Under the pieces are notes generated by a model. The model was not told where the DNA came from. It worked only from the letters and a program-made list of their open reading frames with translations, and searched no databases. The translations under genes and the position numbers were made by a program. Of a stretch of DNA of 64,000 nt, positions 1 to 64,000 are shown piece by piece (the stretch's first letter is position 1; each line of letters begins with the position of its first letter). The DNA comes from Nocardioides albidus (GTDB lineage: Bacteria; Actinomycetota; Actinomycetes; Propionibacteriales; Nocardioidaceae), in NCBI RefSeq assembly GCF_006335005.1, contig NZ_VDMP01000025.1, forward strand, positions 450,187 to 514,186, read 5' to 3'.

Positions 1-89
1 TCCGGGGCGTGCAGTTCCACGCCGAGTCGATCCTCACCGAGCGCGGCTTCGACATCGTCCACGACCTGGTGTGCGGCGTCCTGCTGTGA
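1..89 (+). CDS. Class I glutamine amidotransferase domain, C-terminal end only
   Basis: The open frame enters from the left edge and ends at the TGA at 87-89, so only the last 28 codons are visible. They contain VQFHAES, the region holding the His and Glu of the Cys-His-Glu triad of class I glutamine amidotransferases; most such enzymes have FHPES. The gene could be a separate amidotransferase subunit or the tail of a chorismate-using enzyme fused to its amidotransferase (PhzE or TrpEG style). Its stop overlaps the GTG start of the next gene, so the two are translationally coupled. Which enzyme it is cannot be settled from this fragment. Confidence 0.7.
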   Translation, partial: RGVQFHAESILTERGFDIVHDLVCGVLL

Positions 90-664
90 TCGACCCGGAT
101 GTCGTGGTCGTCGACCACCACGACTCCTACACCTGGAACCTCGTGCACCTCGTGGCCGGGGTGACCGGGGTGCTGCCGACGGTCGTCCAGCACGACGAGG
201 TGACGGCCGCCGAGGTGCTGGCGCACGACTTCGTCGTGCTCTCGCCCGGGCCCGGACACCCCGGTGAGGAGCGCGACTTCGCCGTCGGGCGCGAGGTGGT
301 GCTCGCCGGCACCCGCCCCGTGCTCGGGGTCTGCCTCGGCATGCAGGGCATCGTGACGTCGTACGGCGGACAGGTCGACCGCGTGCCCCCGGGACACGGG
401 GTGTTGGCGGACGTCGAGCACGACGGCACGGGACTGTTCGCGGGGATCCCGGACCCGTTCGAGGCGGTCCGCTACCACTCGCTCGCGGCGGTCGCGCTGC
501 CCGACGTGCTGCGGGCCACCGCCGTCGACCGGCACAGCGGGTTGACCATGGCCGTGGAACACGTGACGCTGCCGATCATGGGCGTGCAGTTCCACCCCGA
601 GTCGGTGCTCACCGCGCACGGCGCGCGGCTCGTCGCGAACTTCCTGCGCGCCGGCGCCGCCTGA
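86..664 (+). CDS. pabA: Aminodeoxychorismate synthase glutamine amidotransferase subunit (PabA/TrpG family)
   Basis: Hydrolyses glutamine and passes ammonia to the chorismate-binding partner encoded next door. The 192-residue protein has the family landmarks: the SPGPGHP oxyanion-side loop near residue 53, the nucleophile elbow GVCLGMQ with Cys83, and FHPES with His170 and Glu172. I chose the GTG at 86 because it forms a GTGA overlap with the upstream stop and puts the conserved DHHDSYTWN strand at residue 10; a GTG at 71 would add five unconserved residues. Its stop shares an A with the pabB ATG (TGATG). TrpG function for tryptophan synthesis is also possible, since the subunit is often shared. 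Confidence 0.85.
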   Translation: MIDPDVVVVDHHDSYTWNLVHLVAGVTGVLPTVVQHDEVTAAEVLAHDFVVLSPGPGHPGEERDFAVGREVVLAGTRPVLGVCLGMQGIVTSYGGQVDRVPPGHGVLADVEHDGTGLFAGIPDPFEAVRYHSLAAVALPDVLRATAVDRHSGLTMAVEHVTLPIMGVQFHPESVLTAHGARLVANFLRAGAA

Positions 665-1941
665 TGGTCACCCAGGGCGACCCCGCCGAGGCGTTCGCCC
701 GGATCCAGGCCCGCCACGCCCGCTGCGTCTGGCTCGACGGGGGCGGCGCCCGGGACTGGTCGCGGCGCCGCTCGATGATCGGCTGGCTCGACGACGACGA
801 CGTCTCGCTGACCTATGACGCGGCCCGGCGCGAGGTGACCCGGCACGCCGGCGGGCGCTCGGTCGTCGTCGGCGACGACCCGTTCGAGGTCCTCGAGTCC
901 GAGCTCGCCGCCGGCGATCCCGGTGACCAGTGGTTCGGCTACTTCGGGTACGCCTCCCGCGCCGACCTGCCCGCCGTACCGGACCCCGATCTCCCCGACG
1001 CGGTCTGGCTGCGGCCCTCGCACATCCGGGAGTACGAGCACACCCTGGTCAGGGAATTCATGCACTTGTCAGGGGTTGCAACCCCCGACAAGCGCATGAA
1101 TCCCCGGACGTCCGGGGATTCACGCACCCCCCCGCCCCCCTACGCCGCCGCGTTCGCGACCGTGCAGGAGCACCTCCACGCCGGCAACTCCTACGAGGTC
1201 AACCTCACCCACCGGCTCCGGGTGGACAGTCCGCTCAGCCCGGCGGCGGCGTACCTCCGCCTGCGGGCGCTGAATCCCGCTCCCTATGCGGGCTTCCTCC
1301 AGCACGACGTCGAGGGTGCCCGGGCGTGGCTGCTCAGCTCCTCGCCCGAGAGGTACGCGCTGGTCGACGAGCACCGCGTGCTCGAGACCAAGCCGATCAA
1401 GGGCACGACCTCCCGCGGGAGCACGCCCGCCGACGACGAGCGGGCGCGGGAGCGGTTGGCCACGGACCCGAAGTTCCGCTCCGAGAACCTGATGATCGTC
1501 GACCTGCTCCGCAACGACCTCGCGATGGTCTGCGAGGTCGGCTCGGTCGAGGTCCCGGTGCTGATGGACGTCGAGTCGTACGCCTCGGTGCACCAGCTCG
1601 TCTCGACCGTGCGCGGCCGGCTCCGCCCCGACGTGACCACGGTCGGCGCGCTCAAGGCGCTCTTCCCGGCGGGCTCGATGACGGGGGCGCCCAAGCTGCG
1701 CACGATGGAGATCATCGAGGAGGTCGAGGCGACGCCGCGCGGGGCCTACTCCGGGGCGTTCGGCTGGATCTCCGGCGACGGCCGCGCCGATCTCGGCGTC
1801 GTGATCCGCACGCTGACCACCGCCGGCGACGACTACGTGCTCGGCACCGGCGGCGGCATCACCGTGGCCAGCGAGGTCGCCGAGGAGTGGGCCGAGACGC
1901 AGTGGAAGGCCGCGCGGTTGTTGCAGGCGGTCGATCCCTGA
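664..1941 (+). CDS. pabB: Aminodeoxychorismate synthase component I (PabB), with an in-frame palindromic insert
   Basis: Converts chorismate and ammonia to 4-amino-4-deoxychorismate for p-aminobenzoate and folate. The 425-residue protein has a divergent N-terminal half and a well conserved chorismate-binding half from about residue 160. The motif ETKPIKGTTSRG carries PIKGT, whose Lys is the PabB signature (anthranilate synthases have PIAGT), so PabB is favoured over TrpE. GSMTGAPK and GAYSGAFGW are the other expected blocks. Residues 132-155 are translated from a palindromic DNA element at 1056-1126 that sits in the linker between the halves and keeps the frame. The gene ends at a convergent hairpin at about 1985-2051. 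Confidence 0.88.
   Translation: MVTQGDPAEAFARIQARHARCVWLDGGGARDWSRRRSMIGWLDDDDVSLTYDAARREVTRHAGGRSVVVGDDPFEVLESELAAGDPGDQWFGYFGYASRADLPAVPDPDLPDAVWLRPSHIREYEHTLVREFMHLSGVATPDKRMNPRTSGDSRTPPPPYAAAFATVQEHLHAGNSYEVNLTHRLRVDSPLSPAAAYLRLRALNPAPYAGFLQHDVEGARAWLLSSSPERYALVDEHRVLETKPIKGTTSRGSTPADDERARERLATDPKFRSENLMIVDLLRNDLAMVCEVGSVEVPVLMDVESYASVHQLVSTVRGRLRPDVTTVGALKALFPAGSMTGAPKLRTMEIIEEVEATPRGAYSGAFGWISGDGRADLGVVIRTLTTAGDDYVLGTGGGITVASEVAEEWAETQWKAARLLQAVDP
1056..1126. repeat. Palindromic element inserted inside pabB
   Basis: Two abutting palindromes. The first has 22-bp arms at 1056-1077 and 1080-1101 separated by 2 bp, with two mismatches. The second, 1097-1122, is a perfect 26-bp palindrome centred on GGACGTCC. 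Together they encode an unconserved 24-residue stretch in frame between two PabB domains. The shape resembles the small dispersed palindromes that insert in bacterial reading frames; no second full copy occurs in this window. Confidence 0.75.
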
Positions 1942-1984
1942 CCGGTCTCCAGGCCGGATGTGCCCGTCCGCCGATCGAGGTGCA

Positions 1985-2051
1985 CGAACGATCCACCGTT
2001 CGCGCCGATTCCGGCCAGACGGGTCGGAAGTCCGGTGAACGGTGGATCGTC
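1985..2051. terminator. Convergent hairpin between pabB and the lipoprotein gene
   Basis: GAACGATCCACCGTTC is answered by GAACGGTGGATCGTC about 36 bases later, giving a stem of about 15 bp. The flanking genes converge on it, so it probably ends transcription from both sides. There is no T-run. Confidence 0.6.
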
Positions 2052-2055
2052 GGTG

Positions 2056-2664
2056 TCAGTCCGTGTCCGTGTCCGTGCCCGTGTCCGTGCCGGTGTCGGT
2101 GCCGCTCTCGGCGCCCGCCCCGCTCTCGGCCGCGTGCGCCGACAGCGTGGTGAGCATGGCCTCGACGCCGCGCACGATCCGCCGCTCGGCGTAGGGCGCG
2201 GGATCGACCACGTCGACCTGCTGGACCAGGTCGCCGTTCTGGACGAAGCCGGTGACGTAGAGCTGCTCCTTCGTTGCCTCGACCACGAGCCGCGCATCGT
2301 CGGCCAACGCGATGGCGGGGGTGCGGACGTCGGCGTCGGGCTGCTGGCCCATCCTCTCCCAGGCGTCGTCGAGGGATCCGGGGAAGAGCAGGTAGTTGGA
2401 CGTGACCACCGCGTCGCCGCTGCCTTCGGCCGGCGTGAACCGGCACTCGGGCTTCGTCGGCGTGCCGGCGTGCTCGGTCGCCTCGATGCCGAACTGCGTC
2501 TTCACGAAGGCGGCGTCGAGCACGTCGCACGGGTTCCACAGCGCAGGCGACTCGGTCGGCCGGTGGGGCTTCGCGCCGACCTCGTCACCGCCGCAGCCGG
2601 TCAGGGCCGACGCGGCGAGCGGGGCGAGCAGGACCGTGAGGGTCGTCCGACGCAGGTCAGGCAT
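2056..2664 (-). CDS. Putative lipoprotein with DUF3558-like domain
   Basis: A 202-residue exported protein. Residues 1-24 form a lipoprotein signal ending in the lipobox LTGC, so Cys24 should be lipidated and the protein anchored outside the membrane. The mature part begins with a short acidic linker, then NPCDVLDAAF, which resembles the start of DUF3558 lipoproteins of actinomycetes. The C-terminus is a run of TDTG repeats from a GTGTCC-type tandem repeat in the DNA at 2060-2102. The ATG overlaps the end of the histidine kinase gene by 8 bases, so it is the third gene of the mprAB-like operon. It may take part in the envelope-stress response that MprAB controls in mycobacteria; that is inference. 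No enzymatic motif is visible. Confidence 0.7.
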   Translation of the reverse strand: MPDLRRTTLTVLLAPLAASALTGCGGDEVGAKPHRPTESPALWNPCDVLDAAFVKTQFGIEATEHAGTPTKPECRFTPAEGSGDAVVTSNYLLFPGSLDDAWERMGQQPDADVRTPAIALADDARLVVEATKEQLYVTGFVQNGDLVQQVDVVDPAPYAERRIVRGVEAMLTTLSAHAAESGAGAESGTDTGTDTGTDTDTD

Positions 2665-4081
2665 GGGGGTTGTTCTCCCGTCCGGGCAGCTTGAGTACGA
2701 GGCGTGCGCCGCCGCTGGCGTTGGCCGTCGCCTGGACGGAGCCGGAGTGCCGTTCGGCGACCTGCCGCACGATAGCCAGGCCCAGTCCGGAGCCGGGCAG
2801 GGTGCGGGCGTCGTCGGAGCGCCAGAACCGGTCGAAGACGCGCGTGCGGTCGGCCTCGGCGATGCCCGGACCCTGGTCGTCGACGGTCAGCACGCCGTCG
2901 CTGAGCCGCACGGTGACCCGGCCGCCCTCGGGGCTCCACTTGGCGGCGTTGTCGAGCAGGTTGGTCACCGCCCGCTCCAGCTCGGCGTCCTGGCCGATGA
3001 CCCACCACGGCCGCGTGAACACCTCGAACTCCAGGCCGGGGGCGCGGCGGCGGACCCGCTGCACGGCATGGTCGACCACGTCGGCCAGGTCGACGGGCTC
3101 CACCAGCACGGGCATCGGCTCGTCGCGGGCCAGCTCGGTGAGATCGCCGATGAGGGTGGTGAGCTCCTCCATCTGGGCGCGTACGTCGTCGAGCAGCTCG
3201 TCGCGCGCCTCGGGCGGCAACCCGCGGAGCCCGTCGGGGCTGCGGACGGTCATCGTGAGCAGGTCGATGTTGGTGCGCAGCGCGGTCAGCGGCGTGCGCA
3301 GCTCGTGGCTCGCGTCGGCGACCAGCTGCCGCTGGCGGATCCGGCTCGCGTCGAGCGCCACCAGCAGGTGGTTGAACGACGTCGCCAGCCGAGCCACCTC
3401 GTCGTCGCCCTCGACGGGGAGCGGGGTGAAGTCCTCGGTGCGCGCGATCTCCTCGACCGACGCGCTCAGTCGGCGCACCGGGCGCAGGCCGTTGCTGGCG
3501 ACCGCCCAGCCCGCGAGCCCGGCGACGAGGACACCGAACCCGCCGAAGGCGACGGTGACCCAGCCGAGCCGGCTCAGGGTGCGGTCCTGGTCGGCCAGCG
3601 GCTGGGCGATGATCAGCGCGACGCCGCTCTGCTGGGTCGGGACCGCCACCACCCGGTAGCGGTCGCCGGCGAGCACGATGGTGCGCAGGCTCTGCTCCTG
3701 CTTGCCCTGCGCGACCTCGAGCTCGGACCGGCCGAGCTCCAGGGTCGGCCCTCGGTCGAGGATGCGCAGCGTCCCGCGGTTGTAGTCGAGGATCGCGATC
3801 CGTACGTCGCCCGCGCCCAGCGCCCACGACGGGATGCCCTGCGAGCCGGCCTGGAGCAGGCTGTCGGAGCCGGCGGCCTTGTCGGCGCGGTCGAGCAGCG
3901 CGTTGTCGAGGGTGTCCTGCATCTGCACGCGCGCGGTGAGGTAGGCGCCGACCGCCACCAGGGCGACGGACATGCCGACCGCGATCGTCGTCAGCCAGAT
4001 CACCCGGCTCGCCAGGGAGCGGCGATAGTGCCAGCGTCCGTCGGGGCCCGGGCCCATCGCGAGGCTCCAGGAGGTGGCCAC
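2657..4081 (-). CDS. mprB: Sensor histidine kinase, MprB-like
   Basis: A 474-residue membrane histidine kinase. A first membrane segment lies near residues 26-48, a sensor loop follows, and a second segment lies near 170-195. A HAMP linker comes next, then the H-box DASHELRTPL with the phospho-accepting His, the N-box NLLDNAAKWS, and the G-boxes DQGPGIAEAD and GSGLGLAIV. The start is the GTG at 4081, 12 bases after the regulator stop and with GAGG upstream; the ATG at 4057 is an alternative. The order regulator-kinase and the close likeness of the regulator to MprA suggest an MprAB-type envelope-stress system. The signal it senses is not evident from the sequence. Confidence 0.85.
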   Translation of the reverse strand: MATSWSLAMGPGPDGRWHYRRSLASRVIWLTTIAVGMSVALVAVGAYLTARVQMQDTLDNALLDRADKAAGSDSLLQAGSQGIPSWALGAGDVRIAILDYNRGTLRILDRGPTLELGRSELEVAQGKQEQSLRTIVLAGDRYRVVAVPTQQSGVALIIAQPLADQDRTLSRLGWVTVAFGGFGVLVAGLAGWAVASNGLRPVRRLSASVEEIARTEDFTPLPVEGDDEVARLATSFNHLLVALDASRIRQRQLVADASHELRTPLTALRTNIDLLTMTVRSPDGLRGLPPEARDELLDDVRAQMEELTTLIGDLTELARDEPMPVLVEPVDLADVVDHAVQRVRRRAPGLEFEVFTRPWWVIGQDAELERAVTNLLDNAAKWSPEGGRVTVRLSDGVLTVDDQGPGIAEADRTRVFDRFWRSDDARTLPGSGLGLAIVRQVAERHSGSVQATANASGGARLVLKLPGRENNPHA

Positions 4082-4092
4082 GTCCGCCGTCC

Positions 4093-4806
4093 TCAGGACT
4101 CGGTGGCGCGCAGGACGTATCCGATGCCGCGGACGGTGTGGATCAGGCGCGGCTCGCCCTCGGCCTCGGTCTTGCGGCGCAGGTAGCCGACGTAGACCTC
4201 CAGGGAGTTGGCCGTCGTGGGGAAGTCGTAGCCCCACACCTCCTCGAGGATGAAGCTGCGGTCCAGCACCCGCCGCGGGCGGCGCAGGAACATCTCCAGC
4301 AGGGTGAACTCCGTGCGGGTCAGCTCGATCAGCCGCCCGCCGCGGCGGACCTCCCGCGTCGTGACGTTCATGGTGAGGTCCGCGAAGGTGAGCACCTCCT
4401 CCTCGGCCCCGTCCACGATGGGCGTCACCCGGCGCAGCAGCGCCCGCAGCCGGGCGAGGAGCTCCTCGAGCGCGAACGGCTTCGTCAGGTAGTCGTCGGC
4501 GCCCGCGTCGAGACCCTCCACCCGGTCGCCCACCGCGTCGCGGGCGGTCAGCACCAGGATGGGGACGTCGTTGCCCGCGGCCCGCAGCGCGCGGGTCGCC
4601 TCGAGCCCGTCGAGCTTGGGCATCATCACGTCCATCACCACGACGTCCGGCGCCACGGCACCGATCCCCGCCAGGGCCTCCGCGCCGTCGCCGGCCAGGT
4701 GGACGTCGTAGCCGTTGAAGGCGAGCGAGCGCCGCAGCGACTCCCGCACGGCCCGGTCGTCGTCGACCACGAGGACACGGTGCTGAGGGGTGGCGCGGGC
4801 GGACAC
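4093..4806 (-). CDS. mprA: Response regulator, OmpR/MprA family
   Basis: A 237-residue two-domain regulator. The receiver domain (about residues 9-125) has the acidic pocket DDD at 15-17, the phospho-acceptor Asp59 in [10 protein letters not shown] and the Lys of [10 protein letters not shown] winged-helix DNA-binding domain (about 140-234) ends with [13 protein letters not shown]. The phrases [16 protein letters not shown] and EVWGYDFPT are very close to mycobacterial MprA. The start is a GTG; six bases upstream is CATGAT, a possible -10 box for a leaderless transcript. It heads the three-gene operon with the kinase and lipoprotein genes. MprA in mycobacteria regulates envelope stress and sigma-factor genes; the same role here is inferred. 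Confidence 0.88.
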
Positions 4807-4863
4807 GCCCCCATCATGGCGGATCGGCCTGAGGGGCGTCTGAGAGCAGCGGCGCCCGGCGGC

Positions 4864-5727
4864 TCAGAGGTAGCGCTGAGCGACCCGGGCCGCGCGGGCG
4901 CCGTACTGGCCGCCGAAGAGGCAGGCGTGGACCAGCAGCGGGAACAGCTGGTGGTAGGCCAGTCGGTCCTCCCAGCCGTCGGTCAGCGGGGCCGCCTCGG
5001 TGTAGGCCGCCATCACCTGCGGCAGCTGGGGCAGCCCGAAGAGGGCGAGCATGGCCAGGTCGACCTCGCGGTGCCCGCCGTACGCCGCCGGGTCGACGAC
5101 GACCACCCGCTCGCCGGCGGTCCACAGGACGTTGCCGTTCCACAGGTCGCCGTGCAGCCGCGAGGGCGGCTCCTCGGGCACGATCGAGGGGGCGCGCGCG
5201 GCCGCGGTCTCGATCAGGTCGGCCTCCTCGGCGCTGAGGATCTCCTTGTCGCGCAGGACCTTGAGGTACGGCGCGATCCGCCGCTCGGCGTGGAACTCCG
5301 CCCAGGTGGGGAGCGGCTGGTTGGGCAGCGGCAGGCGGCCGACGTACCCATCGGCATCGCCGCCGAAGCTGCTCGCCCCGGTCGCGTGGGTGGCGGCGAG
5401 CGCGCGGCCGAACGCGGCGGCCGCCTCCGCGCTGGGCCGTCCGGGCTCGACCCACTCGAGGATCAGGCACTCGGGGTCGACGGCCAGCAACTCGGGGGTC
5501 GCGACGCCGGCGGGCGCCGCCTCGGCCAGCCAGCGCAGACCGGCGGCCTCACGGGCGAAGAACTGCGGCGGTGCGGGGCTGAGGGTCTTGAGGAAGGCGG
5601 TGCGTCCGGTGGACAGGCGCAGCTTGACCGCCGTGCAGATGTCGCCGCCGGCGACCGGTGCGGTCGCGACGACGGCGGAGCCGAGCAGGTGTTCGGCCCG
5701 TCCGGCGACCACCGGCTGCCGTGCCAT
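4864..5727 (-). CDS. Fructosamine kinase family protein
   Basis: A 287-residue kinase-like protein of the fructosamine-3-kinase/aminoglycoside phosphotransferase fold. Members phosphorylate sugar adducts on lysines or related small substrates, promoting deglycation. Visible motifs are the catalytic loop RLHGDLWNGN and the metal-binding DPAAYGGHREVDLAM, both characteristic of this family, and an N-lobe with VKLRLSTGRTAFLKT carrying the ATP-contacting Lys. A purine-rich GGAGGGGGAG stands before the ATG. It follows the mprA start on the same strand but with 57 bases between, so co-transcription is not clear. The true substrate here is unknown. Confidence 0.85.
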   Translation of the reverse strand: MARQPVVAGRAEHLLGSAVVATAPVAGGDICTAVKLRLSTGRTAFLKTLSPAPPQFFAREAAGLRWLAEAAPAGVATPELLAVDPECLILEWVEPGRPSAEAAAAFGRALAATHATGASSFGGDADGYVGRLPLPNQPLPTWAEFHAERRIAPYLKVLRDKEILSAEEADLIETAAARAPSIVPEEPPSRLHGDLWNGNVLWTAGERVVVVDPAAYGGHREVDLAMLALFGLPQLPQVMAAYTEAAPLTDGWEDRLAYHQLFPLLVHACLFGGQYGARAARVAQRYL

Positions 5728-5766
5728 CGGCTCCCCCTCCGTCCGGCCCGTCCGTCGGCCGGTCGG

Positions 5767-6177
5767 TCAGGCCTGGCCCTTGAGCGCGCGCGGGATCTCG
5801 CGTCCCTGCTCGATCGCGCGCTCGGGTGCCTTGACCTTCTTGAAGCTGCGGATCCCGAGGAACACCAGCAGGACGGCGACCAGCACGTAGAAGCCGAACA
5901 CGATGAGGAAGGCCCAGTGCAGGTCGAGGCCCTTGCCGTTCCAGTTGATGAAGTAGGCGATCGCCACCGAGAGCATGATGACCGCGAGCACCAGCACGAA
6001 CAACGCCGCCGCGATCAGGCCGGCGCCGACGCCGCCCGCGGTCACGCTGACCTTCAGCTCCGACTTCGCGAGCTGGATCTCCTTGCGCATGATCGTGGAG
6101 AAGTCCGTCTGGGCGTCCTTGATGAGACGTCCGATGGTGGGCTCTTCCCCAGTGACGGTGCGCTGTTCGGTGGCCAT
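5767..6177 (-). CDS. Phage-holin family (actinobacterial holin-X) membrane protein
   Basis: A 136-residue protein with a cytoplasmic helical N-terminus (residues 1-45), two strong membrane segments (about 47-75 and 85-112) and a basic tail with RSFKKVKAPERA. This layout matches the small chromosomal holin-X family of actinomycetes, whose members are housekeeping membrane proteins and not evidence of a prophage; no phage genes lie nearby. Their function is not established. The ATG at 6177 is preceded by TAAGGT at a distance of 7 bases, suggesting a leaderless transcript. The gene is divergent from nhaA. Confidence 0.75.
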   Translation of the reverse strand: MATEQRTVTGEEPTIGRLIKDAQTDFSTIMRKEIQLAKSELKVSVTAGGVGAGLIAAALFVLVLAVIMLSVAIAYFINWNGKGLDLHWAFLIVFGFYVLVAVLLVFLGIRSFKKVKAPERAIEQGREIPRALKGQA

Positions 6178-6184
6178 GCGGTCG

Positions 6185-6190
6185 ACCTTA
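6185..6190 (-). promoter_or_regulatory. -10 box (TAAGGT) for the holin-X gene, leaderless type
   Basis: TAAGGT ends 7 bases before the ATG at 6177, the spacing expected when transcription begins at or next to the start codon. No Shine-Dalgarno-like sequence lies between. Confidence 0.5.
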
Positions 6191-6279
6191 CCGACCCCGC
6201 TAGGGTGGAGCACAGGTGAGCCGGGAAGTCTGGTCGGCATGTGAACGGCCCTGCCCGCACGACGCCAGGAGAATCCTCC

Positions 6280-7686
<1,407 letters not shown>

Positions 7687-8374
7687 ACGGCGTCGAGCTC
7701 GATCTCCTCGCCACCCGTCCCGTGGCTCCACGTCCCTCCGACGGGTCCGGTGAGGGTGAGGCGGTACGGCGCACCGTGGCGCTGCGCCCACTCGGCGACC
7801 ACGTCGGCGATGATCCGGCCGTCGTGCTCGGCGGTCAGTCGCATCTCGGTGTCGGTCGCGAGAGCGATGTCGCTGCGGTGCATCCAGGTGTCGCGCGTCA
7901 GGATCACGTCGACCATGTATCCGAGGGCCCAGCTCTCCTCGACGCCCTGGACCACCTGCGGCATGCCGATGTCCCGGCGCCGGAGGAAGGAGGGCGCCAT
8001 CCGGCGCGCCCGAGCCGCTCGCCGCCCGGCTCGGCGGGCGTCCGCGACGAGCCGCTCCGGGCTGTGTCCGGAGCGTTCGCGCACCTGGAGGGCGGTCAGG
8101 GCGTCGATGAACGCGATGCCCTGGGCGGCAGCCTCGGTGCCGGCGATCCTCTGCTGCCGTCTCCCCTCGCGGATGCCGGCCATCATCTCGGCCATGCCCA
8201 CGACGTGCGCCGTCATCTGGCGCACGTCCCAGGCCGGGCAGGCGGTGGGTCGGGTCCACGCCTCCGGGGCGAGGCCGCCGACCGCGTCGGCGAAGCGGCG
8301 GTACTCCTCGGCGGCGAGGACCATCGCCGTCCGGTGGTCGAGGGCGGGGCGACGGAGGTCGCGATAGGTGGTGA

Positions 8375-9013
8375 TCATGGCCGTGCTCGTCTCTTGGTGG
8401 AGGCCCTGCGGGCGGTGCGATGGGGGATGCCGCCGGCGTCCGCCCACATATCGGTGGCCCGTTCGAGGAGCCGCGAGAAACGGTCCCCACCCGGGTCGTT
8501 GGCCAACTGCTGGTCGATGAGGCCGCCCAGGAGGGAGACCCAGATGTCGAAGTCGGCGCGGTCGGTCACCCCGAGGGCGCCGAACGTCTCCACCCCGCGC
8601 TCGAGGACGCGCACCGCCGGCGCGTAGGACTCGGCGGTGGGCTCGAACCCGGGGATGGTGCGGTGGTTCATCAGCTGGTAGCGAGCAGGGTCCGCGACGG
8701 AGAAGTCGAAGAAGACGCGGGCGATCAACCGGATCGCATCGCGCGGATGCGTGGGCAGGGGATCCAGCTCCCGGCTCACGTGCTCCTCGTAGGCGAGCCA
8801 GGAGTCGGCGTACATCGCGTCGTAGATGGCGAGCTTGGAGTCGAAGTGGGAGTACAGCGACGGCGGCTGCATCCCCACCGTCCGGGCGATGTCGCGCAGC
8901 GTGATCCCGGCGACCCCGACCTCCCGCGCCTGCCTCCAAGCGGCGTCCAGGATCTCGCGACGGGTTGCCTCACGCCGTTCGGCAATCCTATTGCGATTCG
9001 AACTGCCTAACAT
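8375..9013 (-). CDS. TetR family transcriptional regulator
   Basis: A 212-residue one-component repressor. The N-terminal helix-turn-helix spans about residues 15-62, with GITLRDIARTVGMQPPSLYSHF as its core. The ligand-binding part includes FFDFSVADPARYQLM and a WxxxxGLI-type helix, as in the TetR_C_33-like group. It overlaps the downstream enzyme gene by 4 bases. The ATG at 9013 lies inside a palindrome (9006-9020) and has no Shine-Dalgarno site, so translation may start on a leaderless transcript; a later start is possible but would trim the DNA-binding arm. Autoregulation is likely. Confidence 0.85.
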   Translation of the reverse strand: MLGSSNRNRIAERREATRREILDAAWRQAREVGVAGITLRDIARTVGMQPPSLYSHFDSKLAIYDAMYADSWLAYEEHVSRELDPLPTHPRDAIRLIARVFFDFSVADPARYQLMNHRTIPGFEPTAESYAPAVRVLERGVETFGALGVTDRADFDIWVSLLGGLIDQQLANDPGGDRFSRLLERATDMWADAGGIPHRTARRASTKRRARP

Positions 9014-9020
9014 AGTTAGG
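9006..9020. promoter_or_regulatory. Probable TetR operator (CCTAAC-ATA-GTTAGG)
   Basis: A palindrome with two perfect 6-bp arms and a 3-bp centre sits over the tetR start codon, in the gap between divergent genes. Its position suits autorepression by the adjacent TetR protein. It is AT-rich compared with its surroundings. Confidence 0.5.
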
Positions 9021-9077
9021 AGAATGCGCCCGCGCGGACGCGGCTGTCAAGAGCCGAGCGGGTGAGAGGATGGGCCG

Positions 9078-9494
9078 GTGGAAGGACGCGCGCCCCCTCG
9101 GCCCTACCAGGGCTTCGCCTGGATCGTGCCGCTCTTCGCGCTGGTGGCGGCCGCGAACGTGCACCAGCACCAGGACGCCGGCCGTGCGCCCTATGCGGTG
9201 CTGGGTGTCGCCGGGGGTGCGGCGTGGCAACTGCTCGACCGGCGGGACCTCGCCGCCCGGCTGACCTGGCCGGTCGTGTTCGCCGGCGCGGCGCTCGTCC
9301 TCGCGCTGGCCGCGAACGAGCCGCTCGTGCTGGGCGACACGGCGGCGCAGACGCAAGGACGGCTGATCTTCGCCTTCGGCGTCCTGTCCGGGCTGGTCCT
9401 CACCGAGGACGTCCTGCGCTGGCGCGACGGCCGCGCCGCGCGGCTCAGCCCCGAGGAAGGACCTGCGACGACCCGAGGAACCGCTCGACCGTGA
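9078..9494 (+). CDS. Small membrane protein, unknown function
   Basis: A 138-residue protein with about four membrane segments (roughly 14-28, 38-55, 62-80 and 92-112) and a charged C-terminus. GAGAGG lies 9 bases before the GTG. I do not recognise a family. It is divergent from tetR and its last 50 bases overlap the convergent PPOX-fold gene, so the final residues should be treated with care. Hydrophobic segments and actinobacterial codon use support it as a real gene rather than a shadow. Confidence 0.6.
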   Translation: MEGRAPPRPYQGFAWIVPLFALVAAANVHQHQDAGRAPYAVLGVAGGAAWQLLDRRDLAARLTWPVVFAGAALVLALAANEPLVLGDTAAQTQGRLIFAFGVLSGLVLTEDVLRWRDGRAARLSPEEGPATTRGTARP

Positions 9495-9864
9495 TCCGCA
9501 GGGCCACCCGGTTCGGGTTCGGGCGCGGGGTGCGGTAGCGGGCGGCGTACCGCTCGCATGCGCGCTCGACCGACTCCGCGTCGGAGCACACCTCGGCGGT
9601 GCCGATGATCGTCGACCAGCGGGCGCCGTCGACCTGGCTGACCGCGAGCCGGCCGTCGCGGCGCAGGTTGGCGACCTTCTGCGAGCCGCCGTCGGTGATC
9701 ACCCACGCGCACCGCTGGTCGGGGTCGAGGACCGCGCCGACCGCGACCGCGTGGGGAGCCCCGTGCTGGTCCAGGGTGCTGAGGGTGCAGAGGTGACGCT
9801 CGGTCCAGAACTCGGCGAGCGCCGGAGGCAGCTGCGTCCACACGACGGGGGACCAGACGGGCAT
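9445..9864 (-). CDS. PPOX-class (probably F420- or FMN-binding) split-barrel protein
   Basis: A 139-residue protein of the pyridoxamine-5'-phosphate-oxidase-like split barrel fold. The pattern FWTERHLCTLSTLDQHGAPH at the start, then VITDGGSQKVANLRRDGR, is characteristic of the PPOX class F420-dependent group. These enzymes bind flavin or deazaflavin and reduce small molecules; the substrate here is unknown. The ATG at 9864 has AGGAG five bases upstream, so it is preferred over the ATG at 9891, which lies within the acs terminator hairpin. The 3' end overlaps the convergent membrane-protein gene by 50 bases. Confidence 0.8.
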   Translation of the reverse strand: MPVWSPVVWTQLPPALAEFWTERHLCTLSTLDQHGAPHAVAVGAVLDPDQRCAWVITDGGSQKVANLRRDGRLAVSQVDGARWSTIIGTAEVCSDAESVERACERYAARYRTPRPNPNRVALRITVERFLGSSQVLPRG

Positions 9865-9884
9865 GAGGGCTCCTCGGCTCGGGG

Positions 9885-9928
9885 ACGTCATACGTTCCGT
9901 GGGCTTGGGCCCACGGAACGTATGACGT
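9885..9928. terminator. Long-stem hairpin downstream of acs
   Basis: Two perfect 20-bp arms (9885-9904 and 9909-9928) around a 4-base loop, 34 bases after the acs stop and just before the PPOX gene. No T-run follows. Its place between two co-directed genes suits an acs terminator. Confidence 0.7.
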
Positions 9929-9961
9929 TAGCCAACCCGAGGGGCCGGGCCCGGCCCGGAC

Positions 9962-11962
<2,001 letters not shown>

Positions 11963-12059
11963 GGTTCTCTCCTGAATCGAGTGGGGTGCCACAGGTCACA
12001 TTAGGGCCCAGGTGAAGTGTGCTCACCAGGGGTTGCAGGGAGGTTGCCTCGGGCCCGGT

Positions 12060-12143
12060 CATGTAACTCGGTGTTCGTGCATCTACCACGGTGTCGTGAC
12101 GCGTCAGGACCCCGTGGTAGATGCCGTAACACCGAGTTACATG
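12060..12143. terminator. Long-stem hairpin between actP and acs
   Basis: Arms of 32 bp at 12060-12091 and 12112-12143 match at 29 positions, with a 20-base loop. It begins 11 bases after the actP stop, so it probably ends the permease transcript. No T-run is present. Confidence 0.7.
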
Positions 12144-12154
12144 CCCGGTGCGGC

Positions 12155-13759
12155 TCAGTGCTGGACGGCCTGCTCCGCGCCGGCTCCGGTGAGGGCGCGG
12201 ACCTCGAGCTCGGTGAACCGCTCGACGGAGGCGGGCTCGTGCGAGGTCACCGTGCCGAGCCAGCCGAAGAAGAAGCCCAGCGGGATCGAGATGATCCCGG
12301 GGTTGCTCAGCGGGAACCACGCCCAGTCGGCGCCGGTGACCAGGGCGGTCTCCGAGCCGGAGACGACCGGCGAGAAGAACACCAGGCCGACCGAGGACAG
12401 CAGGCCGCCGTAGATGCCCCAAGTGGCGCCACGGGTGTTGAAGCGCCGCCAGAACATGTTGTAGACGATCGCCGGCAGGTTGGCCGAGGCCGCCACCGCG
12501 AACGCGAGCGCGACGAGGAAGGCGATGTTGAGCTTCTGTGCCGGGATCGCCAGGGCGATCGAGATGACGCCGATGGCCGCCGCGGCGATCCGGGTCACCT
12601 TGATCTCGTCCGTCTCGCTCGCCGTGCCGCCCTTGACGACGCTGTTGTAGATGTCGTGCGCGACCGAGGTCGACGACGTCAGCGTCAGGCCGGCCACCAC
12701 CGCGAGGATCGTCGCGAAGGCCACCGCCGCGATGAAGGCCAGCAGGATCGCGCCTCCCGTCGAGCCGGCGCCGCCGCCGACCTCCTCCGCGAGGAGCGGC
12801 GAGGCCAGGTTGCCGCCGGACGCGGCCACGTCGGCCGCCTTGTCGCCCTTGAGCATCGCGGCCGCACCGAAGCCGAGCACCAGCGTGAACAGGTAGAACA
12901 CGCCGATCAGACCGATCGCCCACAGCACCGACTTGCGCGCGTCACGCGCGGTGGGGACGGTGTAGAAGCGGATCAGGATGTGCGGGAGACCGGCGGTGCC
13001 GAGCACGAGGGCCAGGCCGAGGCTGAGGAAGTCGATCTTGCTCGTGGTGCTGACGCCGTACTTCAGGCCCGGCTCGAGGAACGCCTGGCCCTTGCCGGTG
13101 TTGGACGCGGCGGTTCCGAGCAGCTCGGACAGGTTGAAGTGGAAGTGCGCGAGCACCAGGACCACGATCAGCGCCGAGCCCACCATCAGCAGGATCGCCT
13201 TGACGATCTGCACCCAGGTGGTGCCCTTCATGCCGCCGATGGTGACGTAGAAGATCATCAGGGCGCCGACGCCGATGATGGTGAGGTTCTTCAGCGCCTG
13301 GCTGTCCGCGCCGAGCAGGAGCGCGACGAGCGCGCCCGCGCCGACCATCTGCGCCAGCAGGTAGAAGATCGACACCACGACCGTCGAGGTGGCCGCGGCC
13401 ATCCGGACCGGCCGCTGCTTCATCCGATAGGCCAGCTGGTCGGCCATCGTGTAGCGGCCCGAGTTGCGCAGCATCTCCGCGACGAGCAGCAGCGCCACCA
13501 GCCAGGCGACGAGGAAGCCGATCGAGTAGAGGAAGCCGTCGTACCCGGACAGCGCGATGGCGCCGGAGATGCCGAGGAAGGAGGCGGCCGACATGTAGTC
13601 GCCGCCGATGGCGAAGCCGTTCTGGATGCCGGAGAAGCTGCGCCCGCCGGCGTAGAAGTCCGCCGCGCCGGAGGTCTGCCGGCTCGCCCAGATGGTGATG
13701 CCGAGGGTGAGGGCGACGACCGCGAGGAACAGCAGGGTCGTGAGCAGTTGGTGGTCCAT
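12155..13759 (-). CDS. actP: Cation/acetate symporter (ActP-like, SSS family)
   Basis: Sodium- or proton-coupled uptake of acetate or similar short carboxylates. The 534-residue protein has about thirteen membrane segments. SSS landmarks include FYAGGRSFSGIQNGFAIGGD near the start, the GYxMSAASFLG region with DYMSAASFLG, and LGTAGLPHILIRFY, which is typical of ActP and MctC. The ATG overlaps the last base of the DUF485 stop (TGATG), so the two are coupled. The following acs gene completes an acetate uptake and activation set. A second, divergent symporter of the same type lies at 36942-38441. Confidence 0.88.
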   Translation of the reverse strand: MDHQLLTTLLFLAVVALTLGITIWASRQTSGAADFYAGGRSFSGIQNGFAIGGDYMSAASFLGISGAIALSGYDGFLYSIGFLVAWLVALLLVAEMLRNSGRYTMADQLAYRMKQRPVRMAAATSTVVVSIFYLLAQMVGAGALVALLLGADSQALKNLTIIGVGALMIFYVTIGGMKGTTWVQIVKAILLMVGSALIVVLVLAHFHFNLSELLGTAASNTGKGQAFLEPGLKYGVSTTSKIDFLSLGLALVLGTAGLPHILIRFYTVPTARDARKSVLWAIGLIGVFYLFTLVLGFGAAAMLKGDKAADVAASGGNLASPLLAEEVGGGAGSTGGAILLAFIAAVAFATILAVVAGLTLTSSTSVAHDIYNSVVKGGTASETDEIKVTRIAAAAIGVISIALAIPAQKLNIAFLVALAFAVAASANLPAIVYNMFWRRFNTRGATWGIYGGLLSSVGLVFFSPVVSGSETALVTGADWAWFPLSNPGIISIPLGFFFGWLGTVTSHEPASVERFTELEVRALTGAGAEQAVQH

Positions 13760-14148
13760 CAGTGGTTGCCCCTTCCGCGGGAGGACTTGCCCTCGAGGGC
13801 GATGAAGCGCTCGTCGAGCTCGCGGGCGAGCGGGTCGAGTCGCTTGGTCGAGTAGTTGCTGTAGAGCCAGGCGATGAGGAAGGTCGTGGCGAACTGCAGC
13901 AGACCGAACACCAGCGCCACGTTGATGTGGTCGCCGATCACCTTGGTGCTCATGAACCCGCCGGCCCAGTTGGAGAGGACGACGTAGAGCAGGTACCACG
14001 CCAGGAAGGCGATGGTCGCGGGGAACACGAAGCCGCGATAGCGCCGCTTCAGCTCGGCGAACTCCGGCGACGCGTGGAGCTCGTCGTAGACGGGATCATG
14101 GCGATCCGCCGACTGATGCGGGTCGCGGGACGAGAACTCGGTGGTCAC
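13759..14148 (-). CDS. DUF485 membrane protein, partner of ActP
   Basis: A 129-residue protein with two membrane segments (about 42-62 and 77-98) and a charged C-terminal helix, as in YjcH of the acetate permease operon of E. coli. The family is almost always beside an SSS-type acetate or pyruvate carrier and is thought to be an accessory subunit. GGAGGAACC stands directly before the GTG start. It is the first gene of the acetate uptake unit. Confidence 0.85.
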   Translation of the reverse strand: MTTEFSSRDPHQSADRHDPVYDELHASPEFAELKRRYRGFVFPATIAFLAWYLLYVVLSNWAGGFMSTKVIGDHINVALVFGLLQFATTFLIAWLYSNYSTKRLDPLARELDERFIALEGKSSRGRGNH

Positions 14149-14297
14149 GGTTCCTCCTCGGGTGGATGCATGTGACCGCTGTCACGGACCTCACCGACGC
14201 TAGGAGTGCGGGCGGTCGTGCGGGGAGGGGTCCGGTCCGGCTGCGCGCCGAGTGGGTCCGCCTTGTCGACCAGCGGTCGGTACGGCGCGACGAACGG

Positions 14298-14966
14298 TCA
14301 CCGGCTCCCGCGGGCGGCGTGACCGGAGGGGCGCAGGCACAGCACGACACCGCGGTCCGGTACGACGGACCGGTCGTGCTCGGTCAGGCCGGCCCTCCGC
14401 GCGTCGTCGCGGAGCAGGTCGGCCTGGCCGGGCGTGCCGACCTGGAGCAGCAGCGCGCCGCCGGGCAGGAGGTGCGCGGCCGCGACGTCGATGCAGGCGC
14501 GGGCCAGGTCGAGCCCGGCCGGGCCGCCGTCGATCGCGGAGGCCGGGTCCTCGGGGAACCTGCCGATCTCGTCGTGCGGCACCCAGGGCGGGTCGGCGAT
14601 CACCAGCGGGAACAGCTCGCCCGGCTCCAGCGCCTCCTGGAGGCGTCCGTGGCGGACCTCGACCGGGATGCCGTTGCGCTCCGCGTTGACCCGCGTCCAG
14701 CGGCAGGCGTCCGGACTCGCGTCGACGGCCACGAGCGCGCGCCGGCTGCCGTGCACGGCGAGCAGGCCGATGTGCCCGGCGCCGCAGCACAGCTCGAGCA
14801 CCGGCCCGGCCGGCAGGTCGGGCAGGAGGTCGGCGGCCCGGTCGGACTGGGCGACGGTCCAGTCGCGGGGGCGCAGCACGCTGGCGTCGTACTCGATGGT
14901 GAGCGGGCCGAACGCGCAGGTCCGCACGGCCGGTGACGGAGCGGAGGGTGCGGGCGCCTGGGTCAT
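14298..14966 (-). CDS. Class I SAM-dependent methyltransferase, HemK/PrmC-like
   Basis: A 222-residue methyltransferase. The SAM-binding motif I VLELCCGAGHIGL begins near residue 57, the acidic end of strand 2 is LVAVDAS, and the catalytic-loop motif is ADPPWVPHDEIG, a DPPW variant of the NPPY found in enzymes that methylate amide or exocyclic amino nitrogens. PrmC itself is longer and carries an N-terminal helical domain, so this is a short relative with unknown substrate. The 131 bases between its stop and the DUF485 start hold no recognisable signal beyond the likely promoter of the acetate unit. Confidence 0.75.
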   Translation of the reverse strand: MTQAPAPSAPSPAVRTCAFGPLTIEYDASVLRPRDWTVAQSDRAADLLPDLPAGPVLELCCGAGHIGLLAVHGSRRALVAVDASPDACRWTRVNAERNGIPVEVRHGRLQEALEPGELFPLVIADPPWVPHDEIGRFPEDPASAIDGGPAGLDLARACIDVAAAHLLPGGALLLQVGTPGQADLLRDDARRAGLTEHDRSVVPDRGVVLCLRPSGHAARGSR

Positions 14967-15051
14967 GGACTCCGCTACCCGCGGCCCCGGGGCTCAACGG
15001 AATGTGACGTGCGGCACGGCGGGCGGGGATGCGACGGAGCGGCCGATCTGC

Positions 15052-15070
15052 TTAGGTAAGGCTTACCTGA
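15052..15070. promoter_or_regulatory. Iron box (IdeR/DmdR1-type operator)
   Basis: TTAGGTAAGGCTTACCTGA matches the actinobacterial iron-box consensus TTAGGTTAGGCTAACCTAA at 16 of 19 positions and is nearly palindromic. It ends 22 bases before the desA start. Iron-bound IdeR/DmdR1 binding here would repress the siderophore operon when iron is plentiful. No other iron box was seen in the window. Confidence 0.88.
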
Positions 15071-15092
15071 TCTCGGACGAGGAGAGCCTGCC

Positions 15093-16754
15093 GTGCCCCA
15101 GCTCCCGCTGCACCACCTGTTCCACCCCGACCACGCCGACCACTACGCCGCCACCCTCGGCAAGGGACTCGACCACCTGCTGCGTCGGCTCAAGGGGGTG
15201 ACCGGCCCGGCCACGGGCGCCACGCCCGAGACCGCCGCCCGGCGGGTCGCGGAGGTCGACCTCGAGCGCCCGCTCGCCGACGCGACGCAGGTCCTCGACG
15301 AGATGTCGCGGCTGTGGCTCGACGACGCCGTGTGGTTCCACGAGCCGACCTACGCCGCCCACCTCAACTGCCCCGTCGTCGTGCCCGCGCTGCTCGCGGA
15401 GCTCTTCGTCGCCTCGGTCAACAGCTCCCTCGACACCTTCGACCAGAGCGTCGGCGGCACCTTCATCGAGCGCCGCCTCATCGCGTGGACCGCCGAGCGG
15501 ATCGGGTTCGGCGACGAGGCGGACGGCGTGTTCACCAGCGGCGGCAGCCAGTCCAACCTGCAGGGCCTGCTGCTCGCGCGCGGCCGGCTCGAGCGGGTTC
15601 CCGCCCAGCGGCTGCGGATCCTGGCCTCGGCCGAGAGCCACTTCTCGGTGCAGAAGTCCGCCCGCCTGCTGGGGCTGGGCGAGGAGTCGGTGGTCAGCGT
15701 GCCGACCGACGAGCGGCACCGACTCGACCCGGCCGCCCTCGAGCGCTCGCTCGCTGCCTGCGTCGACCTCGGGCTGCGGCCGATGGCGATCGTCGCGACG
15801 GCGGGGACGACGGACTTCGGTGCGATCGACCCGCTCGAGCAGGTCGCCGACCTCGCGGTGGCCTACGACGCCTGGCTCCACGTCGACGCGGCGTACGGCG
15901 GCGGCCTGCTGGTCTCCCCGACCCGCCGCGACCGGCTGCGCGGCATCGAGCGCGCCGACTCGGTGACCATCGACTTCCACAAGACCTTCTTCCAGCCGGT
16001 CTCCTCGAGCGCGATCGTGGTGCGCGACCGCGCCACCCTGCGCCCGGCCACCTGGCACGCCGACTACCTCAACCCGCGCGAGGCCACCAACCCCAACCAG
16101 GTCGACAAGAGCCTGCAGACCACCCGCCGCTTCGACGCGCTCAAGCTGTGGGTGACCCTGCGGACCATGGGGCCCGAGCTCGTCGGGCGGTACGTCGACG
16201 CGGTCGTCGACCTCGCGGGCGCGGCGTACGCCGCCCGGTGCGACGCCCCGGACCTCGCGTTCGCCGCCGTCCCCGAGCTGAGCACCCTCGTCCTGCGCTA
16301 CGTCCCGCCCGGCCCGCCGCTCGCGGAGAGGGACAGCGCCGCGCTCAACAACGCGATCCGCGAGGACCTCTACGCGTCCGGTCGGGCGATGGTCGCGGCC
16401 ACGAAGGTCGACGGCGTCCAGCACCTCAAGCTCACCCTGCTCAACCCGATGGCGACGGTCGAGGACATCACGGGGGTCCTCGACCTCGTCCGGGAGGCGG
16501 GGGCCCGGCTCGCGCCGGCGGGCTCGACGGCGCTGGAGGTGGCGCGGGGAGCGACGAGATCCTGGACTTCGTCGGCATCGGGTTGGGCCCCTTCAACCTC
16601 GGCCTGGCGTGCCTCACCGACCCGCTCAGCCGTCCGGACGACCACGACGGCATCTCCGGTGTGTTCTTGGAGGCCCGCGACCGCTTCGGCTGGCATCCCG
16701 GCATGCTGCTCGACGACGCGACCCTCCAGGTGCCCTTCCTCGCCGACCTCGTGA
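15093..16754 (+). CDS. desA: Lysine decarboxylase of desferrioxamine-type siderophore synthesis (DesA), stop codon apparently lost
   Basis: PLP-dependent group II decarboxylase that makes cadaverine from lysine. Seen are the pocket HVDAAYGGG and the cofactor Lys in SVTIDFHKTFFQP. GTG start with AGGAGAG upstream and an iron box before it. Homology ends near residue 485 (about position 16550), where desB begins in the -1 frame, yet this frame runs on to a TGA at 16752-16754, adding about 65 residues that are only the shifted reading of desB. GAGA at 16556-16559 would be GTGA with one changed base, which would give both a desA stop and a desB start. So the real protein is probably about 488 residues, or the junction holds an error, mutation or recoding site. 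Confidence 0.88.
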   Translation: MPQLPLHHLFHPDHADHYAATLGKGLDHLLRRLKGVTGPATGATPETAARRVAEVDLERPLADATQVLDEMSRLWLDDAVWFHEPTYAAHLNCPVVVPALLAELFVASVNSSLDTFDQSVGGTFIERRLIAWTAERIGFGDEADGVFTSGGSQSNLQGLLLARGRLERVPAQRLRILASAESHFSVQKSARLLGLGEESVVSVPTDERHRLDPAALERSLAACVDLGLRPMAIVATAGTTDFGAIDPLEQVADLAVAYDAWLHVDAAYGGGLLVSPTRRDRLRGIERADSVTIDFHKTFFQPVSSSAIVVRDRATLRPATWHADYLNPREATNPNQVDKSLQTTRRFDALKLWVTLRTMGPELVGRYVDAVVDLAGAAYAARCDAPDLAFAAVPELSTLVLRYVPPGPPLAERDSAALNNAIREDLYASGRAMVAATKVDGVQHLKLTLLNPMATVEDITGVLDLVREAGARLAPAGSTALEVARGATRSWTSSASGWAPSTSAWRASPTRSAVRTTTTASPVCSWRPATASAGIPACCSTTRPSRCPSSPTS

Positions 16755-17860
16755 CCATGGCCGACCCGACGTCGCGCTGGTCGTTCCTCAGCTATCTCAA
16801 GCAGAGTGGGCATCTCTACCCGTTCTACATCCGCGAGAGCTTCTACCCGCTGCGCAAGGAGTACGACGACTACTGCCGCTGGGCCGCCGAGCGCCTGCCG
16901 TCGGTGCGCTTCGGGCAGCGGGTCACCGGCGTCGAGCACGACGGGACGGCGTACGTCGTGCGTACGGACGGCGATGCGTCGTACCGCACCCGCCGCCTGG
17001 TGCTCGGGATCGGCACGTCGCCGAGGATCCCCGATCCCCTCCGGCCCGTGGTCGATCGCGGCACCGCCGTGACCCACTCGGCCGACTACCTCGCCCGCAA
17101 GGCGGAGCTCCAGCGACAGGAGCGGATCACGATCGTCGGCAGCGGCCAGAGCGCGGCGGAGATCTATCACGACCTGCTCTCGGAGGCGCCCGCGCACGGC
17201 TACGAGCTGGTGTGGCTGACACGCAGTCCGCGCTTCTTCCCCATGGAGTACACCAAGCTCACCCTCGAGATGACCTCGCCGGAGTACGGCGACTACCACC
17301 GCGCCCTGCCGATCGACACCCGCGACCGGTTGGCGCGCGAGCAGCGCCATCTCTTCAAGGGGATCAGCGGCGACCTCGTCGACGCGATCTTCGACCTGCA
17401 CTACCAGCAGCGGGTGACCGGGGACGGGCCGCGCACGACGCTGCTGACCAACACCGAGGTCCGCGCCGCACGTCCGGTGGCCGGCGGCAGCGAGCTCGAC
17501 CTGCTCCACGTCGAGACCGGCGAGCCCTTCTCCCTCGCCACCGGGGGCCTGGTGCTCGCCACGGGCTATGCGCCCACCCCGCCCGCGTTCCTCGACGGCG
17601 TCCGCGACCGGATCCGGTACGACGCCCGCGGCCGCTACGACGTCGCCGCCGACTACTCCGTCGACGTCCACGGCGGCGAGATCTTCGTGCAGAACGCCGA
17701 GGAGCACACGCACTCGCTGCTCGCCCCCGACCTGGGCATGGGGCCCTACCGCAACTCGGTCATCGTCGCCGCGATGCTCGGCCGCGAGGTGTACCCGATC
17801 GAGAAGCGGATCGCCGTGCAGACCTTCGGCGTCCCCGACCACCTGAAGCGAGCCATCTGA
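16556..17860 (+). CDS. desB: Cadaverine/lysine N-hydroxylase (DesB, SidA/IucD family), normal start codon missing
   Basis: FAD- and NADPH-dependent N-hydroxylase that turns cadaverine into N-hydroxycadaverine. The FAD motif is VGIGLGPFNLGLA at the very start, the NADPH motif is IVGSGQSAAE, and ATGYAP lies near the end. The frame is open well upstream, but no ATG, GTG or TTG occurs between the end of desA homology and the FAD motif; the first TTG lies inside the motif itself. I place the start at 16556, where GAGA would be GTGA in the usual coupled arrangement. ATC at 16559 or CTG at 16562, after GGGGAG, are non-standard options. The stop overlaps the next ATG by one base. Confidence 0.85.
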   Translation, partial: EILDFVGIGLGPFNLGLACLTDPLSRPDDHDGISGVFLEARDRFGWHPGMLLDDATLQVPFLADLVTMADPTSRWSFLSYLKQSGHLYPFYIRESFYPLRKEYDDYCRWAAERLPSVRFGQRVTGVEHDGTAYVVRTDGDASYRTRRLVLGIGTSPRIPDPLRPVVDRGTAVTHSADYLARKAELQRQERITIVGSGQSAAEIYHDLLSEAPAHGYELVWLTRSPRFFPMEYTKLTLEMTSPEYGDYHRALPIDTRDRLAREQRHLFKGISGDLVDAIFDLHYQQRVTGDGPRTTLLTNTEVRAARPVAGGSELDLLHVETGEPFSLATGGLVLATGYAPTPPAFLDGVRDRIRYDARGRYDVAADYSVDVHGGEIFVQNAEEHTHSLLAPDLGMGPYRNSVIVAAMLGREVYPIEKRIAVQTFGVPDHLKRAI

Positions 17861-20139
17861 TGGACATCACGATCGAGCCCCTCGACGTCGAGCGCGACCT
17901 CGACCTGCTGCACGCCTGGGTCACCCACCCGCGCTCGGTGTACTGGATGATGCAGGACGCCACGCGCGACGACGTGCGCGAGGAGTACGCCGGCATCGTC
18001 GCGAACCCGCACCACGACGCCTGGCTGGGCCGGGTCGACGGCGCCCCGCGGTTCCTCGCCGAGACCTACGATCCGGCGCACTCGCCGCTGGCCGGCCTGC
18101 CGGAGCTGGGCGAGGGCGACCTCGGGATGCACGTCCTCGTCGCCCCGCCCGCCGGCCCGTCGGTGCGCGGCCTCACGACAGCGGTCTTCGACGCCGTGAT
18201 GGCGCATTGCTTCGCCGACCCGTCCGTGCGGCGCGTCGTCGTCGAGCCGGACGCCCGCAACGAGCCGATCCGCGCCAAGAACGTGGCTGCTGGATTCGTC
18301 GAGCTGCGCGAGATCCCCCTGCCGGGCAAGACCGCGATGCTGTCGGTCTGCACCCGTGCGGCGTTCGAGGCCGCACGCTCGGCCGAGCACCTCACGCCCG
18401 CGCTGATGGACCGCGCCCAGCGGCACCTGGTGGCCAAGGCGCTGGGGGAGTTCGCGCACGAGCGGCTGATCACGCCGGCCCCGGACGGGGAGGGATTCCG
18501 GGTGGTGGCCGGGTCCTCGGCGTACTCGTTCGCGGCGCGCCGCCACCCGCTCGACCACTGGGTCGTCGACCCCGCCTCCATCGAACGGCTGCGGGCGGGC
18601 GTGCCCGCGGACCCCGACGCGCAGGAGCTGATCGCGGAGCTGGCGCCCACGCTGGGGATCCCCGACCAGCTGCTGCCGACCTACCTCGAGGAGATCGCCT
18701 CCACGCTGGCCGCCGGTGCCTGGAAGCTGCGCCACCGGCGGGTCCCCGCCGCCGACCTCGTCGGCGCGGGCTACCAGGAGATCGAGTCCGCGATGACCGA
18801 GGGGCACCCGGCGTTCGTCGCCAACAACGGCCGGATCGGGTTCAGCCTCGACGACTACCGGGCCTACGCGCCCGAGGCCGGACAGCCGGTGCGCCTGCAC
18901 TGGGTCGCCGCCCGCCGCTCGCTCACGCACCTCTCGCTCGCCCACGACACGACCGAGCACGAGCTGTACGACGGCGAGCTGGCGCCCGAGGTCCGCGACC
19001 GCTTCGACGGCCGGCTGCGCGCGCTCGGCGTCACGCCGCAGGACTACCTCTACCTGCCGGTGCATCCCTGGCAATGGCAGCACAAGCTCGCGGTCACCTT
19101 TGCACCCGACGTCGCCCGCCGCGACCTCGTCCACCTCGGCGCCGGCGACGACGACCACCGCCCCCAGCAGTCGATCCGCACCTTCTTCAACGCCGGCCGG
19201 CCCGAGCGGCACTACGTGAAGACCGCGCTCGCCATCCAGAACATGGGCTTCGTGCGCGGGCTCTCGCCGGCGTACATGGCCGCCACGCCTGCCATCAACG
19301 ACTGGGTCGCCTCCGTCGTCGAGTCCGACGACGAGCTGCGCGCGTGCGGGTTCGGGGTGCTCCGCGAGGTCGCGGCGATCGGCTACACGGGCGATGCCTT
19401 CCACCGCACGGCCGAGCCCTCGCCGTACCGCAAGATGATCGCCGCGCTGTGGCGGGAGAGCCCGGTCCCGCGCACCCCGGACGGCGAGCAGCTCACGACG
19501 ATGGCCGCGCTGCTGCACCGCGACGCGGACGGCGACTCCCTCGTCACCGCATGGATCAAGGAGTCGCCCGTCGACGCGGCGACGTGGGTGCGGGCCTACC
19601 TGCGGGCCTATCTGCGCCCGCTGGTGCACTGCCTGCACGCCTACGACCTGGCGTTCATGCCGCACGGGGAGAACCTGCTGCTCCGGCTGCGCGACCACGT
19701 CCCGGTCGGCGCGTTCATGAAGGACATCGGCGAGGAGGTCGCCGTGATGGCCCCTCCCGGTGGGGCGAGGCTGCCGCTGCCGGCCGAGGTCGAGCGGATC
19801 CGCGGCGACTTCCCCGACGACGTCAAGGCGCTCGCGATCCACACCGACGTCTTCGACGGAGTGCTGCGCTTCGTCGCCGCGATCCTCGACGACGACGGGA
19901 TGCTGCCCGCCGAGGGGTTCTGGGCGATCGCCCGGGAGACCATCGAGGAGCACGCCGCCGACCACCCCGAGCTCGCCGACGCGGCCGCGGCGTACGACCT
20001 GCTGCGGCCGGAGTTCCGGCACAGCTGCCTCAACCGGCTCCAGCTGCGCAACACCCTGCAGATGGTCGATCTCACCGACCAGGCCGAGTCGCTGATCTTC
20101 GCCGGCACGCTCGCCAACCCGCTCGCGGTGCAGTCGTGA
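17860..20139 (+). CDS. Fused acyltransferase-siderophore synthetase (DesC-DesD)
   Basis: A 759-residue bifunctional protein. Residues 1-175 form a GNAT acyltransferase of the siderophore type (VEPDARN motif near residue 127) that should acylate N-hydroxycadaverine. Residues about 180-759 form an IucA/IucC NRPS-independent synthetase: HPAFVANNGRIGFS, HPWQWQHKL, the ATP and substrate segment RTFFN followed by RHYVKTALAIQNMGF, and HGENLLLRLRD. In Streptomyces these are two genes, desC and desD. The synthetase would oligomerise and cyclise hydroxamate units into a desferrioxamine-like product. The ATG shares its A with the desB stop, and its own stop overlaps the next GTG. No transporter or receptor gene is present in the window. 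Confidence 0.9.
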   Translation: MDITIEPLDVERDLDLLHAWVTHPRSVYWMMQDATRDDVREEYAGIVANPHHDAWLGRVDGAPRFLAETYDPAHSPLAGLPELGEGDLGMHVLVAPPAGPSVRGLTTAVFDAVMAHCFADPSVRRVVVEPDARNEPIRAKNVAAGFVELREIPLPGKTAMLSVCTRAAFEAARSAEHLTPALMDRAQRHLVAKALGEFAHERLITPAPDGEGFRVVAGSSAYSFAARRHPLDHWVVDPASIERLRAGVPADPDAQELIAELAPTLGIPDQLLPTYLEEIASTLAAGAWKLRHRRVPAADLVGAGYQEIESAMTEGHPAFVANNGRIGFSLDDYRAYAPEAGQPVRLHWVAARRSLTHLSLAHDTTEHELYDGELAPEVRDRFDGRLRALGVTPQDYLYLPVHPWQWQHKLAVTFAPDVARRDLVHLGAGDDDHRPQQSIRTFFNAGRPERHYVKTALAIQNMGFVRGLSPAYMAATPAINDWVASVVESDDELRACGFGVLREVAAIGYTGDAFHRTAEPSPYRKMIAALWRESPVPRTPDGEQLTTMAALLHRDADGDSLVTAWIKESPVDAATWVRAYLRAYLRPLVHCLHAYDLAFMPHGENLLLRLRDHVPVGAFMKDIGEEVAVMAPPGGARLPLPAEVERIRGDFPDDVKALAIHTDVFDGVLRFVAAILDDDGMLPAEGFWAIARETIEEHAADHPELADAAAAYDLLRPEFRHSCLNRLQLRNTLQMVDLTDQAESLIFAGTLANPLAVQS

Positions 20140-22118
20140 TCGTCCGCGACGCACACGGAATCCCCAGTGTCTTCGGGGGTTCCGTGCTCGAGGTCGCCCG
20201 TGAGCAGGGGATCGCCATCGCCCAGGACCGCGCCTGGCAGCTCGAGGTGGAGCGCCGTCGCGCGGAGGGGACGTGTGCGGAGATCTTCGGCGAGACCGCG
20301 CTGGAGTGGGACGTCCTCGCCCGCCGGGCGCTGGTCGTCGACCTCGCCCGCCGGGCGTACGCCGCGCTCACGCCGGAGAGCCGTGCGTTCGTCGACGCGT
20401 ACGTCGACGGCCTCAACGAGGTGCTCGAGCGGCCGTGGCGGCCGTGGACCCCGCTCGCGGTGTTCGCCGTGCAGCACCTGCTCTTCTCCGGCTTCCCCAG
20501 CCAGCTCTGGCGACGGCACCTCGCCGCGACCACGGGGGAGGAGTGGCTGCCGCTGTTCCGCGTCGAGGGACTGCCGGGCGGCAGCAACGCGCTCGTCGTC
20601 GACGGCTCGCTGACCGCGAGCGGGCTGCCGATCCTGGCCGGCGACCCGCACCGGGTGATCGAGGCGCCCGGCTGCTACGCCCAGGTCCGCCTGGTCTGCA
20701 CCGACCCGGCCGACCCCTTCGACGTCGCCGGACTCACCTTCGTCGGCGTCCCGGGCGTGCAGCACTTCGGCCACGCCGGCGACGTCGCCTGGGGCATCAC
20801 CAACGCGGTGGCCGACGACGAGGACGTGTATGCCGAGGAGCTGGTCCGTCACGGGGATGCCGTCATCGCCCGTGGCGCCGGCGGCTGGGAGCCGGTGGCG
20901 CGGCGGGTCGAGCTGGTCCGGGTGCGGGTGGGGGAGGACCGCTACGACGTCCGCGAGGTCGAGGTGCTGGTCACCGATCGTGGTCCGGTCGTGCTCGGTG
21001 GGCCCGACCAGCCGGAGACCCACAGCCTGCGGACACCGTCGTACGCGCTCGGGAGCCTCGGTCTCGACGCCATCCTCCCGCTCCTGCGCGCCCGGCGTAC
21101 CGCCGACGTCACCGCCGCCTTCGGCCACTGGGTCGGCCCGGTCGACAACCTCGTCGTGGGTGACCGGTACGGCGCCACCGAGCATCGGGTGGTCGGCCGG
21201 ATCCCCGTCCGCGACGAGGAGCGCCGGTGGACCGGCGAGTGGGTCGGTGAGCTGCCCCGGCGGACCGGGCCGGTGCTGGTGACCGCGAACGACCGTGCCA
21301 CCGCGGAGTTCGACCGGGTGGGGCTCGACTTCGCCCCGCCCCACCGGGCGCGGCGGATCCGCGGGCTGCTGGACGAGCTGGTCGCAGCCGGTCCGCTGAC
21401 TCCCGAGGCCGTCGCCGCCGTCCTCGCCGACGACCGGCAGACGGCCGGCACCGCCCTCCTCGACACGCTCGGGTCGCTCGTCGACCTGACGGTCCCCGCG
21501 GCCGGTCTGCGCGACCGGCTGCTCGGATGGGATCGGCGGATGGCTGCCGACAGCGTCGACGCGGCGCTGTTCGTCGCCGTCCGTGCCGCCGTGGTGGAGG
21601 GTCTGTTCGACGCCCCGGCGCTGCGGGGTGTCGACGGATCGCCGTACGGCGAGCTGTTCGGGCCGTGGTTCGACCTGCGCGCCCGGATCCGCCTGTGCCT
21701 GCCGGCGATCCTCGCCGCGGACAAGCCGTTCGGCGTCGACGTGCTCCAGGTCGTCGCGACGGCCGTCGAGGAGGTCGCGGCCGGGCCCGAGCCCGCGCCG
21801 TGGGGGAGCGGGCACGTCGTCGTACCGCTGACCCCGCACCAGCAGCTCGGCCTGCCGGCGCCGGCGGGGTCCGCGCCGCCGTACGTCGCCGTCGCCGGGG
21901 ACGACGACTGCGTCCTCGCCACTCGGGCCCTCGGCGGGACCGGCGCCTGCGTGCACGGGCCGGTCGCGCGCTGGGTCTGGGACCTCGCGGGGGACAGCCG
22001 CTGGGTCGTGCCGCTCGGCGCCTCCGGCGACCCGGCCTCGCCGCACCACCACGACCAGCAGGCGGTGTGGGCCGCCGGCGGATCCCTTCCCCTCGAGCAT
22101 CCTGCGGAGCAGCCATGA
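20136..22118 (+). CDS. Penicillin acylase family N-terminal nucleophile hydrolase in the siderophore operon
   Basis: A 660-residue Ntn-hydrolase of the penicillin/acyl-homoserine-lactone acylase family. The chain starts with IVRDAHGIP, the usual beginning of the alpha subunit; the autoprocessing site is PGGSNALVVDG, with Ser150 as the expected new N-terminal nucleophile after cleavage at Gly149. Most relatives have a signal peptide, but here the conserved core begins at residue 2, so the enzyme is probably cytoplasmic. GTGA overlap with the desC-desD stop and ATGA overlap with the next gene place it firmly in the operon. It may trim or exchange an acyl group on the hydroxamate; similar genes are reported beside some streptomycete des clusters, from memory. 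The substrate is unproven. Confidence 0.85.
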   Translation: MIVRDAHGIPSVFGGSVLEVAREQGIAIAQDRAWQLEVERRRAEGTCAEIFGETALEWDVLARRALVVDLARRAYAALTPESRAFVDAYVDGLNEVLERPWRPWTPLAVFAVQHLLFSGFPSQLWRRHLAATTGEEWLPLFRVEGLPGGSNALVVDGSLTASGLPILAGDPHRVIEAPGCYAQVRLVCTDPADPFDVAGLTFVGVPGVQHFGHAGDVAWGITNAVADDEDVYAEELVRHGDAVIARGAGGWEPVARRVELVRVRVGEDRYDVREVEVLVTDRGPVVLGGPDQPETHSLRTPSYALGSLGLDAILPLLRARRTADVTAAFGHWVGPVDNLVVGDRYGATEHRVVGRIPVRDEERRWTGEWVGELPRRTGPVLVTANDRATAEFDRVGLDFAPPHRARRIRGLLDELVAAGPLTPEAVAAVLADDRQTAGTALLDTLGSLVDLTVPAAGLRDRLLGWDRRMAADSVDAALFVAVRAAVVEGLFDAPALRGVDGSPYGELFGPWFDLRARIRLCLPAILAADKPFGVDVLQVVATAVEEVAAGPEPAPWGSGHVVVPLTPHQQLGLPAPAGSAPPYVAVAGDDDCVLATRALGGTGACVHGPVARWVWDLAGDSRWVVPLGASGDPASPHHHDQQAVWAAGGSLPLEHPAEQP

Positions 22119-22687
22119 CCGTCCTCGTCCGCCCCGTCGACCCCGCCGCCGACGCCCCCCTGCTCCACTCCTGGGTCACCCAGCCGCGCGCGGTGTTCTG
22201 GGGGATGACCGACCACTCGCCGGAGGACGTCGGGCTGGTCTACGCCTGGATCCAGGACCAGGCCCACCTGGCGGCGTACCTCCTCGTCGTCGACGACGTC
22301 CCCCTCGGCCTGGTGCAGACCTACGACCCCGAGGTGGACGAGATCGGCGAGTGGTACGACCGTGCCCCCGGCGACGTCGGAGTCCACCTCCTGCTGGCCG
22401 ACGACCCGCACCGCGCCGGCCGCACGGCGGACCTCATCGCCGCCGCGCTGGACCGCGTCGCGCACCTCCCCGGCTGCCGGCGCATCGTCTTCGAGCCGGA
22501 CGCACGCAACGCCGCCTCGATCGCCCTGCTGGATCAGCTGGGCTGCACGCGCGGACCGCTCGTCGACCTGCGCACGAGCATCTCGGAGAAGCCCGCGCAG
22601 TTCTTCTTCCTGGACAGGGAGCGGGCGCTGACGACCGCCCGTCGTTCGAGGCGCACTCCCGCTCCTCCAGGCGCTCGAGCCGGGTAG
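22115..22687 (+). CDS. Second siderophore-type GNAT acyltransferase
   Basis: A 190-residue GNAT protein of the same subgroup as the N-terminal part of the desC-desD fusion: both have LLHSWVTQPR/LLHAWVTHPR-like openings, a TYDP segment, and FEPDARN. It should transfer an acyl group from acyl-CoA to a hydroxylamine or amine. Two such enzymes in one operon suggest two different acyl donors, for example acetyl and succinyl, or a variable longer acyl group. The last 25 residues are basic and unconserved. The ATG overlaps the acylase stop (ATGA). This is the last gene of the operon. Confidence 0.82.
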   Translation: MTVLVRPVDPAADAPLLHSWVTQPRAVFWGMTDHSPEDVGLVYAWIQDQAHLAAYLLVVDDVPLGLVQTYDPEVDEIGEWYDRAPGDVGVHLLLADDPHRAGRTADLIAAALDRVAHLPGCRRIVFEPDARNAASIALLDQLGCTRGPLVDLRTSISEKPAQFFFLDRERALTTARRSRRTPAPPGARAG

Positions 22688-22734
22688 GTCGTGTGAACGG
22701 CGAGACGGGCGGAGTAGAGCGGGTCTCCCAGGCA

Positions 22735-22960
22735 GCCACGCGGTCAACAACGCGTGGTTGCGTGGCGCCCCGCTCGCGGTCGACCTCTCCGCTTGGCTCC
22801 ACGAACTCGCCGGACTCCACGACGGGACGGCGACGACCGCGCCCACCTGGCTCGGCTCCGCCGCGAGTTGATCTGCATCCCTGGCCGCGTCGTCCGGCAC
22901 GCCAGACCCACCCCCGTACGGGTTCCGCCTCCCCGAGAGCGCCCTGCTCAATCCACGCAA
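22735..22960 (+). pseudogene. Decayed C-terminal fragment of a transposase (IS1380-like)
   Basis: One frame reads NNAWLRGAPLAVDLSAWLHE and a second reads LRRELICIPGRVVRHA, both resembling consecutive blocks of the C-terminal part of IS1380-type DDE transposases. A frameshift separates them and there is no start, catalytic core or terminal inverted repeat. It is therefore a remnant. Family assignment is from pattern memory. Confidence 0.45.
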
Positions 22961-22968
22961 TCGCCGAC

Positions 22969-23280
22969 CTAACCCGCCGATGGCGCCACTTGCTGCGAGA
23001 CCGGGCCAGAGGTCGGCATTGCTCGGAGTCGAGCGACAGCTTCGGCGAGGCGAGCGCGGGACGGCCCGCGACTTGTCGTCGCGTTCACCGCACGGGTCCG
23101 GACCAGTCCACCACCGGTGCCCTTGTGGCCACCGGTGAGATGGGTCAGGAAGTCCTTCACCGTGGCCCACCCCCGCGGTCGTAGCGCGTCGGTGGCCTCG
23201 AGCCGGTCGATGCCCCGCAGCAGTGCGGCGTAGGCGCCGGTGTGGGTTTCGCCGGTGTGATGTCTCAGGACATCGGTGAC
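22969..23280 (-). pseudogene. Fragment resembling DUF222/HNH-type protein
   Basis: The minus strand holds an open stretch reading TGAYAALLRGIDRLEATDAL, then GWATVKDFLTHLTGGHKG and GLVRTRAV. This pattern is like the N-terminal DUF222 region of HNH-endonuclease-related repeat proteins common in actinomycetes. It breaks off after about 100 codons with no HNH motif, so I treat it as a remnant. Together with the transposase fragment it marks the 22688-23430 gap as a decayed insertion zone. Confidence 0.35.
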
Positions 23281-23437
23281 ACGTCGCCGGACGCGCCAGC
23301 GGACTCCGGAGCCGTCGGGCTCAGGCCAGGATCTCGTTCAGGTCGAGCTCGACGGTCCCGAGGTCGGCAACATGGAACCTGCCCGACGGGTCCGACGGAC
23401 CCGATGCGATCTCCACAGGCGTGATCCCGTGAGCCGT

Positions 23438-23461
23438 GTGAGCCCGTGAGACGGAGTTGAC
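23438..23461 (+). promoter_or_regulatory. Shared nitrate-gene motif, copy 1 (before narK)
   Basis: GTGAGCCCGTGAG, five bases, then GTTGAC. It matches the copies at 25732 and 29544 with identical spacing. Two more GTGA words precede it. It lies 89 bases before the narK ATG, and TTGAC could be a -35 box. Confidence 0.55.
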
Positions 23462-23550
23462 GAGACGAAATCTGGCGGCGCAGCGGCTGGAAATCCCAGC
23501 ACCGGAGGCTGAGGGACGACAACCGGACCTCTGCCTGCCAGGAGCCTGTG

Positions 23551-25143
23551 ATGACCCTCACCAGTCCCAGCGGTGGCGACCTCGCCGCCCGCGCACCCGA
23601 AGCGACCCTCCACCGACGGAAGGGCCGCTGGATCGACGACTGGCGCCCGGAGTACGAGCAGTTCTGGGCGGAGACCGGCGCGCCGATCGCCAGGCGCAAC
23701 CTGCTCTGGTCGATCTTCGCCGAGCACCTCGGGTTCTCGGTGTGGCTGATCTGGAGCGTGAGCTCGGCGTTCCTGGTCGCCCAGGGATTCACGTTCACGC
23801 CCCAGCAGCTGTTCTTCCTCATCGCGATCCCGAACCTCGTCGGCGCCCTGATCCGGGTGCCCTACACCCTGGCCGTCGGGAAGTTCGGCGGCCGGAACTG
23901 GACGATGATCAGCGCGGCCCTGCTGCTCATCCCCACGCTGAGCTTCGCCTACGCGGTGACCCGCCCCGATACGCCGTACGCCGTGTTCTGCGTCATCGCC
24001 GCCACTGCCGGCTTCGGCGGCGGCAACTTCGCCAGCTCGATGGCGAACATCAACTTCTTCTACCCCGCCCGGCTCAAGGGCGCGGCGCTCGGCCTCAACG
24101 CGGCCGGCGGCAACCTGGGTGTCGCGATCATCCAGTTCTTCCTGCCGGTGATCGTCGGCGGGGCCGGCATCTTCGGGCTGGTCAAGGCCAGCGAGGGCGG
24201 GATCCACCTCGAGTGGGCCGCGTTCGTGTACGCCGCCCTGGCCGTCGTGGCCGTGCTGGCCGCCTGGTTCCGGATGGACAACCTCTCCAACGCGAAGACC
24301 GACACCCGTCAGCAGCTGAGCGTCCTCAAGCACAAGTACACGTGGGTGATGTCGTTCCTCTACATCGGCACCTTCGGCTCGTTCATCGGCTACTCCGCCG
24401 CGATGCCGCTGCTGATCAAGCTCAACTTCTGGCGCCAGCCGGTCCCCGCGGTGCACGGCATCGGCATCAACTTCGCGTTCTACGCCTTCCTCGGGGCGCT
24501 CGTCGGCTCCGTCGCCCGCCCGCTCGGCGGCTACCTCGCCGACCGGTTCGGCGGTGGCCGGATCACGCTGATGGCCTTCGGCGGCATGGTGCTCGGCACG
24601 CTCGGCATCCTGGTCACGCTCGGCATGCTCGAGCCGCTCCCGCCGGCGCCCGACAAGGCGACGCTGGCGAAGATCGCCGCCGATCCGGCCGCCTTCCAGT
24701 TCCCTGACGCCGTCCGCGCCGCGGTCGAGGCCAACTCCGACGTCTTCCCGCTGTTCCTCGGCATCTTCCTCTTCGTCTTCGCCTGCACCGGCATCGGCAA
24801 CGGCTCGACCTACAAGATCATCCCGGCGATCTTCCGCACCGACGCCGAGCGGGCCACCGCCGCCGACACCCCCGAGCGCGAGCTCGCGCTGCTCGACGGC
24901 ACCAAGAAGTCCTCCGCCGCCGTCGGCATCATCGGTGCGGTGGGCGCGATCGGCGGCTTCCTCATCCCGATCACGTTCGGCTCTCCGTGGGTCACCGACC
25001 CGCTGGCCGCCACGAAGGCCGCGTTCATCGTGTTCACCTGCTTCTACGTGGTCTGCACGCTGGTCACCTGGGCGGTCTTCCTGCGCAAGCCGTCGGTGGT
25101 CAAGGCGCAGGCCGAGCGGGGGTACGCCGGGCTCGGGCTCTGA
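23551..25143 (+). CDS. narK: Nitrate/nitrite transporter (NarK family, MFS)
   Basis: A 530-residue major facilitator with twelve predicted membrane segments that imports nitrate and/or exports nitrite. The nitrate signature AGFGGGNFASSMANINFFYP lies near residues 155-175, and a second one, with TGIGNGSTYKIIP, lies near 415. A hydrophilic loop of about 55 residues between segments (LEPLPPAPDKATLAKIAADP region) is typical of actinobacterial NarK. AGGAG lies six bases before the ATG at 23551. It heads the assimilation region and carries the shared upstream motif. Confidence 0.93.
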   Translation: MTLTSPSGGDLAARAPEATLHRRKGRWIDDWRPEYEQFWAETGAPIARRNLLWSIFAEHLGFSVWLIWSVSSAFLVAQGFTFTPQQLFFLIAIPNLVGALIRVPYTLAVGKFGGRNWTMISAALLLIPTLSFAYAVTRPDTPYAVFCVIAATAGFGGGNFASSMANINFFYPARLKGAALGLNAAGGNLGVAIIQFFLPVIVGGAGIFGLVKASEGGIHLEWAAFVYAALAVVAVLAAWFRMDNLSNAKTDTRQQLSVLKHKYTWVMSFLYIGTFGSFIGYSAAMPLLIKLNFWRQPVPAVHGIGINFAFYAFLGALVGSVARPLGGYLADRFGGGRITLMAFGGMVLGTLGILVTLGMLEPLPPAPDKATLAKIAADPAAFQFPDAVRAAVEANSDVFPLFLGIFLFVFACTGIGNGSTYKIIPAIFRTDAERATAADTPERELALLDGTKKSSAAVGIIGAVGAIGGFLIPITFGSPWVTDPLAATKAAFIVFTCFYVVCTLVTWAVFLRKPSVVKAQAERGYAGLGL

Positions 25144-25164
25144 CTCCTCTGGTGGAATGGGGTG

Positions 25165-25728
25165 ATGCGCACCCTGGCACTCGCCCTGATGCTGGCCCTG
25201 TTCCCCGCCCCTCTGGCCGCCGCCTCGGCGACGGAACGCGCCACTGGGCCGCTGCCCTCAGCGGCCCAGTGGCAGGCGGACGTCCGCGCCGTCTACGCGA
25301 GGAAGCGTCCGGGGGCCTACCTGACGCAGCGTGCGGCGAGTGGCGAGAAGCGCCTGGCCGTCGTCCTCGACATCGACAACACCTCGCTCGCCACGCACTA
25401 CTCCTGGCCCGCGCCGATCAAGCGGACCCTCCGGCTCACCCGCAAGGCCGAGAGCAAGGGGATGGGCGTCTTCTTCGTCACCGGTCGGTTCGCGGACAGC
25501 CTCGACAACGTGACGCGAGCGCTCGACGCGGCGGGCTACCACCACGACGGGATCTGCGGGCGCCAGCACGGCGAGACCCTCGCCGACAGCAAGCAGCGTT
25601 GCCGTGCCGAGTACGCCGCGCAGGGGTGGACCATCGTCCTCAACGTCGGCAACCGGAGCACCGACTTCGTCGGCGCCGACTACGAGCGCAAGCTCCGGCT
25701 GCCCAGCTACGGCGGCGCGCTGAGCTGA
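25165..25728 (+). CDS. Secreted HAD-type acid phosphatase (class B/IIIB-like)
   Basis: A 187-residue exported phosphatase. Residues 1-21 form a signal peptide ending in APLAAA. The HAD motif I is VLDIDNTSL, with the nucleophile Asp and the acid-base Asp; motif II is VTGR; and the region NVGNRSTDFVGAD fits motifs III and IV of the HAD-IIIB acid phosphatases. It would release phosphate from organic esters outside the membrane. It lies between narK and nasA on the same strand, but the nasA motif separates it from nasA, so a link to nitrogen metabolism is doubtful. GTG at 25162 is an alternative start. Confidence 0.82.
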   Translation: MRTLALALMLALFPAPLAAASATERATGPLPSAAQWQADVRAVYARKRPGAYLTQRAASGEKRLAVVLDIDNTSLATHYSWPAPIKRTLRLTRKAESKGMGVFFVTGRFADSLDNVTRALDAAGYHHDGICGRQHGETLADSKQRCRAEYAAQGWTIVLNVGNRSTDFVGADYERKLRLPSYGGALS

Positions 25729-25731
25729 CCC

Positions 25732-25755
25732 GTGAGGCCGTGAGGAGTCGTTGAC
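25732..25755 (+). promoter_or_regulatory. Shared nitrate-gene motif, copy 2 (before nasA)
   Basis: GTGAGGCCGTGAG, five bases, then GTTGAC; 23 of 24 positions are identical to the copy before the nasB-like gene. It lies 47 bases before the nasA start. Confidence 0.6.
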
Positions 25756-25802
25756 GCCGGCGTCCTCCGCGCGCTGCCGATGCGCAACGAAGGTCGCGTG
25801 GA

Positions 25803-27899
25803 ATGGCACGCATGGACGCCACCCGGACCCATTGCCCCTACTGCAGCCTGCAGTGCGGCATGGCGATCTCCCGGGTCGCGACAGGATCGGCCGCCAGGAG
25901 GGTGGCCATCGAGATCGGGCCGTGGGCGGAGTTCCCGGTCAACGAGGGCGCGCTGTGCCGCAAGGGCTGGACGGCCGGAGGGCTGCGCGGGAGCCGGGAG
26001 CGGCTGACCTCGCCGATGGTCCGTGACCGGGCGACCGGCGAGCTGCGCACCGCGAGCTGGGACGAGGCGCTCGACCTGGTCGCGCGACGCATCGCGGTCC
26101 TCCAGGCCGCGCACGGCAACGACGCCGTCGCGGTCTTCGGCGGCGGCGGTCTCACCAACGAGAAGGCCTACCAGCTGGGCAGGTTCGCCCGCGTCGCGCT
26201 CGGGACCAGCCAGATCGACTACAACGGCCGGTGGTGCATGAGCTCGGCCGCCAGCGCCGGCAACCAGGCGTTCGGCGTCGACCGCGGACTTCCCTTCCCC
26301 CTCGCCGACGTGGAGCAGGCCGACGTCGTGGTCCTCGTCGGCTCCAACCTCGCCGAGACCATGCCGCCCGCGGCGCGCCACCTCGACCGGCTCCGCGAGC
26401 GTGGCGGCAAGGTCGTCGTGATCGACCCGCGGCTGACGCCGACCGGGGAGCGCGCCGACCTCCTGCTCCAGCCCGTCCCCGGCACGGATCTCGCGCTGGC
26501 GCTGGGCGTGCTCCACCTGCTCGACGCCCAGGGCGCGGTGGACGAGGAGTACGTCGCCCGGCGGACCACCGGCTTCGACGACGTACGCCGCGCGGCCGCG
26601 GCCTGGTGGCCCGAGCGGGTCGAGCGGACCACCGGGATCGCCACCGACGAGCTGCACGCCCTCGTCGCCCTGCTCGCGAGCGCCGACAAGGTGATGGTGC
26701 TGACCGCCCGCGGAGCCGAGCAGCACGCCCAGGGCACGGCGACCGTGCTCGGGTGGATCGACGTCGCGCTCGCCCTCGGCATGCCCGGCAAGGAGTACGC
26801 CGGCTACGGCTGCCTCACCGGGCAGGGCAACGGCCAGGGAGGTCGGGAGCACGGGCAGAAGGCCGACCAGCTGCCCGGCTACCGGATGATCGACGATCCC
26901 GCCGCCCGCGCGCACGTCGCGCAGGTGTGGGGCGTCGCGCCGGAGAGCCTGCCCGGGAAGGGGCGGTCGGCGTACGAGCTGCTCGACGCGCTCGGCCAGG
27001 ACGGCGGCCCGAAGGCGCTCCTCGTGCACGCCTCCAACATCGTCGTGTCCGCACCCAACGCCACGCATGTCACCCGCCGGCTCGAGGCGCTCGACCTGCT
27101 GGTGGTGTGCGACATCGTCATGTCGGAGACCGCCGCGCTCGCGGACGTCGTGCTGCCGGTGACCCAGTGGGCGGAGGAGACCGGCACGATGACCAACCTC
27201 GAGGGCCGGGTGATCCTGCGCCAGCGCGCGGTCACGCCGCCCGAGGGGGTGCGCAGCGACCTCGACGTGATCGCCGGCCTCGCCGAGCGCCTGGGCTCGC
27301 CGATCCCCTTCTCCACGGACCCGGAGGAGATCTTCGCCGAGCTCGGGCGCGCGTCGGCCGGCGGGAAGGCCGACTACTCGGGCATCAGCTACGAGCGGAT
27401 CGTCGAGGAGCAGGGGGTCTTCTGGCCCTGCCCCGCCGCCCCCGCCGGCGAGTCGCCGCATCCGGGGACACCGCGGATGTTCGCCGACTCCTTCGCCACA
27501 CCGGACGGGCGGGCGAGGTTCGTCGTGCCGGAGTACGTCGGTCCCGCCGAGGAGCCCGACCCGTCGTACCCGCTGCATCTGACGACCGGACGGGTGCTGT
27601 CGCAGTACCAGTCCGGCGCGCAGACCCGGCGGATCCGCGACCTGCCCGACGAGGGTGCGTTCGTCGAGATGCACCCGATGCTGGCCGAGCGGATCGGTGC
27701 CCACGACGGCCGTCCCGTCGTCGTCCGCACGCGTCGCGGCGAGCTGAAGGCGCCCGCGCGCATCGTCACCACCATCCGCCCGGACACCGTCTTCGTGCCC
27801 TTCCACTGGGTCGGCGCCAACCGGCTCACCAACGACGCCCTCGACCCGTCGAGCCGGATGCCGGAGTTCAAGGTCTGCGCCGCCGCGGTCCTGGTGTGA
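25803..27899 (+). CDS. nasA: Assimilatory nitrate reductase catalytic subunit (molybdopterin, NasA type)
   Basis: Reduces nitrate to nitrite in the cytoplasm using bis-MGD molybdenum and one [4Fe-4S] cluster. The 698-residue protein has the cluster ligands Cys11, Cys14, Cys18 and Cys52 (CPYCSLQC and LCRKG). Next come the molybdopterin oxidoreductase domain with YNGRWCMSSAASAGNQAFG and GQGNGQGGREHGQK, and a C-terminal MGD-binding domain with LTTGRVLSQYQSG and VPFHWVGANRLTNDALDP. The last segment is characteristic of assimilatory enzymes. It has no signal peptide. Electrons probably come from the nasB-like protein encoded downstream. An ATG at 25812 is an alternative start. Confidence 0.92.
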   Translation: MARMDATRTHCPYCSLQCGMAISRVATGSAARRVAIEIGPWAEFPVNEGALCRKGWTAGGLRGSRERLTSPMVRDRATGELRTASWDEALDLVARRIAVLQAAHGNDAVAVFGGGGLTNEKAYQLGRFARVALGTSQIDYNGRWCMSSAASAGNQAFGVDRGLPFPLADVEQADVVVLVGSNLAETMPPAARHLDRLRERGGKVVVIDPRLTPTGERADLLLQPVPGTDLALALGVLHLLDAQGAVDEEYVARRTTGFDDVRRAAAAWWPERVERTTGIATDELHALVALLASADKVMVLTARGAEQHAQGTATVLGWIDVALALGMPGKEYAGYGCLTGQGNGQGGREHGQKADQLPGYRMIDDPAARAHVAQVWGVAPESLPGKGRSAYELLDALGQDGGPKALLVHASNIVVSAPNATHVTRRLEALDLLVVCDIVMSETAALADVVLPVTQWAEETGTMTNLEGRVILRQRAVTPPEGVRSDLDVIAGLAERLGSPIPFSTDPEEIFAELGRASAGGKADYSGISYERIVEEQGVFWPCPAAPAGESPHPGTPRMFADSFATPDGRARFVVPEYVGPAEEPDPSYPLHLTTGRVLSQYQSGAQTRRIRDLPDEGAFVEMHPMLAERIGAHDGRPVVVRTRRGELKAPARIVTTIRPDTVFVPFHWVGANRLTNDALDPSSRMPEFKVCAAAVLV

Positions 27900-27934
27900 C
27901 GGGCCCGGGCGGGCATCGTCCCGGCTGCACGCGG

Positions 27935-27951
27935 CGGACGTCAGACGTCCG
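27935..27951. terminator. Small hairpin between convergent nasA and glycosyltransferase genes
   Basis: CGGACGT and ACGTCCG arms around a 3-base loop, 36 bases after the nasA stop and 40 before the convergent stop. No T-run is visible. Confidence 0.45.
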
Positions 27952-27990
27952 GTGGGTTCGAGCGCTAGGTTCGTACGACCCTCCCGCCGG

Positions 27991-29475
27991 TCACCTCCGG
28001 CGCTCCCACACGTGCAGGTCCCCGTACGCCGTCCGCTCGCGGTAGCTCCTCACGAAGGACGCCTGCGCCCGGTCCGCGTCGATCCCCCAGCTCGCGAGGC
28101 CGTGGCCGCTCACGACCACCCACCGCGGCGCGTCGGGCGAGTCCAGGACGGCCTGCAGTTCGCTCAGGTCGGCGTCACGGACCCGCACGGGCAGGCTCCA
28201 CAGGTGGGCGTAGGGGCTGGTCAGTCCGCTGGCCGCGACGATGTCGGGGCGACCGAAGGCCACCACGACGCCGTCGTCCGGGTCCGCGTGAGTGCGCAGG
28301 TAGCGCGCGACCTCGCCGTCCCTGGCGATCGCGGCGTCCACCGGCGCGGTCAGCGCGTGGACCCAGGCAGCGAGGCAGGCGACGCCGGTGACGAGCAGGC
28401 AGGCCTCCACGACCCGGCGGCGCCGGCCGCGCGGGTGCACCAGGCACGCCAGCAGGACGACGCCCGGGACGAGGCCGGTCAGGTAGTGCAGCCAGTAGCT
28501 GCCTCCGGCGGCGACGCCGAGGGTCTCCCAGGCCGCCATCGCGAGCGCCGCGACGGGCAGGGGCGCGGCGCGCGGCCCCTCCTTCACGGCCGTCCGGGCG
28601 GCCAGGAAGGCTGTCGTGAGGAGGGTGATGGCCGCGCCGCTGACGACGAACGCCAGCGCCACCAGAGCCATCCGGTGGTCCGTCGCGGGGGACGCCTCGG
28701 AGCCGATCACCGCCCCCGCCCGGATCCGGAAGACGACCACCGCGTCCCACAACGCGACCGGCGAGGTGCCCCTGGTGGCCGCGGAGGCCAGGACGACGGT
28801 GAGCGTGCCGACCGCGCCCGCGCCGAGCGCGAGCACCCGCCGCCCGAGCTGGGGGACCTGGCCCGCCGACAGGGGGATCAGGATCAGGGCGAGGACGAAG
28901 ACGTCGACCATGTTCTGCTTCACCAGGGCCGCCGCCATCCCCGCGGATCCGGCGGCGGCGGCGAGCACGAGCCCGCGCCCGCCGACCGGCTCGGCGAGCG
29001 CGGTGATCAGGCACAGCACCCCGAGCAGGATGAACGGGGCGGCGAGGATCTCCCCGTTGGTGGCGGGCATCCCCAGCAGCGGGCTGGACAGCAGCGCCGC
29101 GGCGAGCATCGGGACGATGCGCTGCGGCCAGCGGGACAGGGGCGTCGCCAGGCGCGCCGCGAGCACGCCGGCGAGGATCACGGCGGCCGCGCTCGCGGTC
29201 GCTCCCACCAGCTTGACCCCCGGCGCGACCGTGCCCGCGGTCGCGAGATCGACCGGGCCGAGGTGTCCGGCGAGCCGGAAGATCCAGATCAGCAGCGGCG
29301 GGCGGTCGACCCAGTGGTCGCCGTACAGCGAGCTTCCCGGCCCCCACTGCCGCGCCAGCAGCAGGAAGCCGGCCTCGTCGGACTCGAGGGGCGTGCGCAG
29401 GAAGGGCAGCCACGCCACGAACGCGATCGCCGCGGCGACGTACGACGCCCGCGACACGCGCCTGAGCTCGCCCAT
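27991..29475 (-). CDS. Membrane glycosyltransferase, GT-C fold (GT39-like)
   Basis: A 494-residue protein with about eleven membrane segments followed by a soluble C-terminal region from about residue 390. The first extracytoplasmic loop has LESDEAGFLLLARQW, the acidic catalytic pattern of GT-C enzymes that use polyprenyl-phosphate sugars, and VDRPPLLIWIF follows, as in the PMT_2 family. It probably transfers a sugar to a lipid or protein outside the membrane. It interrupts the nitrate genes on the opposite strand. The ATG at 29475 has TAGGTT six bases upstream, suggesting a leaderless transcript. Confidence 0.75.
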   Translation of the reverse strand: MGELRRVSRASYVAAAIAFVAWLPFLRTPLESDEAGFLLLARQWGPGSSLYGDHWVDRPPLLIWIFRLAGHLGPVDLATAGTVAPGVKLVGATASAAAVILAGVLAARLATPLSRWPQRIVPMLAAALLSSPLLGMPATNGEILAAPFILLGVLCLITALAEPVGGRGLVLAAAAGSAGMAAALVKQNMVDVFVLALILIPLSAGQVPQLGRRVLALGAGAVGTLTVVLASAATRGTSPVALWDAVVVFRIRAGAVIGSEASPATDHRMALVALAFVVSGAAITLLTTAFLAARTAVKEGPRAAPLPVAALAMAAWETLGVAAGGSYWLHYLTGLVPGVVLLACLVHPRGRRRRVVEACLLVTGVACLAAWVHALTAPVDAAIARDGEVARYLRTHADPDDGVVVAFGRPDIVAASGLTSPYAHLWSLPVRVRDADLSELQAVLDSPDAPRWVVVSGHGLASWGIDADRAQASFVRSYRERTAYGDLHVWERRR

Positions 29476-29481
29476 GGCTCG

Positions 29482-29487
29482 AACCTA
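29482..29487 (-). promoter_or_regulatory. -10 box (TAGGTT) for the GT-C gene, leaderless type
   Basis: TAGGTT ends six bases before the ATG at 29475, with no Shine-Dalgarno site between. Confidence 0.5.
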
Positions 29488-29543
29488 GGGCAGACCTGGT
29501 CGTTCGGGTCGGTCGTCGGGCCGCTCGTTGAGTCGGCCGGACG

Positions 29544-29567
29544 GTGAGGTCGTGAGGAGTCGTTGAC
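29544..29567 (+). promoter_or_regulatory. Shared nitrate-gene motif, copy 3 (before nasB-nirBD)
   Basis: GTGAGGTCGTGAG, five bases, then GTTGAC followed by A, so TTGACA forms a perfect -35 hexamer. It lies 56 bases before the ATG at 29624. Confidence 0.6.
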
Positions 29568-29623
29568 ATCTGCGTGCAACACGAGCACACGGACGCGAAA
29601 CCTCCGTGTCGTCAGATGGGGAC

Positions 29624-31141
29624 ATGAGCCAGGACCGACCCGCAGCGCCGCGCCCGCGGCTCGTCGTCGTCGGCTCCGGCATGGCCGCGACCCGCCTGGT
29701 CGAGGAGCTCGTCGCCCGTCGGGCGGTCGCGACGAGCTCGACCAGCGGCGGTCTGGACGTCACCGTCCTCGGTGACGAGCACGCGCCGCCGTACAACCGG
29801 ATCCTGCTCTCCGCGGTCCTGGAGGGGACGCACCGGCCCGAGGCGCTCACCCTGCGCAGCGAGGAGTGGTACGCCGAGCACGGGGTCGACCTTCGCCTGG
29901 GAGCCCGCGTCCTCGGCGTCGACCGGGAGCGCAGGGACGTCATGCTCGTCGACGGCACCCTGGTGGAGTACGACACCCTGGTGCTCGCCACCGGCAGCAT
30001 CCCGTCCCTGCCGCCGATCCGCGGACTGGTGCGGATGGACGGCTCGCTGCACGAGGCCGTGCACGCCTTCCGGTCGCTGGCCGACTGCGAGCGCCTGCTC
30101 GCCGCGCTGCCGGGAAGCAGGCGCGCGGTCGTCGTCGGCGGCGGGCTGCTCGGCCTGCAGGTCGCGCGCGCCCTCGGCGTGAGAGGCATCCAGACCGAGG
30201 TCGTCGAGGGCGCCGAGCACCTGCTCCACCAGCAGATCAGCGCGCCGGCGGGCCGGATCCTCACCCGCGACCTGAAGAAGCTCGGGGTCGCCGTCTACAC
30301 CGGCGCCCGCGCCGTCCGGCTCGTCGAGCGCACGGACGGGTCGGACGGGCCCGCCCTCCGGCTCGACAACGGCTTCACGCTCGACACCGACCTGGTGGTC
30401 CTCACGGCCGGGGGGCGTCCCTCCACGGCGCTGGCCCGCGGCGCCGGACTCGAGGTCCGGCGCGGCATCGTCGTCGACGACCGCCTCGCCAGCGTGACCG
30501 ATCCGTCCGTGCACGCCCTGGGCGACTGCGCCGAGCACGACGGCAGGACCACCGGCTTCGTCCCGCCCGCGTGGGAGCAGGCCGGCATCCTCGCCGCCAA
30601 CCTGTCGACGCGGCTGTGCGACGAGTCGGTGAGGTACGACGGCACCCGGGTCGTCGCGCGCCTGCGCGCCAGCGACCTCGACGTCGCCGTGCTCGGCGAC
30701 GCCCGGGCCGAGCTCGACGCCGGTGGCGAGGTGGTCGAGGTGGCGAACCCGATCGCCGGCTCGCACCGGCGCATCGTCGTCCGGGACGGGCGGATCGTCG
30801 CCGCCACCCTGGTCGGCGACCTGTCCCGGGTCGGGCTGATCACCCAGCACTTCGACCGGCGGACCGTTCTCGGGCCGCATGAGCCCGGCGAGCTCCTCCT
30901 GCCGGAGCGGACCGGGGACGCCGGCAACGGCGCCGGACCCTGGTCCCTGCCCGACGACGCCGAGGTGTGCGCCTGCGCGGGCGTGACCGCCGGCCGGATC
31001 CGCGCCTGCTCCTCGCTCGAGCAGGTCCGCGACGACACCCGCGCGACCACCGGCTGCGGTGGCTGCGCCAGCACGGTGCGGCAGCTGCTCAGCCGCCGTA
31101 CCGACACCGCCGAACTCGCCACCGCCCAGAAGGGAACCTGA
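29624..31141 (+). CDS. FAD/NAD(P)H oxidoreductase with BFD-type [2Fe-2S] domain (NasB-like electron donor)
   Basis: A 505-residue flavoprotein that probably takes electrons from NAD(P)H to nitrate reductase. The FAD motif VVVGSGMAATRLVEEL is at the start, the NAD(P) motif VVVGGGLLGLQVARAL is near residue 175, and the second FAD block is VHALGDCAEHDG. The C-terminal part (about 445-490) has CACAGV and CGGC, the four Cys of a BFD-like [2Fe-2S] site. It resembles the N-terminal half of NirB, next door. ATG 29624 has GGGGA upstream; a GTG at 29606 is possible. The stop overlaps the nirB ATG by one base. Nitrite reductase paralogue function is the main alternative. Confidence 0.8.
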   Translation: MSQDRPAAPRPRLVVVGSGMAATRLVEELVARRAVATSSTSGGLDVTVLGDEHAPPYNRILLSAVLEGTHRPEALTLRSEEWYAEHGVDLRLGARVLGVDRERRDVMLVDGTLVEYDTLVLATGSIPSLPPIRGLVRMDGSLHEAVHAFRSLADCERLLAALPGSRRAVVVGGGLLGLQVARALGVRGIQTEVVEGAEHLLHQQISAPAGRILTRDLKKLGVAVYTGARAVRLVERTDGSDGPALRLDNGFTLDTDLVVLTAGGRPSTALARGAGLEVRRGIVVDDRLASVTDPSVHALGDCAEHDGRTTGFVPPAWEQAGILAANLSTRLCDESVRYDGTRVVARLRASDLDVAVLGDARAELDAGGEVVEVANPIAGSHRRIVVRDGRIVAATLVGDLSRVGLITQHFDRRTVLGPHEPGELLLPERTGDAGNGAGPWSLPDDAEVCACAGVTAGRIRACSSLEQVRDDTRATTGCGGCASTVRQLLSRRTDTAELATAQKGT

Positions 31142-33702
31142 TGAACCAGCGAAAGCAACTGGTGGTCGTAGGCCACGGCATGGTCGGCCACCGCTTCGTG
31201 CAGGCCGCCATCGAGCGCGGGCTGACCGAGACCCACGACATCACCATCCTCGGCGAGGAGCCGCGCCCGGCGTACGACCGCGTGGCCCTGACCTCGTTCT
31301 TCGAGCGCGGAGCGGAGGCACTGTCCTTCCTCCCCGGCGGCGCGTACGACGACCCGCGGGTCTCCCTGCGCCTGGGCGCCGAGGTGGTCGCGATCTCCCC
31401 GCGGCAGCGGGTGATCACGCTCGCCGACGGCAAGGACCTGCACTACGACGAGCTCGTGCTCGCGACCGGCGCCTACCCGTTCGTGCCGCCCGTGCCCGGC
31501 AAGGACCTCAGAGGTGTCTTCGTCTACCGCACCATCGAGGACCTCGAGGCGATCCGCGCCGCGTCGAAGAAGGCCAAGGTCGGCGCCGTCATCGGCGGCG
31601 GGCTGCTCGGCCTCGAGGCGGCCAACGCCCTGCACCAGCTCGGCCTGGAGACCCACGTCGTCGAGCTGGCGCCGCGCCTGATGGCGGTGCAGATCGACGA
31701 CGCCGCGGGCTCGACGCTCAACCGGCACATCGAGACCCTCGGCCTGACCGTGCACACCGGCGCGATGACCGAGGCCGTGCTCGGCAAGGACAAGGTCACC
31801 GGGCTCGCGCTCAAGGACCGCAACCCGCTCGACGTCGACCTCGTCGTCTTCTCCGCGGGCATCCGCCCGCGTGACGCCCTCGCCCGCGCCGCCGACCTCG
31901 AGATCGCCGAGCGCGGCGGCGTCCTCGTCGACGAGCACTGCCGCACGAGCGACGAGCACATCTGGGCGATCGGCGAGTGCGCCGCCCCGGGCGGGCGGAT
32001 GTACGGCCTGGTCGCGCCCGGCTACACGATGGCCGAGGTCGTCGTCGACGCCCTCCTCGGCGGCGAGGCCGGCGCCTTCACCGGCGCCGACATGTCGACC
32101 AAGCTCAAGCTGCTCGGCGTCGACGTGGCCTCCTTCGGCGACGCGTTCGCCGCCGACGAGGACGCCCTCGAGGTGGTGTACGCCGACGCCGTGGCCGGCA
32201 TCTACAAGAAGCTCGTCGTCAAGGAGCTCGCGAGCGGCGGCTACGAGCTGCTGGGCGGCATCCTCGTCGGCGACGCGTCGTCGTACGGCGTGCTCCGGCC
32301 GCTCGTCGGCTCCGGGATCGAGCTGCCCGACAACCCCGAGGAGCTGATCCTCCCGGCCGCGCGGGGCGGGGTCTCGACAGGCTCGACCTCCGCGATGCTG
32401 CCGGACGACGCGCAGGTCTGCTCGTGCAACAACGTCACGAAGGCCGACATCGTCGCCGCCGTGTCCGACGGCGGCAGCTGCGACAGCGCCTCCTGCGTCA
32501 CCGCCTGCACGAAGGCCGGCTCCACCTGCGGCTCGTGCAAGACGGTGGTGAAGAAGATCGTCGAGGATCACTTCGCCGCGAGCGGCAAGGTCGTCGACAA
32601 GTCGCTGTGCGAGCACTTCGAGATGACCCGCCAGGAGCTCTTCGAGGTCGTCGCCGTCCACGGATACAACCGGTTCGACGACATCGTCGAGGGCCACGGC
32701 AAGGGCCGGGGCTGCGACATCTGCAAGCCGGCGGTGGCCTCGATCCTGGCCAGCCTGCTCAACCACCACGTGCTCGACGGCGCCAACGCCACGCTGCAGG
32801 ACACCAACGACGCCTACCTCGCCAACCTGCAGAAGAACGGCACCTACTCGGTGGTCCCGCGCATCCCCGGCGGCGAGATCACCCCCGACAAGCTGATCGT
32901 GATCGGCGAGGTGGCGCGCGACTACGGCCTCTACACGAAGATCACCGGCGGCCAGCGGATCGACCTCTTCGGCGCCCGGATGGAGGACCTGCCGGCGATC
33001 TGGAAGCGGCTGGTCGACGCCGGCATGGAGTCCGGCCACGCCTACGGCAAGTCGCTGCGGACGGTGAAGTCGTGCGTCGGCTCGACCTGGTGCCGCTACG
33101 GCGTGCAGGACTCCGTCGGGCTGGCGATCGAGCTGGAGCTGCGCTACCGCGGCCTGCGCTCGCCCCACAAGCTCAAGGGCGGCGTGTCCGGATGCGCCCG
33201 TGAGTGCGCGGAGGCGCGGGGCAAGGACTTCGGCGTGATCGCCACCGAGAGGGGCTGGAACCTCTACGTCGGCGGCAACGGCGGCGCGGTTCCCGCGCAC
33301 GCCCAGCTGCTCGCCGGCGACCTCACGCGCGAGGAGCTGATCCGCTACCTCGACCGCTTCCTCATGTACTACATCCGCACCGCCGACCGGCTCCAGCGCA
33401 CCTCCACCTGGCTCGACGAGATCGGCGGACTGGAGCGGGTCCGCGAGGTCGTCGTCGACGACAGCCTCGGTCTGGGCGACGAGCTCGAGGCGAGCATGGA
33501 CCGCCACGTCGACTCCTACTTCGACGAGTGGAGGGCGACCATCGAGGACCCGGCGAAGCTCGCCCGCTTCGTCTCCTTCGTCAACGCCCCCGGCACCCCC
33601 GACCCCCACATCACCTTCCGCGAGGAGCGCGGCCAGATCCGCGCCGACCTGGTGGACGGACCGGTGTCGCTCGGTGCCTCGATCCCCGTGGGAGCCCCGT
33701 GA
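31141..33702 (+). CDS. nirB: NAD(P)H nitrite reductase large subunit
   Basis: Reduces nitrite to ammonium with siroheme and a [4Fe-4S] cluster. The 853-residue protein has an N-terminal FAD/NAD domain (VVGHGMVGHRF, then VIGGGLLGLEAANAL), then two Fe-S binding BFD-like repeats (VCSCNNVTKADI with CGSCKTVVKK, and GCDICKPAVASI). The siroheme half carries the cluster ligands in KSCVGSTWCRYG and GGVSGCARECAEARG. AAGGGA stands before the ATG. A short dispersed-type palindrome at 32370-32388 adds GVSTGSTS in the linker before the first BFD repeat. It is coupled to nirD by one-base overlap. Confidence 0.95.
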   Translation: MNQRKQLVVVGHGMVGHRFVQAAIERGLTETHDITILGEEPRPAYDRVALTSFFERGAEALSFLPGGAYDDPRVSLRLGAEVVAISPRQRVITLADGKDLHYDELVLATGAYPFVPPVPGKDLRGVFVYRTIEDLEAIRAASKKAKVGAVIGGGLLGLEAANALHQLGLETHVVELAPRLMAVQIDDAAGSTLNRHIETLGLTVHTGAMTEAVLGKDKVTGLALKDRNPLDVDLVVFSAGIRPRDALARAADLEIAERGGVLVDEHCRTSDEHIWAIGECAAPGGRMYGLVAPGYTMAEVVVDALLGGEAGAFTGADMSTKLKLLGVDVASFGDAFAADEDALEVVYADAVAGIYKKLVVKELASGGYELLGGILVGDASSYGVLRPLVGSGIELPDNPEELILPAARGGVSTGSTSAMLPDDAQVCSCNNVTKADIVAAVSDGGSCDSASCVTACTKAGSTCGSCKTVVKKIVEDHFAASGKVVDKSLCEHFEMTRQELFEVVAVHGYNRFDDIVEGHGKGRGCDICKPAVASILASLLNHHVLDGANATLQDTNDAYLANLQKNGTYSVVPRIPGGEITPDKLIVIGEVARDYGLYTKITGGQRIDLFGARMEDLPAIWKRLVDAGMESGHAYGKSLRTVKSCVGSTWCRYGVQDSVGLAIELELRYRGLRSPHKLKGGVSGCARECAEARGKDFGVIATERGWNLYVGGNGGAVPAHAQLLAGDLTREELIRYLDRFLMYYIRTADRLQRTSTWLDEIGGLERVREVVVDDSLGLGDELEASMDRHVDSYFDEWRATIEDPAKLARFVSFVNAPGTPDPHITFREERGQIRADLVDGPVSLGASIPVGAP
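32370..32388. repeat. Short palindrome inside nirB
   Basis: GGTCTCGACAGGCTCGACC forms a stem (GGTC-TCGA against TCGACC) and is translated in frame in a linker between domains. A related sequence lies at 63841-63863 after topA. Both resemble short palindromes scattered in actinobacterial genomes. Confidence 0.45.
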
Positions 33703-34043
33703 TGACGACCGTCTGCCCCCTGGACCGGATCGCCCGCGAGTCCGGCGTCGCCGCCCTCGTCGACGGGGAGGCGGTCGCCGTGTTCCGCACGTACGACGAC
33801 GAGGTGTTCGCCCTGTCCAACTTCGACCCGTTCGGCCGGGCCTCCGTGCTCTCCCGAGGGATCGTCGGGACGCGTGGAGACGACGAGGTGCCGTTCGTCG
33901 CCAGCCCGCTGCTCAAGCAGCGCTTCGACCTCCGCACGGGCGCCTGCCTCGACGACCCGGCGGTCGTCGTACCCACCTGGGAGGCGTGGGTGAGCGACGG
34001 GATGGTGGTCGTCGGCGCCCGCCGCGAGACAATCGCGTCGTGA
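33702..34043 (+). CDS. nirD: Nitrite reductase small subunit
   Basis: A 113-residue Rieske-fold protein that pairs with NirB. It has the ISP fold pattern FALSNFDPFGRASVLSRGIVG and LLKQRFDLRTGACLDDP but lacks the Cys and His ligands of a true Rieske cluster, as is normal for NirD. ATG overlaps the nirB stop by one base and the stop overlaps the next GTG. A GTG at 33699 is an equivalent start. Confidence 0.92.
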   Translation: MTTVCPLDRIARESGVAALVDGEAVAVFRTYDDEVFALSNFDPFGRASVLSRGIVGTRGDDEVPFVASPLLKQRFDLRTGACLDDPAVVVPTWEAWVSDGMVVVGARRETIAS

Positions 34044-35164
34044 GTGACCAGCCCCTGTCCGGCTTCAGGATCGGCGTGACCGCGGCCCGCCGTGCCGACG
34101 AGCAGATCGCCCTGCTCGAGCGCCGCGGCGCGAGCGTCGTGCACGCGCCGGCGCTGTCGGTCGACCCCAACCGGATCGACGAGACCGCGCTGCTGGCCGC
34201 GACGAAGGACGTGCTCGGCCAGCCGGTCGACGTCTTCGTGGCGACCACGGGCATCGGGCTCAAGTCGTGGTTCTCCGCCGCCGAGCGCTGGGGCCTGCTC
34301 GACGACCTCGTGGCCCACCTCGAGACGGCCGAGATCCTCGCCCGCGGGCCGAAGAGCGTCGGCGCGCTGCGCAGGTTCGGCCTCCGCGAGCTGTGGTCGC
34401 CGGAGTCGGAGGAGTTCGAGGACGTCCTGGCCCACCTGCGCGGACGCGACCTGGGCGGTGTGCGGATCGTCGTCCAGGAGCACGGGCAGTCGCTGTCGAT
34501 GGCCGCGCACGCCTTGCGCCGGGTCGGTGCCGAGGTCACCACCGTCGCCGTCTACCGCGTCGAGGGCGCGGCCGACCCCGAGCCGATGTTCGGCCTGATC
34601 GAGGACATCGCCGCGCGACGGGTGGATGCCGTCACCTTCACCGCCGCGCCGGCGATCGCCGCGATGATGGAGGCCGCGACCTCCACCGGCCACCGCGACG
34701 AGGTGGTCGGCGCCTTCCAGGCCGACGTGGTCGCCGCCTGCGTCGGACCGGTCACCGCCGCCGCGTTCGAGATGTGGGGTGTCCCGTCGATCTACCCCGA
34801 GCGCTCCCGCCTGGCCGCGATGGTCAAGCAGCTCGAGGTCGAGCTCCCCTCCCGTGCGAGCGGCACCAGTCTCGAGGTCGCCGGCCACACCCTGCTGCTG
34901 CACGGCGACCTGGCCGATCGCTCGGTGCTCCTCGACGGCGTCGAGGTGAAGCTCTCGCCCGCGCCGTACGCCGTCCTCCAGGCCCTGCTCGTCAACCCCG
35001 GCACCGTCGTCTCCCGCCGCGACCTGCTCACCTCGCTGCCGTCCGGCACCGCCGGCTCGGAGCACGCGGTCGAGATGGCGGTCGCCCGGCTGCGCTCGGC
35101 CCTCGGCACCCGCTGCATCCAGACCGTTGTCAAGCGCGGCTACCGCCTGGCGGTGACCCCATGA
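34040..35164 (+). CDS. Uroporphyrinogen-III synthase fused to winged-helix DNA-binding domain
   Basis: A 374-residue two-domain protein. Residues about 1-260 have the HemD fold, with FIGVTAARRADEQ-like opening, VATTGIGLKSWF and TFTAAPAI. Residues about 275-372 form a winged helix of the OmpR type, with YAVLQALLVNPGTVVSRRDL and TVVKRGYRLA. This fusion is known next to nitrite reductase genes in actinomycetes (Rv0260c type). It may make the tetrapyrrole for siroheme, act as a regulator of the nitrate genes, or do both; the sequence shows only the two domains. It is a good candidate to read the GTGAG motif. Coupled by overlap on both sides. Confidence 0.85.
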   Translation: MSDQPLSGFRIGVTAARRADEQIALLERRGASVVHAPALSVDPNRIDETALLAATKDVLGQPVDVFVATTGIGLKSWFSAAERWGLLDDLVAHLETAEILARGPKSVGALRRFGLRELWSPESEEFEDVLAHLRGRDLGGVRIVVQEHGQSLSMAAHALRRVGAEVTTVAVYRVEGAADPEPMFGLIEDIAARRVDAVTFTAAPAIAAMMEAATSTGHRDEVVGAFQADVVAACVGPVTAAAFEMWGVPSIYPERSRLAAMVKQLEVELPSRASGTSLEVAGHTLLLHGDLADRSVLLDGVEVKLSPAPYAVLQALLVNPGTVVSRRDLLTSLPSGTAGSEHAVEMAVARLRSALGTRCIQTVVKRGYRLAVTP

Positions 35165-35847
35165 CGCGACGCCCCCACCTCCTCACCGTCGCCCACGGCA
35201 CCCGCACCGCGGCGGGCAACGAGGTGGCCCGCGCGCTGACGTCGGCGGCCGCGAGTCGACTCGGTTGGGAGGCGACGACGTCGTACGTCGAGCTCTGCGC
35301 GCCGCTCTTCGCCGAGGCGGTGCGGGAGGTCCGCGGGCCCGTGATCGCGGTGCCGCTGCTGCTCTCGACCGGCTACCACCTGCGCCAGGACCTGCCCGCC
35401 GCGCTCACCGACCTTGAGCACGTGCTGCTCGGCCGCTCCCTCGGCCCCGACCGACTCCTCGCCGCCGCGCAGGTCGAGCGCCTGCTGGAGGCCGGTGCGA
35501 CACCCGGGCAGCCGGTCGTCATGGTCGCCGCCGGGTCCACGGACCCGGCCGCCACCGCGGACCTCGACCGGGCCACCCACCTCCTCGCCCAGGCGTGGGG
35601 CGCGCCGGTCCGCCTCGCGACGTTGTCGGGGAGGGGCACCCGTCCCGAGGACGTCGTGCGACCCGGCGACGCCGTGTCGCCGTACCTCCTCGCCACCGGC
35701 CACTTCCACCGCAAGGCCCGCCACGACGCCCTCGCCGCCGGCGCAGCCGTGGTCGCGGGCGTCGTCGGCCCGCACCCCCGCGTGGCCGGCCTGGTCGCGG
35801 AGCGGGCGCTCGCCCTCGCCCCGGCGGCGCTGCGCGCCTCGGCCTGA
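35161..35847 (+). CDS. Sirohydrochlorin chelatase family protein (CbiX/SirB)
   Basis: A 228-residue protein that should insert ferrous iron into sirohydrochlorin to give siroheme, the cofactor of NirB. LLTVAHGTR near the start supplies the metal-binding His and STGYHLRQD supplies the second; a duplicated half follows with VMVAAGSTDP and LATGHFHRKA, as in the long CbiX form. It is coupled to the hemD-like gene by an ATGA overlap and ends the nitrite-siroheme operon at a hairpin. Confidence 0.85.
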   Translation: MTRRPHLLTVAHGTRTAAGNEVARALTSAAASRLGWEATTSYVELCAPLFAEAVREVRGPVIAVPLLLSTGYHLRQDLPAALTDLEHVLLGRSLGPDRLLAAAQVERLLEAGATPGQPVVMVAAGSTDPAATADLDRATHLLAQAWGAPVRLATLSGRGTRPEDVVRPGDAVSPYLLATGHFHRKARHDALAAGAAVVAGVVGPHPRVAGLVAERALALAPAALRASA

Positions 35848-35852
35848 CGCAA

Positions 35853-35893
35853 CTGTGTCGTCTGCACACGCCCCGCGTCTGCAGATGACACAG
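35853..35893. terminator. Convergent hairpin after the siroheme chelatase gene
   Basis: 18-bp arms at 35853-35870 and 35876-35893 match at 16 positions around a 5-base loop. It lies between convergent genes, 6 and 8 bases from their stops. Confidence 0.65.
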
Positions 35894-35900
35894 CAGGGAG

Positions 35901-36908
35901 TCAGGCGGCCGCGCTGGCCGCCGGAGGACAGTCCGGACAGGACCGCGGTGCACCCGTCCAGCCGTGCCGGCGCAGCACCTGCGCGATGCGCGTGGCCGTG
36001 CGGCACGGCGTTCGGAACACCTGTCCGTAGGTGATCCGCAGGGTCTCGGCGGCACCGGCCGCCGCCTCCGCCAGGTCGCGCTCGGCGTCGGCGTCGTAGG
36101 CCTCCGCGGTGTCGTGGACGGCGCGACCCTGCAGCTCGACGATCACCCCGAGCTCGTCGTACCGCACGTCGATCACCGTGCGTCGGCCGGTCGCCTCGCT
36201 CACGACCTGTCGCGATCCGCGAGGCAGCCCGTGGGCGCGCTCGACCCGGTGGAGGTAGCCGCGCTCCAGCACGGAGCAGGCGCCGTCGCGCAGGTCGGTC
36301 ACGAGGCCCTCGATGATCGGCCGGCCGGCGACGCGGGAGCGCTGAGCCAGGGCTCGGAGCACCGCCTCGGGAAGGCCGGGCCGTCGGAAGCAGGCGCGGG
36401 TCAGCTCGGCGAACGCGGCCGCCACGTCTCCGGTCGCCACCTGTGCCGACATCAGGTCGATCAGCGCCTCCTCGAGCCGGATCCGGGGTGGTCGGCTGTT
36501 GCGGCGCACGCGCTCGGTGAGCCCGGAGGTACGACGAATCCGCACGCCGTCCGGGACGTCGAGCTTGCGTCCGTGCTGGATCGCCACCTCGATCACCGCC
36601 GGACGACGGCCCGGGATGGCCGATTCGCCGGACAGTGCAGCGGGCCAGGCCGCCAGGACGGCGACCCACTCACGCTGCTCATAGGTCAGCGGACCGGTGT
36701 GGTCGACGTACACGCCAGGATGCGCCGCTCGGATCTCCTTGCGGCGCCTCATCCGGAGGATGTCGCCGTCGCTCGCTCCTGCCTCGCGCAGCTGCCGGCG
36801 GGAGACCACGCCGCACTGGGTGCGGAGCAGCGACTGCAGCTGCGGGTGACGAAGATCGACGCGTGCGGACACCGCCCGACCGTGCCACGCGACCCGGTCT
36901 GCTGCCAC
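35901..36908 (-). CDS. AbiEi-antitoxin-like protein with DUF559-like C-terminus
   Basis: A 335-residue protein. The first 75 residues look like the winged-helix AbiEi type IV antitoxin-like domain: QSLLRTQCGVVSRRQLREAG, then RRKEIRAAHPGVYVDHTGPL. The C-terminal part (about 215-315) has RRTVIDVRYDELGVIVELQG, an acidic pattern like the PD-(D/E)XK fold of DUF559 proteins. Such genes are frequent single copies in actinomycete genomes; no AbiEii toxin gene lies beside it, so a working toxin-antitoxin pair is not supported. The start is uncertain: GTG at 36908 or GTG at 36872, neither with a strong ribosome site. Confidence 0.6.
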   Translation of the reverse strand: MAADRVAWHGRAVSARVDLRHPQLQSLLRTQCGVVSRRQLREAGASDGDILRMRRRKEIRAAHPGVYVDHTGPLTYEQREWVAVLAAWPAALSGESAIPGRRPAVIEVAIQHGRKLDVPDGVRIRRTSGLTERVRRNSRPPRIRLEEALIDLMSAQVATGDVAAAFAELTRACFRRPGLPEAVLRALAQRSRVAGRPIIEGLVTDLRDGACSVLERGYLHRVERAHGLPRGSRQVVSEATGRRTVIDVRYDELGVIVELQGRAVHDTAEAYDADAERDLAEAAAGAAETLRITYGQVFRTPCRTATRIAQVLRRHGWTGAPRSCPDCPPAASAAA

Positions 36909-36941
36909 CGGCCACGCATCGCCTGTGGAGAACCGCGGCCG

Positions 36942-38441
36942 CTACCTCCCGAGCGACTCCGGCGTGTGCAACCGGACCAGGAAGCGCCGGGCGTGGGCGG
37001 GCTCCCGGTCGGCCGTCGCCACCGACACCCCGACCATCACCAGCGCCGCGACGGGGGCGCTCCAGGCGGCGGGCTGGGTGAGGAGCGCGCCCGCCCAGCC
37101 GCCGGGGGAGTAGCCGGCGAGGGTGGCGATCGCCGCTCCGCCGGCGCCCAGCCCGCCGGCGGCCAGGCCGGCGAGGGCGCCGACGTCGGTCAGCCGCCGC
37201 CACCAGATCCCGAGCACGAGCAGCGGGCAGAACGTCGAGGCGGCCACGGCGAACGCGAGCCCGACCGACTGCGCCACCCCCACGTTGCGCACCAGCAGGG
37301 CGGCGATCACGGGTACGACGACCGCGACCATCGCCGCCAGCCGGAACGCCGTCACGCCCCGGTGCTCGCTCACGAGTCGGCTGGTCAGGTCCTGGGTGAG
37401 CACGCCGGAGACCGCGATCGCGAGGCCCGAGGACGTCGACAGGAAGGCCGCGAACGCGCCGGCCGTGACGAGCCCGGTGAGGAGGTCGCCACCGACGCCG
37501 TCCAGCATCGCGCGTGGCAGCTCGAGGACCAGCACGTCGGAGCGCCCCTCGGCGACCAGCCGGTCGCCGTACACGCGGCCGAGGGCGGCGTAGACCGGCG
37601 GCCAGAGGTAGAAGAGCCCCAGCAGGGCGAGCACGGTGACTGTCGTCCGGCGTGCGGCGCTGCCGTCGGGGTTGGTGTAGAACCGCACGACCACGTGCGG
37701 CAGGCCCATGGTGCCGAGGAAGAGCGCGGCGATGAGGGAGTAGGTCGTGTAGAGGCCGACGCCGCCGTCGCCGGCGACGGGCAGCGACCAGCCGTCGTCC
37801 CGGGCGGGGCCGCCCGGACGACCGTCGCCCCACCAGACCGCGACGAGGACGGCGGCGGGGACGAGCAGGGCGGTCAGCTTGAGCCAGTACTGGAACGCCT
37901 GGACGAAGGTCACCGAGCGCATGCCGCCGGAGGTCACGTTGGCGAGCACGATCGCCGCCACGACGAGGGATCCGGCCCACTCGGGGGCGCCGATCGCCGA
38001 GCGCAGGGTGATGCCGGCTCCCTCGAACTGCGGGATCATGTAGAGCCAGCCGATGCCGACGACCAGCAGCGAGCAGGCGGCGCGGGCGGTGCGCGAGCCC
38101 AGCCGCGCCTCGGCGAAGTCGGGCAGCGTGTAGGCGCCGGAGCGGCGCAGCGGCGCGGCGACCAGGACGAGCAGGACGACATAGCCGGCCGTCCACCCGA
38201 CCGGGTACCACAGCATGTCGGCCCCGCCGACGAGCAGCAGACCGGCGATGCCGAGGAAGGACGCGGCGGAGAGGTATTCCCCGCCGATCGCCGAGGCGTT
38301 CAGCGCGGGCCGCACGCTGCGGGAGGCGACGAAGAAGTCGCTGGTGGTGCGGGAGAACCGCAGTCCCCACGTGCCGATCGCCAGGGTCGCGAGCGTGACC
38401 AGCACGACCGCGACCAGGCCCGGGACGTCCGCACGCTCCAT
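36942..38441 (-). CDS. Sodium/solute symporter (SSS family), LytST-linked
   Basis: A 499-residue carrier with about thirteen membrane segments. FFVASRSVRPALNASAIGGE and LSAASFLGIAGL are the SSS N-terminal signatures and LGTMGLPHVVVRFYTNPDG is the acetate/pyruvate-type motif, shared with ActP at 12155-13759. The substrate is probably a small organic acid such as acetate, pyruvate or propionate. It is the last gene of an operon with DUF485, LytTR regulator and LytS kinase genes. Its ATG overlaps the DUF485 stop by one base. The gene order implies that the two-component system senses the substrate or the need for it. Confidence 0.85.
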   Translation of the reverse strand: MERADVPGLVAVVLVTLATLAIGTWGLRFSRTTSDFFVASRSVRPALNASAIGGEYLSAASFLGIAGLLLVGGADMLWYPVGWTAGYVVLLVLVAAPLRRSGAYTLPDFAEARLGSRTARAACSLLVVGIGWLYMIPQFEGAGITLRSAIGAPEWAGSLVVAAIVLANVTSGGMRSVTFVQAFQYWLKLTALLVPAAVLVAVWWGDGRPGGPARDDGWSLPVAGDGGVGLYTTYSLIAALFLGTMGLPHVVVRFYTNPDGSAARRTTVTVLALLGLFYLWPPVYAALGRVYGDRLVAEGRSDVLVLELPRAMLDGVGGDLLTGLVTAGAFAAFLSTSSGLAIAVSGVLTQDLTSRLVSEHRGVTAFRLAAMVAVVVPVIAALLVRNVGVAQSVGLAFAVAASTFCPLLVLGIWWRRLTDVGALAGLAAGGLGAGGAAIATLAGYSPGGWAGALLTQPAAWSAPVAALVMVGVSVATADREPAHARRFLVRLHTPESLGR

Positions 38442-38821
38442 CAGGTGGCGTCCTCGTCGGGCGGGTCTGCGACCAGGTCGGCGAACACCCGCTCGTTGCG
38501 CTCCGCGCTGCGGAGGTAGCGCCAGGCGAGCAGCAGCAGGAACGGATGCACCAGCACGCCGAGGAGCAGCCACGGAAGCGGGATCCCCAGCAGCCGGATG
38601 TCGGCGAGGGAGGGTGCCAGGTGGAAGGCGAGGGGGAGTACGCCGAGCGTGACGGCGAGGAGAGCGAGCAGCCGTGCGGCCAGGCCGATCTGCGCCCGCA
38701 GGAGGGAGCGGAGGTAGACGTCGCCCAGCGCGGTCTGCTCGTGCACGTCACCGAGCCGGCTCGCCGCCCGGCCCGCCGGGGTGTGCCGCGGCGGACCGGT
38801 GACCCGCACCCGCTCGTTCAT
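38441..38821 (-). CDS. DUF485-like membrane protein, partner of the symporter
   Basis: A 126-residue protein with two membrane segments (about 45-68 and 80-103) and a preceding amphipathic region. Its place directly before a symporter gene matches the DUF485/symporter pairing seen at 13759-14148, though sequence similarity between the two copies is low. The ATG at 38821 begins one base after the regulator stop. Confidence 0.65.
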   Translation of the reverse strand: MNERVRVTGPPRHTPAGRAASRLGDVHEQTALGDVYLRSLLRAQIGLAARLLALLAVTLGVLPLAFHLAPSLADIRLLGIPLPWLLLGVLVHPFLLLLAWRYLRSAERNERVFADLVADPPDEDAT

Positions 38822-38822
38822 C

Positions 38823-39575
38823 TCACGAGCCTGCGCGGGCCCGGCGGACGAGGACGTCGCGCAGCGCGCGGGTGTGCCGGCGGCTGACGGGCAGCTCGGT
38901 CGACGGCTCGGTGTCCCCGGTCGCTCCGCCGACCACGACCGAGGTGCGGCCGGCGTCGCTGCGGACCTCGGTGACATGGGCCAGCGCGACCAGCAGGGAG
39001 CGGTGGATCCGGTGGAACCCGGCCTCGGCCCACTCCTCCTCCAGGGTCGTCAGCGGCACCCGCACCAGATAGGCCTCCCCGGAGGCGGTGTGCAGGCGCG
39101 CGTAGTCACCCTGCGCCTCCACGTGGGTGATGTCCCCGCGGTCGACGAAGCGGGTGACGCCGCCGCGCTCCACGGCGATCTGGCTGTCGGGCTCGTCGCG
39201 CTGGGGGGCGCCGGCGCCGAGGACGCGTCGTACCGCCTCGGCGAGCCGCTCGGGGCGCACCGGCTTGAGGACGTAGTCGACGGCGTGCAGGTCGAAGGCG
39301 TCGACCGCGTGCTGCTCGTGCGCGGTCACGAACACGACCGGCGGCGGTCGGCGGAACCGGCCCAGCACCTCGGCCAGCTCCAGACCCGTGAGGCCGGGCA
39401 TCTGGATGTCGAGGAAGACGCAGTCGACCTCGCGCTCGCGCAGGATCCGCAGGCCGTCGGTCGCGGACTGGCAGGCGATCACCTCGCCCACGCGCTCGTC
39501 GGCGTCGAGCAGGTAGCTCAGCTCGTCGAGCGCGGGGCGCTCGTCGTCGACGACGAGCACGCGCAGGCCGCTCAC
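38823..39575 (-). CDS. LytTR-family response regulator
   Basis: A 250-residue regulator. The receiver domain (about 4-120) has the acidic pair Asp10-Asp11, the phospho-acceptor Asp56 in FLDIQMPGLTG and a Lys in DYVLKPVRPE. The LytTR DNA-binding domain (about 140-248) has ITHVEAQGDYARLHTASGEA and FHRIHRSLLVALAHV. LytTR proteins bind pairs of short direct repeats on one face of the helix. GTGA overlap with the kinase stop shows tight coupling. Likely targets are the five repeats at 40712-40808 upstream of its own operon. Confidence 0.9.
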   Translation of the reverse strand: MSGLRVLVVDDERPALDELSYLLDADERVGEVIACQSATDGLRILREREVDCVFLDIQMPGLTGLELAEVLGRFRRPPPVVFVTAHEQHAVDAFDLHAVDYVLKPVRPERLAEAVRRVLGAGAPQRDEPDSQIAVERGGVTRFVDRGDITHVEAQGDYARLHTASGEAYLVRVPLTTLEEEWAEAGFHRIHRSLLVALAHVTEVRSDAGRTSVVVGGATGDTEPSTELPVSRRHTRALRDVLVRRARAGS

Positions 39576-40693
39576 GCGCTGACCCCCGGCGCGAACTTCG
39601 GCACCCGCACGATCACCTTGGTCCCGGCCCCCGGTGCGGTCTCCACGACCAGACCGTAGTCGTCGCCGAAGGTCGCGCGCAGCCGCGCGTCCACGTTGCC
39701 CAGGCCGACCGAGTCGAGCTCGGCGTCGCCGGCGAGGGCGCGTCGTACCTTCTCGGGGTCCTCGCCGACGCCGTTGTCCTCGACCTCCAGCACCGCCTCG
39801 TGGCCACGGTCGTGGGCGACGATCGTGAGGTGGCCGGCCTGCTCGACGCCCTCGAGCCCGTGCCGGACGGCGTTCTCGACGAGGGGCTGGATGCACAGGA
39901 ACGGTACGACGACCGGCAGCACCTCCGGCGCGATGTTGAGGGTGACCTGGAGCCGGTCGCCGAAGCGCGCCTGCTCGAGGAGGAGGTAGCGCTCGATCGA
40001 GCGCAGCTCCTCGGCCAGGGTCGTGTACTCGCCGTGGCGGCGGAAGGAGTAGCGCGTGAAGTCGGCGAACTCCAGCAGCAGGTCGCGCGCCCGGTCGGGG
40101 TCGGTGCGCACGAAGCTGGCGATGGCGTTGAGCGAGTTGTAGACGAAGTGCGGGCTGATCTGGGCCCGCAGCGCGCGGACCTCGGCCTCGATCAGCCGGT
40201 TGCGGTGGGCGTCCAGCTCGGCGAGCTCGAGCTGGCCGGAGACCCACTCGGCGACCTCCTCGGTCGCGCGCACGAGGCCGGCGGTGGAGGACGGGGCGAA
40301 CGCCTGCACGGTCCCCAGCACGCGCCCCTCGACCACCAGCGGGCTCACCACGCCCGTGCGGACCGGGCAGCCGCCGACGGTGCAGCCGAGCTGGCCGCGG
40401 TCGACCGTGCGGGTGCTGCCCTTCTCGATCGCCAGCAGCCCCACGACGGCCGCCTGGTCGAGATGGTGGCTTCCCGTGCCGTCCCACGCCAGCACCGACT
40501 CGGTGTCGGTGATCGCCAGCGCGGGCGTGCCGAGCAGCGCCCGCAGGTGCCGGATCGCCCGCTCCGCACTGGCCGTCGTCAGGCCCTCACGCAGCGCGGG
40601 CGAGGCGAGCGAGGCCTGGTGCAGGGCCCGGAACGCCGCCCGGTCCGCATCGCTGCCCAGGTGGTCCCGTCGCCACAGCCGTCCGCTGCCCAC
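39572..40693 (-). CDS. Soluble LytS-type sensor histidine kinase with GAF domain
   Basis: A 373-residue kinase. An N-terminal GAF-like sensor (about 40-160) has two Cys in CTVGGC that might bind a ligand or metal. The His-kinase domain has the LytS-type motif RAQISPHFVYNSLNAIASF with the phospho-accepting His, then IQPLVENAVRHGLEG (N-box) and VEDNGVGEDPEK (G-box). No membrane segment is seen, so unlike classical LytS it should be cytoplasmic and sense an internal cue. The start is GTG 40693, with GGGGAGGA upstream; longer frames run into the repeats and are not convincing. It is first in the operon kinase-regulator-DUF485-symporter. Confidence 0.85.
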   Translation of the reverse strand: MGSGRLWRRDHLGSDADRAAFRALHQASLASPALREGLTTASAERAIRHLRALLGTPALAITDTESVLAWDGTGSHHLDQAAVVGLLAIEKGSTRTVDRGQLGCTVGGCPVRTGVVSPLVVEGRVLGTVQAFAPSSTAGLVRATEEVAEWVSGQLELAELDAHRNRLIEAEVRALRAQISPHFVYNSLNAIASFVRTDPDRARDLLLEFADFTRYSFRRHGEYTTLAEELRSIERYLLLEQARFGDRLQVTLNIAPEVLPVVVPFLCIQPLVENAVRHGLEGVEQAGHLTIVAHDRGHEAVLEVEDNGVGEDPEKVRRALAGDAELDSVGLGNVDARLRATFGDDYGLVVETAPGAGTKVIVRVPKFAPGVSA

Positions 40694-40711
40694 CCGACCA
40701 TCCTCCCCGAC

Positions 40712-40808
40712 GAAGTGCCACCCCAGCCCCCGCGAGGTGCCAATCCTGGACCCCCGAGGTGCCAACCCTGGACCCCCGAGGTGCCAGTGCAGGCCCTCTG
40801 AGGTGCCG
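40712..40808. repeat. Five direct repeats at exact 22-bp spacing upstream of the LytST-symporter operon
   Basis: GA(A/G)GTGCC(A/G) begins at 40712, 40734, 40756, 40778 and 40800, so every step is 22 bp. The spacers are also partly conserved (CCTGGACCCCC). On the operon strand the word is (T/C)GGCAC(C/T)TC. The array fills the gap before the kinase gene. A period of about two helical turns is what a LytTR protein would need to bind along one face. Confidence 0.8.
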
Positions 40809-40825
40809 GTCCTGGTCCGCCGAGC

Positions 40826-41752
40826 TCAGCGGAAGTCGATGAGCAGCATGCCCGAGTCGTCGTCGGCGGGCGGCTCGACGGCGGGCGCGAGTGCGACGGG
40901 CACGGTGTCCTCGCCGACCGCTCCGACCGCGCCGGGCTCGGCGTCCGCCTCCGCGGCGGGCTCGCCGGCCGGCGTACCGACGGGCAGCTGGTCCTGGCGG
41001 ATGGTCTTGGGCTGGATGCCGACGACCGCGCGGAAGCACTCGCTCACCCAGGGCAGCTGCATGCCGTCCATCCCGCGCCCGAAGTCGTCGTAGAACGCCA
41101 GCACCTCGCGGACCTTCGACTCCTGGCCGGTCCGGTCGAGGCCGGCGACGCCGGGCAGCGAGCGGGCGAGGTCCTGGACCGACGAGCGGTCGATGACCTG
41201 CCAGTGCTTGAAGGACATCTCCTCGGCCGGGCCGAAGTACGGCGACGAATCGATCGCCTCGCCGACGCCCCCGCCGGTCGCATGGTGGCCGATCAGGTTG
41301 CCGAGGCGGCGCACCCACGGGATGCGCTCGTCGCGGACGTTGCGCACGACGCCGAACGTGCCGCCGCGCTTGAGCACGCGGGCGATCTCCGGCAGCGCGC
41401 GGTCGTGGTCGAACCAGAGGTCGGCGTCGGCCGCGACGACGAGGTCGTACGTCGCGTCCGCCGCCGGGATCTCCTCGGCCGCGGTCTGCGAGACGCGCAG
41501 CTCCGGGAGCCGGGTCCCGAGCCGGTCGAGCATCCGCGGGTCCGGGTCGGTCGCGTGGACGTCGTGGCCGAGCGCCACCAGGTGCTCGGTGAGCCGGCCG
41601 GTTCCGGCGCCCAGCTCCAGGACGGCGAGCGGCTGCTCGCCGGTCAGCCACGCGACGGCCTCGCGCGGGTAGCCGGGGCGCCCGCGGTCGTAGGCCTCGG
41701 CCACGGCGCCGAAGCAGAGGCCGGGTGCGTCGGGAGCGGAGTCGGTAGCCAT
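40826..41752 (-). CDS. Class I SAM-dependent methyltransferase
   Basis: A 308-residue protein with a Methyltransf_11/25-type core: YDRGRPGYPREAVAWL is the usual lead-in, VLELGAGTGRLTEHL is motif I, and ATDPDPRMLDRL marks the SAM ribose contact. LKRGGTFGVVRNVRDER is the post-III segment. Relatives are often annotated as ubiquinone/menaquinone-type methyltransferases without known substrate. The C-terminal 60 residues are acidic, Pro- and Ala-rich and probably disordered, ending in GMLLIDFR. It is upstream of the LytST operon on the same strand, separated by the repeat array. Start ATG 41752. Confidence 0.8.
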   Translation of the reverse strand: MATDSAPDAPGLCFGAVAEAYDRGRPGYPREAVAWLTGEQPLAVLELGAGTGRLTEHLVALGHDVHATDPDPRMLDRLGTRLPELRVSQTAAEEIPAADATYDLVVAADADLWFDHDRALPEIARVLKRGGTFGVVRNVRDERIPWVRRLGNLIGHHATGGGVGEAIDSSPYFGPAEEMSFKHWQVIDRSSVQDLARSLPGVAGLDRTGQESKVREVLAFYDDFGRGMDGMQLPWVSECFRAVVGIQPKTIRQDQLPVGTPAGEPAAEADAEPGAVGAVGEDTVPVALAPAVEPPADDDSGMLLIDFR

Positions 41753-41809
41753 CGCGCCGAGCGTACGACCGTGATGGCTCCGGATCGCGGAGGCACGCGA
41801 GGGCGCCGA

Positions 41810-41815
41810 TAACGT
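41810..41815 (+). promoter_or_regulatory. -10 box (TAACGT) for the Fic-like gene, leaderless type
   Basis: TAACGT ends six bases before the GTG at 41822, with no ribosome-binding site between. Confidence 0.45.
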
Positions 41816-41821
41816 TGCCGG

Positions 41822-42550
41822 GTGACCTCCGACCCGCACGCCTGGCTGACCTCGCTCGAGGGCGTCCCGTCCGGCTTCGCCGGCGCGCGCGACGGCATCG
41901 ACGTGGTGCTCCGCGACCGCGGCCTGCGCCGCACCAGTCCCGAGCTGACCGCCGAGTCGCTCCTGCGCGGCGCGCACGCCAGCGCGGTGCTCGAGGGATC
42001 CGGGTCGTCACTGGCCGAGGTCCGCGCCGGGACGGGCGACGAGATCGCCGCCGACGCCGTCCGGCTCGCCACCGAGCTCCTCTCGCTCATCCCGGTGCTG
42101 CGCCGCCAGCCGCTGCAGGCACTCGCGCGGATGCACACCCTCGCCGCCCGCGGGGCGCTCCCCGACGAGCTGCTCGGACGCCCCCGCGACGGCGAGTCCG
42201 CGGCGCGGCTGCGGGGGATCGCGCAGCTGATCACCGCTCCCACCGAGGCCCCCGCGCTCGCCGTGGCGGCCGTGGTCCACGCCGAGCTCGTCACCGCCAC
42301 GCCCTTCGGCTCCCACAACGGCATCGTGGCCCGGGCCGCCGAGCGGCTCATCGCGGCAGCGCGCGGCGTCGACGAGAAGTCGCTCGTCGTACCCGAGGCG
42401 GCGCACCTGGCGCTGCGACCCGCCTACGAGTCCAACCTGCGCGGCTGGGCGAGCGGAGGCCAGGCCGGCATGCACTCCTGGCTGCTCTACGCCGTCGAGG
42501 CGTGGTCGGCGGCGGCCGACGCGAGCCCGCTGGTCCGCGACGCCGAGTAG
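41822..42550 (+). CDS. Degenerate Fic-fold protein, probably without AMP transferase activity
   Basis: A 242-residue helical protein. The region ALAVAAVVHAELVTATPFGS followed by HNGIVARAAER lines up with the Fic core HPFxxGNGRxxR, but the catalytic His is Thr, GNGR is HNGI, and only the final Arg is kept. An upstream ASAVLEGSGSS resembles the inhibitory-helix pattern [S/T]xxxE[G/N] of Fic proteins. I infer a Fic descendant that has lost nucleotide transfer and may act as a binding protein. Its place beside the HAD-IB and tad genes recurs in other actinomycetes, from memory, which argues for a conserved role. Relatives are sometimes labelled oxidoreductase without support. Confidence 0.65.
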   Translation: MTSDPHAWLTSLEGVPSGFAGARDGIDVVLRDRGLRRTSPELTAESLLRGAHASAVLEGSGSSLAEVRAGTGDEIAADAVRLATELLSLIPVLRRQPLQALARMHTLAARGALPDELLGRPRDGESAARLRGIAQLITAPTEAPALAVAAVVHAELVTATPFGSHNGIVARAAERLIAAARGVDEKSLVVPEAAHLALRPAYESNLRGWASGGQAGMHSWLLYAVEAWSAAADASPLVRDAE

Positions 42551-42556
42551 TCCACT

Positions 42557-42748
42557 CGCTCGGCCCAGGACCAAGGGGTGCCGCCGGGCGGAGGTAGGTC
42601 GTACGTAGGCGAACGGCGTGGCCGGCAGCGTGGCGCCCCGCCCGCAGCCGCCGATCGGCGACACGCTCGGCCCAGGACCAAGGGGTGCCGCCGGGCGGAG
42701 GTAGGTCGTACGTAGGCGAACGGCGTGGCCGGCAGCGTGGCGCCCCGC
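42557..42748. repeat. Tandem duplication of about 107 bp
   Basis: Bases 42557-42641 recur at 42664-42748 without mismatch, an offset of 107. The junction GATCGGCGACACGCTCGGCC occurs at both copies' borders and again near 42809-42828. The sequence is non-coding, in the gap after the Fic-like gene. Confidence 0.8.
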
Positions 42749-42836
42749 GCGCAGCGCATCGAGGGCAAGGGCGGTCCGAGCGAAGCGAGCGACCGTCCGC
42801 CGCCCTCGATCGGCGACACGCTCGGCCAGAAATGCA

Positions 42837-42873
42837 GGTGGCACCCGAGCCATCGAGTGTCTCGGGTGCCACC
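42837..42873. terminator. Hairpin in the gap between Fic-like and HAD-IB genes
   Basis: GGTGGCACCCGAG and CTCGGGTGCCACC are perfect 13-bp arms around an 11-base loop, between convergent genes. No T-run is present. Confidence 0.6.
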
Positions 42874-43137
42874 GCTGACACGTGACCATTGGCTACCAGG
42901 CGTGCACCATCAACAACTGCTCCGGAAGTATTCCGAATGCAAGCGCCCAATTCAGAAGGGTAGATCGCCGCGTGGGTACCGGGATCACGTGTTGCTCTTG
43001 AGTTCTTGGTGTCCTTTGTACGCCGCTGGCGGGTGACGATCAAGGGTTGTCTTTTCGACCGCAGCGGGGAACGCTGGCCGGTTGGGGGCTCAGCCCGGAA
43101 TCGCCCGGTCGAGGGCGGCCGCGGCGCCGACAGCAGG
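42874..43137. other. Non-coding stretch of lower GC, no feature recognised
   Basis: This part of the gap is visibly less GC-rich than its surroundings (for example around 42910-43030). I found no convincing coding frame, tRNA fold or insertion-sequence end in it. It may be a remnant of foreign DNA or the untranslated tail of the HAD-IB transcript. Confidence 0.4.
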
Positions 43138-43947
43138 TCAGGTGTTGAGGGCCCGGCGCCGGGCTCCGACCCAGACCGCAGCGCCGACGGCGACGACGCC
43201 GCCGACGGCGAGGGCCGCGAGCGTCGGCTTCGGCGGCGGCAGGTGCAGCCGCGACTGCAGGGCGACGGGCCGGGTGAACACGAGCACGGGCCAGCCCCGG
43301 GAGGCCGCGATCTTGCGCAGCTCCTTGTCGGGGTTGACCGCGTGCGGGTGCCCGACCGCCTCGAGCATGGGGACGTCGGTCACCGAGTCCGAGTAGCCGT
43401 AGGAGCGGGCGAGGTCGTAGCCGGCGCTGGCGGCGAGGTCGCGGATCGCGTTCGCCTTCTCCTCCGCGTAGGCGTAGTACTCGATGTCGCCGGTGTAGCG
43501 GCCCTCCTCGACCTTGAGCCGGGTCGCGATCACCCGGTCGGCGCCGAGGAGCGCTCCGATCGGCTCGACGACCTCGCTGCCGGAGGTGGACACGATGACC
43601 ACGTCGCGGCCCGCGGCGTGGTGCTCGTCGATGAGGCGGACCGCCTCGTCGTACACGAGCGGGTCGACGATGTTGTGGAGGGTGTCGGCGACGATCTCGC
43701 GCACGGTTGCGACATCCCAGCCCGCGGTCAGCTGTGACATGAACTGGCGCATCTTCTCGACCTGGTCGTGGTCCGCGCCGCCGACCATGAAGACGAACTG
43801 GGCGTACGCCGAGCGGAGCACGGCGCGTCGCGAGATGAGGCCGCCGGCCTGGAAGGGCTTGCTGAAGGCCAGCACGCTCGACTTGGCGATGATCGTCTTG
43901 TCGAGGTCGAAGAACGCGGCGGTGGGCGGCGTGCCCGCGGAGGCCAT
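43138..43947 (-). CDS. HAD-IB family phosphatase (SerB-like), membrane-tethered
   Basis: A 269-residue HAD hydrolase of subfamily IB. Motif I is AAFFDLDKTII, motif II is VVIVSTSGSE and motif III/IV is YGYSDSVTDVPML. A C-terminal hydrophobic stretch (about 240-260) followed by RRRAL suggests a membrane anchor. Relatives include SerB2-like and CicA-like proteins; the substrate is unknown. The gene sits divergent to the tad operon, as Rv3661 does in M. tuberculosis. TAAGAT six bases before the ATG suggests a leaderless transcript. Confidence 0.88.
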   Translation of the reverse strand: MASAGTPPTAAFFDLDKTIIAKSSVLAFSKPFQAGGLISRRAVLRSAYAQFVFMVGGADHDQVEKMRQFMSQLTAGWDVATVREIVADTLHNIVDPLVYDEAVRLIDEHHAAGRDVVIVSTSGSEVVEPIGALLGADRVIATRLKVEEGRYTGDIEYYAYAEEKANAIRDLAASAGYDLARSYGYSDSVTDVPMLEAVGHPHAVNPDKELRKIAASRGWPVLVFTRPVALQSRLHLPPPKPTLAALAVGGVVAVGAAVWVGARRRALNT

Positions 43948-43953
43948 GGGGTC

Positions 43954-43959
43954 ATCTTA
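43954..43959 (-). promoter_or_regulatory. -10 box (TAAGAT) for the HAD-IB gene, leaderless type
   Basis: TAAGAT ends six bases before the ATG at 43947. Confidence 0.55.
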
Positions 43960-44098
43960 GGGAGGCGCGCGCGCCTCTCGCGTCCCAACCGTCGCGCCCG
44001 GAGCCGCTGATCGTCCACAGCGGGTCCTGCGGACAGCATCGTCCACAGCGGCCACGGCGGCCGGCATGGTCGTGTCGGGGGACGGCGAGAACCTCGTC

Positions 44099-45190
44099 AT
44101 GACACGCAACCGAACCTTCCGTTCCCCGCACGCCCGGCCCGCGGACGTGCCCGCCCTGGTGGTGACTGCCGATGACGACCTGCTGGCCGAGCTGCTGCCG
44201 CTCGCCGCCGCGGCCGACGTGGCGCCGACGATCGCCCGCGACCCGCTGACCGCGCTGGTCACGTGGAGCCGTGCTCCGGTCGTCCTCGTCGGGGCAGACC
44301 TCGCGGCCGCGATGGCCCGGGCGGCGCCCGAGCGACGCCCGCGCGTCTTCGTCGTGAGCGGGCCGCGCCCGCCCGACCAGCTGTTCCGGACGACCCTCGA
44401 GCTCGGCGCCGAGAGCGTCGTCGAGCTGCCGGGCTCGTCCGGCTGGCTGGTCGAGCTGCTGGCCGACCTGACCGAGCATCAGCCCGATCGGGCTCGGGTG
44501 ATCGGCGTGATCGGCGGCACCGGCGGCGCTGGGGCGACGACCTTCGCCTGCGCCCTGGGCCAATGGGCCGCGCGGTCCGGCGATGCCGTCGTCATCGACT
44601 GCGATCCCCAGGGTCCCGGTCTCGACCGGATGCTCGGACTCGAGCGGTGCGAGGGCTTCCGGTGGGACGCGCTGTGCCAGACCACGGGCCGGCTCTCCGC
44701 TCGCTCACTGCGCGAGGCCCTGCCGCGACGGGGGCGGCTGGGCGTACTGTCGTGGTACGTCGACGGCCGGGCCCAGAGCCTCCAGGCGTTCGCCGTGCGG
44801 GAGGCCCTCTCGGCAGCGCGCCGCGGTCATCGGGTGGTCGTCGTGGACCTCCCGCGCTCGCCGGATCCGCTGGTCGACGAGATCGCCGCGCGCTGCGACG
44901 AGCTGCTCGTCGTGACACTGGGCAGCGTCGTCGGCGTGGCGGGCGCGGCCCGGATGCGTGCCCGGTTCGCCGACCATGCGGCTCCCGGCGTGGTGCTGCG
45001 CGGTGAGGCGTTCGCCGCGGGCGATGTCACCCGCGCGGTCGGCCTGCCGGTCCGCGTGCAGATGCGCGACCAGCGGGGTCTCGCCGAGGCGGTCGACCTC
45101 GGCTTCGGCCCGCTCCGCTCGCTTCGCGGGCCGCTGGCGCGCGCGGCGTCGCGGGTGCTCGCCGAGCCCGTCGTCGAGGTGGCGGCGTGA
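44099..45190 (+). CDS. ssd: Septum-site-determining/CpaE-like ATPase of the tad locus
   Basis: A 363-residue MinD/ParA-type protein, homologous in position and layout to Rv3660c (Ssd) and TadZ/CpaE. The N-terminal 130 residues resemble a receiver-like fold without its Asp pocket. The ATPase part starts with VIGVIGGTGGAGATTFACAL, a deviant Walker A in which the signature Lys is absent, then VVIDCDPQGPGLDRML. It probably localises the pilus machine at the membrane. ATG 44099 is chosen; ATG 44066 is possible. GTGA overlap with cpaF puts it at the head of the tad operon. Confidence 0.85.
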   Translation: MTRNRTFRSPHARPADVPALVVTADDDLLAELLPLAAAADVAPTIARDPLTALVTWSRAPVVLVGADLAAAMARAAPERRPRVFVVSGPRPPDQLFRTTLELGAESVVELPGSSGWLVELLADLTEHQPDRARVIGVIGGTGGAGATTFACALGQWAARSGDAVVIDCDPQGPGLDRMLGLERCEGFRWDALCQTTGRLSARSLREALPRRGRLGVLSWYVDGRAQSLQAFAVREALSAARRGHRVVVVDLPRSPDPLVDEIAARCDELLVVTLGSVVGVAGAARMRARFADHAAPGVVLRGEAFAAGDVTRAVGLPVRVQMRDQRGLAEAVDLGFGPLRSLRGPLARAASRVLAEPVVEVAA

Positions 45191-46383
45191 GCACGCCGTA
45201 CCAGGCGGGTCCCGCGGCTGCGGACGCCGATGTCTCCGCGCTGGTCGAGGACGTCCGGGCGATGCTCTCGAGGACGGCTGGCGACCTCAGCCCGCACCGG
45301 GTGTCCGACGCCCTGCGTGCGGCCGGCCGGCCCGTCGGGGACGCGACCGTGCTGGCCGTCTACGAGGCGCTGCGCCGCGACGTGATCGGCGCGGGCCCGC
45401 TCGATCCGTTGCTCGGACTTCCCGGTGTCACCGACGTCCTGGTCAACGGGCCGGGACCGGTGCGGATCGACCGCGGTGACGGGGTCGAGGAGACCGACGT
45501 GGTGATGGCATCGGAGGAGTCCTGCCGCCGCCTGGCCCAGCGCCTGGTGGCGAGCGGAGGACGCCGTCTCGACGACGCCGCGCCGTGGGCGGACGTGCGC
45601 CTGCCCGACGGCACCCGTTGCCACGCGCTGCTCGCGCCCCTCGCGCAACCGGGGACCGCGATCTCCCTGCGGGTGCCGAGGCGGGGAGGCTTCAGCCTGG
45701 CCGAGCTCCATGCGGCCGGAGCGCTGACCGATGCCGGCCTGGAGCTGGTGCGGCGGGTGGTCGACGCCCGGCTGGCCTTCCTCGTGACCGGCGGCACCGG
45801 TGGGGGCAAGACGACCCTGCTCTCCGCTCTGCTCGGGGCGGTGGACCCTGCCGAGCGGATCGTGGTGGTCGAGGACGCCGCCGAGCTGCGTCCTGATCAC
45901 CCGCAGGTCGTCGGTCTCGAGGCCCGCCCGGCCAACCTGGAGGGGGCCGGTGCCGTCGTGCTGCGCGATCTCGTGCGCCAGGCGCTGCGGATGCGTCCGG
46001 ACCGCGTGGTCGTCGGCGAGGTCCGCGATGCCGCGGTGGTCGACCTGCTCGCCGCGATGAACACCGGCCACGAGGGTGGCTGCGGGACGCTCCACGCCAA
46101 CTCGGCGGCCGACGTACCCGCTCGCGTGGAGGCGCTCGCCCTCGGCGCGGGCCTGGCCCGCGAGGCGGCGCACAGTCAGCTGGTCGCCGGGCTCGACGCC
46201 GTGCTGCACGTACGCCGCGACCGCGGCTCGGGACGCCGGCGCCTGGGTGAGGTGGCGGTCGTGGTCCGGGGGCCCGACGGCCTGGCCCGGACCGAGGTGG
46301 CGGTCGCGTTCGACAGCGACGGTACGCCGGTCACGGGCCCGGGATCGCGGCGGCTCCTCGACCTGCTCGAGGGCAGGCGATGA
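45187..46383 (+). CDS. cpaF: CpaF/TadA family secretion ATPase
   Basis: A 398-residue type II/IV secretion ATPase that powers assembly of Flp-type pili. Walker A is VTGGTGGGKTTLL, the Asp box is IVVVEDAAELRPDHP, Walker B is RVVVGEVRDAA and the His box is GHEGGCGTLHANS. The N-terminal domain (about 40-170) holds GPLDPLLGLPGVTDVLVNGP, typical for CpaF. The GTG overlaps the ssd stop and its own stop overlaps tadB. Confidence 0.93.
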   Translation: MSTPYQAGPAAADADVSALVEDVRAMLSRTAGDLSPHRVSDALRAAGRPVGDATVLAVYEALRRDVIGAGPLDPLLGLPGVTDVLVNGPGPVRIDRGDGVEETDVVMASEESCRRLAQRLVASGGRRLDDAAPWADVRLPDGTRCHALLAPLAQPGTAISLRVPRRGGFSLAELHAAGALTDAGLELVRRVVDARLAFLVTGGTGGGKTTLLSALLGAVDPAERIVVVEDAAELRPDHPQVVGLEARPANLEGAGAVVLRDLVRQALRMRPDRVVVGEVRDAAVVDLLAAMNTGHEGGCGTLHANSAADVPARVEALALGAGLAREAAHSQLVAGLDAVLHVRRDRGSGRRRLGEVAVVVRGPDGLARTEVAVAFDSDGTPVTGPGSRRLLDLLEGRR

Positions 46384-47177
46384 GCGTGCCCGCGCTGATG
46401 ACCGTCCTCGCCGCGGTCGCCGCTGCTCTGGCGCTGGCGATGCCCGCTGGGCCGCGTCTCGCGGGGGAGGTCGTACCCGTCCCGGGCGGCGGCCGCACGC
46501 GCCTCCTGGCCGTGGTGGCGGTCTCCGCCGCGATCGCCCTCATGGCCGGCGGTTCGGCCCAGGGCCTGGTGCTCCCGCTCCTCGGCGTCGGCCTCGTCAG
46601 CGCCGTGGTCCGGGGCCTGGCCGCGCATCGGCGCGACCGCGACGCCGCGGAGGTACGCCGCCGCGTGGTCGACCTGTGCGACGCCCTGCGCGCCGAGCTC
46701 GCGGCGGGCCAGACCCCGGCGGGCGCCCTCGACCGGGCTGCCTCGGAGTGGCCGCTGGTCGCTCCCGCCGCGCGCGCGGCGCAGAGCGGGGGCGACGTGG
46801 AGTCGGCGCTGCGATCCCTCGCCGCGACGCCGGGCGGGGAGGCGTTGCGCGTGGTCGCGGCGGCGTGGCAGGTGGCGCACCGGACCGGGCACGGTCTGGC
46901 CGACACCCTCGGTCGGGTGGCCACCGACCTGCGGGCGGCGGAGCGCACGCGGCGGATCGTGGGCGGCGAGCTGGCCTCGGCCCGGGCGACCGCCCGCCTC
47001 CTCGCGGCCCTGCCGCTCCTGGCCCTGCTGATGGGATCCGGCGCGGGCGCGAACCCGGTGCGCTTCCTGCTCGGCCATCCGGCCGGGCTGACCTGTCTCG
47101 TCGGCGGGCTGGCGGCCGGCTATGCCGGCATCGTCTGGATCGAGGCGCTCGCCAGGGACGTCGAGCGTCATGGATGA
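46380..47177 (+). CDS. tadB: TadB-like inner-membrane platform protein
   Basis: A 265-residue protein of the T2SSF fold that forms the membrane platform of the pilus machine with TadC. Two membrane segments open the chain (about 5-22 and 40-75), a cytoplasmic helical domain (about 95-205) has ELAAGQTPAGALDRAA and AAAWQVAHRTGHGLADTL, and two segments close it. The length is typical of the shortened actinobacterial TadB. It overlaps cpaF by 4 bases and tadC by 8. Confidence 0.85.
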   Translation: MSVPALMTVLAAVAAALALAMPAGPRLAGEVVPVPGGGRTRLLAVVAVSAAIALMAGGSAQGLVLPLLGVGLVSAVVRGLAAHRRDRDAAEVRRRVVDLCDALRAELAAGQTPAGALDRAASEWPLVAPAARAAQSGGDVESALRSLAATPGGEALRVVAAAWQVAHRTGHGLADTLGRVATDLRAAERTRRIVGGELASARATARLLAALPLLALLMGSGAGANPVRFLLGHPAGLTCLVGGLAAGYAGIVWIEALARDVERHG

Positions 47178-47943
47178 GTGGGTGGTCGTGGTCGGCCTGC
47201 TCGTCGCCGCGGGGGTGCTCCTCGGCCCGGCAGCGCGTCCCGCCCTCGACGGCGGCCGCGGTGTTGGCGGCGGTGTCGGCGGCGGTGCCGGCGCGTCCCC
47301 GGCGTCCGACCCGGCTGACCGGGTCGAGCGCGACGGCATCCTGCGGCGGGGCCGGCTCGTCTGGGGACTGCTCGCCGGCTGCGGCGCCGGGGCCCTGCTC
47401 GGCGGTCCGCTCGCCCTGCCGGCCGGGCTGGGGGTCGGTCTCCTGGTCGCCGCGACCGCCGGGCGTCTGGAGCCGAGAGCGGCCCGGGAGCGGCGCGAGG
47501 AGGTACGCCGCGACCTCCCCCATGTCGTCACCCTGCTGGCTGCGGCCCTGCGCTCGGGCCAGGCGCCGGCCGACGCGATCGAGCTGGTGTGCCGCGCCCT
47601 GCCGGGGGCCGCGTCGGATCGTCTCGCGGCTACCGCCGCGCGGCTCCGGCTCGGCGGGGACGGCGCTGTCATCTGGGCCCGCCTGGCCGACGATCCCGAG
47701 CTCGGGCCGCTCGGGCGCGCCCTCGCCCGCGCGCAACGGACGGGGGCGCCGGTGGTGGCCGCGGTCGAAGGGCTGGCCGCGGAGCTCGCCGCGCGTGCCC
47801 GGGCCGAGGTGGAGGACCGTGCACGCGCCGTGGGAGTCCGGGCCGCCGTACCCCTGGGCGTCTGCCTGCTGCCGTCGTTCCTGCTGCTCGGCATCGTCCC
47901 GCTGGCGGTCTCGCTGGCGGGCGGCATCGTGCGGAGCGGGTGA
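47170..47943 (+). CDS. tadC: TadC-like inner-membrane platform protein
   Basis: A 257-residue T2SSF-domain protein, partner of TadB. Membrane segments lie at about 4-20, 60-100 and 225-252. The cytoplasmic T2SSF part has VTLLAAALRSGQAPADAIEL and LARAQRTGAPVVAAVEGLA. Residues 30-45 are a Gly/Val-rich low-complexity spacer. The ATG at 47170 lies 8 bases inside tadB. A 160-base gap then separates it from flp. Confidence 0.85.
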   Translation: MDEWVVVVGLLVAAGVLLGPAARPALDGGRGVGGGVGGGAGASPASDPADRVERDGILRRGRLVWGLLAGCGAGALLGGPLALPAGLGVGLLVAATAGRLEPRAARERREEVRRDLPHVVTLLAAALRSGQAPADAIELVCRALPGAASDRLAATAARLRLGGDGAVIWARLADDPELGPLGRALARAQRTGAPVVAAVEGLAAELAARARAEVEDRARAVGVRAAVPLGVCLLPSFLLLGIVPLAVSLAGGIVRSG

Positions 47944-48109
47944 ATCAGGAGGCACATCCGTGTCGTCCGGAGCCGTCGGCCGTCCCCAGGCCCAACACCG
48001 ACCGGGCGTCCTCCACAGGCCCGGACCGGCCGAGGCGCCGGCGTCGGCCGGGACCCGCACTCTGGACCCGACAGCCGCACCCGGTGGCTGCAGACGAACG
48101 GAGAGAACC

Positions 48110-48289
48110 TTGAGATTGCGCACCTCCCGTCCCTCGGAGCGGGGCGTCACCACCGCGGAGTACGCCGTCGCGACCGCGGCCGGCGCGGGCTTCGCCGGCC
48201 TGCTCTACAAGCTGCTCAGCGGAGGCTTCGGCGACAAGCTGATCAAGACCCTGTTCGACCATGTGCTCGGCCTGCTCGGCATGGGGTGA
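48110..48289 (+). CDS. flp: Flp-type pilin (DUF4244), short
   Basis: A 59-residue prepilin. A short basic leader ends in RPSERG, and cleavage after Gly12 would give a mature chain starting VTTAEYAVATAAGAGFAG, with Glu at +5 and Tyr at +6 as in Flp pilins. The rest is one hydrophobic helix with LLYKLL and a short tail. I chose the TTG at 48110, preceded by GGAGAG, because it gives the usual leader. A GTG at 47960 with AGGAGG seven bases upstream is in the same frame and would give a 59-residue leader; this is a serious alternative. It is the expected structural subunit of the tad pilus. Confidence 0.82.
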   Translation: MRLRTSRPSERGVTTAEYAVATAAGAGFAGLLYKLLSGGFGDKLIKTLFDHVLGLLGMG

Positions 48290-48689
48290 GCGACGTCGGG
48301 CCCGCGGGGGGCAGCGCCGCCGCGAGCGCGCCGGGGACCGAGGCGCGGTGACCGCCGAGCTCGCGCTGGCGCTTCCGGTGCTCCTCGCGCTGACCACCGG
48401 CCTGGTGTGGCTGCTGGCGGTCGGCGTCGCCCAGGTCCGCACCGTCGACGCGGCGCGGGAGGCGGCCCGAGCCCTCGCGCGGGGCGACGACGCCGGCGAG
48501 GCCCTGGCCCTGGGCGAGCGGGTCGCCCCCGACGGCGTCCGGCTCACCGTGGCCCGCTCGGGCGAGCGGGTCGTGGTCCGGGCGCGCGGTCGCGTCCGGG
48601 GCCCCGGTGGCCTGTTCGGCTCGATCCCGGGCGCGACCCTGCAGGCCGAGGCGGTGGCGATCGCCGAGGAGGAAGGAGGCGGCCCGTGA
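48261..48689 (+). CDS. TadE family pseudopilin
   Basis: A 142-residue protein with a basic leader (RRRERAGDRGA), then VTAELALALPVLLALTTG as the single membrane helix, with the Glu expected of TadE-type pseudopilins. The remainder is a small extracellular domain ending EEEGGGP. The ATG at 48261 overlaps flp by 29 bases and is the only start that keeps the leader; a GTG at 48348 would begin directly at the cleavage site and is unlikely. The stop overlaps the next GTG. Confidence 0.8.
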   Translation: MCSACSAWGERRRARGGQRRRERAGDRGAVTAELALALPVLLALTTGLVWLLAVGVAQVRTVDAAREAARALARGDDAGEALALGERVAPDGVRLTVARSGERVVVRARGRVRGPGGLFGSIPGATLQAEAVAIAEEEGGGP

Positions 48690-49102
48690 CCGGGAGATCG
48701 GCGACCGGGAGATCGGCGACCGGGAGACAGGTGACGCGGCTGCCCGGCCAGGCACAGCGGGGAGCGGCCACCGTCCTGACCGTCGCGATGGCCGGCGTCC
48801 TCCTCCTCGTCGGCGCCGCCACGGGAGTGGTCGGGGCGATCGTCGTGGCCCACCGCCGAGCCCAGGCGGCCGCCGACCTCGCGGCCCTCGCGGCGGCGAC
48901 CACGCTCGGCCGGGCCGGCGACGCCTGTACGGCCGCCGCGGAGGTCGCCCGCGACAACGGTGCCGCGCTGACCACCTGCCAGGTCGAGGGGAGCGACGTC
49001 CTCGTCGAGGTCAGCGTCGCCGGGCCGCGTTGGCTCGGTCAGGATGAGGACCTCGGCGCGCGGGCCCGAGCCGGACCGGCCAGGAGCAGCCGGCCGCCGT
49101 AG
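48686..49102 (+). CDS. TadE-like/Rv3654c-type pilus-locus protein
   Basis: A 138-residue protein. A leader with three TGRSA-type repeats (from a 15-bp DNA repeat at 48688-48730) precedes QRGAATVLTVAMAGVLLLVG, a membrane helix like that of TadG/Rv3654c proteins. A short domain with AAADLAALAAAT, typical of helical TadG-like N-termini, and two Cys follows. AGGAGG lies upstream of the GTG, which overlaps the tadE stop. It is the last gene of the tad operon. Confidence 0.75.
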   Translation: MTGRSATGRSATGRQVTRLPGQAQRGAATVLTVAMAGVLLLVGAATGVVGAIVVAHRRAQAAADLAALAAATTLGRAGDACTAAAEVARDNGAALTTCQVEGSDVLVEVSVAGPRWLGQDEDLGARARAGPARSSRPP

Positions 49103-49115
49103 CCTCCTCGGGAGG

Positions 49116-49427
49116 TCAGCTCCCGTCGTCGGAGAGCTCGCCCCGGCGGCGTTCGAGCTCGACCTGGTCGAGCTTGTCCGAGAGCTCGGTGAGCCGCTTC
49201 TGCTCCTTGCGGCGCTTCCAGCCCTGCTTGGCCCCGGCCTTCATCATCCACAGTCCGCCGACGACGAGGAGAGTGGAGACCGCACCCCACAGCACCAGCG
49301 TCCCGGGCGCGACGTCCATGTTCATGATCTCGGCGGACCGGTGCTTGTAGTCGATGCTGGCGCCGAAGAAGCTCAGCACCAGCCCGATCACACCGACGAC
49401 CAGGACGACCAGTCCGAGCAGCAGCAT
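49116..49427 (-). CDS. Small two-helix membrane protein, unknown function
   Basis: A 103-residue protein with membrane segments at about 2-24 and 45-65 and a basic, then acidic coiled tail (KRRKEQKRLTELSDKLDQVE). I do not recognise the family. It lies just downstream of the helicase gene on the same strand, 9 bases after its stop, and converges with the tad operon. Confidence 0.65.
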   Translation of the reverse strand: MLLLGLVVLVVGVIGLVLSFFGASIDYKHRSAEIMNMDVAPGTLVLWGAVSTLLVVGGLWMMKAGAKQGWKRRKEQKRLTELSDKLDQVELERRRGELSDDGS

Positions 49428-49436
49428 GGCGGCAGG

Positions 49437-51815
49437 CTACCGCGCGCCACCCCGCTCGCCGGGTGCCTCGCGCAGCAGCGCGTCGAGCAGGGCGACGGCG
49501 CCGGCCTTGTCGAGCGGGTCGTTGCCGTTGCCGCACTTGGGGGACTGGATGCAGGACGGGCAGCCGGTCGCGCACTCGCAGGCCGCGATCGTGGCCCGGG
49601 TGGCGCGCAGCCAGGCGGCGGCGGTGCGGTAGCCGCGCTCGGCGAACCCGGCACCCCCGGGGTGGCCGTCGTGGACGAAGACGGTGAGCACGCCGGTGTC
49701 GGGATGGCGGGCGGTCGAGACGCCGCCGATGTCCCAGCGATCGCAGGTCGCGAAGAGAGGAAGGAGGCCGATGGAGCAGTGCTCGGCGGCGTGGGCGGCG
49801 CCGGGCAGGTCCGCAGGCGCCAGGCCCGCCGACGTGCGGAGGTCGCCGAGGACCGCATCGGGCACGGTCCACCACACGGCGGCGGTCGACAGCGTGCGCG
49901 CGGGCAGGTCGAGCGGGGTCTCGTCGATCACCTCGCCGGTGCGGGTGCGGCGCCGGAGGTAGGACGTCACCCGGCTGGTGACCTCGACGGTGCCGAAGGA
50001 GACCCGGCACGGTCCCCATGCGACGTGCTCGCGCTCGTCGACGATCTCGATGTCGGTCACGTCGCGTGCGGTCGTGGTGTGGTCGACCTCGGCGCGGTGC
50101 AGGGTCGCGACGTGCTCGTCGAGGTCGAGCGAGTCGACCAGCCAGGTCTCGCCGCGGTGGAGGTAGACGGCTCCCTCGTGGGCGGTGCTGTGCGCCCGTC
50201 CACCGTCGACGGTGCCGACCACCCGGCCGGTCCCGGACTCCACCAGCTGGACCTGGGCGCCGCCGGCCGAGCGGATGTCGGCGAGGTCGGCGGCACGGGC
50301 GCGGTCGGTCCAGTACCACCCGGCGGCCCGCCGGCGCAGCAGCCCGCGCTCGACCAGGGAGCCGAGCACCTCGCGCATGCGGGGGCCGAAGAGCTCGGCG
50401 TCCGCGACCGTCACCGGGATCTCCTGCGCCGCGGCGCACAGGTGCGGCCCCAGCACGTAGGGGTTGTCGGTGTCGAAGACCGTGCCCTCGACCGGGCGGC
50501 CGAGCAGCGCCTCGGGATGGTGGACGAGATAGGTGTCGAGCGGGTCGTCGCGGGCGACGAACAGGCCGAGGGCGCCCCCGCCGTCGCGGCCGGCGCGGCC
50601 GACCTGCTGCCAGAAAGCCGCCCGGGTGCCGGGGTAGCCGGTCACCACGACGGCGTCGAGACCGCTGATGTCGATCCCGAGCTCGAGAGCGTTGGTGGCG
50701 GCCATGCCGAGCAGACGTCCGCTGCGCAGATCCTGCTCGAGGGCGCGCCGCTCCTCGGGGAGGTAGCCGCCGCGGTAGGAGTCGATCCGGCCGGCGAGCG
50801 AGGGATCCACCTCGGCGACCAGCTCGCCGGCGCGGCGGGCCACGGTCTCGACGCCGTGTCGCGACCGCACGAACGCCAGGGTGCGCACGTCCTCGACCAC
50901 CAGGTCGGCGAGCAGGTCGGCGGTCTCGGCGGTGGCCGGGCGGCGCACAGGCGCACCGTGCTCGCCCTGGTACGACGTCAGCGGCGGCTCCCACAGCCCG
51001 AGGGCGAGCGCTCCGCGCGGTGAGCCGTCCTCGGTCACGGCGCTCACCTCGAGGCCGGTCATCCGGCGGGCGGTGACGTCGGGGTCGGCGACCGTGGCCG
51101 ACGCGAGGACGAACACCGGAGACGCGCCGTGGAACGCGCAGATGCGCCGCAGCCGGCGCACGATCTGCGCGACGTGGGCGCCGAAGACCCCGCGATAGTG
51201 GTGGCACTCGTCGATCACGACGTAGCGCAGCGAGCGGAGGAAGGAGGTCCAGCGCTCGTGGCTCGGGAGCAGGGAGCGGTGGAGCATGTCGGGGTTGGAG
51301 AGGACGTACTCCGCGTGGTCGCGGGTCCACTCGCGCTCCTCGGGCGTGCTGTCGCCGTCGTGGGTCGCGACCCGGACGTCGAGTCCGAGATCGCGGATCG
51401 CCGTGCACTGGTCGTGGGCGAGCGCCTTGGTGGGGGCGAGATAGAGCACGGACGCGCCGCGCTGTCCGCGCGGGCCGCGGGCCGCACGGATCTCGGAGAG
51501 CGCGGGCAACAGGTAGGCGAGGGACTTGCCGGACGCCGTACCGGTGGCGAGGACGACGTGCTCACCGCGGTGGGCCGCCTCGGCGGCGGCGACCTGGTGC
51601 TGCCAGGGGAGCACGACCCCGCGCCGGGAGTAGGCCGCCACCACCTCCGGGTCGGCCCACGCCGGCCAGGCGGCGGTGGCCGCCGCCCGCGCCGGGACCT
51701 GCTCGCGATGGGTCAGCCGCTGGGCCCGGGAGGGCAGCGCGACCAGCCGGTCGAGCAGCGCCTCGGGGTCGCGTCGGCCCGCCGGGGCGACGTCGAGATC
51801 GGGCTGCGCGGTCAC
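49437..51815 (-). CDS. DEAD/DEAH-box helicase, MrfA/YprA family (DUF1998)
   Basis: A 792-residue superfamily 2 helicase. Walker A is LATGTASGKSLAYLLPAL, the DEAH box is DECHHYRG, motif III is LASATV and the C-terminal lobe has ATNALELGIDISGLDAVV and QQVGRAGRDG. The C-terminal zinc site CECATGCPSCIQSPKC is that of MrfA-type proteins, which in Bacillus act in repair of mitomycin damage. The same gene (Rv3649) neighbours the tad and topA region in mycobacteria. The GTG at 51815 begins conserved sequence; frames reaching 51884 are less likely. Confidence 0.88.
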   Translation of the reverse strand: MTAQPDLDVAPAGRRDPEALLDRLVALPSRAQRLTHREQVPARAAATAAWPAWADPEVVAAYSRRGVVLPWQHQVAAAEAAHRGEHVVLATGTASGKSLAYLLPALSEIRAARGPRGQRGASVLYLAPTKALAHDQCTAIRDLGLDVRVATHDGDSTPEEREWTRDHAEYVLSNPDMLHRSLLPSHERWTSFLRSLRYVVIDECHHYRGVFGAHVAQIVRRLRRICAFHGASPVFVLASATVADPDVTARRMTGLEVSAVTEDGSPRGALALGLWEPPLTSYQGEHGAPVRRPATAETADLLADLVVEDVRTLAFVRSRHGVETVARRAGELVAEVDPSLAGRIDSYRGGYLPEERRALEQDLRSGRLLGMAATNALELGIDISGLDAVVVTGYPGTRAAFWQQVGRAGRDGGGALGLFVARDDPLDTYLVHHPEALLGRPVEGTVFDTDNPYVLGPHLCAAAQEIPVTVADAELFGPRMREVLGSLVERGLLRRRAAGWYWTDRARAADLADIRSAGGAQVQLVESGTGRVVGTVDGGRAHSTAHEGAVYLHRGETWLVDSLDLDEHVATLHRAEVDHTTTARDVTDIEIVDEREHVAWGPCRVSFGTVEVTSRVTSYLRRRTRTGEVIDETPLDLPARTLSTAAVWWTVPDAVLGDLRTSAGLAPADLPGAAHAAEHCSIGLLPLFATCDRWDIGGVSTARHPDTGVLTVFVHDGHPGGAGFAERGYRTAAAWLRATRATIAACECATGCPSCIQSPKCGNGNDPLDKAGAVALLDALLREAPGERGGAR

Positions 51816-51947
51816 CCTCGGATTGTCCCCCCGACCCCCGACACGGGGCGAACCCGTACCCATGGCATGTCCCGGTCGTTGCACGAGCGTGCGTCCGGCA
51901 TGGTTTGATAAGGGTCACTACGTAGGAGCTACTCCGGGGTGAGGGTC

Positions 51948-52280
51948 GTGAATCTGACACTGTCGACGCGCGAGGTCGGTGGGCGCACCGTCGTTGCCGT
52001 GGGTGGAGAGATCGACGTCTACACCGCCCCCAAGCTGCGTGACACCATCACCGAGCTGGTCGCCGGCGGCACCTACGACATCGTCGTGGACATGCAGGCG
52101 GTCGAGTTCCTCGACTCCACCGGCCTCGGGGTCCTCGTCGGCGGCCTGAAGAAGGTCCGTGCCCACGACGGCTCGCTCGAGCTCGTCTGCAACGCCGACC
52201 GGCTCCTGAAGATCTTCAAGATCACCGGACTGGCGAAGGTGTTCGTCATCCACGACTCGCCGGAGACCGCGCTCGCCTGA
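51948..52280 (+). CDS. Anti-sigma factor antagonist, BldG-like (STAS domain)
   Basis: A 110-residue STAS protein very like Bld[18 protein letters not shown] and [20 protein letters not shown] are the core; Ser57 in LDSTGLG is the phosphorylation site and falls at the same number as in BldG. When unphosphorylated such proteins sequester an anti-sigma kinase. The GTG at 51948 gives the usual BldG start; GTG 51939 is possible. Unlike in Streptomyces, no anti-sigma gene follows; an RsbQ-like gene and a PAS-GGDEF gene do, after 58 bases. It is divergent from the helicase gene. Confidence 0.88.
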
Positions 52281-52338
52281 GCCTGGCACCGCTCAGCTCA
52301 CGGCCGCCTCGGCCGAATCTCCTCGCAAAGGAGAACCG

Positions 52339-53184
52339 ATGACAGCCACCGCCAGCGACACCGGTCCCGCGCCGGGCCCACTCGCGCGACGCCATGCCGC
52401 CACCGTGCACGAGGTGCGCGGCACCGTCCCGCTCCTCCTCTCCCACGGCTTCGGGACGAGCCAGGAGATGTGGGGCCGGCTCGTGCCGCTGGTCGAGGAG
52501 AGTCGCTCGGTCGTGCTCATGGACCACGTCGGCGCCGGCGGCTCGGACCTCTCGGCCTACGACCCGCGCCGCTACCAGACGCTGCGCGGGTACGCCGCCG
52601 ACGTCGCCGACCTGCTCGACGAGCTCGCGCTGGGCCCGGTCCACTACGTCGGCCACTCCGCCGGAGGCATGATCGGCGTCCTGGCCGCCCTCGCCCGCCC
52701 GGAGCTGTTCGCGTCGCTGTCGCTGGTCGGCGCGTCGCCGCGCTATCTCGACGACGACGGCTACGTCGGCGGGTTCACCCGGGCGGGGGTCGACGACCTG
52801 CTCGAGGCCATGGAGGCCAACTTTTTCCAGTGGTCGCGCTCGCTCGCCCCGGTCGCCATGGCCAACCCGGAGCGCCCGGAGCTCGCCGAGGAGCTGGCCG
52901 CCATCTTCGCGCGCACCCAGGCGCAGATCGCCGTCGACTTCGCGCGCGCGATCTTCCTCTCCGACTTCCGTGACGAGCTGCCCGGCGTGAGCCTGCCGAC
53001 CCACGTGGTGCAGGCGGCCGACGACCCGATGGTCCCGGCCGCGGTCGGCCGCTTCCTGCACGCCGCGATCCCCGGCAGCCGGCTGTCCCTCCTCGAGGCG
53101 ACCGGGCACTTCCCGCACGTCAGCGGTCCGGACGAGACCGCTCGGGCGCTTCTCGGCTTCCTCGACTCCCTCGCGCTGACGTGA
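52339..53184 (+). CDS. RsbQ-like alpha/beta hydrolase
   Basis: A 281-residue alpha/beta hydrolase. The nucleophile elbow is YVGHSAGGMIG with Ser107; the acid is in QAADDPMVP (about Asp228) and the base is His257 in ATGHFPHVS. The segments LVGASPRYLDDDGYVGGF and LEAMEANFFQW, and the ending HFPHVSGPDET, match RsbQ, the hydrolase that makes or binds a small hydrophobic signal for the energy-stress phosphatase RsbP of Bacillus. KAI2/D14 plant receptors are of the same family. AAGGAG lies six bases before the ATG. The stop overlaps the next GTG, so it is made together with a PAS protein. Confidence 0.88.
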   Translation: MTATASDTGPAPGPLARRHAATVHEVRGTVPLLLSHGFGTSQEMWGRLVPLVEESRSVVLMDHVGAGGSDLSAYDPRRYQTLRGYAADVADLLDELALGPVHYVGHSAGGMIGVLAALARPELFASLSLVGASPRYLDDDGYVGGFTRAGVDDLLEAMEANFFQWSRSLAPVAMANPERPELAEELAAIFARTQAQIAVDFARAIFLSDFRDELPGVSLPTHVVQAADDPMVPAAVGRFLHAAIPGSRLSLLEATGHFPHVSGPDETARALLGFLDSLALT

Positions 53185-54518
53185 GCGACGCGCTGCTCTA
53201 CGACCACGCGCCCTGCGGCTACCTGACGACCAGCGCCGACGGGGTCGTCAGCCGCGCCAACGCGACCCTCCTCGGCTGGCTGGGTCGCGGGTACGACGCG
53301 CTGGTCGGGACGCAGTTCGCCGACCACCTGCGGGCCGGCGCGCGCGTGGTGTGGCTGACCCACCACATCCCGCGCCTCGCCGCCACCGGTCGCCTCGACG
53401 CCGTCGCGGTCGACGTCGTGCGTGCGGACGGGTCCCTGCTCCCCGCGATCGTCACGGCGGTCCTGAGCCCCGACCCACCGCCGGCGGGCGGGCGTCCCGA
53501 GGTGCTGATCACCCTCATCGACGCCTCCGAGCGCCAGGCCTACGAGCGGGAGCTGCTCCTCGCCCGCCAGGCCGCGGAGCGGGCCCGCTGGCGCATGCGC
53601 GCCCTGCAGCGGGTCACCGAGGCCTGCGCGACCGCGGAGACCGAGGACGTCCTCGCCCACGGCGTCGCCGCCGCGGTCGCGGCCGGCCTCGAGCTCGCCG
53701 TCGCCCGGGTCTGGCTGGACCGGGACGGCGCCCTGACCGCCGCGGCCGCCGACAGCGTCGTCGACGGGGACGCCACCTGGGCGGACGAGGCCCCGAGCAT
53801 GGACAGCTTCCGTGCCTGGCGCGACGGGATCCCCGTGCTGCCCGAGCAGACGGCCGGGACCCGCACGAGCGCCGCCGTACCGCTCGGCCACGGCGGCGAG
53901 ACCCTGGGCGTGCTGGAGGTCGTCGTCGCCGAGACCTGGCGGGGGACGCCCGCCGACCTCGAGGTCCTCGTGATGATGGGGGCCGTGATCGGCCAGGCGC
54001 TCGCCCGGGCCCGGATGCACGCCCGCATGGAGCGGATGGCGCTGTACGACGACCTGACCGACCTGCCGAACCGCGCCCTGTTCCTGCGCACCGTCGAGCA
54101 GGCCGTCGCCAGGTCGCGCCGCGCGAGCACCCGGCTCACGCTCCTCTTCGTCGACCTCGACGGGTTCAAGGGCGTCAACGACACCTACGGCCACGCCGCG
54201 GGCGACCAGGTCCTGCAGGAGTGCGCCGGCCGGATCCGCGGAGCCGTCCGCGCCGCGGACCTCGTGGCGCGCCTCGGCGGCGACGAGTTCGTCGTCCTGT
54301 GCGAGGACTGCTCCCCCGAGATCGCCGAGGAGATCGCCCAGCGGGTCCGCGACGGCGTACGAGAGCCCATCGTCCTGGCCGACGGCATCGCCGAGGTGGG
54401 TGCGAGCGTGGGCATCACGACCGCCGTGCCGCCGCACGACGAGGGGATCGTCGACCGGCTCATCGCCGACGGCGACGCGGCGATGTACGCCGAGAAGGCC
54501 GGCCGACAGCGACTGTGA
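53181..54518 (+). CDS. PAS-GAF-GGDEF diguanylate cyclase paired with RsbQ-like protein
   Basis: A 445-residue soluble protein. Residues 1-115 form a PAS domain whose opening, DHAPCGYLTTSADG, and WLTHHIPRLAATGRLD resemble the RsbP sensor domain. A helical linker (115-155) leads to a GAF-like domain (about 155-290), then a GGDEF domain (about 290-445) with DDLTDLPNRALF, FVDLDGFKGVND and an intact ARLGGDEFVVL. RAAD five residues before GGDEF is an inhibitory I-site. It should make cyclic di-GMP under control of a ligand delivered by the RsbQ-like partner. In Bacillus the same type of PAS controls a PP2C phosphatase; none is present here. Confidence 0.88.
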   Translation: MSDALLYDHAPCGYLTTSADGVVSRANATLLGWLGRGYDALVGTQFADHLRAGARVVWLTHHIPRLAATGRLDAVAVDVVRADGSLLPAIVTAVLSPDPPPAGGRPEVLITLIDASERQAYERELLLARQAAERARWRMRALQRVTEACATAETEDVLAHGVAAAVAAGLELAVARVWLDRDGALTAAAADSVVDGDATWADEAPSMDSFRAWRDGIPVLPEQTAGTRTSAAVPLGHGGETLGVLEVVVAETWRGTPADLEVLVMMGAVIGQALARARMHARMERMALYDDLTDLPNRALFLRTVEQAVARSRRASTRLTLLFVDLDGFKGVNDTYGHAAGDQVLQECAGRIRGAVRAADLVARLGGDEFVVLCEDCSPEIAEEIAQRVRDGVREPIVLADGIAEVGASVGITTAVPPHDEGIVDRLIADGDAAMYAEKAGRQRL

Positions 54519-54559
54519 CGCGCGTCACAACCTTCATGTGTTCTGCGCCACAGTCTGCG

Positions 54560-54565
54560 TAGACT
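54560..54565 (+). promoter_or_regulatory. Possible extended -10 box (TGCGTAGACT) for hppA
   Basis: TAGACT preceded by TGC lies 62 bases before the hppA ATG in the 108-base gap after the GGDEF gene. A weak -35 lies about 17 bases upstream around 54537. Confidence 0.35.
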
Positions 54566-54626
54566 CCGGGCACGCTCTCAGACCTGGCCTCATGGCCGAA
54601 CCTGAACCCCCGCAGGAGGCAGTCGT

Positions 54627-56951
54627 ATGCCCCATCCGTCCGTCGTGCCGTTGCTCGCAGAAGTCGGCGAGGTCGAGGTCACGGGAGGCGATCTCGCTCT
54701 CGTGGCGGTCGTCGCCCTGATCGCTGTCGGCTCCCTCGCCATGGCCGCGCTCTTCAGATCGGAGGTCCTGCGCGCCGGCGAGGGCACCCCCAACATGCAG
54801 CGCATCGCGCAGGCCGTTCAGGAAGGGGCGAACGCCTATCTCACCCGGCAGTTCCGGACCCTGACGATCTTCGCGGCGATCGCGTTCGTCGTCCTGCTCG
54901 CCCTGCCGGCGCACACCACCGACGACGCGAGCGGGCTCCAGTCGGAGTGGATGGTCCGGATCTTCCGGTCGGTCTTCTTCCTCGTGGGCGCCGGATTCTC
55001 CGGTGCGGTCGGCTATCTCGGCATGTCCCTGGCCGTGCGCGCCAACCTGCGCGTCGCCGCCGCGGCCAACGAGCAGGGCCGCGACCCCGCGATGAACATC
55101 GGCTTCCGGACGGGTGCCTTCGTCGGCATGTTCACCGTCGGCCTGGGCCTGCTGGGAGCCAGTGTCGTCGTCATCGTCTTCCAGAGCGCGGCCCCCAACG
55201 TGCTGGAGGGCTTCGGCTTCGGAGCCGCCCTGCTCGCGATGTTCATGCGCGTCGGCGGCGGCATCTTCACCAAGGCCGCCGACGTGGGCGCCGACCTGGT
55301 CGGCAAGGTCGAGCAGAACATCCCCGAGGACGACCCGCGCAACGCGGCGACGATCGCCGACAACGTCGGCGACAACGTCGGCGACTGCGCCGGCATGGCG
55401 GCCGACCTGTTCGAGTCGTACGCCGTCACGCTGGTCGCCGCGCTGATCCTGGGCTCGCAGGCGTTCGGCGACCGGGGCCTGGTCTTCCCGCTCATCGTCC
55501 CGGCGATCGGCGCGCTGTCGGCCATCGCCGGCGTCTACCTCACCAAGCCGCGTGCGGGCGAGAGCGGCCTGAAGACGATCAACCGGGCGTTCTACATGTC
55601 GGCGGCGTTCGGGCTGGTCGCCAGCGCGATCGCCGCGTTCGTCTACCTGCCGACCGAGTGGAGCGAGTTCGGGACCGGCGCCGAGGCCGACCTCAGCCCG
55701 CAGCTGTTCGCGGCCGGGGCGGTGGCGATCGGCATCGTCCTCGCCGCCGCGATCCTCGCCCTCACCGGCTACTTCACCGGCACCGAGCACCGTCCCGTCA
55801 AGGACGTCGCGCGGACGTCGCTGACCGGCCACGCGACGGTCATCCTGTCCGGCCTCTCCGTGGGCCTCGAGTCCGCGGTCTACACGGCGATCGTGATCGG
55901 CGCGGCCGTCTTCGGCGCGGCGCTCCTCGCCGGCGGCTCGACCGGTCTCGCCCTGTTCGCCGTCGCACTCGCCGGCTGCGGCCTGCTCACCACGGTCGGC
56001 GTGATCGTCGCGATGGACACCTTCGGTCCGGTCTCCGACAACGCCCAGGGCATCGCGGAGATGTCGGGCGACGTCAGCGAGGAGGGGGCGCAGATCCTCA
56101 CCGAGCTCGACGCGGTCGGCAACACGACCAAGGCGATCACCAAGGGCATCGCGATCGCGACGGCCGTGCTCGCCGCGAGCGCCCTCTTCGCGTCGTACAC
56201 GCAGAGCGCCTACACCGAGGTCGGGGCCGCCATCCTCGACCGCGAGTTCCTCGTCTACGACGCCAAGCTCATCGTCGGCGCGCTGCTCGGCGCCAGCGTG
56301 GTGTTCCTCTTCTCCGGGCTCGCGATCAACGCCGTCGGCCGCGCGGCGGGCGCCGTGGTGTTCGAGGTGCGCCGGCAGTTCCGCGAGATCCCCGGCATCA
56401 TGGAGGGCACCGGCCGTCCGGAGTACGGCCGCGTGGTCGACATCGTGACCCGGGACTCGCTGCGCGAGCTCGCGACCCCCGGCATCCTCGCCATCCTGGC
56501 GCCGGTGGCGGTCGGCTTCGGTCTCGGCGTCGGCCCGCTCGCGGGCTTCCTCGTCGGCGCGATCGCGACCGGCACCCTGATGGCGGTCTTCCTCGCCAAC
56601 GCGGGCGGCGCCTGGGACAACGCGAAGAAGCTGGTCGAGGACGGCCACCACGGCGGCAAGGGGTCGGAGGCGCACGCGGCCACGGTCACCGGCGACACCG
56701 TCGGCGACCCGTTCAAGGACACCGCCGGTCCCTCGATCAATCCGCTGCTCAAGGTGATGAACCTGGTGTCGCTGCTGATCGTCGGCGCCGTGGTCAGCCT
56801 CAGCTACGGCGAGGACGAGAACGACCTGGTCCGGATCCTCATCGCGCTCGCCGCCGCGGCAGGCATCTTCGCCGCGGTCTACGTGTCCAAGCAGCGCACC
56901 TCCGCGATCGACGACGGGGCCTCGGAGCCCGCGGTCACGGAGTCGGCCTGA
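54627..56951 (+). CDS. hppA: Membrane proton-pumping pyrophosphatase, K+-independent type
   Basis: Couples pyrophosphate hydrolysis to proton pumping. The 774-residue protein has about sixteen membrane segments. The catalytic block contains DVGADLVGKVEQNIPEDD, then NAATIADNVGDNVGDCAGMA and, near the end, GDTVGDPFKDTAGPSINPL. The K+-dependence determinant reads GNTTKAITKG, with Lys and Thr at the two diagnostic positions, which marks the K+-independent class. AGGAGG lies eight bases before the ATG. It would recover energy from pyrophosphate made in biosynthesis, including by acs. Confidence 0.95.
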   Translation: MPHPSVVPLLAEVGEVEVTGGDLALVAVVALIAVGSLAMAALFRSEVLRAGEGTPNMQRIAQAVQEGANAYLTRQFRTLTIFAAIAFVVLLALPAHTTDDASGLQSEWMVRIFRSVFFLVGAGFSGAVGYLGMSLAVRANLRVAAAANEQGRDPAMNIGFRTGAFVGMFTVGLGLLGASVVVIVFQSAAPNVLEGFGFGAALLAMFMRVGGGIFTKAADVGADLVGKVEQNIPEDDPRNAATIADNVGDNVGDCAGMAADLFESYAVTLVAALILGSQAFGDRGLVFPLIVPAIGALSAIAGVYLTKPRAGESGLKTINRAFYMSAAFGLVASAIAAFVYLPTEWSEFGTGAEADLSPQLFAAGAVAIGIVLAAAILALTGYFTGTEHRPVKDVARTSLTGHATVILSGLSVGLESAVYTAIVIGAAVFGAALLAGGSTGLALFAVALAGCGLLTTVGVIVAMDTFGPVSDNAQGIAEMSGDVSEEGAQILTELDAVGNTTKAITKGIAIATAVLAASALFASYTQSAYTEVGAAILDREFLVYDAKLIVGALLGASVVFLFSGLAINAVGRAAGAVVFEVRRQFREIPGIMEGTGRPEYGRVVDIVTRDSLRELATPGILAILAPVAVGFGLGVGPLAGFLVGAIATGTLMAVFLANAGGAWDNAKKLVEDGHHGGKGSEAHAATVTGDTVGDPFKDTAGPSINPLLKVMNLVSLLIVGAVVSLSYGEDENDLVRILIALAAAAGIFAAVYVSKQRTSAIDDGASEPAVTESA

Positions 56952-56961
56952 GCCTGATCTG

Positions 56962-57738
56962 ATGACCCGGCTGCTGGCCGCGCTGGCGGCGGCCCTCGTG
57001 GTCGTCGCCGGCGCGGCCGTCGTCGTTCCGGTGCAGGCGGCGGCGCCCGGACGGGCGAGCGCCGCGGCGGCGTACGTCGAGACGTCGATCGTCATCGGCA
57101 CCTCGGCGCGCGGCCGACCGATCCGGGCGTTCTACCGCGGGGACGAGGGAGCGCCGCACGTGCTGCTGGTGCTCGGCCAGATGCACGGCGACGAGAAGGA
57201 CGGGATCGCCACCGCCCGGTGGATCCGCGACCACGTCCACCCGCGGCCGGGCACGGGCGTGTGGGTGGTGCCGACGATGAACCCGGACGGCAACGCGCGC
57301 GGCACCCGCACCAACGGCCGCGGCGTCGACCTGAACCGCAACTGGCCGACGAGCGGCTGGTCCGGCGCCCACCGCGGGACCCGCTACTGGGGCGGCCGGC
57401 GACCGGCGAGCGAGCCGGAGACGCGGGCCATGATGGCCTTCCTGAGTCAGGTGCGACCCGACTACATCGCCTCGATCCATCAGCCCCTGCGGGCGATCGG
57501 GCGCGGCGGTCACGGCCGCTGGGAGCGGCGGCTGGCGCGCTTCCTCCACCTGCCCCGTCGCCATCTGGGCGTGGGCAACCCGGCCGGCACGGACTCGCCG
57601 ACCCTCACCGCCTGGTACGACACCACGCACGGCCAGGACGGCGCCGCCGTCACGGTCGAGTACGGCGCCCGCACCACCCACCGCTACCGCACCCGGGTCG
57701 CGGGCCGCGGCATCGCGCGCGCGGCCCGCGTCCGCTGA
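56962..57738 (+). CDS. Secreted M14 family zinc carboxypeptidase
   Basis: A 258-residue exported peptidase. The signal peptide covers residues 1-28 (cleavage near VQAAA). LGQMHGDEKDG carries the HxxE zinc ligands, the substrate-binding block is NPDGNARGTRTNGRGVDLNR, and the third His is in ASIHQPL. VEYG near residue 234 supplies the catalytic Glu. The short single domain is like the MpaA/DD-carboxypeptidase branch of M14 that acts on peptidoglycan peptides. It begins 10 bases after hppA and could be co-transcribed with it. Confidence 0.85.
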   Translation: MTRLLAALAAALVVVAGAAVVVPVQAAAPGRASAAAAYVETSIVIGTSARGRPIRAFYRGDEGAPHVLLVLGQMHGDEKDGIATARWIRDHVHPRPGTGVWVVPTMNPDGNARGTRTNGRGVDLNRNWPTSGWSGAHRGTRYWGGRRPASEPETRAMMAFLSQVRPDYIASIHQPLRAIGRGGHGRWERRLARFLHLPRRHLGVGNPAGTDSPTLTAWYDTTHGQDGAAVTVEYGARTTHRYRTRVAGRGIARAARVR

Positions 57739-57757
57739 CGTCGTACGACGCCCGGGC

Positions 57758-58123
57758 TCAGGCCAGTCCGTCGAACGGGCGGACCTCGACCTTGCCGCGG
57801 CACGCCTTCGACGCCTCCGCGGCCAGCCGCAGCGCGACGTCGAGGTCGGGCACGTCGATCACCCAGAACCCGGCGATGGCCTCCTTGGTCTCCAGGTAGG
57901 GGCCGTCGGTCACCACCGGGGCCTCGGTCTGGCCGTCGACCACGGTGGCCGTGGTCGCGGGCGCGAGACCGCCGGCGAACACCCAGTAGCCCTCCTCCTT
58001 GAGCCGTTCGTTGAAGGCGCCCGTCTCGGCGAAGGACTGCTCCATCTCCTCCTTCGAGTCGTAGCCGTAGAACTCGCCGGTCACCTCGGTAGGCCCGTGC
58101 ACGGACATCAGGTACGTCGTCAT
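57758..58123 (-). CDS. YciI/DGPF-domain protein
   Basis: A 121-residue protein of the YCII-related (DGPF) family: YLMSVHGPTEVTGEFYGYDS at the start, VVTDGPYLETKEAIAGFWVI in the middle. The family motif DGPF is DGPY here. Members are small dimeric ferredoxin-like folds, often linked to ECF sigma factors, but none is adjacent. AGGAG lies five bases before the ATG. The role is unknown. Confidence 0.85.
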   Translation of the reverse strand: MTTYLMSVHGPTEVTGEFYGYDSKEEMEQSFAETGAFNERLKEEGYWVFAGGLAPATTATVVDGQTEAPVVTDGPYLETKEAIAGFWVIDVPDLDVALRLAAEASKACRGKVEVRPFDGLA

Positions 58124-58215
58124 GTCGTCTCCTCGATCCGGGCGGTCCCGATGACCGCCTCCTGCCCTCTCCACGAACGGCACCACACCGATACGACACC
58201 CGCCACCCCTCCCTC

Positions 58216-58221
58216 TACCGT
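58216..58221 (+). promoter_or_regulatory. -10 box (TACCGT) for the methyltransferase gene, leaderless type
   Basis: TACCGT, then TGGCCC, then the GTG at 58228. The same TGGCCC-GTG ending follows the box at 59733. Confidence 0.5.
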
Positions 58222-58227
58222 TGGCCC

Positions 58228-59748
58228 GTGCTGCCGACCTCCCTCGCCGCCCCGCTCCGCGACGCCCTGCTCGCCGCCGAGTTCACCTACGACGCGGTCA
58301 GCGAGCTGCTCGGACCCGAGGCCCACCAGGCCCTGTCCCGCAACGAGACGACGCCGGGCCGGCGCCGTACGACCGACGGCAGCCCCCTGGCGACCTTGGT
58401 CCGGCTGTTCCTCCTCCAGACCGCGGTCCCCGTGAGCGACGCGGAGCGGGCGCTGCCCGGCCTGGTGGACCGGCTGGCCAACGCCGGTGCGCTGGCCCAG
58501 AGCGTGGGGGAGGTCGCGGCGCGGCTCGACGTCCGGCCCTACGCCTCCGACGAGGGCGACCTGTGGGTCGTCAGCGACCTCACCCCGGGACTCGACGGAG
58601 TCGCCACCCAGGTCACCGGCGACTACGTGCTCGGGATCAGCCCCGCGTCCTCCAGCCTCGCCCAGCTGACCCTGCGCCACGACGTCGGCACCGCGCTCGA
58701 CCTCGGCACCGGCTGCGGCGTGCAGGCGCTGCACCTGGCCACCCACAGCGACCGGGTCGTCGCGACCGACGTCAACCAGCGTGCGCTGGCGATCGCTCGG
58801 TTCAACGCGGCCCTCAACGACATCGACGACAAGGTCGACGTCCGCGACGGATCGTTCTTCGCGCCCGTCGCCGGCGAGCGGTTCGACCTGATCGCCACCA
58901 ACCCGCCGTTCGTCATCTCGCCGGCCACCGGCGAGCGGCTCGTCTACCGCGACTCCGGCCTGCCGGGCGACCAGGTCGTCGAGCACATCGTCCGGCAGGC
59001 GCCCGACCACCTCACCGACGGCGGCTGGTGCCAGGTCCTCGCCAACTGGGTGATCGAGAGAGACCGCCCGTGGGACGAGCGGCTCGCCACCTGGCTCCCC
59101 GACGAGTGCGACGCCCTCGTCGTCCAGCGCGAGGTGCTCGACCCGGCGTCGTACGTCGAGCTCTGGCTCAAGGACGCCGGGCACCACCCGGCGACCGGTG
59201 GCGATCCGGCCGCCTACGCGCAGCGGTACGACACCTGGCTCTCGTGGCTCGAGGAGCAGGGCGTCGGCGGGATCGGGTTCGGCTGGATCAACCTGCGCCG
59301 CCGCGCCGGGGCGGCCGCGGGTGCGCTGACGCGCGACCTGCTGGAGTGGCCCTACGACGTCGAGCAGCCGATCGCGCCCGCGATCGCCGCCTGGGCGGAC
59401 TCGGCGCAGGCCGCTCGGGCGCTCGACGCCGGCACCCGGCTGGTCATCCGCGAGGACGTCTTCCAGGAGAGCAGCGGCCCGGTCGGCGCTGAGGATCCGG
59501 CGACCATCGTGCTGCGCCAGCAGCGGGGCCTGCGCCGCGCGCGTCAGGTCGACACGGTGGCCGCGGCGGTGGCCGGCGCGTGCGACGGCGACCTTCCCGT
59601 CGGCCCGCTGGTCGACGCGGTCGGGCAACTGCTCGACCGCGATCCGGCCAGCCTGCGGGAGGTCTACCTCCCCGAGCTGGCCGAGCTCGTGGCCGAGGGC
59701 TTCCTGGCACCGGCGGACGGGCCGGCGGCATCTACGCTTGGCCCGTGA
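58228..59748 (+). CDS. DUF7059-type class I methyltransferase
   Basis: A 506-residue protein. An N-terminal helical domain (about 1-110) is followed by a methyltransferase core: ALDLGTGCGVQALHLA is motif I, VVATDVNQRALAIARFNA is strand 2, and IATNPPFVIS holds NPPF, as in enzymes that methylate amino or amide nitrogens. The last 170 residues form an extra domain usual in actinobacterial homologues. Function is unknown; rRNA or protein methylation is possible. It starts at GTG with a leaderless-type promoter, and its stop overlaps the next GTG. Confidence 0.82.
   Translation: MLPTSLAAPLRDALLAAEFTYDAVSELLGPEAHQALSRNETTPGRRRTTDGSPLATLVRLFLLQTAVPVSDAERALPGLVDRLANAGALAQSVGEVAARLDVRPYASDEGDLWVVSDLTPGLDGVATQVTGDYVLGISPASSSLAQLTLRHDVGTALDLGTGCGVQALHLATHSDRVVATDVNQRALAIARFNAALNDIDDKVDVRDGSFFAPVAGERFDLIATNPPFVISPATGERLVYRDSGLPGDQVVEHIVRQAPDHLTDGGWCQVLANWVIERDRPWDERLATWLPDECDALVVQREVLDPASYVELWLKDAGHHPATGGDPAAYAQRYDTWLSWLEEQGVGGIGFGWINLRRRAGAAAGALTRDLLEWPYDVEQPIAPAIAAWADSAQAARALDAGTRLVIREDVFQESSGPVGAEDPATIVLRQQRGLRRARQVDTVAAAVAGACDGDLPVGPLVDAVGQLLDRDPASLREVYLPELAELVAEGFLAPADGPAASTLGP
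59733..59738 (+). promoter_or_regulatory. -10 box (TACGCT) for the DUF2510 gene, leaderless type
   Basis: TACGCT, TGGCCC, then GTG at 59745, inside the last codons of the upstream gene. It may allow expression separate from the upstream gene. Confidence 0.4.
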
Positions 59749-60824
59749 CGAACGCAGGCTGGTACCCCGACCCCGCGGGCGCGCCCGACACCTTCCGCTA
59801 CTGGGACGGTCAGGCCTGGAGCCAGATGACCACCACCCAGCCCTCCGGCGGCGCCCGGCCCGCTGAGTCGCCCGCGAGTCCGCCGCCCGCCGCGCCCACG
59901 CAGTACGGCGCCGTGCCGACGCCGCCCCCTCCGCCGGCCGCCCCCGGTCCCTACGCCCCGCAGCCCCCGCCGCCCGGGCAGGGCGGCTACGCGGGCTATG
60001 GCGGCTCCGGGGGCTACGGGGGCTACGGGCAGCCGCAGCAGTGGAGCCCCACCCCGGGCGCGGGCGGCAGCGGCGGCGGCAACAAGACGATCGTCATCGT
60101 GATCGCCGCGGTGGTGGCGCTCGTGCTGCTCGGCGTCGGCGGATTCTTCGGTGTCCGCGCGCTCGTCGGTGACGATGGTGACCGTCAGGCCGACGACGAC
60201 AGCTCGCAGGGCCAGAGGTCCGACGAGTCGGGGGAGCCGGGGCCGAGCGAGGAGTCGTCCAGCACCGTCGAGCCGACCGGCATCCAGTGCACCGGCGGCT
60301 CCCCGGCGCCCTCGGAGGACCCCGCCCCGGCGGCCCCGCAGCTCACCGGCGGCGGCCTCTCCATCCCGCGCCAGGCGTCGTACGAGCTGGCGACCGGCGA
60401 CCAGGTGGCGTTCGCCTTCGCCGACGCCTTCGTGCTGCAGTACACCAACGTCGAGGAGAAGTGGATCAGCCTGACCGGCGTCGGCGGGCTGCCGCGGGCC
60501 AACGGCTTCGACGACGTCGCCACCGCCGCCGAGATCGTCATGCAGTGCCTGACCGGCAGCGACAGCGTCTACCGTGGCTTCACCGGCCGCACCGACAAGA
60601 CCAACGAGGCCATCACCGTCGACGGCAAGCCGGCACACCGGATCACCGCCGAGGTCCGCGTCACCGACCCGGAGATCACCGTCGAGGGCGACCTCACCGA
60701 CGTCGTCGTCGTGGACACCGGCGACCCGGCGGCGTACGGCCTCTACATCGGCATGGCGGCACTGGGCCACGACGACCTGATCAGCGCCAACGAGGCGGTC
60801 ATCGGCGAGATCAAGGTCGGCTGA
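59745..60824 (+). CDS. DUF2510 membrane-anchored protein with proline/glycine-rich linker
   Basis: A 359-residue protein. Residues 2-30 are a DUF2510 motif (AGWYPDPAGAPDTFRYWDGQ). A long Pro-, Ala-, Gly- and Tyr-rich linker (about 35-105, with GGYGGYG) follows, then one membrane segment (about 110-132). An acidic Ser-rich stretch leads to an extracellular domain (about 195-359) with no family I recognise; it contains two Cys. The topology suggests a cytoplasmic DUF2510 and an outside sensor or binding domain. The GTG overlaps the upstream stop. Confidence 0.75.
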   Translation: MTNAGWYPDPAGAPDTFRYWDGQAWSQMTTTQPSGGARPAESPASPPPAAPTQYGAVPTPPPPPAAPGPYAPQPPPPGQGGYAGYGGSGGYGGYGQPQQWSPTPGAGGSGGGNKTIVIVIAAVVALVLLGVGGFFGVRALVGDDGDRQADDDSSQGQRSDESGEPGPSEESSSTVEPTGIQCTGGSPAPSEDPAPAAPQLTGGGLSIPRQASYELATGDQVAFAFADAFVLQYTNVEEKWISLTGVGGLPRANGFDDVATAAEIVMQCLTGSDSVYRGFTGRTDKTNEAITVDGKPAHRITAEVRVTDPEITVEGDLTDVVVVDTGDPAAYGLYIGMAALGHDDLISANEAVIGEIKVG

Positions 60825-60850
60825 CCCTCGACCAGCGGATCGTCGGAGGC

Positions 60851-61057
60851 CCACTCTGGACGCCGCTCGCGACGGTGCTCGACAGCACGCGCTACCTCCC
60901 GGCATCGCGTGCTGTCGAGCACCTGCTGCGCGACGTCGAGAGCGGCCGGCCGCGGCGTTGTCGTCGGTCGCCGGGACTCCGTCCCGTCTCCCTCCTCCGC
61001 CTTGCGGACGACCACTCTGGACGTCGCTCGCGACGGTGCTCGACAGCACGCGCTACC
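60851..61057. repeat. Direct and inverted repeats in the topA upstream region
   Basis: A 46-bp sequence at 60851-60896 recurs at 61012-61057 with one mismatch; both contain GTGCTCGACAGCAC. An inverted partial copy of its core lies at 60906-60923, giving a strong hairpin with the first copy. The whole 279-base gap before topA is non-coding. Confidence 0.75.
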
Positions 61058-61103
61058 GTGAACCGCCGAATCAGGCAGCGCACGAGTAGTAGAGAAGGTC
61101 CCT

Positions 61104-63833
61104 GTGTCCCACAAGTTGGTGATCGTCGAGTCGCCGGCCAAGGCCCGCACCATCGGCGGGTACCTCGGCGACGGCTATGTCGTCGAGTCCTCCATCGGCC
61201 ACATCCGTGACCTCCCGAACAACGCAGCCGACACCCCGGCGAAGATCAAGGACAAGCCGTGGGGGCGGCTCGCGATCGACGTGGAGAACGGCTTCGAGCC
61301 CTACTACGTCGTGCCCCGCGACAAGAAGAGCCACATCTCCAAGCTCAAGAGCCTCCTCAAGGACGCCGACGAGCTCTTCCTCGCCACCGATGAGGACCGC
61401 GAGGGGGAGGCGATCGCCTGGCACCTGCTCGACGAGCTGAAGCCGAAGAACATCCCCGTCAAGCGGATGGTCTTCCACGAGATCACCAAGGCCGCCATCC
61501 AGGAGGCCGCCGCCAACCCGCGCGAGCTCGACATGGACCTCGTCGAGGCCCAGGAGACGCGCCGTCTCCTCGACCGCCTCTACGGCTACGAGGTCTCCCC
61601 GGTGCTGTGGCGCAAGGTCATGTCCGGCCTGTCCGCGGGCCGCGTCCAGTCGGTCGCCACCCGGCTCGTGGTCGACCGCGAGAAGGAGCGGATGGCCTTC
61701 CGGGTCGCCTCCTACTGGGACCTCGAGGGCACCTTCGACGCCGGCAGCAAGCACGACCAGCGGATGTTCCCGGCCAAGCTGCACACCATCGACGGCACCC
61801 GCGTCGCGTCCGGCTCCAACTTCGGTCCCGACGGCCTGCTCAAGGCGAGGTCGTCGAAGTCGTCGGGGGCCGACGTCGTCCACCTCGACCAGCGCCGCGC
61901 CCAGGACCTCGTCGCCGCGCTCGCCGACACGTCGTACGACGTCCGCTCCGTCGAGGCCAAGCCCTACCGCCGCTCGCCGTACCCGCCCTTCCGCACCACC
62001 ACGCTCCAGCAGGAGGCCAGCCGCAAGCTCGGCATGAGCGCGAGCGTGACGATGAGCGTCGCGCAGCGGCTCTACGAGAACGGCTTCATCACCTACATGC
62101 GAACCGACAGCACCACGCTGTCGGGCAGCGCCATCGGTGCGGCGCGGGCGCAGGTCCAGGAGCTGTACGGCGGCGAGTACCTCCCCGACGCCCCCCGTAC
62201 CTACGCCAGCAAGGTCAAGAACGCCCAGGAGGCGCACGAGGCGATCCGCCCCGCCGGCGACTCCTTCCGCACCCCGGCGCAGACCGGGCTGACCGGCGAC
62301 CAGTTCCGGCTCTACGAGCTGATCTGGATGCGCACCGTCGCCTCGCAGATGAAGGACGCCGTCGGCCAGTCGGTGACCATCCGCCTGGGCGGCGCCGCCA
62401 GCACGGGCGAGGACGTCGTCTTCTCCGCCTCCGGTCGCGTGATCACCTTCCACGGCTTCCTCAAGGCCTACGTCGAGGGCACCGACGACAACGCCGCGAA
62501 GGACGACCAGGAGACCCGCCTGCCCAACCTGGCCGAGGGCGACGCCGTGTCCGCGGCGTCGCTGTCCGCCAACGGGCACGAGACGAAGCCGCCGGCCCGC
62601 TACACCGAGGCGACGCTGATCAAGGAGCTCGAGGACCGGCAGATCGGCCGCCCGTCGACGTACGCCTCGATCATCGGCACGATCCTCAACCGCGGCTACG
62701 TCTACAAGAAGGGCACGGCGCTGGTGCCGGCCTGGATCGCGTTCTCCGTGGTGCGGCTGCTGACCGAGCACTTCACGCGGCTCATCGACTACGACTTCAC
62801 CGCGAGCATGGAGGACGTGCTCGACGACATCGCGCGCGGCGACAAGAGCCGGGTCACGGAGCTGAGCGAGTTCTACTACGGCTCCGACCAGCTCGCGGGC
62901 CTCAAGCGGCTCGTCGACGACCTCGGCGACATCGACGCCAAGGCGCTGGCGACGTTCCCGGTCGGCGACCCGGACGAGGGCATCGTGCTGCGGGTCGGCA
63001 AGTACGGCCCCTATCTGGAGGGTCCCGGCGACGACGGCGCGCCGGCCGGCAAGCGGGCCAACGTGCCCGACGACCTCCCGCCGGACGAGCTGACCCTCGA
63101 GAAGGCCAAGGAGCTGCTGGCCAACCCGTCGGGCGAGGAGATCGACCTCGGCGTCCACCCGGAGACGGGGCTGCAGGTGGTGGCCAAGAACGGCCGCTAC
63201 GGGCCCTACGTCACCGAGCTCCTGCCCGAGGACGCTCCCAAGTCCGCGAAGCCGCGCACCGGCTCGCTGTTCAAGTCGATGTCTCTCGACACCATCACGC
63301 TCGAGGAAGCGATGAGGTTGCTGTCGCTGCCGCGCGTGGTCGGCGCCGGCGAGGACGGCGAGGAGATCACCGCCCAGAACGGCCGCTACGGGCCGTACCT
63401 CAAGAAGGGCACCGACTCCCGCTCGCTCACCAGCGAGGACCAGATCTTCGGCATCACCCTCGACGAGGCGCTCAAGATCTACAGCCAGCCCAAGCAGCGC
63501 GGCCGCGCCGCCGCCGCGCCGCCGCTCAAGGAGCTCGGCAACGACCCGGTCTCCGGGCAGCCGATCGTGGTGAAGGCCGGGCGCTTCGGTGAGTACGTCA
63601 CCGACGGCGAGTACAACGCCACCCTGCGCAAGGACGACTCGGTCGAGGCGATCACCCTCGAGCGGGCCGCCGAGCTGCTCGCCGAGCGGCGGGCGAAGGG
63701 CCCGGCCAAGAAGGCCGCGAAGCGCGGGGCGAAGAAGACCGCCGCCAAGAAGACCACGGCCAAGAAGACGACCGCCAAGAAGACGGCGGCGAAGAAGACA
63801 GCGGCCAAGAAGACGGCGGCCAAGAAGAAGTGA
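61104..63833 (+). CDS. topA: DNA topoisomerase I
   Basis: Relaxes negatively supercoiled DNA. The 909-residue type IA enzyme has the TOPRIM domain (LVIVESPAKARTIGGYLG and FLATDEDREGEAIAWHLL) and the catalytic Tyr331 in FITYMRTDSTTLS. The C-terminal half has four basic repeats (GKYGPYLEGP, NGRYGPYVTEL, NGRYGPYLKKG, AGRFGEYVTDG) in place of zinc fingers, as in actinomycetes. It ends in a Lys/Ala/Thr tail of about 40 residues (KKTTAKKTAA pattern) that aids DNA binding and processivity in mycobacterial relatives. AGAAGG precedes the GTG. Confidence 0.95.
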   Translation: MSHKLVIVESPAKARTIGGYLGDGYVVESSIGHIRDLPNNAADTPAKIKDKPWGRLAIDVENGFEPYYVVPRDKKSHISKLKSLLKDADELFLATDEDREGEAIAWHLLDELKPKNIPVKRMVFHEITKAAIQEAAANPRELDMDLVEAQETRRLLDRLYGYEVSPVLWRKVMSGLSAGRVQSVATRLVVDREKERMAFRVASYWDLEGTFDAGSKHDQRMFPAKLHTIDGTRVASGSNFGPDGLLKARSSKSSGADVVHLDQRRAQDLVAALADTSYDVRSVEAKPYRRSPYPPFRTTTLQQEASRKLGMSASVTMSVAQRLYENGFITYMRTDSTTLSGSAIGAARAQVQELYGGEYLPDAPRTYASKVKNAQEAHEAIRPAGDSFRTPAQTGLTGDQFRLYELIWMRTVASQMKDAVGQSVTIRLGGAASTGEDVVFSASGRVITFHGFLKAYVEGTDDNAAKDDQETRLPNLAEGDAVSAASLSANGHETKPPARYTEATLIKELEDRQIGRPSTYASIIGTILNRGYVYKKGTALVPAWIAFSVVRLLTEHFTRLIDYDFTASMEDVLDDIARGDKSRVTELSEFYYGSDQLAGLKRLVDDLGDIDAKALATFPVGDPDEGIVLRVGKYGPYLEGPGDDGAPAGKRANVPDDLPPDELTLEKAKELLANPSGEEIDLGVHPETGLQVVAKNGRYGPYVTELLPEDAPKSAKPRTGSLFKSMSLDTITLEEAMRLLSLPRVVGAGEDGEEITAQNGRYGPYLKKGTDSRSLTSEDQIFGITLDEALKIYSQPKQRGRAAAAPPLKELGNDPVSGQPIVVKAGRFGEYVTDGEYNATLRKDDSVEAITLERAAELLAERRAKGPAKKAAKRGAKKTAAKKTTAKKTTAKKTAAKKTAAKKTAAKKK

Positions 63834-63840
63834 CCCGGCC

Positions 63841-63863
63841 GGTGGTCGAGCCTCGAAACCACC
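63841..63863. repeat. Palindromic sequence after topA
   Basis: GGTGGTCGAG faces CTCGAAACCACC with a 2-base bulge, 8 bases after the topA stop. It may serve as terminator. It is similar to the palindrome inside nirB at 32370 and to sequences scattered in related genomes. Confidence 0.45.
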
Positions 63864-63881
63864 CGTGTCGCACCCGTCGTC

Positions 63882-63887
63882 TAGGTT
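63882..63887 (+). promoter_or_regulatory. -10 box (TAGGTT) for tmk, leaderless type
   Basis: TAGGTT ends seven bases before the GTG at 63895. Confidence 0.5.
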
Positions 63888-63894
63888 CGTCCCC

Positions 63895-64000
63895 GTGACC
63901 CGCTACCCCGGCCAGTACGCCGACGCCGGCGTCTTCGTGTGCTTCGAGGGCGGCGAGGGCGGCGGCAAGTCGACCCAGTCGCGGCTGCTGCGCGACCGGC
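63895..64000 (+). CDS. tmk: Thymidylate kinase, N-terminal part
   Basis: The first 35 residues of a gene cut by the window edge. VFVCFEGGEGGGKSTQSRLL is the P-loop of dTMP kinase (usual form FEGxxGxGKSTQ). The enzyme phosphorylates dTMP to dTDP. tmk next to topA is a common arrangement in this group. GTG start with a leaderless-type box upstream. Confidence 0.85.
   Translation, partial: MTRYPGQYADAGVFVCFEGGEGGGKSTQSRLLRDR

Follow-up and report, generated by a model that had tools for sequence, protein, structure and literature searches.

A putative two-protein sensor in Nocardioides albidus: an RsbQ-type hydrolase gene overlapping the gene of a predicted PAS-GAF-GGDEF diguanylate cyclase

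In Bacillus subtilis, a Ser/Asp/His hydrolase (RsbQ) and its PAS partner (RsbP) are encoded by adjacent genes, and the output of RsbP is a PPM phosphatase that activates sigma-B via the STAS protein RsbV. Modules of this RsbQ-PAS type were surveyed by Nadezhdin et al. (2011; PMC3183031), whose 45 examples have a phosphatase, a kinase or a cyclase as output. A diguanylate cyclase coupled to RsbQ-PAS, a point restated in 2025 (PMC12143880), is thus not new in itself. In the main text of the 2011 survey (PMC3183031), extra PAS or EAL domains are mentioned for its modules, the term "GAF" appears nowhere, and the natural signal of the modules is still called mysterious. The genetics of the RsbQ-RsbP contact point to F55 and Y59 of RsbP, and a change to alanine at either F55 or E72 abolishes function (PMC3183031). 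In an AF2 model of the complex, RsbQ is placed between the PAS domain and the linker (PMC12143880). A study of the particular hydrolase-cyclase pair described below was not found among the open-licence papers.

The window, i.e., the whole stretch of 64,000 nt of Nocardioides albidus DNA within which all positions are counted, contains three neighbouring genes, each situated where the earlier note had placed it. Their features are as follows:

51948-52280, + strand: STAS-domain gene, BldG-like anti-anti-sigma protein with Ser57, probably a neighbour and not part of the module (TIGR00377, E 4.6e-30; PF01740, E 2.7e-21)
52339-53184, + strand: RsbQ-type alpha/beta hydrolase, triad S107/D229/H257, no cysteine (phmmer, AF2, VIA-align, alignment)
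53181-54518, + strand: predicted PAS-GAF-GGDEF diguanylate cyclase, gene overlapping that of the hydrolase by GTGA (Pfam, AF2, open reading frame)
53181-53525, + strand: RsbP-type PAS domain, residues 1-115, APCGYL motif at 10-15 (alignment with PAS partners at other RsbQ loci, model)
53334-53387, + strand: PAS F-alpha helix, residues 52-69, with V57, W58, H61 and P64 at RsbP positions 55, 56, 59 and 62 (model, alignment)
53526-53633, + strand: continuous linker helix, residues 116-151, motif R118-x-x-Y121-E122-x-x-L125 (model, motif counts)
53634-53948, + strand: GAF domain, residues 152-256 (PF01590, model)
54048-54515, + strand: GGDEF domain, with GGDEF 366-370 at 54276-54290 and I-site RxxD 357-360 at 54249-54260 (PF00990, E 1.3e-40; Foldseek to solved cyclases)

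The overlap that had already been noticed comprises 4 bases, the stop codon TGA of the hydrolase gene occupying 53182-53184 and the GGDEF gene starting with GTG at 53181. The general organization is that of the cyclase modules described in 2011 (PMC3183031): the RsbQ homologue gene lies immediately upstream of the gene for the PAS protein, which consists of an N-terminal RsbP-type PAS domain without a DIT motif, a helical linker and a GGDEF output. In contrast to those modules, the window protein possesses a GAF domain between PAS and GGDEF as well as V55 and A72, and its hydrolase is free of cysteine. New features are this cysteine-free hydrolase with its changed triad neighbours, the lack of two PAS residues needed in RsbP, and a pattern that relates PAS position 59 to the output. 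Together, hydrolase and PAS-GAF-GGDEF protein probably constitute one two-protein, ligand-sensing sensor, a diverged representative of the RsbQ-PAS type, that sets the cyclic-di-GMP level, with contact, ligand and cyclase activity all putative. Family and fold matches, the RsbQ-PAS pairing, the linker motif and an orthologous pair in genome G268 speak for this reading; the changes F55V and E72A, the occurrence of the linker motif in only 1/11 GGDEF-EAL partners, the diverged hydrolase and a close relative (G006) without the pair speak against it.

Concerning the hydrolase, the best match among solved structures is RsbQ (1wom), both by sequence (phmmer, E 1.5e-68) and by predicted fold (VIA-align, Z 42.2, 1.5 A over 269 residues; pLDDT of the AF2 model 93.9). 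The next-best structures by sequence and fold include the bacterial hydrolase 3qvm and, after it, the plant karrikin and strigolactone receptors KAI2/D14, which share fold and triad with the window hydrolase. The plant receptors have F-box and repressor proteins as partners, whereas the partner here is a bacterial PAS protein, the neighbouring enzyme predicted to make cyclic-di-GMP. The triad is intact, and its columns are invariant in RsbQ alignments. S107 and H257 had been named correctly in the earlier note, whereas the aspartate is D229 instead of D228; D229 is unchanged throughout alignments of 17 and of 31 RsbQ sequences and aligns with D219 of RsbQ. Neither the window hydrolase nor its orthologue contains any cysteine. 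Since four cysteines common in the RsbQ family are thereby missing and the residues beside the triad are altered in both proteins, the ligand or the contact may differ from those of other family members.

The neighbourhood survey that had been proposed for this pair found a PAS partner with an output directly downstream at all 79 RsbQ loci of the genus and family level, window included. In the wider set, an RsbP-type PAS partner is present at 227 of 233 RsbQ loci and was not found at L197, L203, L207, L254, L256 and L308, such that the pairing holds across outputs and phyla. This set was obtained after removal of eleven duplicate loci and of L298, which has no downstream sequence, and its genome sets may still overlap. 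Outputs were assigned by tblastn and remained uncalled for 16/233 partners, in part cut by the locus ends. As the named loci are the best 80 of 588, frequencies over the named taxa are no census. What the survey adds is that cyclases are the prevailing output in one actinobacterial family, the second examined (f8; 47/49 RsbQ loci), that kinase outputs of RsbQ modules also occur in Nocardioides, and that the output type is tracked by a residue in the PAS helix implicated in the contact with RsbQ.

The PAS domain had been described as RsbP-like, and it is of this kind, though its match to the class residues is partial. The PAS_9 match lies below the cut-off (20 vs 27 bits), whereas that of the orthologue at L128 exceeds it (31.7 bits). 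With RsbP positions mapped by motif spacing and not by alignment of the B. subtilis sequence, six of the nine class residues (C10, L13, L48, basic 53, H59, P86) have the majority state and W56 a minority state, whereas F55 is replaced by V and E72 by A. At the end of the domain, D114-A-S is found in place of DIT, followed by ERQAYEREL. The subsequent linker exceeds the at least 21 helical residues typical of RsbQ-PAS modules: helix 116-151 of the AF2 model (pLDDT 92.7) runs into the GAF domain and not straight to the output, and continuous helices join PAS, GAF and GGDEF. Its motif RxxYExxL occurs in 44/49 GGDEF, 132/137 phosphatase and 16/16 kinase partners, compared to 43/4480 shuffles and 0/9 among the other PAS matches of the same genome; being mostly absent from GGDEF-EAL partners, it is not needed in every RsbQ-PAS module.

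These observations bear on one alternative, namely an ordinary esterase encoded next to a cyclase that answers to a ligand of its own PAS or GAF domain, the adjacency reflecting shared expression only. Two residues important for contact or function in RsbP are changed in the window PAS, and the GAF domain, situated between PAS and GGDEF, could be the real sensor. An ordinary esterase is nevertheless unlikely, considering the pairing across outputs and phyla, likewise described in PMC3183031, the intact linker motif, and the position of RsbQ as the closest structure ahead of the plant receptors.

Concerning the output, the GAF match is above its threshold (PF01590, 26.9 bits vs cut-off 22.4), and the GGDEF domain scores 139 bits. 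GGDEF, DLDGFK and NDTYGH are present, including the metal and base residues near GGDEF that mark diguanylate cyclases, as is the I-site R357-A-A-D360 five residues before GGDEF 366-370. The intact GGDEF with I-site reported earlier is hence borne out as an intact-looking cyclase of predicted activity. The orthologue in G268 is only 50% identical, compared to 83-96% in the flanking genes, which might mean weak constraint and would suit a cyclic-di-GMP receptor or a dead-cyclase scaffold in place of an enzyme, cyclase activity being a prediction. Such a non-enzymatic role is highly improbable in view of the complete motif set and the 139 bits, and GGDEF and RxxD are also retained in L128.

For the two-protein sensor, the following course of events can be proposed. 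A small molecule would enter the pocket of the RsbQ-type hydrolase, which would be docked on the F-alpha helix of the PAS domain and on the opening turns of the linker helix (RxxYExxL); the hydrolase would then alter the packing of the linker in a PAS-GAF-GGDEF dimer, this repacking would set the cyclase activity and hence the cyclic-di-GMP level, and the product may inhibit the cyclase via the I-site. Direct contact between hydrolase and PAS, activation through the linker and a butenolide-like ligand are suggested by analogy with RsbQ-RsbP. Butenolides are reportedly ligands of B. subtilis RsbQ, a result that citing papers attribute to Melville et al. in 2024. Such a compact hydrolase-cyclase pair, its hydrolase related to karrikin receptors, could offer cyclic-di-GMP as a direct biochemical read-out of which small molecules such receptors sense.

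A link to a sigma-factor switch through the STAS gene had also been suspected. Ser57 of the STAS protein lies within an FLDST motif (counting from 51948), and an anti-sigma kinase gene is indeed lacking beside it at the window locus. The genome contains 19 matches to the anti-sigma kinase profile PF13581, five of them above the cut-off and located in open frames of 563-937 codons; a BldG kinase partner was not picked out among them. The 58 bp gap between bldG and the hydrolase gene contains no terminator-like site on that strand, and co-transcription is therefore possible. In G268, the orthologous pair keeps both order and site, and among phosphatase-type RsbQ loci a STAS gene lies, on either strand, at most 800 bp upstream in 9/138. 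One pathway in which the pair and the BldG-like protein together control a sigma factor is even so very unlikely, and the supposed link is unsupported: the STAS gene sits in a helicase-bldG-hppA block of the relatives, where hppA follows bldG after 159-720 bp without the pair in 19/20 related loci, G006 included. The pair is absent from all 20 other bldG loci examined. Where the upstream sequence of GGDEF-type RsbQ loci is long enough to judge, STAS lies directly upstream in 2/48, window and L128, which represent one site, and in 0/11 GGDEF-EAL loci; furthermore, a cyclase is not known to act on a STAS phosphoprotein. At the bldG-hppA site, the pair occurs in one small clade and has apparently been lost from one member, and its lack in G006, which is close to both carriers, indicates that it is dispensable. 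The STAS gene is probably a neighbour by insertion and not a partner, and would stand outside the mechanism of the sensor.

Concerning its descent, the window pair falls together with L128 inside a clade of 41 rows, all GGDEF-type, in the trees of the hydrolase and of hydrolase plus PAS (SH-aLRT 99). In the PAS-only tree, the rows nearest to the window after L128 are phosphatase-type, as are its nearest rows in the hydrolase tree without long rows. A recent swap from phosphatase to cyclase within Nocardioides, to which these two trees and H59 had pointed, was dropped because of the all-GGDEF clade and because trees holding the GGDEF rows together beat the free quick trees in likelihood (p-AU 0.924 in the PAS-only set and 0.963 in the hydrolase set stripped of long rows). 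With long branches in play, a common origin with the GGDEF-type RsbQ loci is favoured, not proved. Homology of the GAF domains was also considered as evidence (window GAF against a GGDEF-clade partner: BLAST E 3e-7), but the middle-region profile of the clade scores the GAF of phosphatase partners above that of the window, which without the linker falls outside the best 15; it supports neither side.

Position 59 of the PAS domain is His in 148/155 phosphatase or kinase partners and Arg in 48/60 cyclase partners, the window cyclase partner with its His being an exception. The counts are strong, yet the tree offers no more than 2 to 4 independent pairs, such that an output code at this site falls short of significance and was not accepted as proven. 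It can be imagined, though with considerable doubt, that the F-alpha helix carries an output-matched contact code (His59 for phosphatase and kinase, Arg or others for cyclase) and that the window clade was re-tuned, pocket and PAS contact having changed together (cysteines, triad neighbours, F55V, E72A), such that a different small molecule would set cyclic-di-GMP. The partners in family f8 (e.g., Agromyces allii, L172, and Naasia sp., L214) resemble the window in their upstream hydrolase and GGDEF output, with a GAF domain detected in many and a shared descent favoured by the trees, but mostly possess R at position 59, whereas the window has H. Their hydrolases share the states S41 and E43 with that of the window, which is 49% identical to the L172 hydrolase (53% in the best segment).

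Judged from its sequence, the pair formed by the RsbQ-type hydrolase gene and the PAS-GAF-GGDEF gene is a real two-gene sensor that has diverged within a class already described in 2011, with a putative ligand, a putative contact between both proteins and a putative cyclase activity. The genes are arranged as follows:

49437-51884, reverse strand: helicase gene, flanking on one side (named by eye from the sequence)
51948-52280, forward strand: STAS gene (bldG), anti-anti-sigma type (TIGR00377, E 4.6e-30)
52339-53184, forward strand: RsbQ-type hydrolase gene (family and fold match)
53181-54518, forward strand: PAS-GAF-GGDEF gene (domain matches and model)
54627-56951: hppA, flanking on the other side (named by eye from the sequence)

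Both the position of the STAS gene directly before the hydrolase gene and the overlap of the latter with the GGDEF gene by GTGA, as described in the earlier note, were recovered.

The nearest solved chain of the hydrolase is RsbQ of B. subtilis (E 1.5e-68), followed by the plant KAI2/D14 proteins, and its AF2 model (pLDDT 93.9) superposes on 1wom with Z 42.2 and 1.5 A over 269 residues. The own genome holds no second close RsbQ relative (next best of 16 matches, E 4.6e-10). The triad consists of S107, D229, and H257; the catalytic aspartate had been given as D228, whereas the invariant aspartate is D229. According to later papers, Melville et al. reportedly found in 2024 that RsbQ perceives butenolides. 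The hydrolases of the window and of the orthologous pair L128 (genome G268) contain no cysteine (median of the other hydrolases: 4), the usual C40, C191, C226, and C258 being T, A, A, and F, and the changes V108A, I231M, A232V, and C258F are situated next to the triad. The loss of cysteines together with the altered residues beside the triad suggests that the pocket may have changed in both proteins. S41 and E43 are common to the window hydrolase and the hydrolases of cyclase partners; S41 is found in 34/53 hydrolases with cyclase partners vs. 1/76.

The partner is a PAS-GAF-GGDEF protein, whose AF2 model (pLDDT 92.7) is divided as follows:

residues 1-115: PAS
residues 116-151: continuous helix
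residues 152-256: GAF
residues 257-288: helix between GAF and GGDEF
from residue 290: GGDEF domain

The GGDEF motif (residues 366-370) and, five residues ahead, the I-site R357xxD360 are both present, in agreement with the intact domain proposed before, and cyclase activity is predicted; the own genome has six GGDEF matches in total. The proposed likeness of the PAS domain to that of RsbP holds in part: in RsbP numbering, mapped by motif spacing, the majority state is found at C10, L13, L48, basic 53, H59, P62, and P86, whereas F55 is replaced by V and E72 by A, with W at 56. V55, W56, and A72 are shared with L128. In excerpts of PMC3183031, F55 and Y59 of the PAS F-alpha helix are shown to be important for interaction with RsbQ.

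The linker helix begins with R118xxY121E122xxL125. R118 is conserved in 222, Y121 in 200, and E122 in 219 of 224 partners, a set that contains the best 80 of 588 named loci. Scored as RxxYExxL (with F accepted for Y and I for L), the motif occurs in 44/49 GGDEF, 132/137 phosphatase, and 16/16 kinase partners (same best 80 of 588 included), in 43/4480 shuffled controls, and in 0/9 other PAS matches of the own genome. GGDEF-EAL partners (L071, L073, L076, L230, L311-L317) show it in 1/11 and carry R at PAS position 59 in 9/11. An AF2 model of two RsbP and two RsbQ, as excerpted from PMC12143880, places RsbQ between the PAS domains and the linkers. In five phosphatase-type partners of 763-887 residues (L160, L178, L183, L204, L231), the middle region scores to the linker and GAF profile of the cyclase partners, and judging by these, GAF after PAS seems to occur beyond cyclase outputs.

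RsbQ relatives were found in 44/215 genomes of the genus (E <= 1e-60), 50/198 of the family (E <= 1e-20), and, at E <= 1e-40, in 24/396 of the phylum, 44/249 of a second actinobacterial family (f8), and 9/66 of a further class. The neighbourhood survey suggested earlier yielded an RsbP-type PAS with an output directly 3' of RsbQ at 79/79 genus and family loci (window counted; G173, cut at a contig end, left out): 69 phosphatases, 4 GGDEF, 3 kinases, and 3 GGDEF-EAL. Family f8, probably Microbacteriaceae since members reach 80% identity to the Agromyces allii hydrolase, has 40 GGDEF, 7 GGDEF-EAL, and 2 uncalled outputs at its 49 loci, all examined (L260-L289, L300-L318; 47/49 cyclase-type, no phosphatase calls). 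The merged set of 233 loci, from which 11 duplicates and L298 (no downstream sequence) were left out, includes the best 80 of 588 named loci, which span Actinomycetota, Bacillota, Bacteroidota, Pseudomonadota, Myxococcota, and Acidobacteriota; PAS is present at 227/233, and outputs are phosphatase (139), GGDEF (50), kinase (17), GGDEF-EAL (11), or uncalled (16).

The swap of output put forward in the earlier note is not new, since the excerpts of PMC3183031 already report 45 RsbQ-PAS modules whose outputs are phosphatases, histidine kinases, or diguanylate cyclases; those of PMC12143880 restate these modules and output kinds of 2011. Kinase outputs are assigned to Gram-negative bacteria in the PMC3183031 excerpts, whereas here they are also found in Actinomycetota (L054, L134, L138, L201), including Nocardioides (L134/L226, Nocardioides lijunqiniae).

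PAS position 59 is His in 148/155 phosphatase and kinase partners vs. 3/60 cyclase partners (GGDEF and GGDEF-EAL), two of the three being the window and L128, and Arg in 48/60 cyclase partners (all including the best 80 of 588 named loci). The residue appears output-linked; with only 2 to 4 independent pairs on the tree, the association is not callable as significant.

In the hydrolase and hydrolase plus PAS trees (131 rows, thinned from 215), the window and L128 fall inside a clade whose 41 rows are all of the GGDEF type (SH-aLRT 99). A placement near the phosphatase types appears, unsupported, in the free PAS-only tree and in the hydrolase tree minus long rows; constraining the GGDEF rows together gave the higher likelihood in both (p-AU 0.924 and 0.963, respectively). 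The preferred reading is that the window pair belongs to the GGDEF clade and has diverged, a placement that long branches in the trees make tentative. The pair was possibly acquired by transfer into the genus.

Matches to bldG occur in 91 genomes, counting the own genome, and 20 bldG loci of relatives were compared. The helicase lies upstream in 20/20 and hppA downstream in 19/20, at 159-720 bp (not found at L118), and no RsbQ or cyclase match exists at these relatives' loci at E < 1e-6. In G268 the orthologous pair occupies the corresponding site; identity to the window is 83% for the helicase, 96% for STAS, and 85% for HppA, and the pair (52339-54518 vs. L128) diverges far faster, with 69% for the hydrolase and 50% for the cyclase. 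In genome G006 (L108), the pair is absent between bldG and hppA: homology to the window ends at 52276 (bldG end) and restarts at 54512 (cyclase gene end), with a spacer of 256 bases containing CTCGCTTCGCTCGC-type repeats. Since the helicase plus HppA tree joins G006 and G268 (98) and leaves the window outside, the simplest history would be a single gain followed by loss in G006.

A STAS gene lies upstream (either strand, within 800 bp, at loci whose upstream sequence spans 700 bases or more) of 2/48 GGDEF-type loci, these being the window and L128, of 0/11 GGDEF-EAL, and of 9/138 phosphatase-type loci (including the best 80 of 588 named loci); distant STAS genes may escape the one query used. 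Given these 2/48 loci and the bldG loci without the pair, the STAS adjacency is most readily explained by where the pair was inserted, and the sigma-factor link advanced in the earlier note is not supported. Co-transcription of bldG with the pair is possible, as the gap between bldG and the hydrolase gene measures 58 bp and no terminator-like site was found in it on the same strand. After hppA, an ORF at 56962-57738 resembles by eye a zinc carboxypeptidase (M14 type, with a DLNRNWP stretch).
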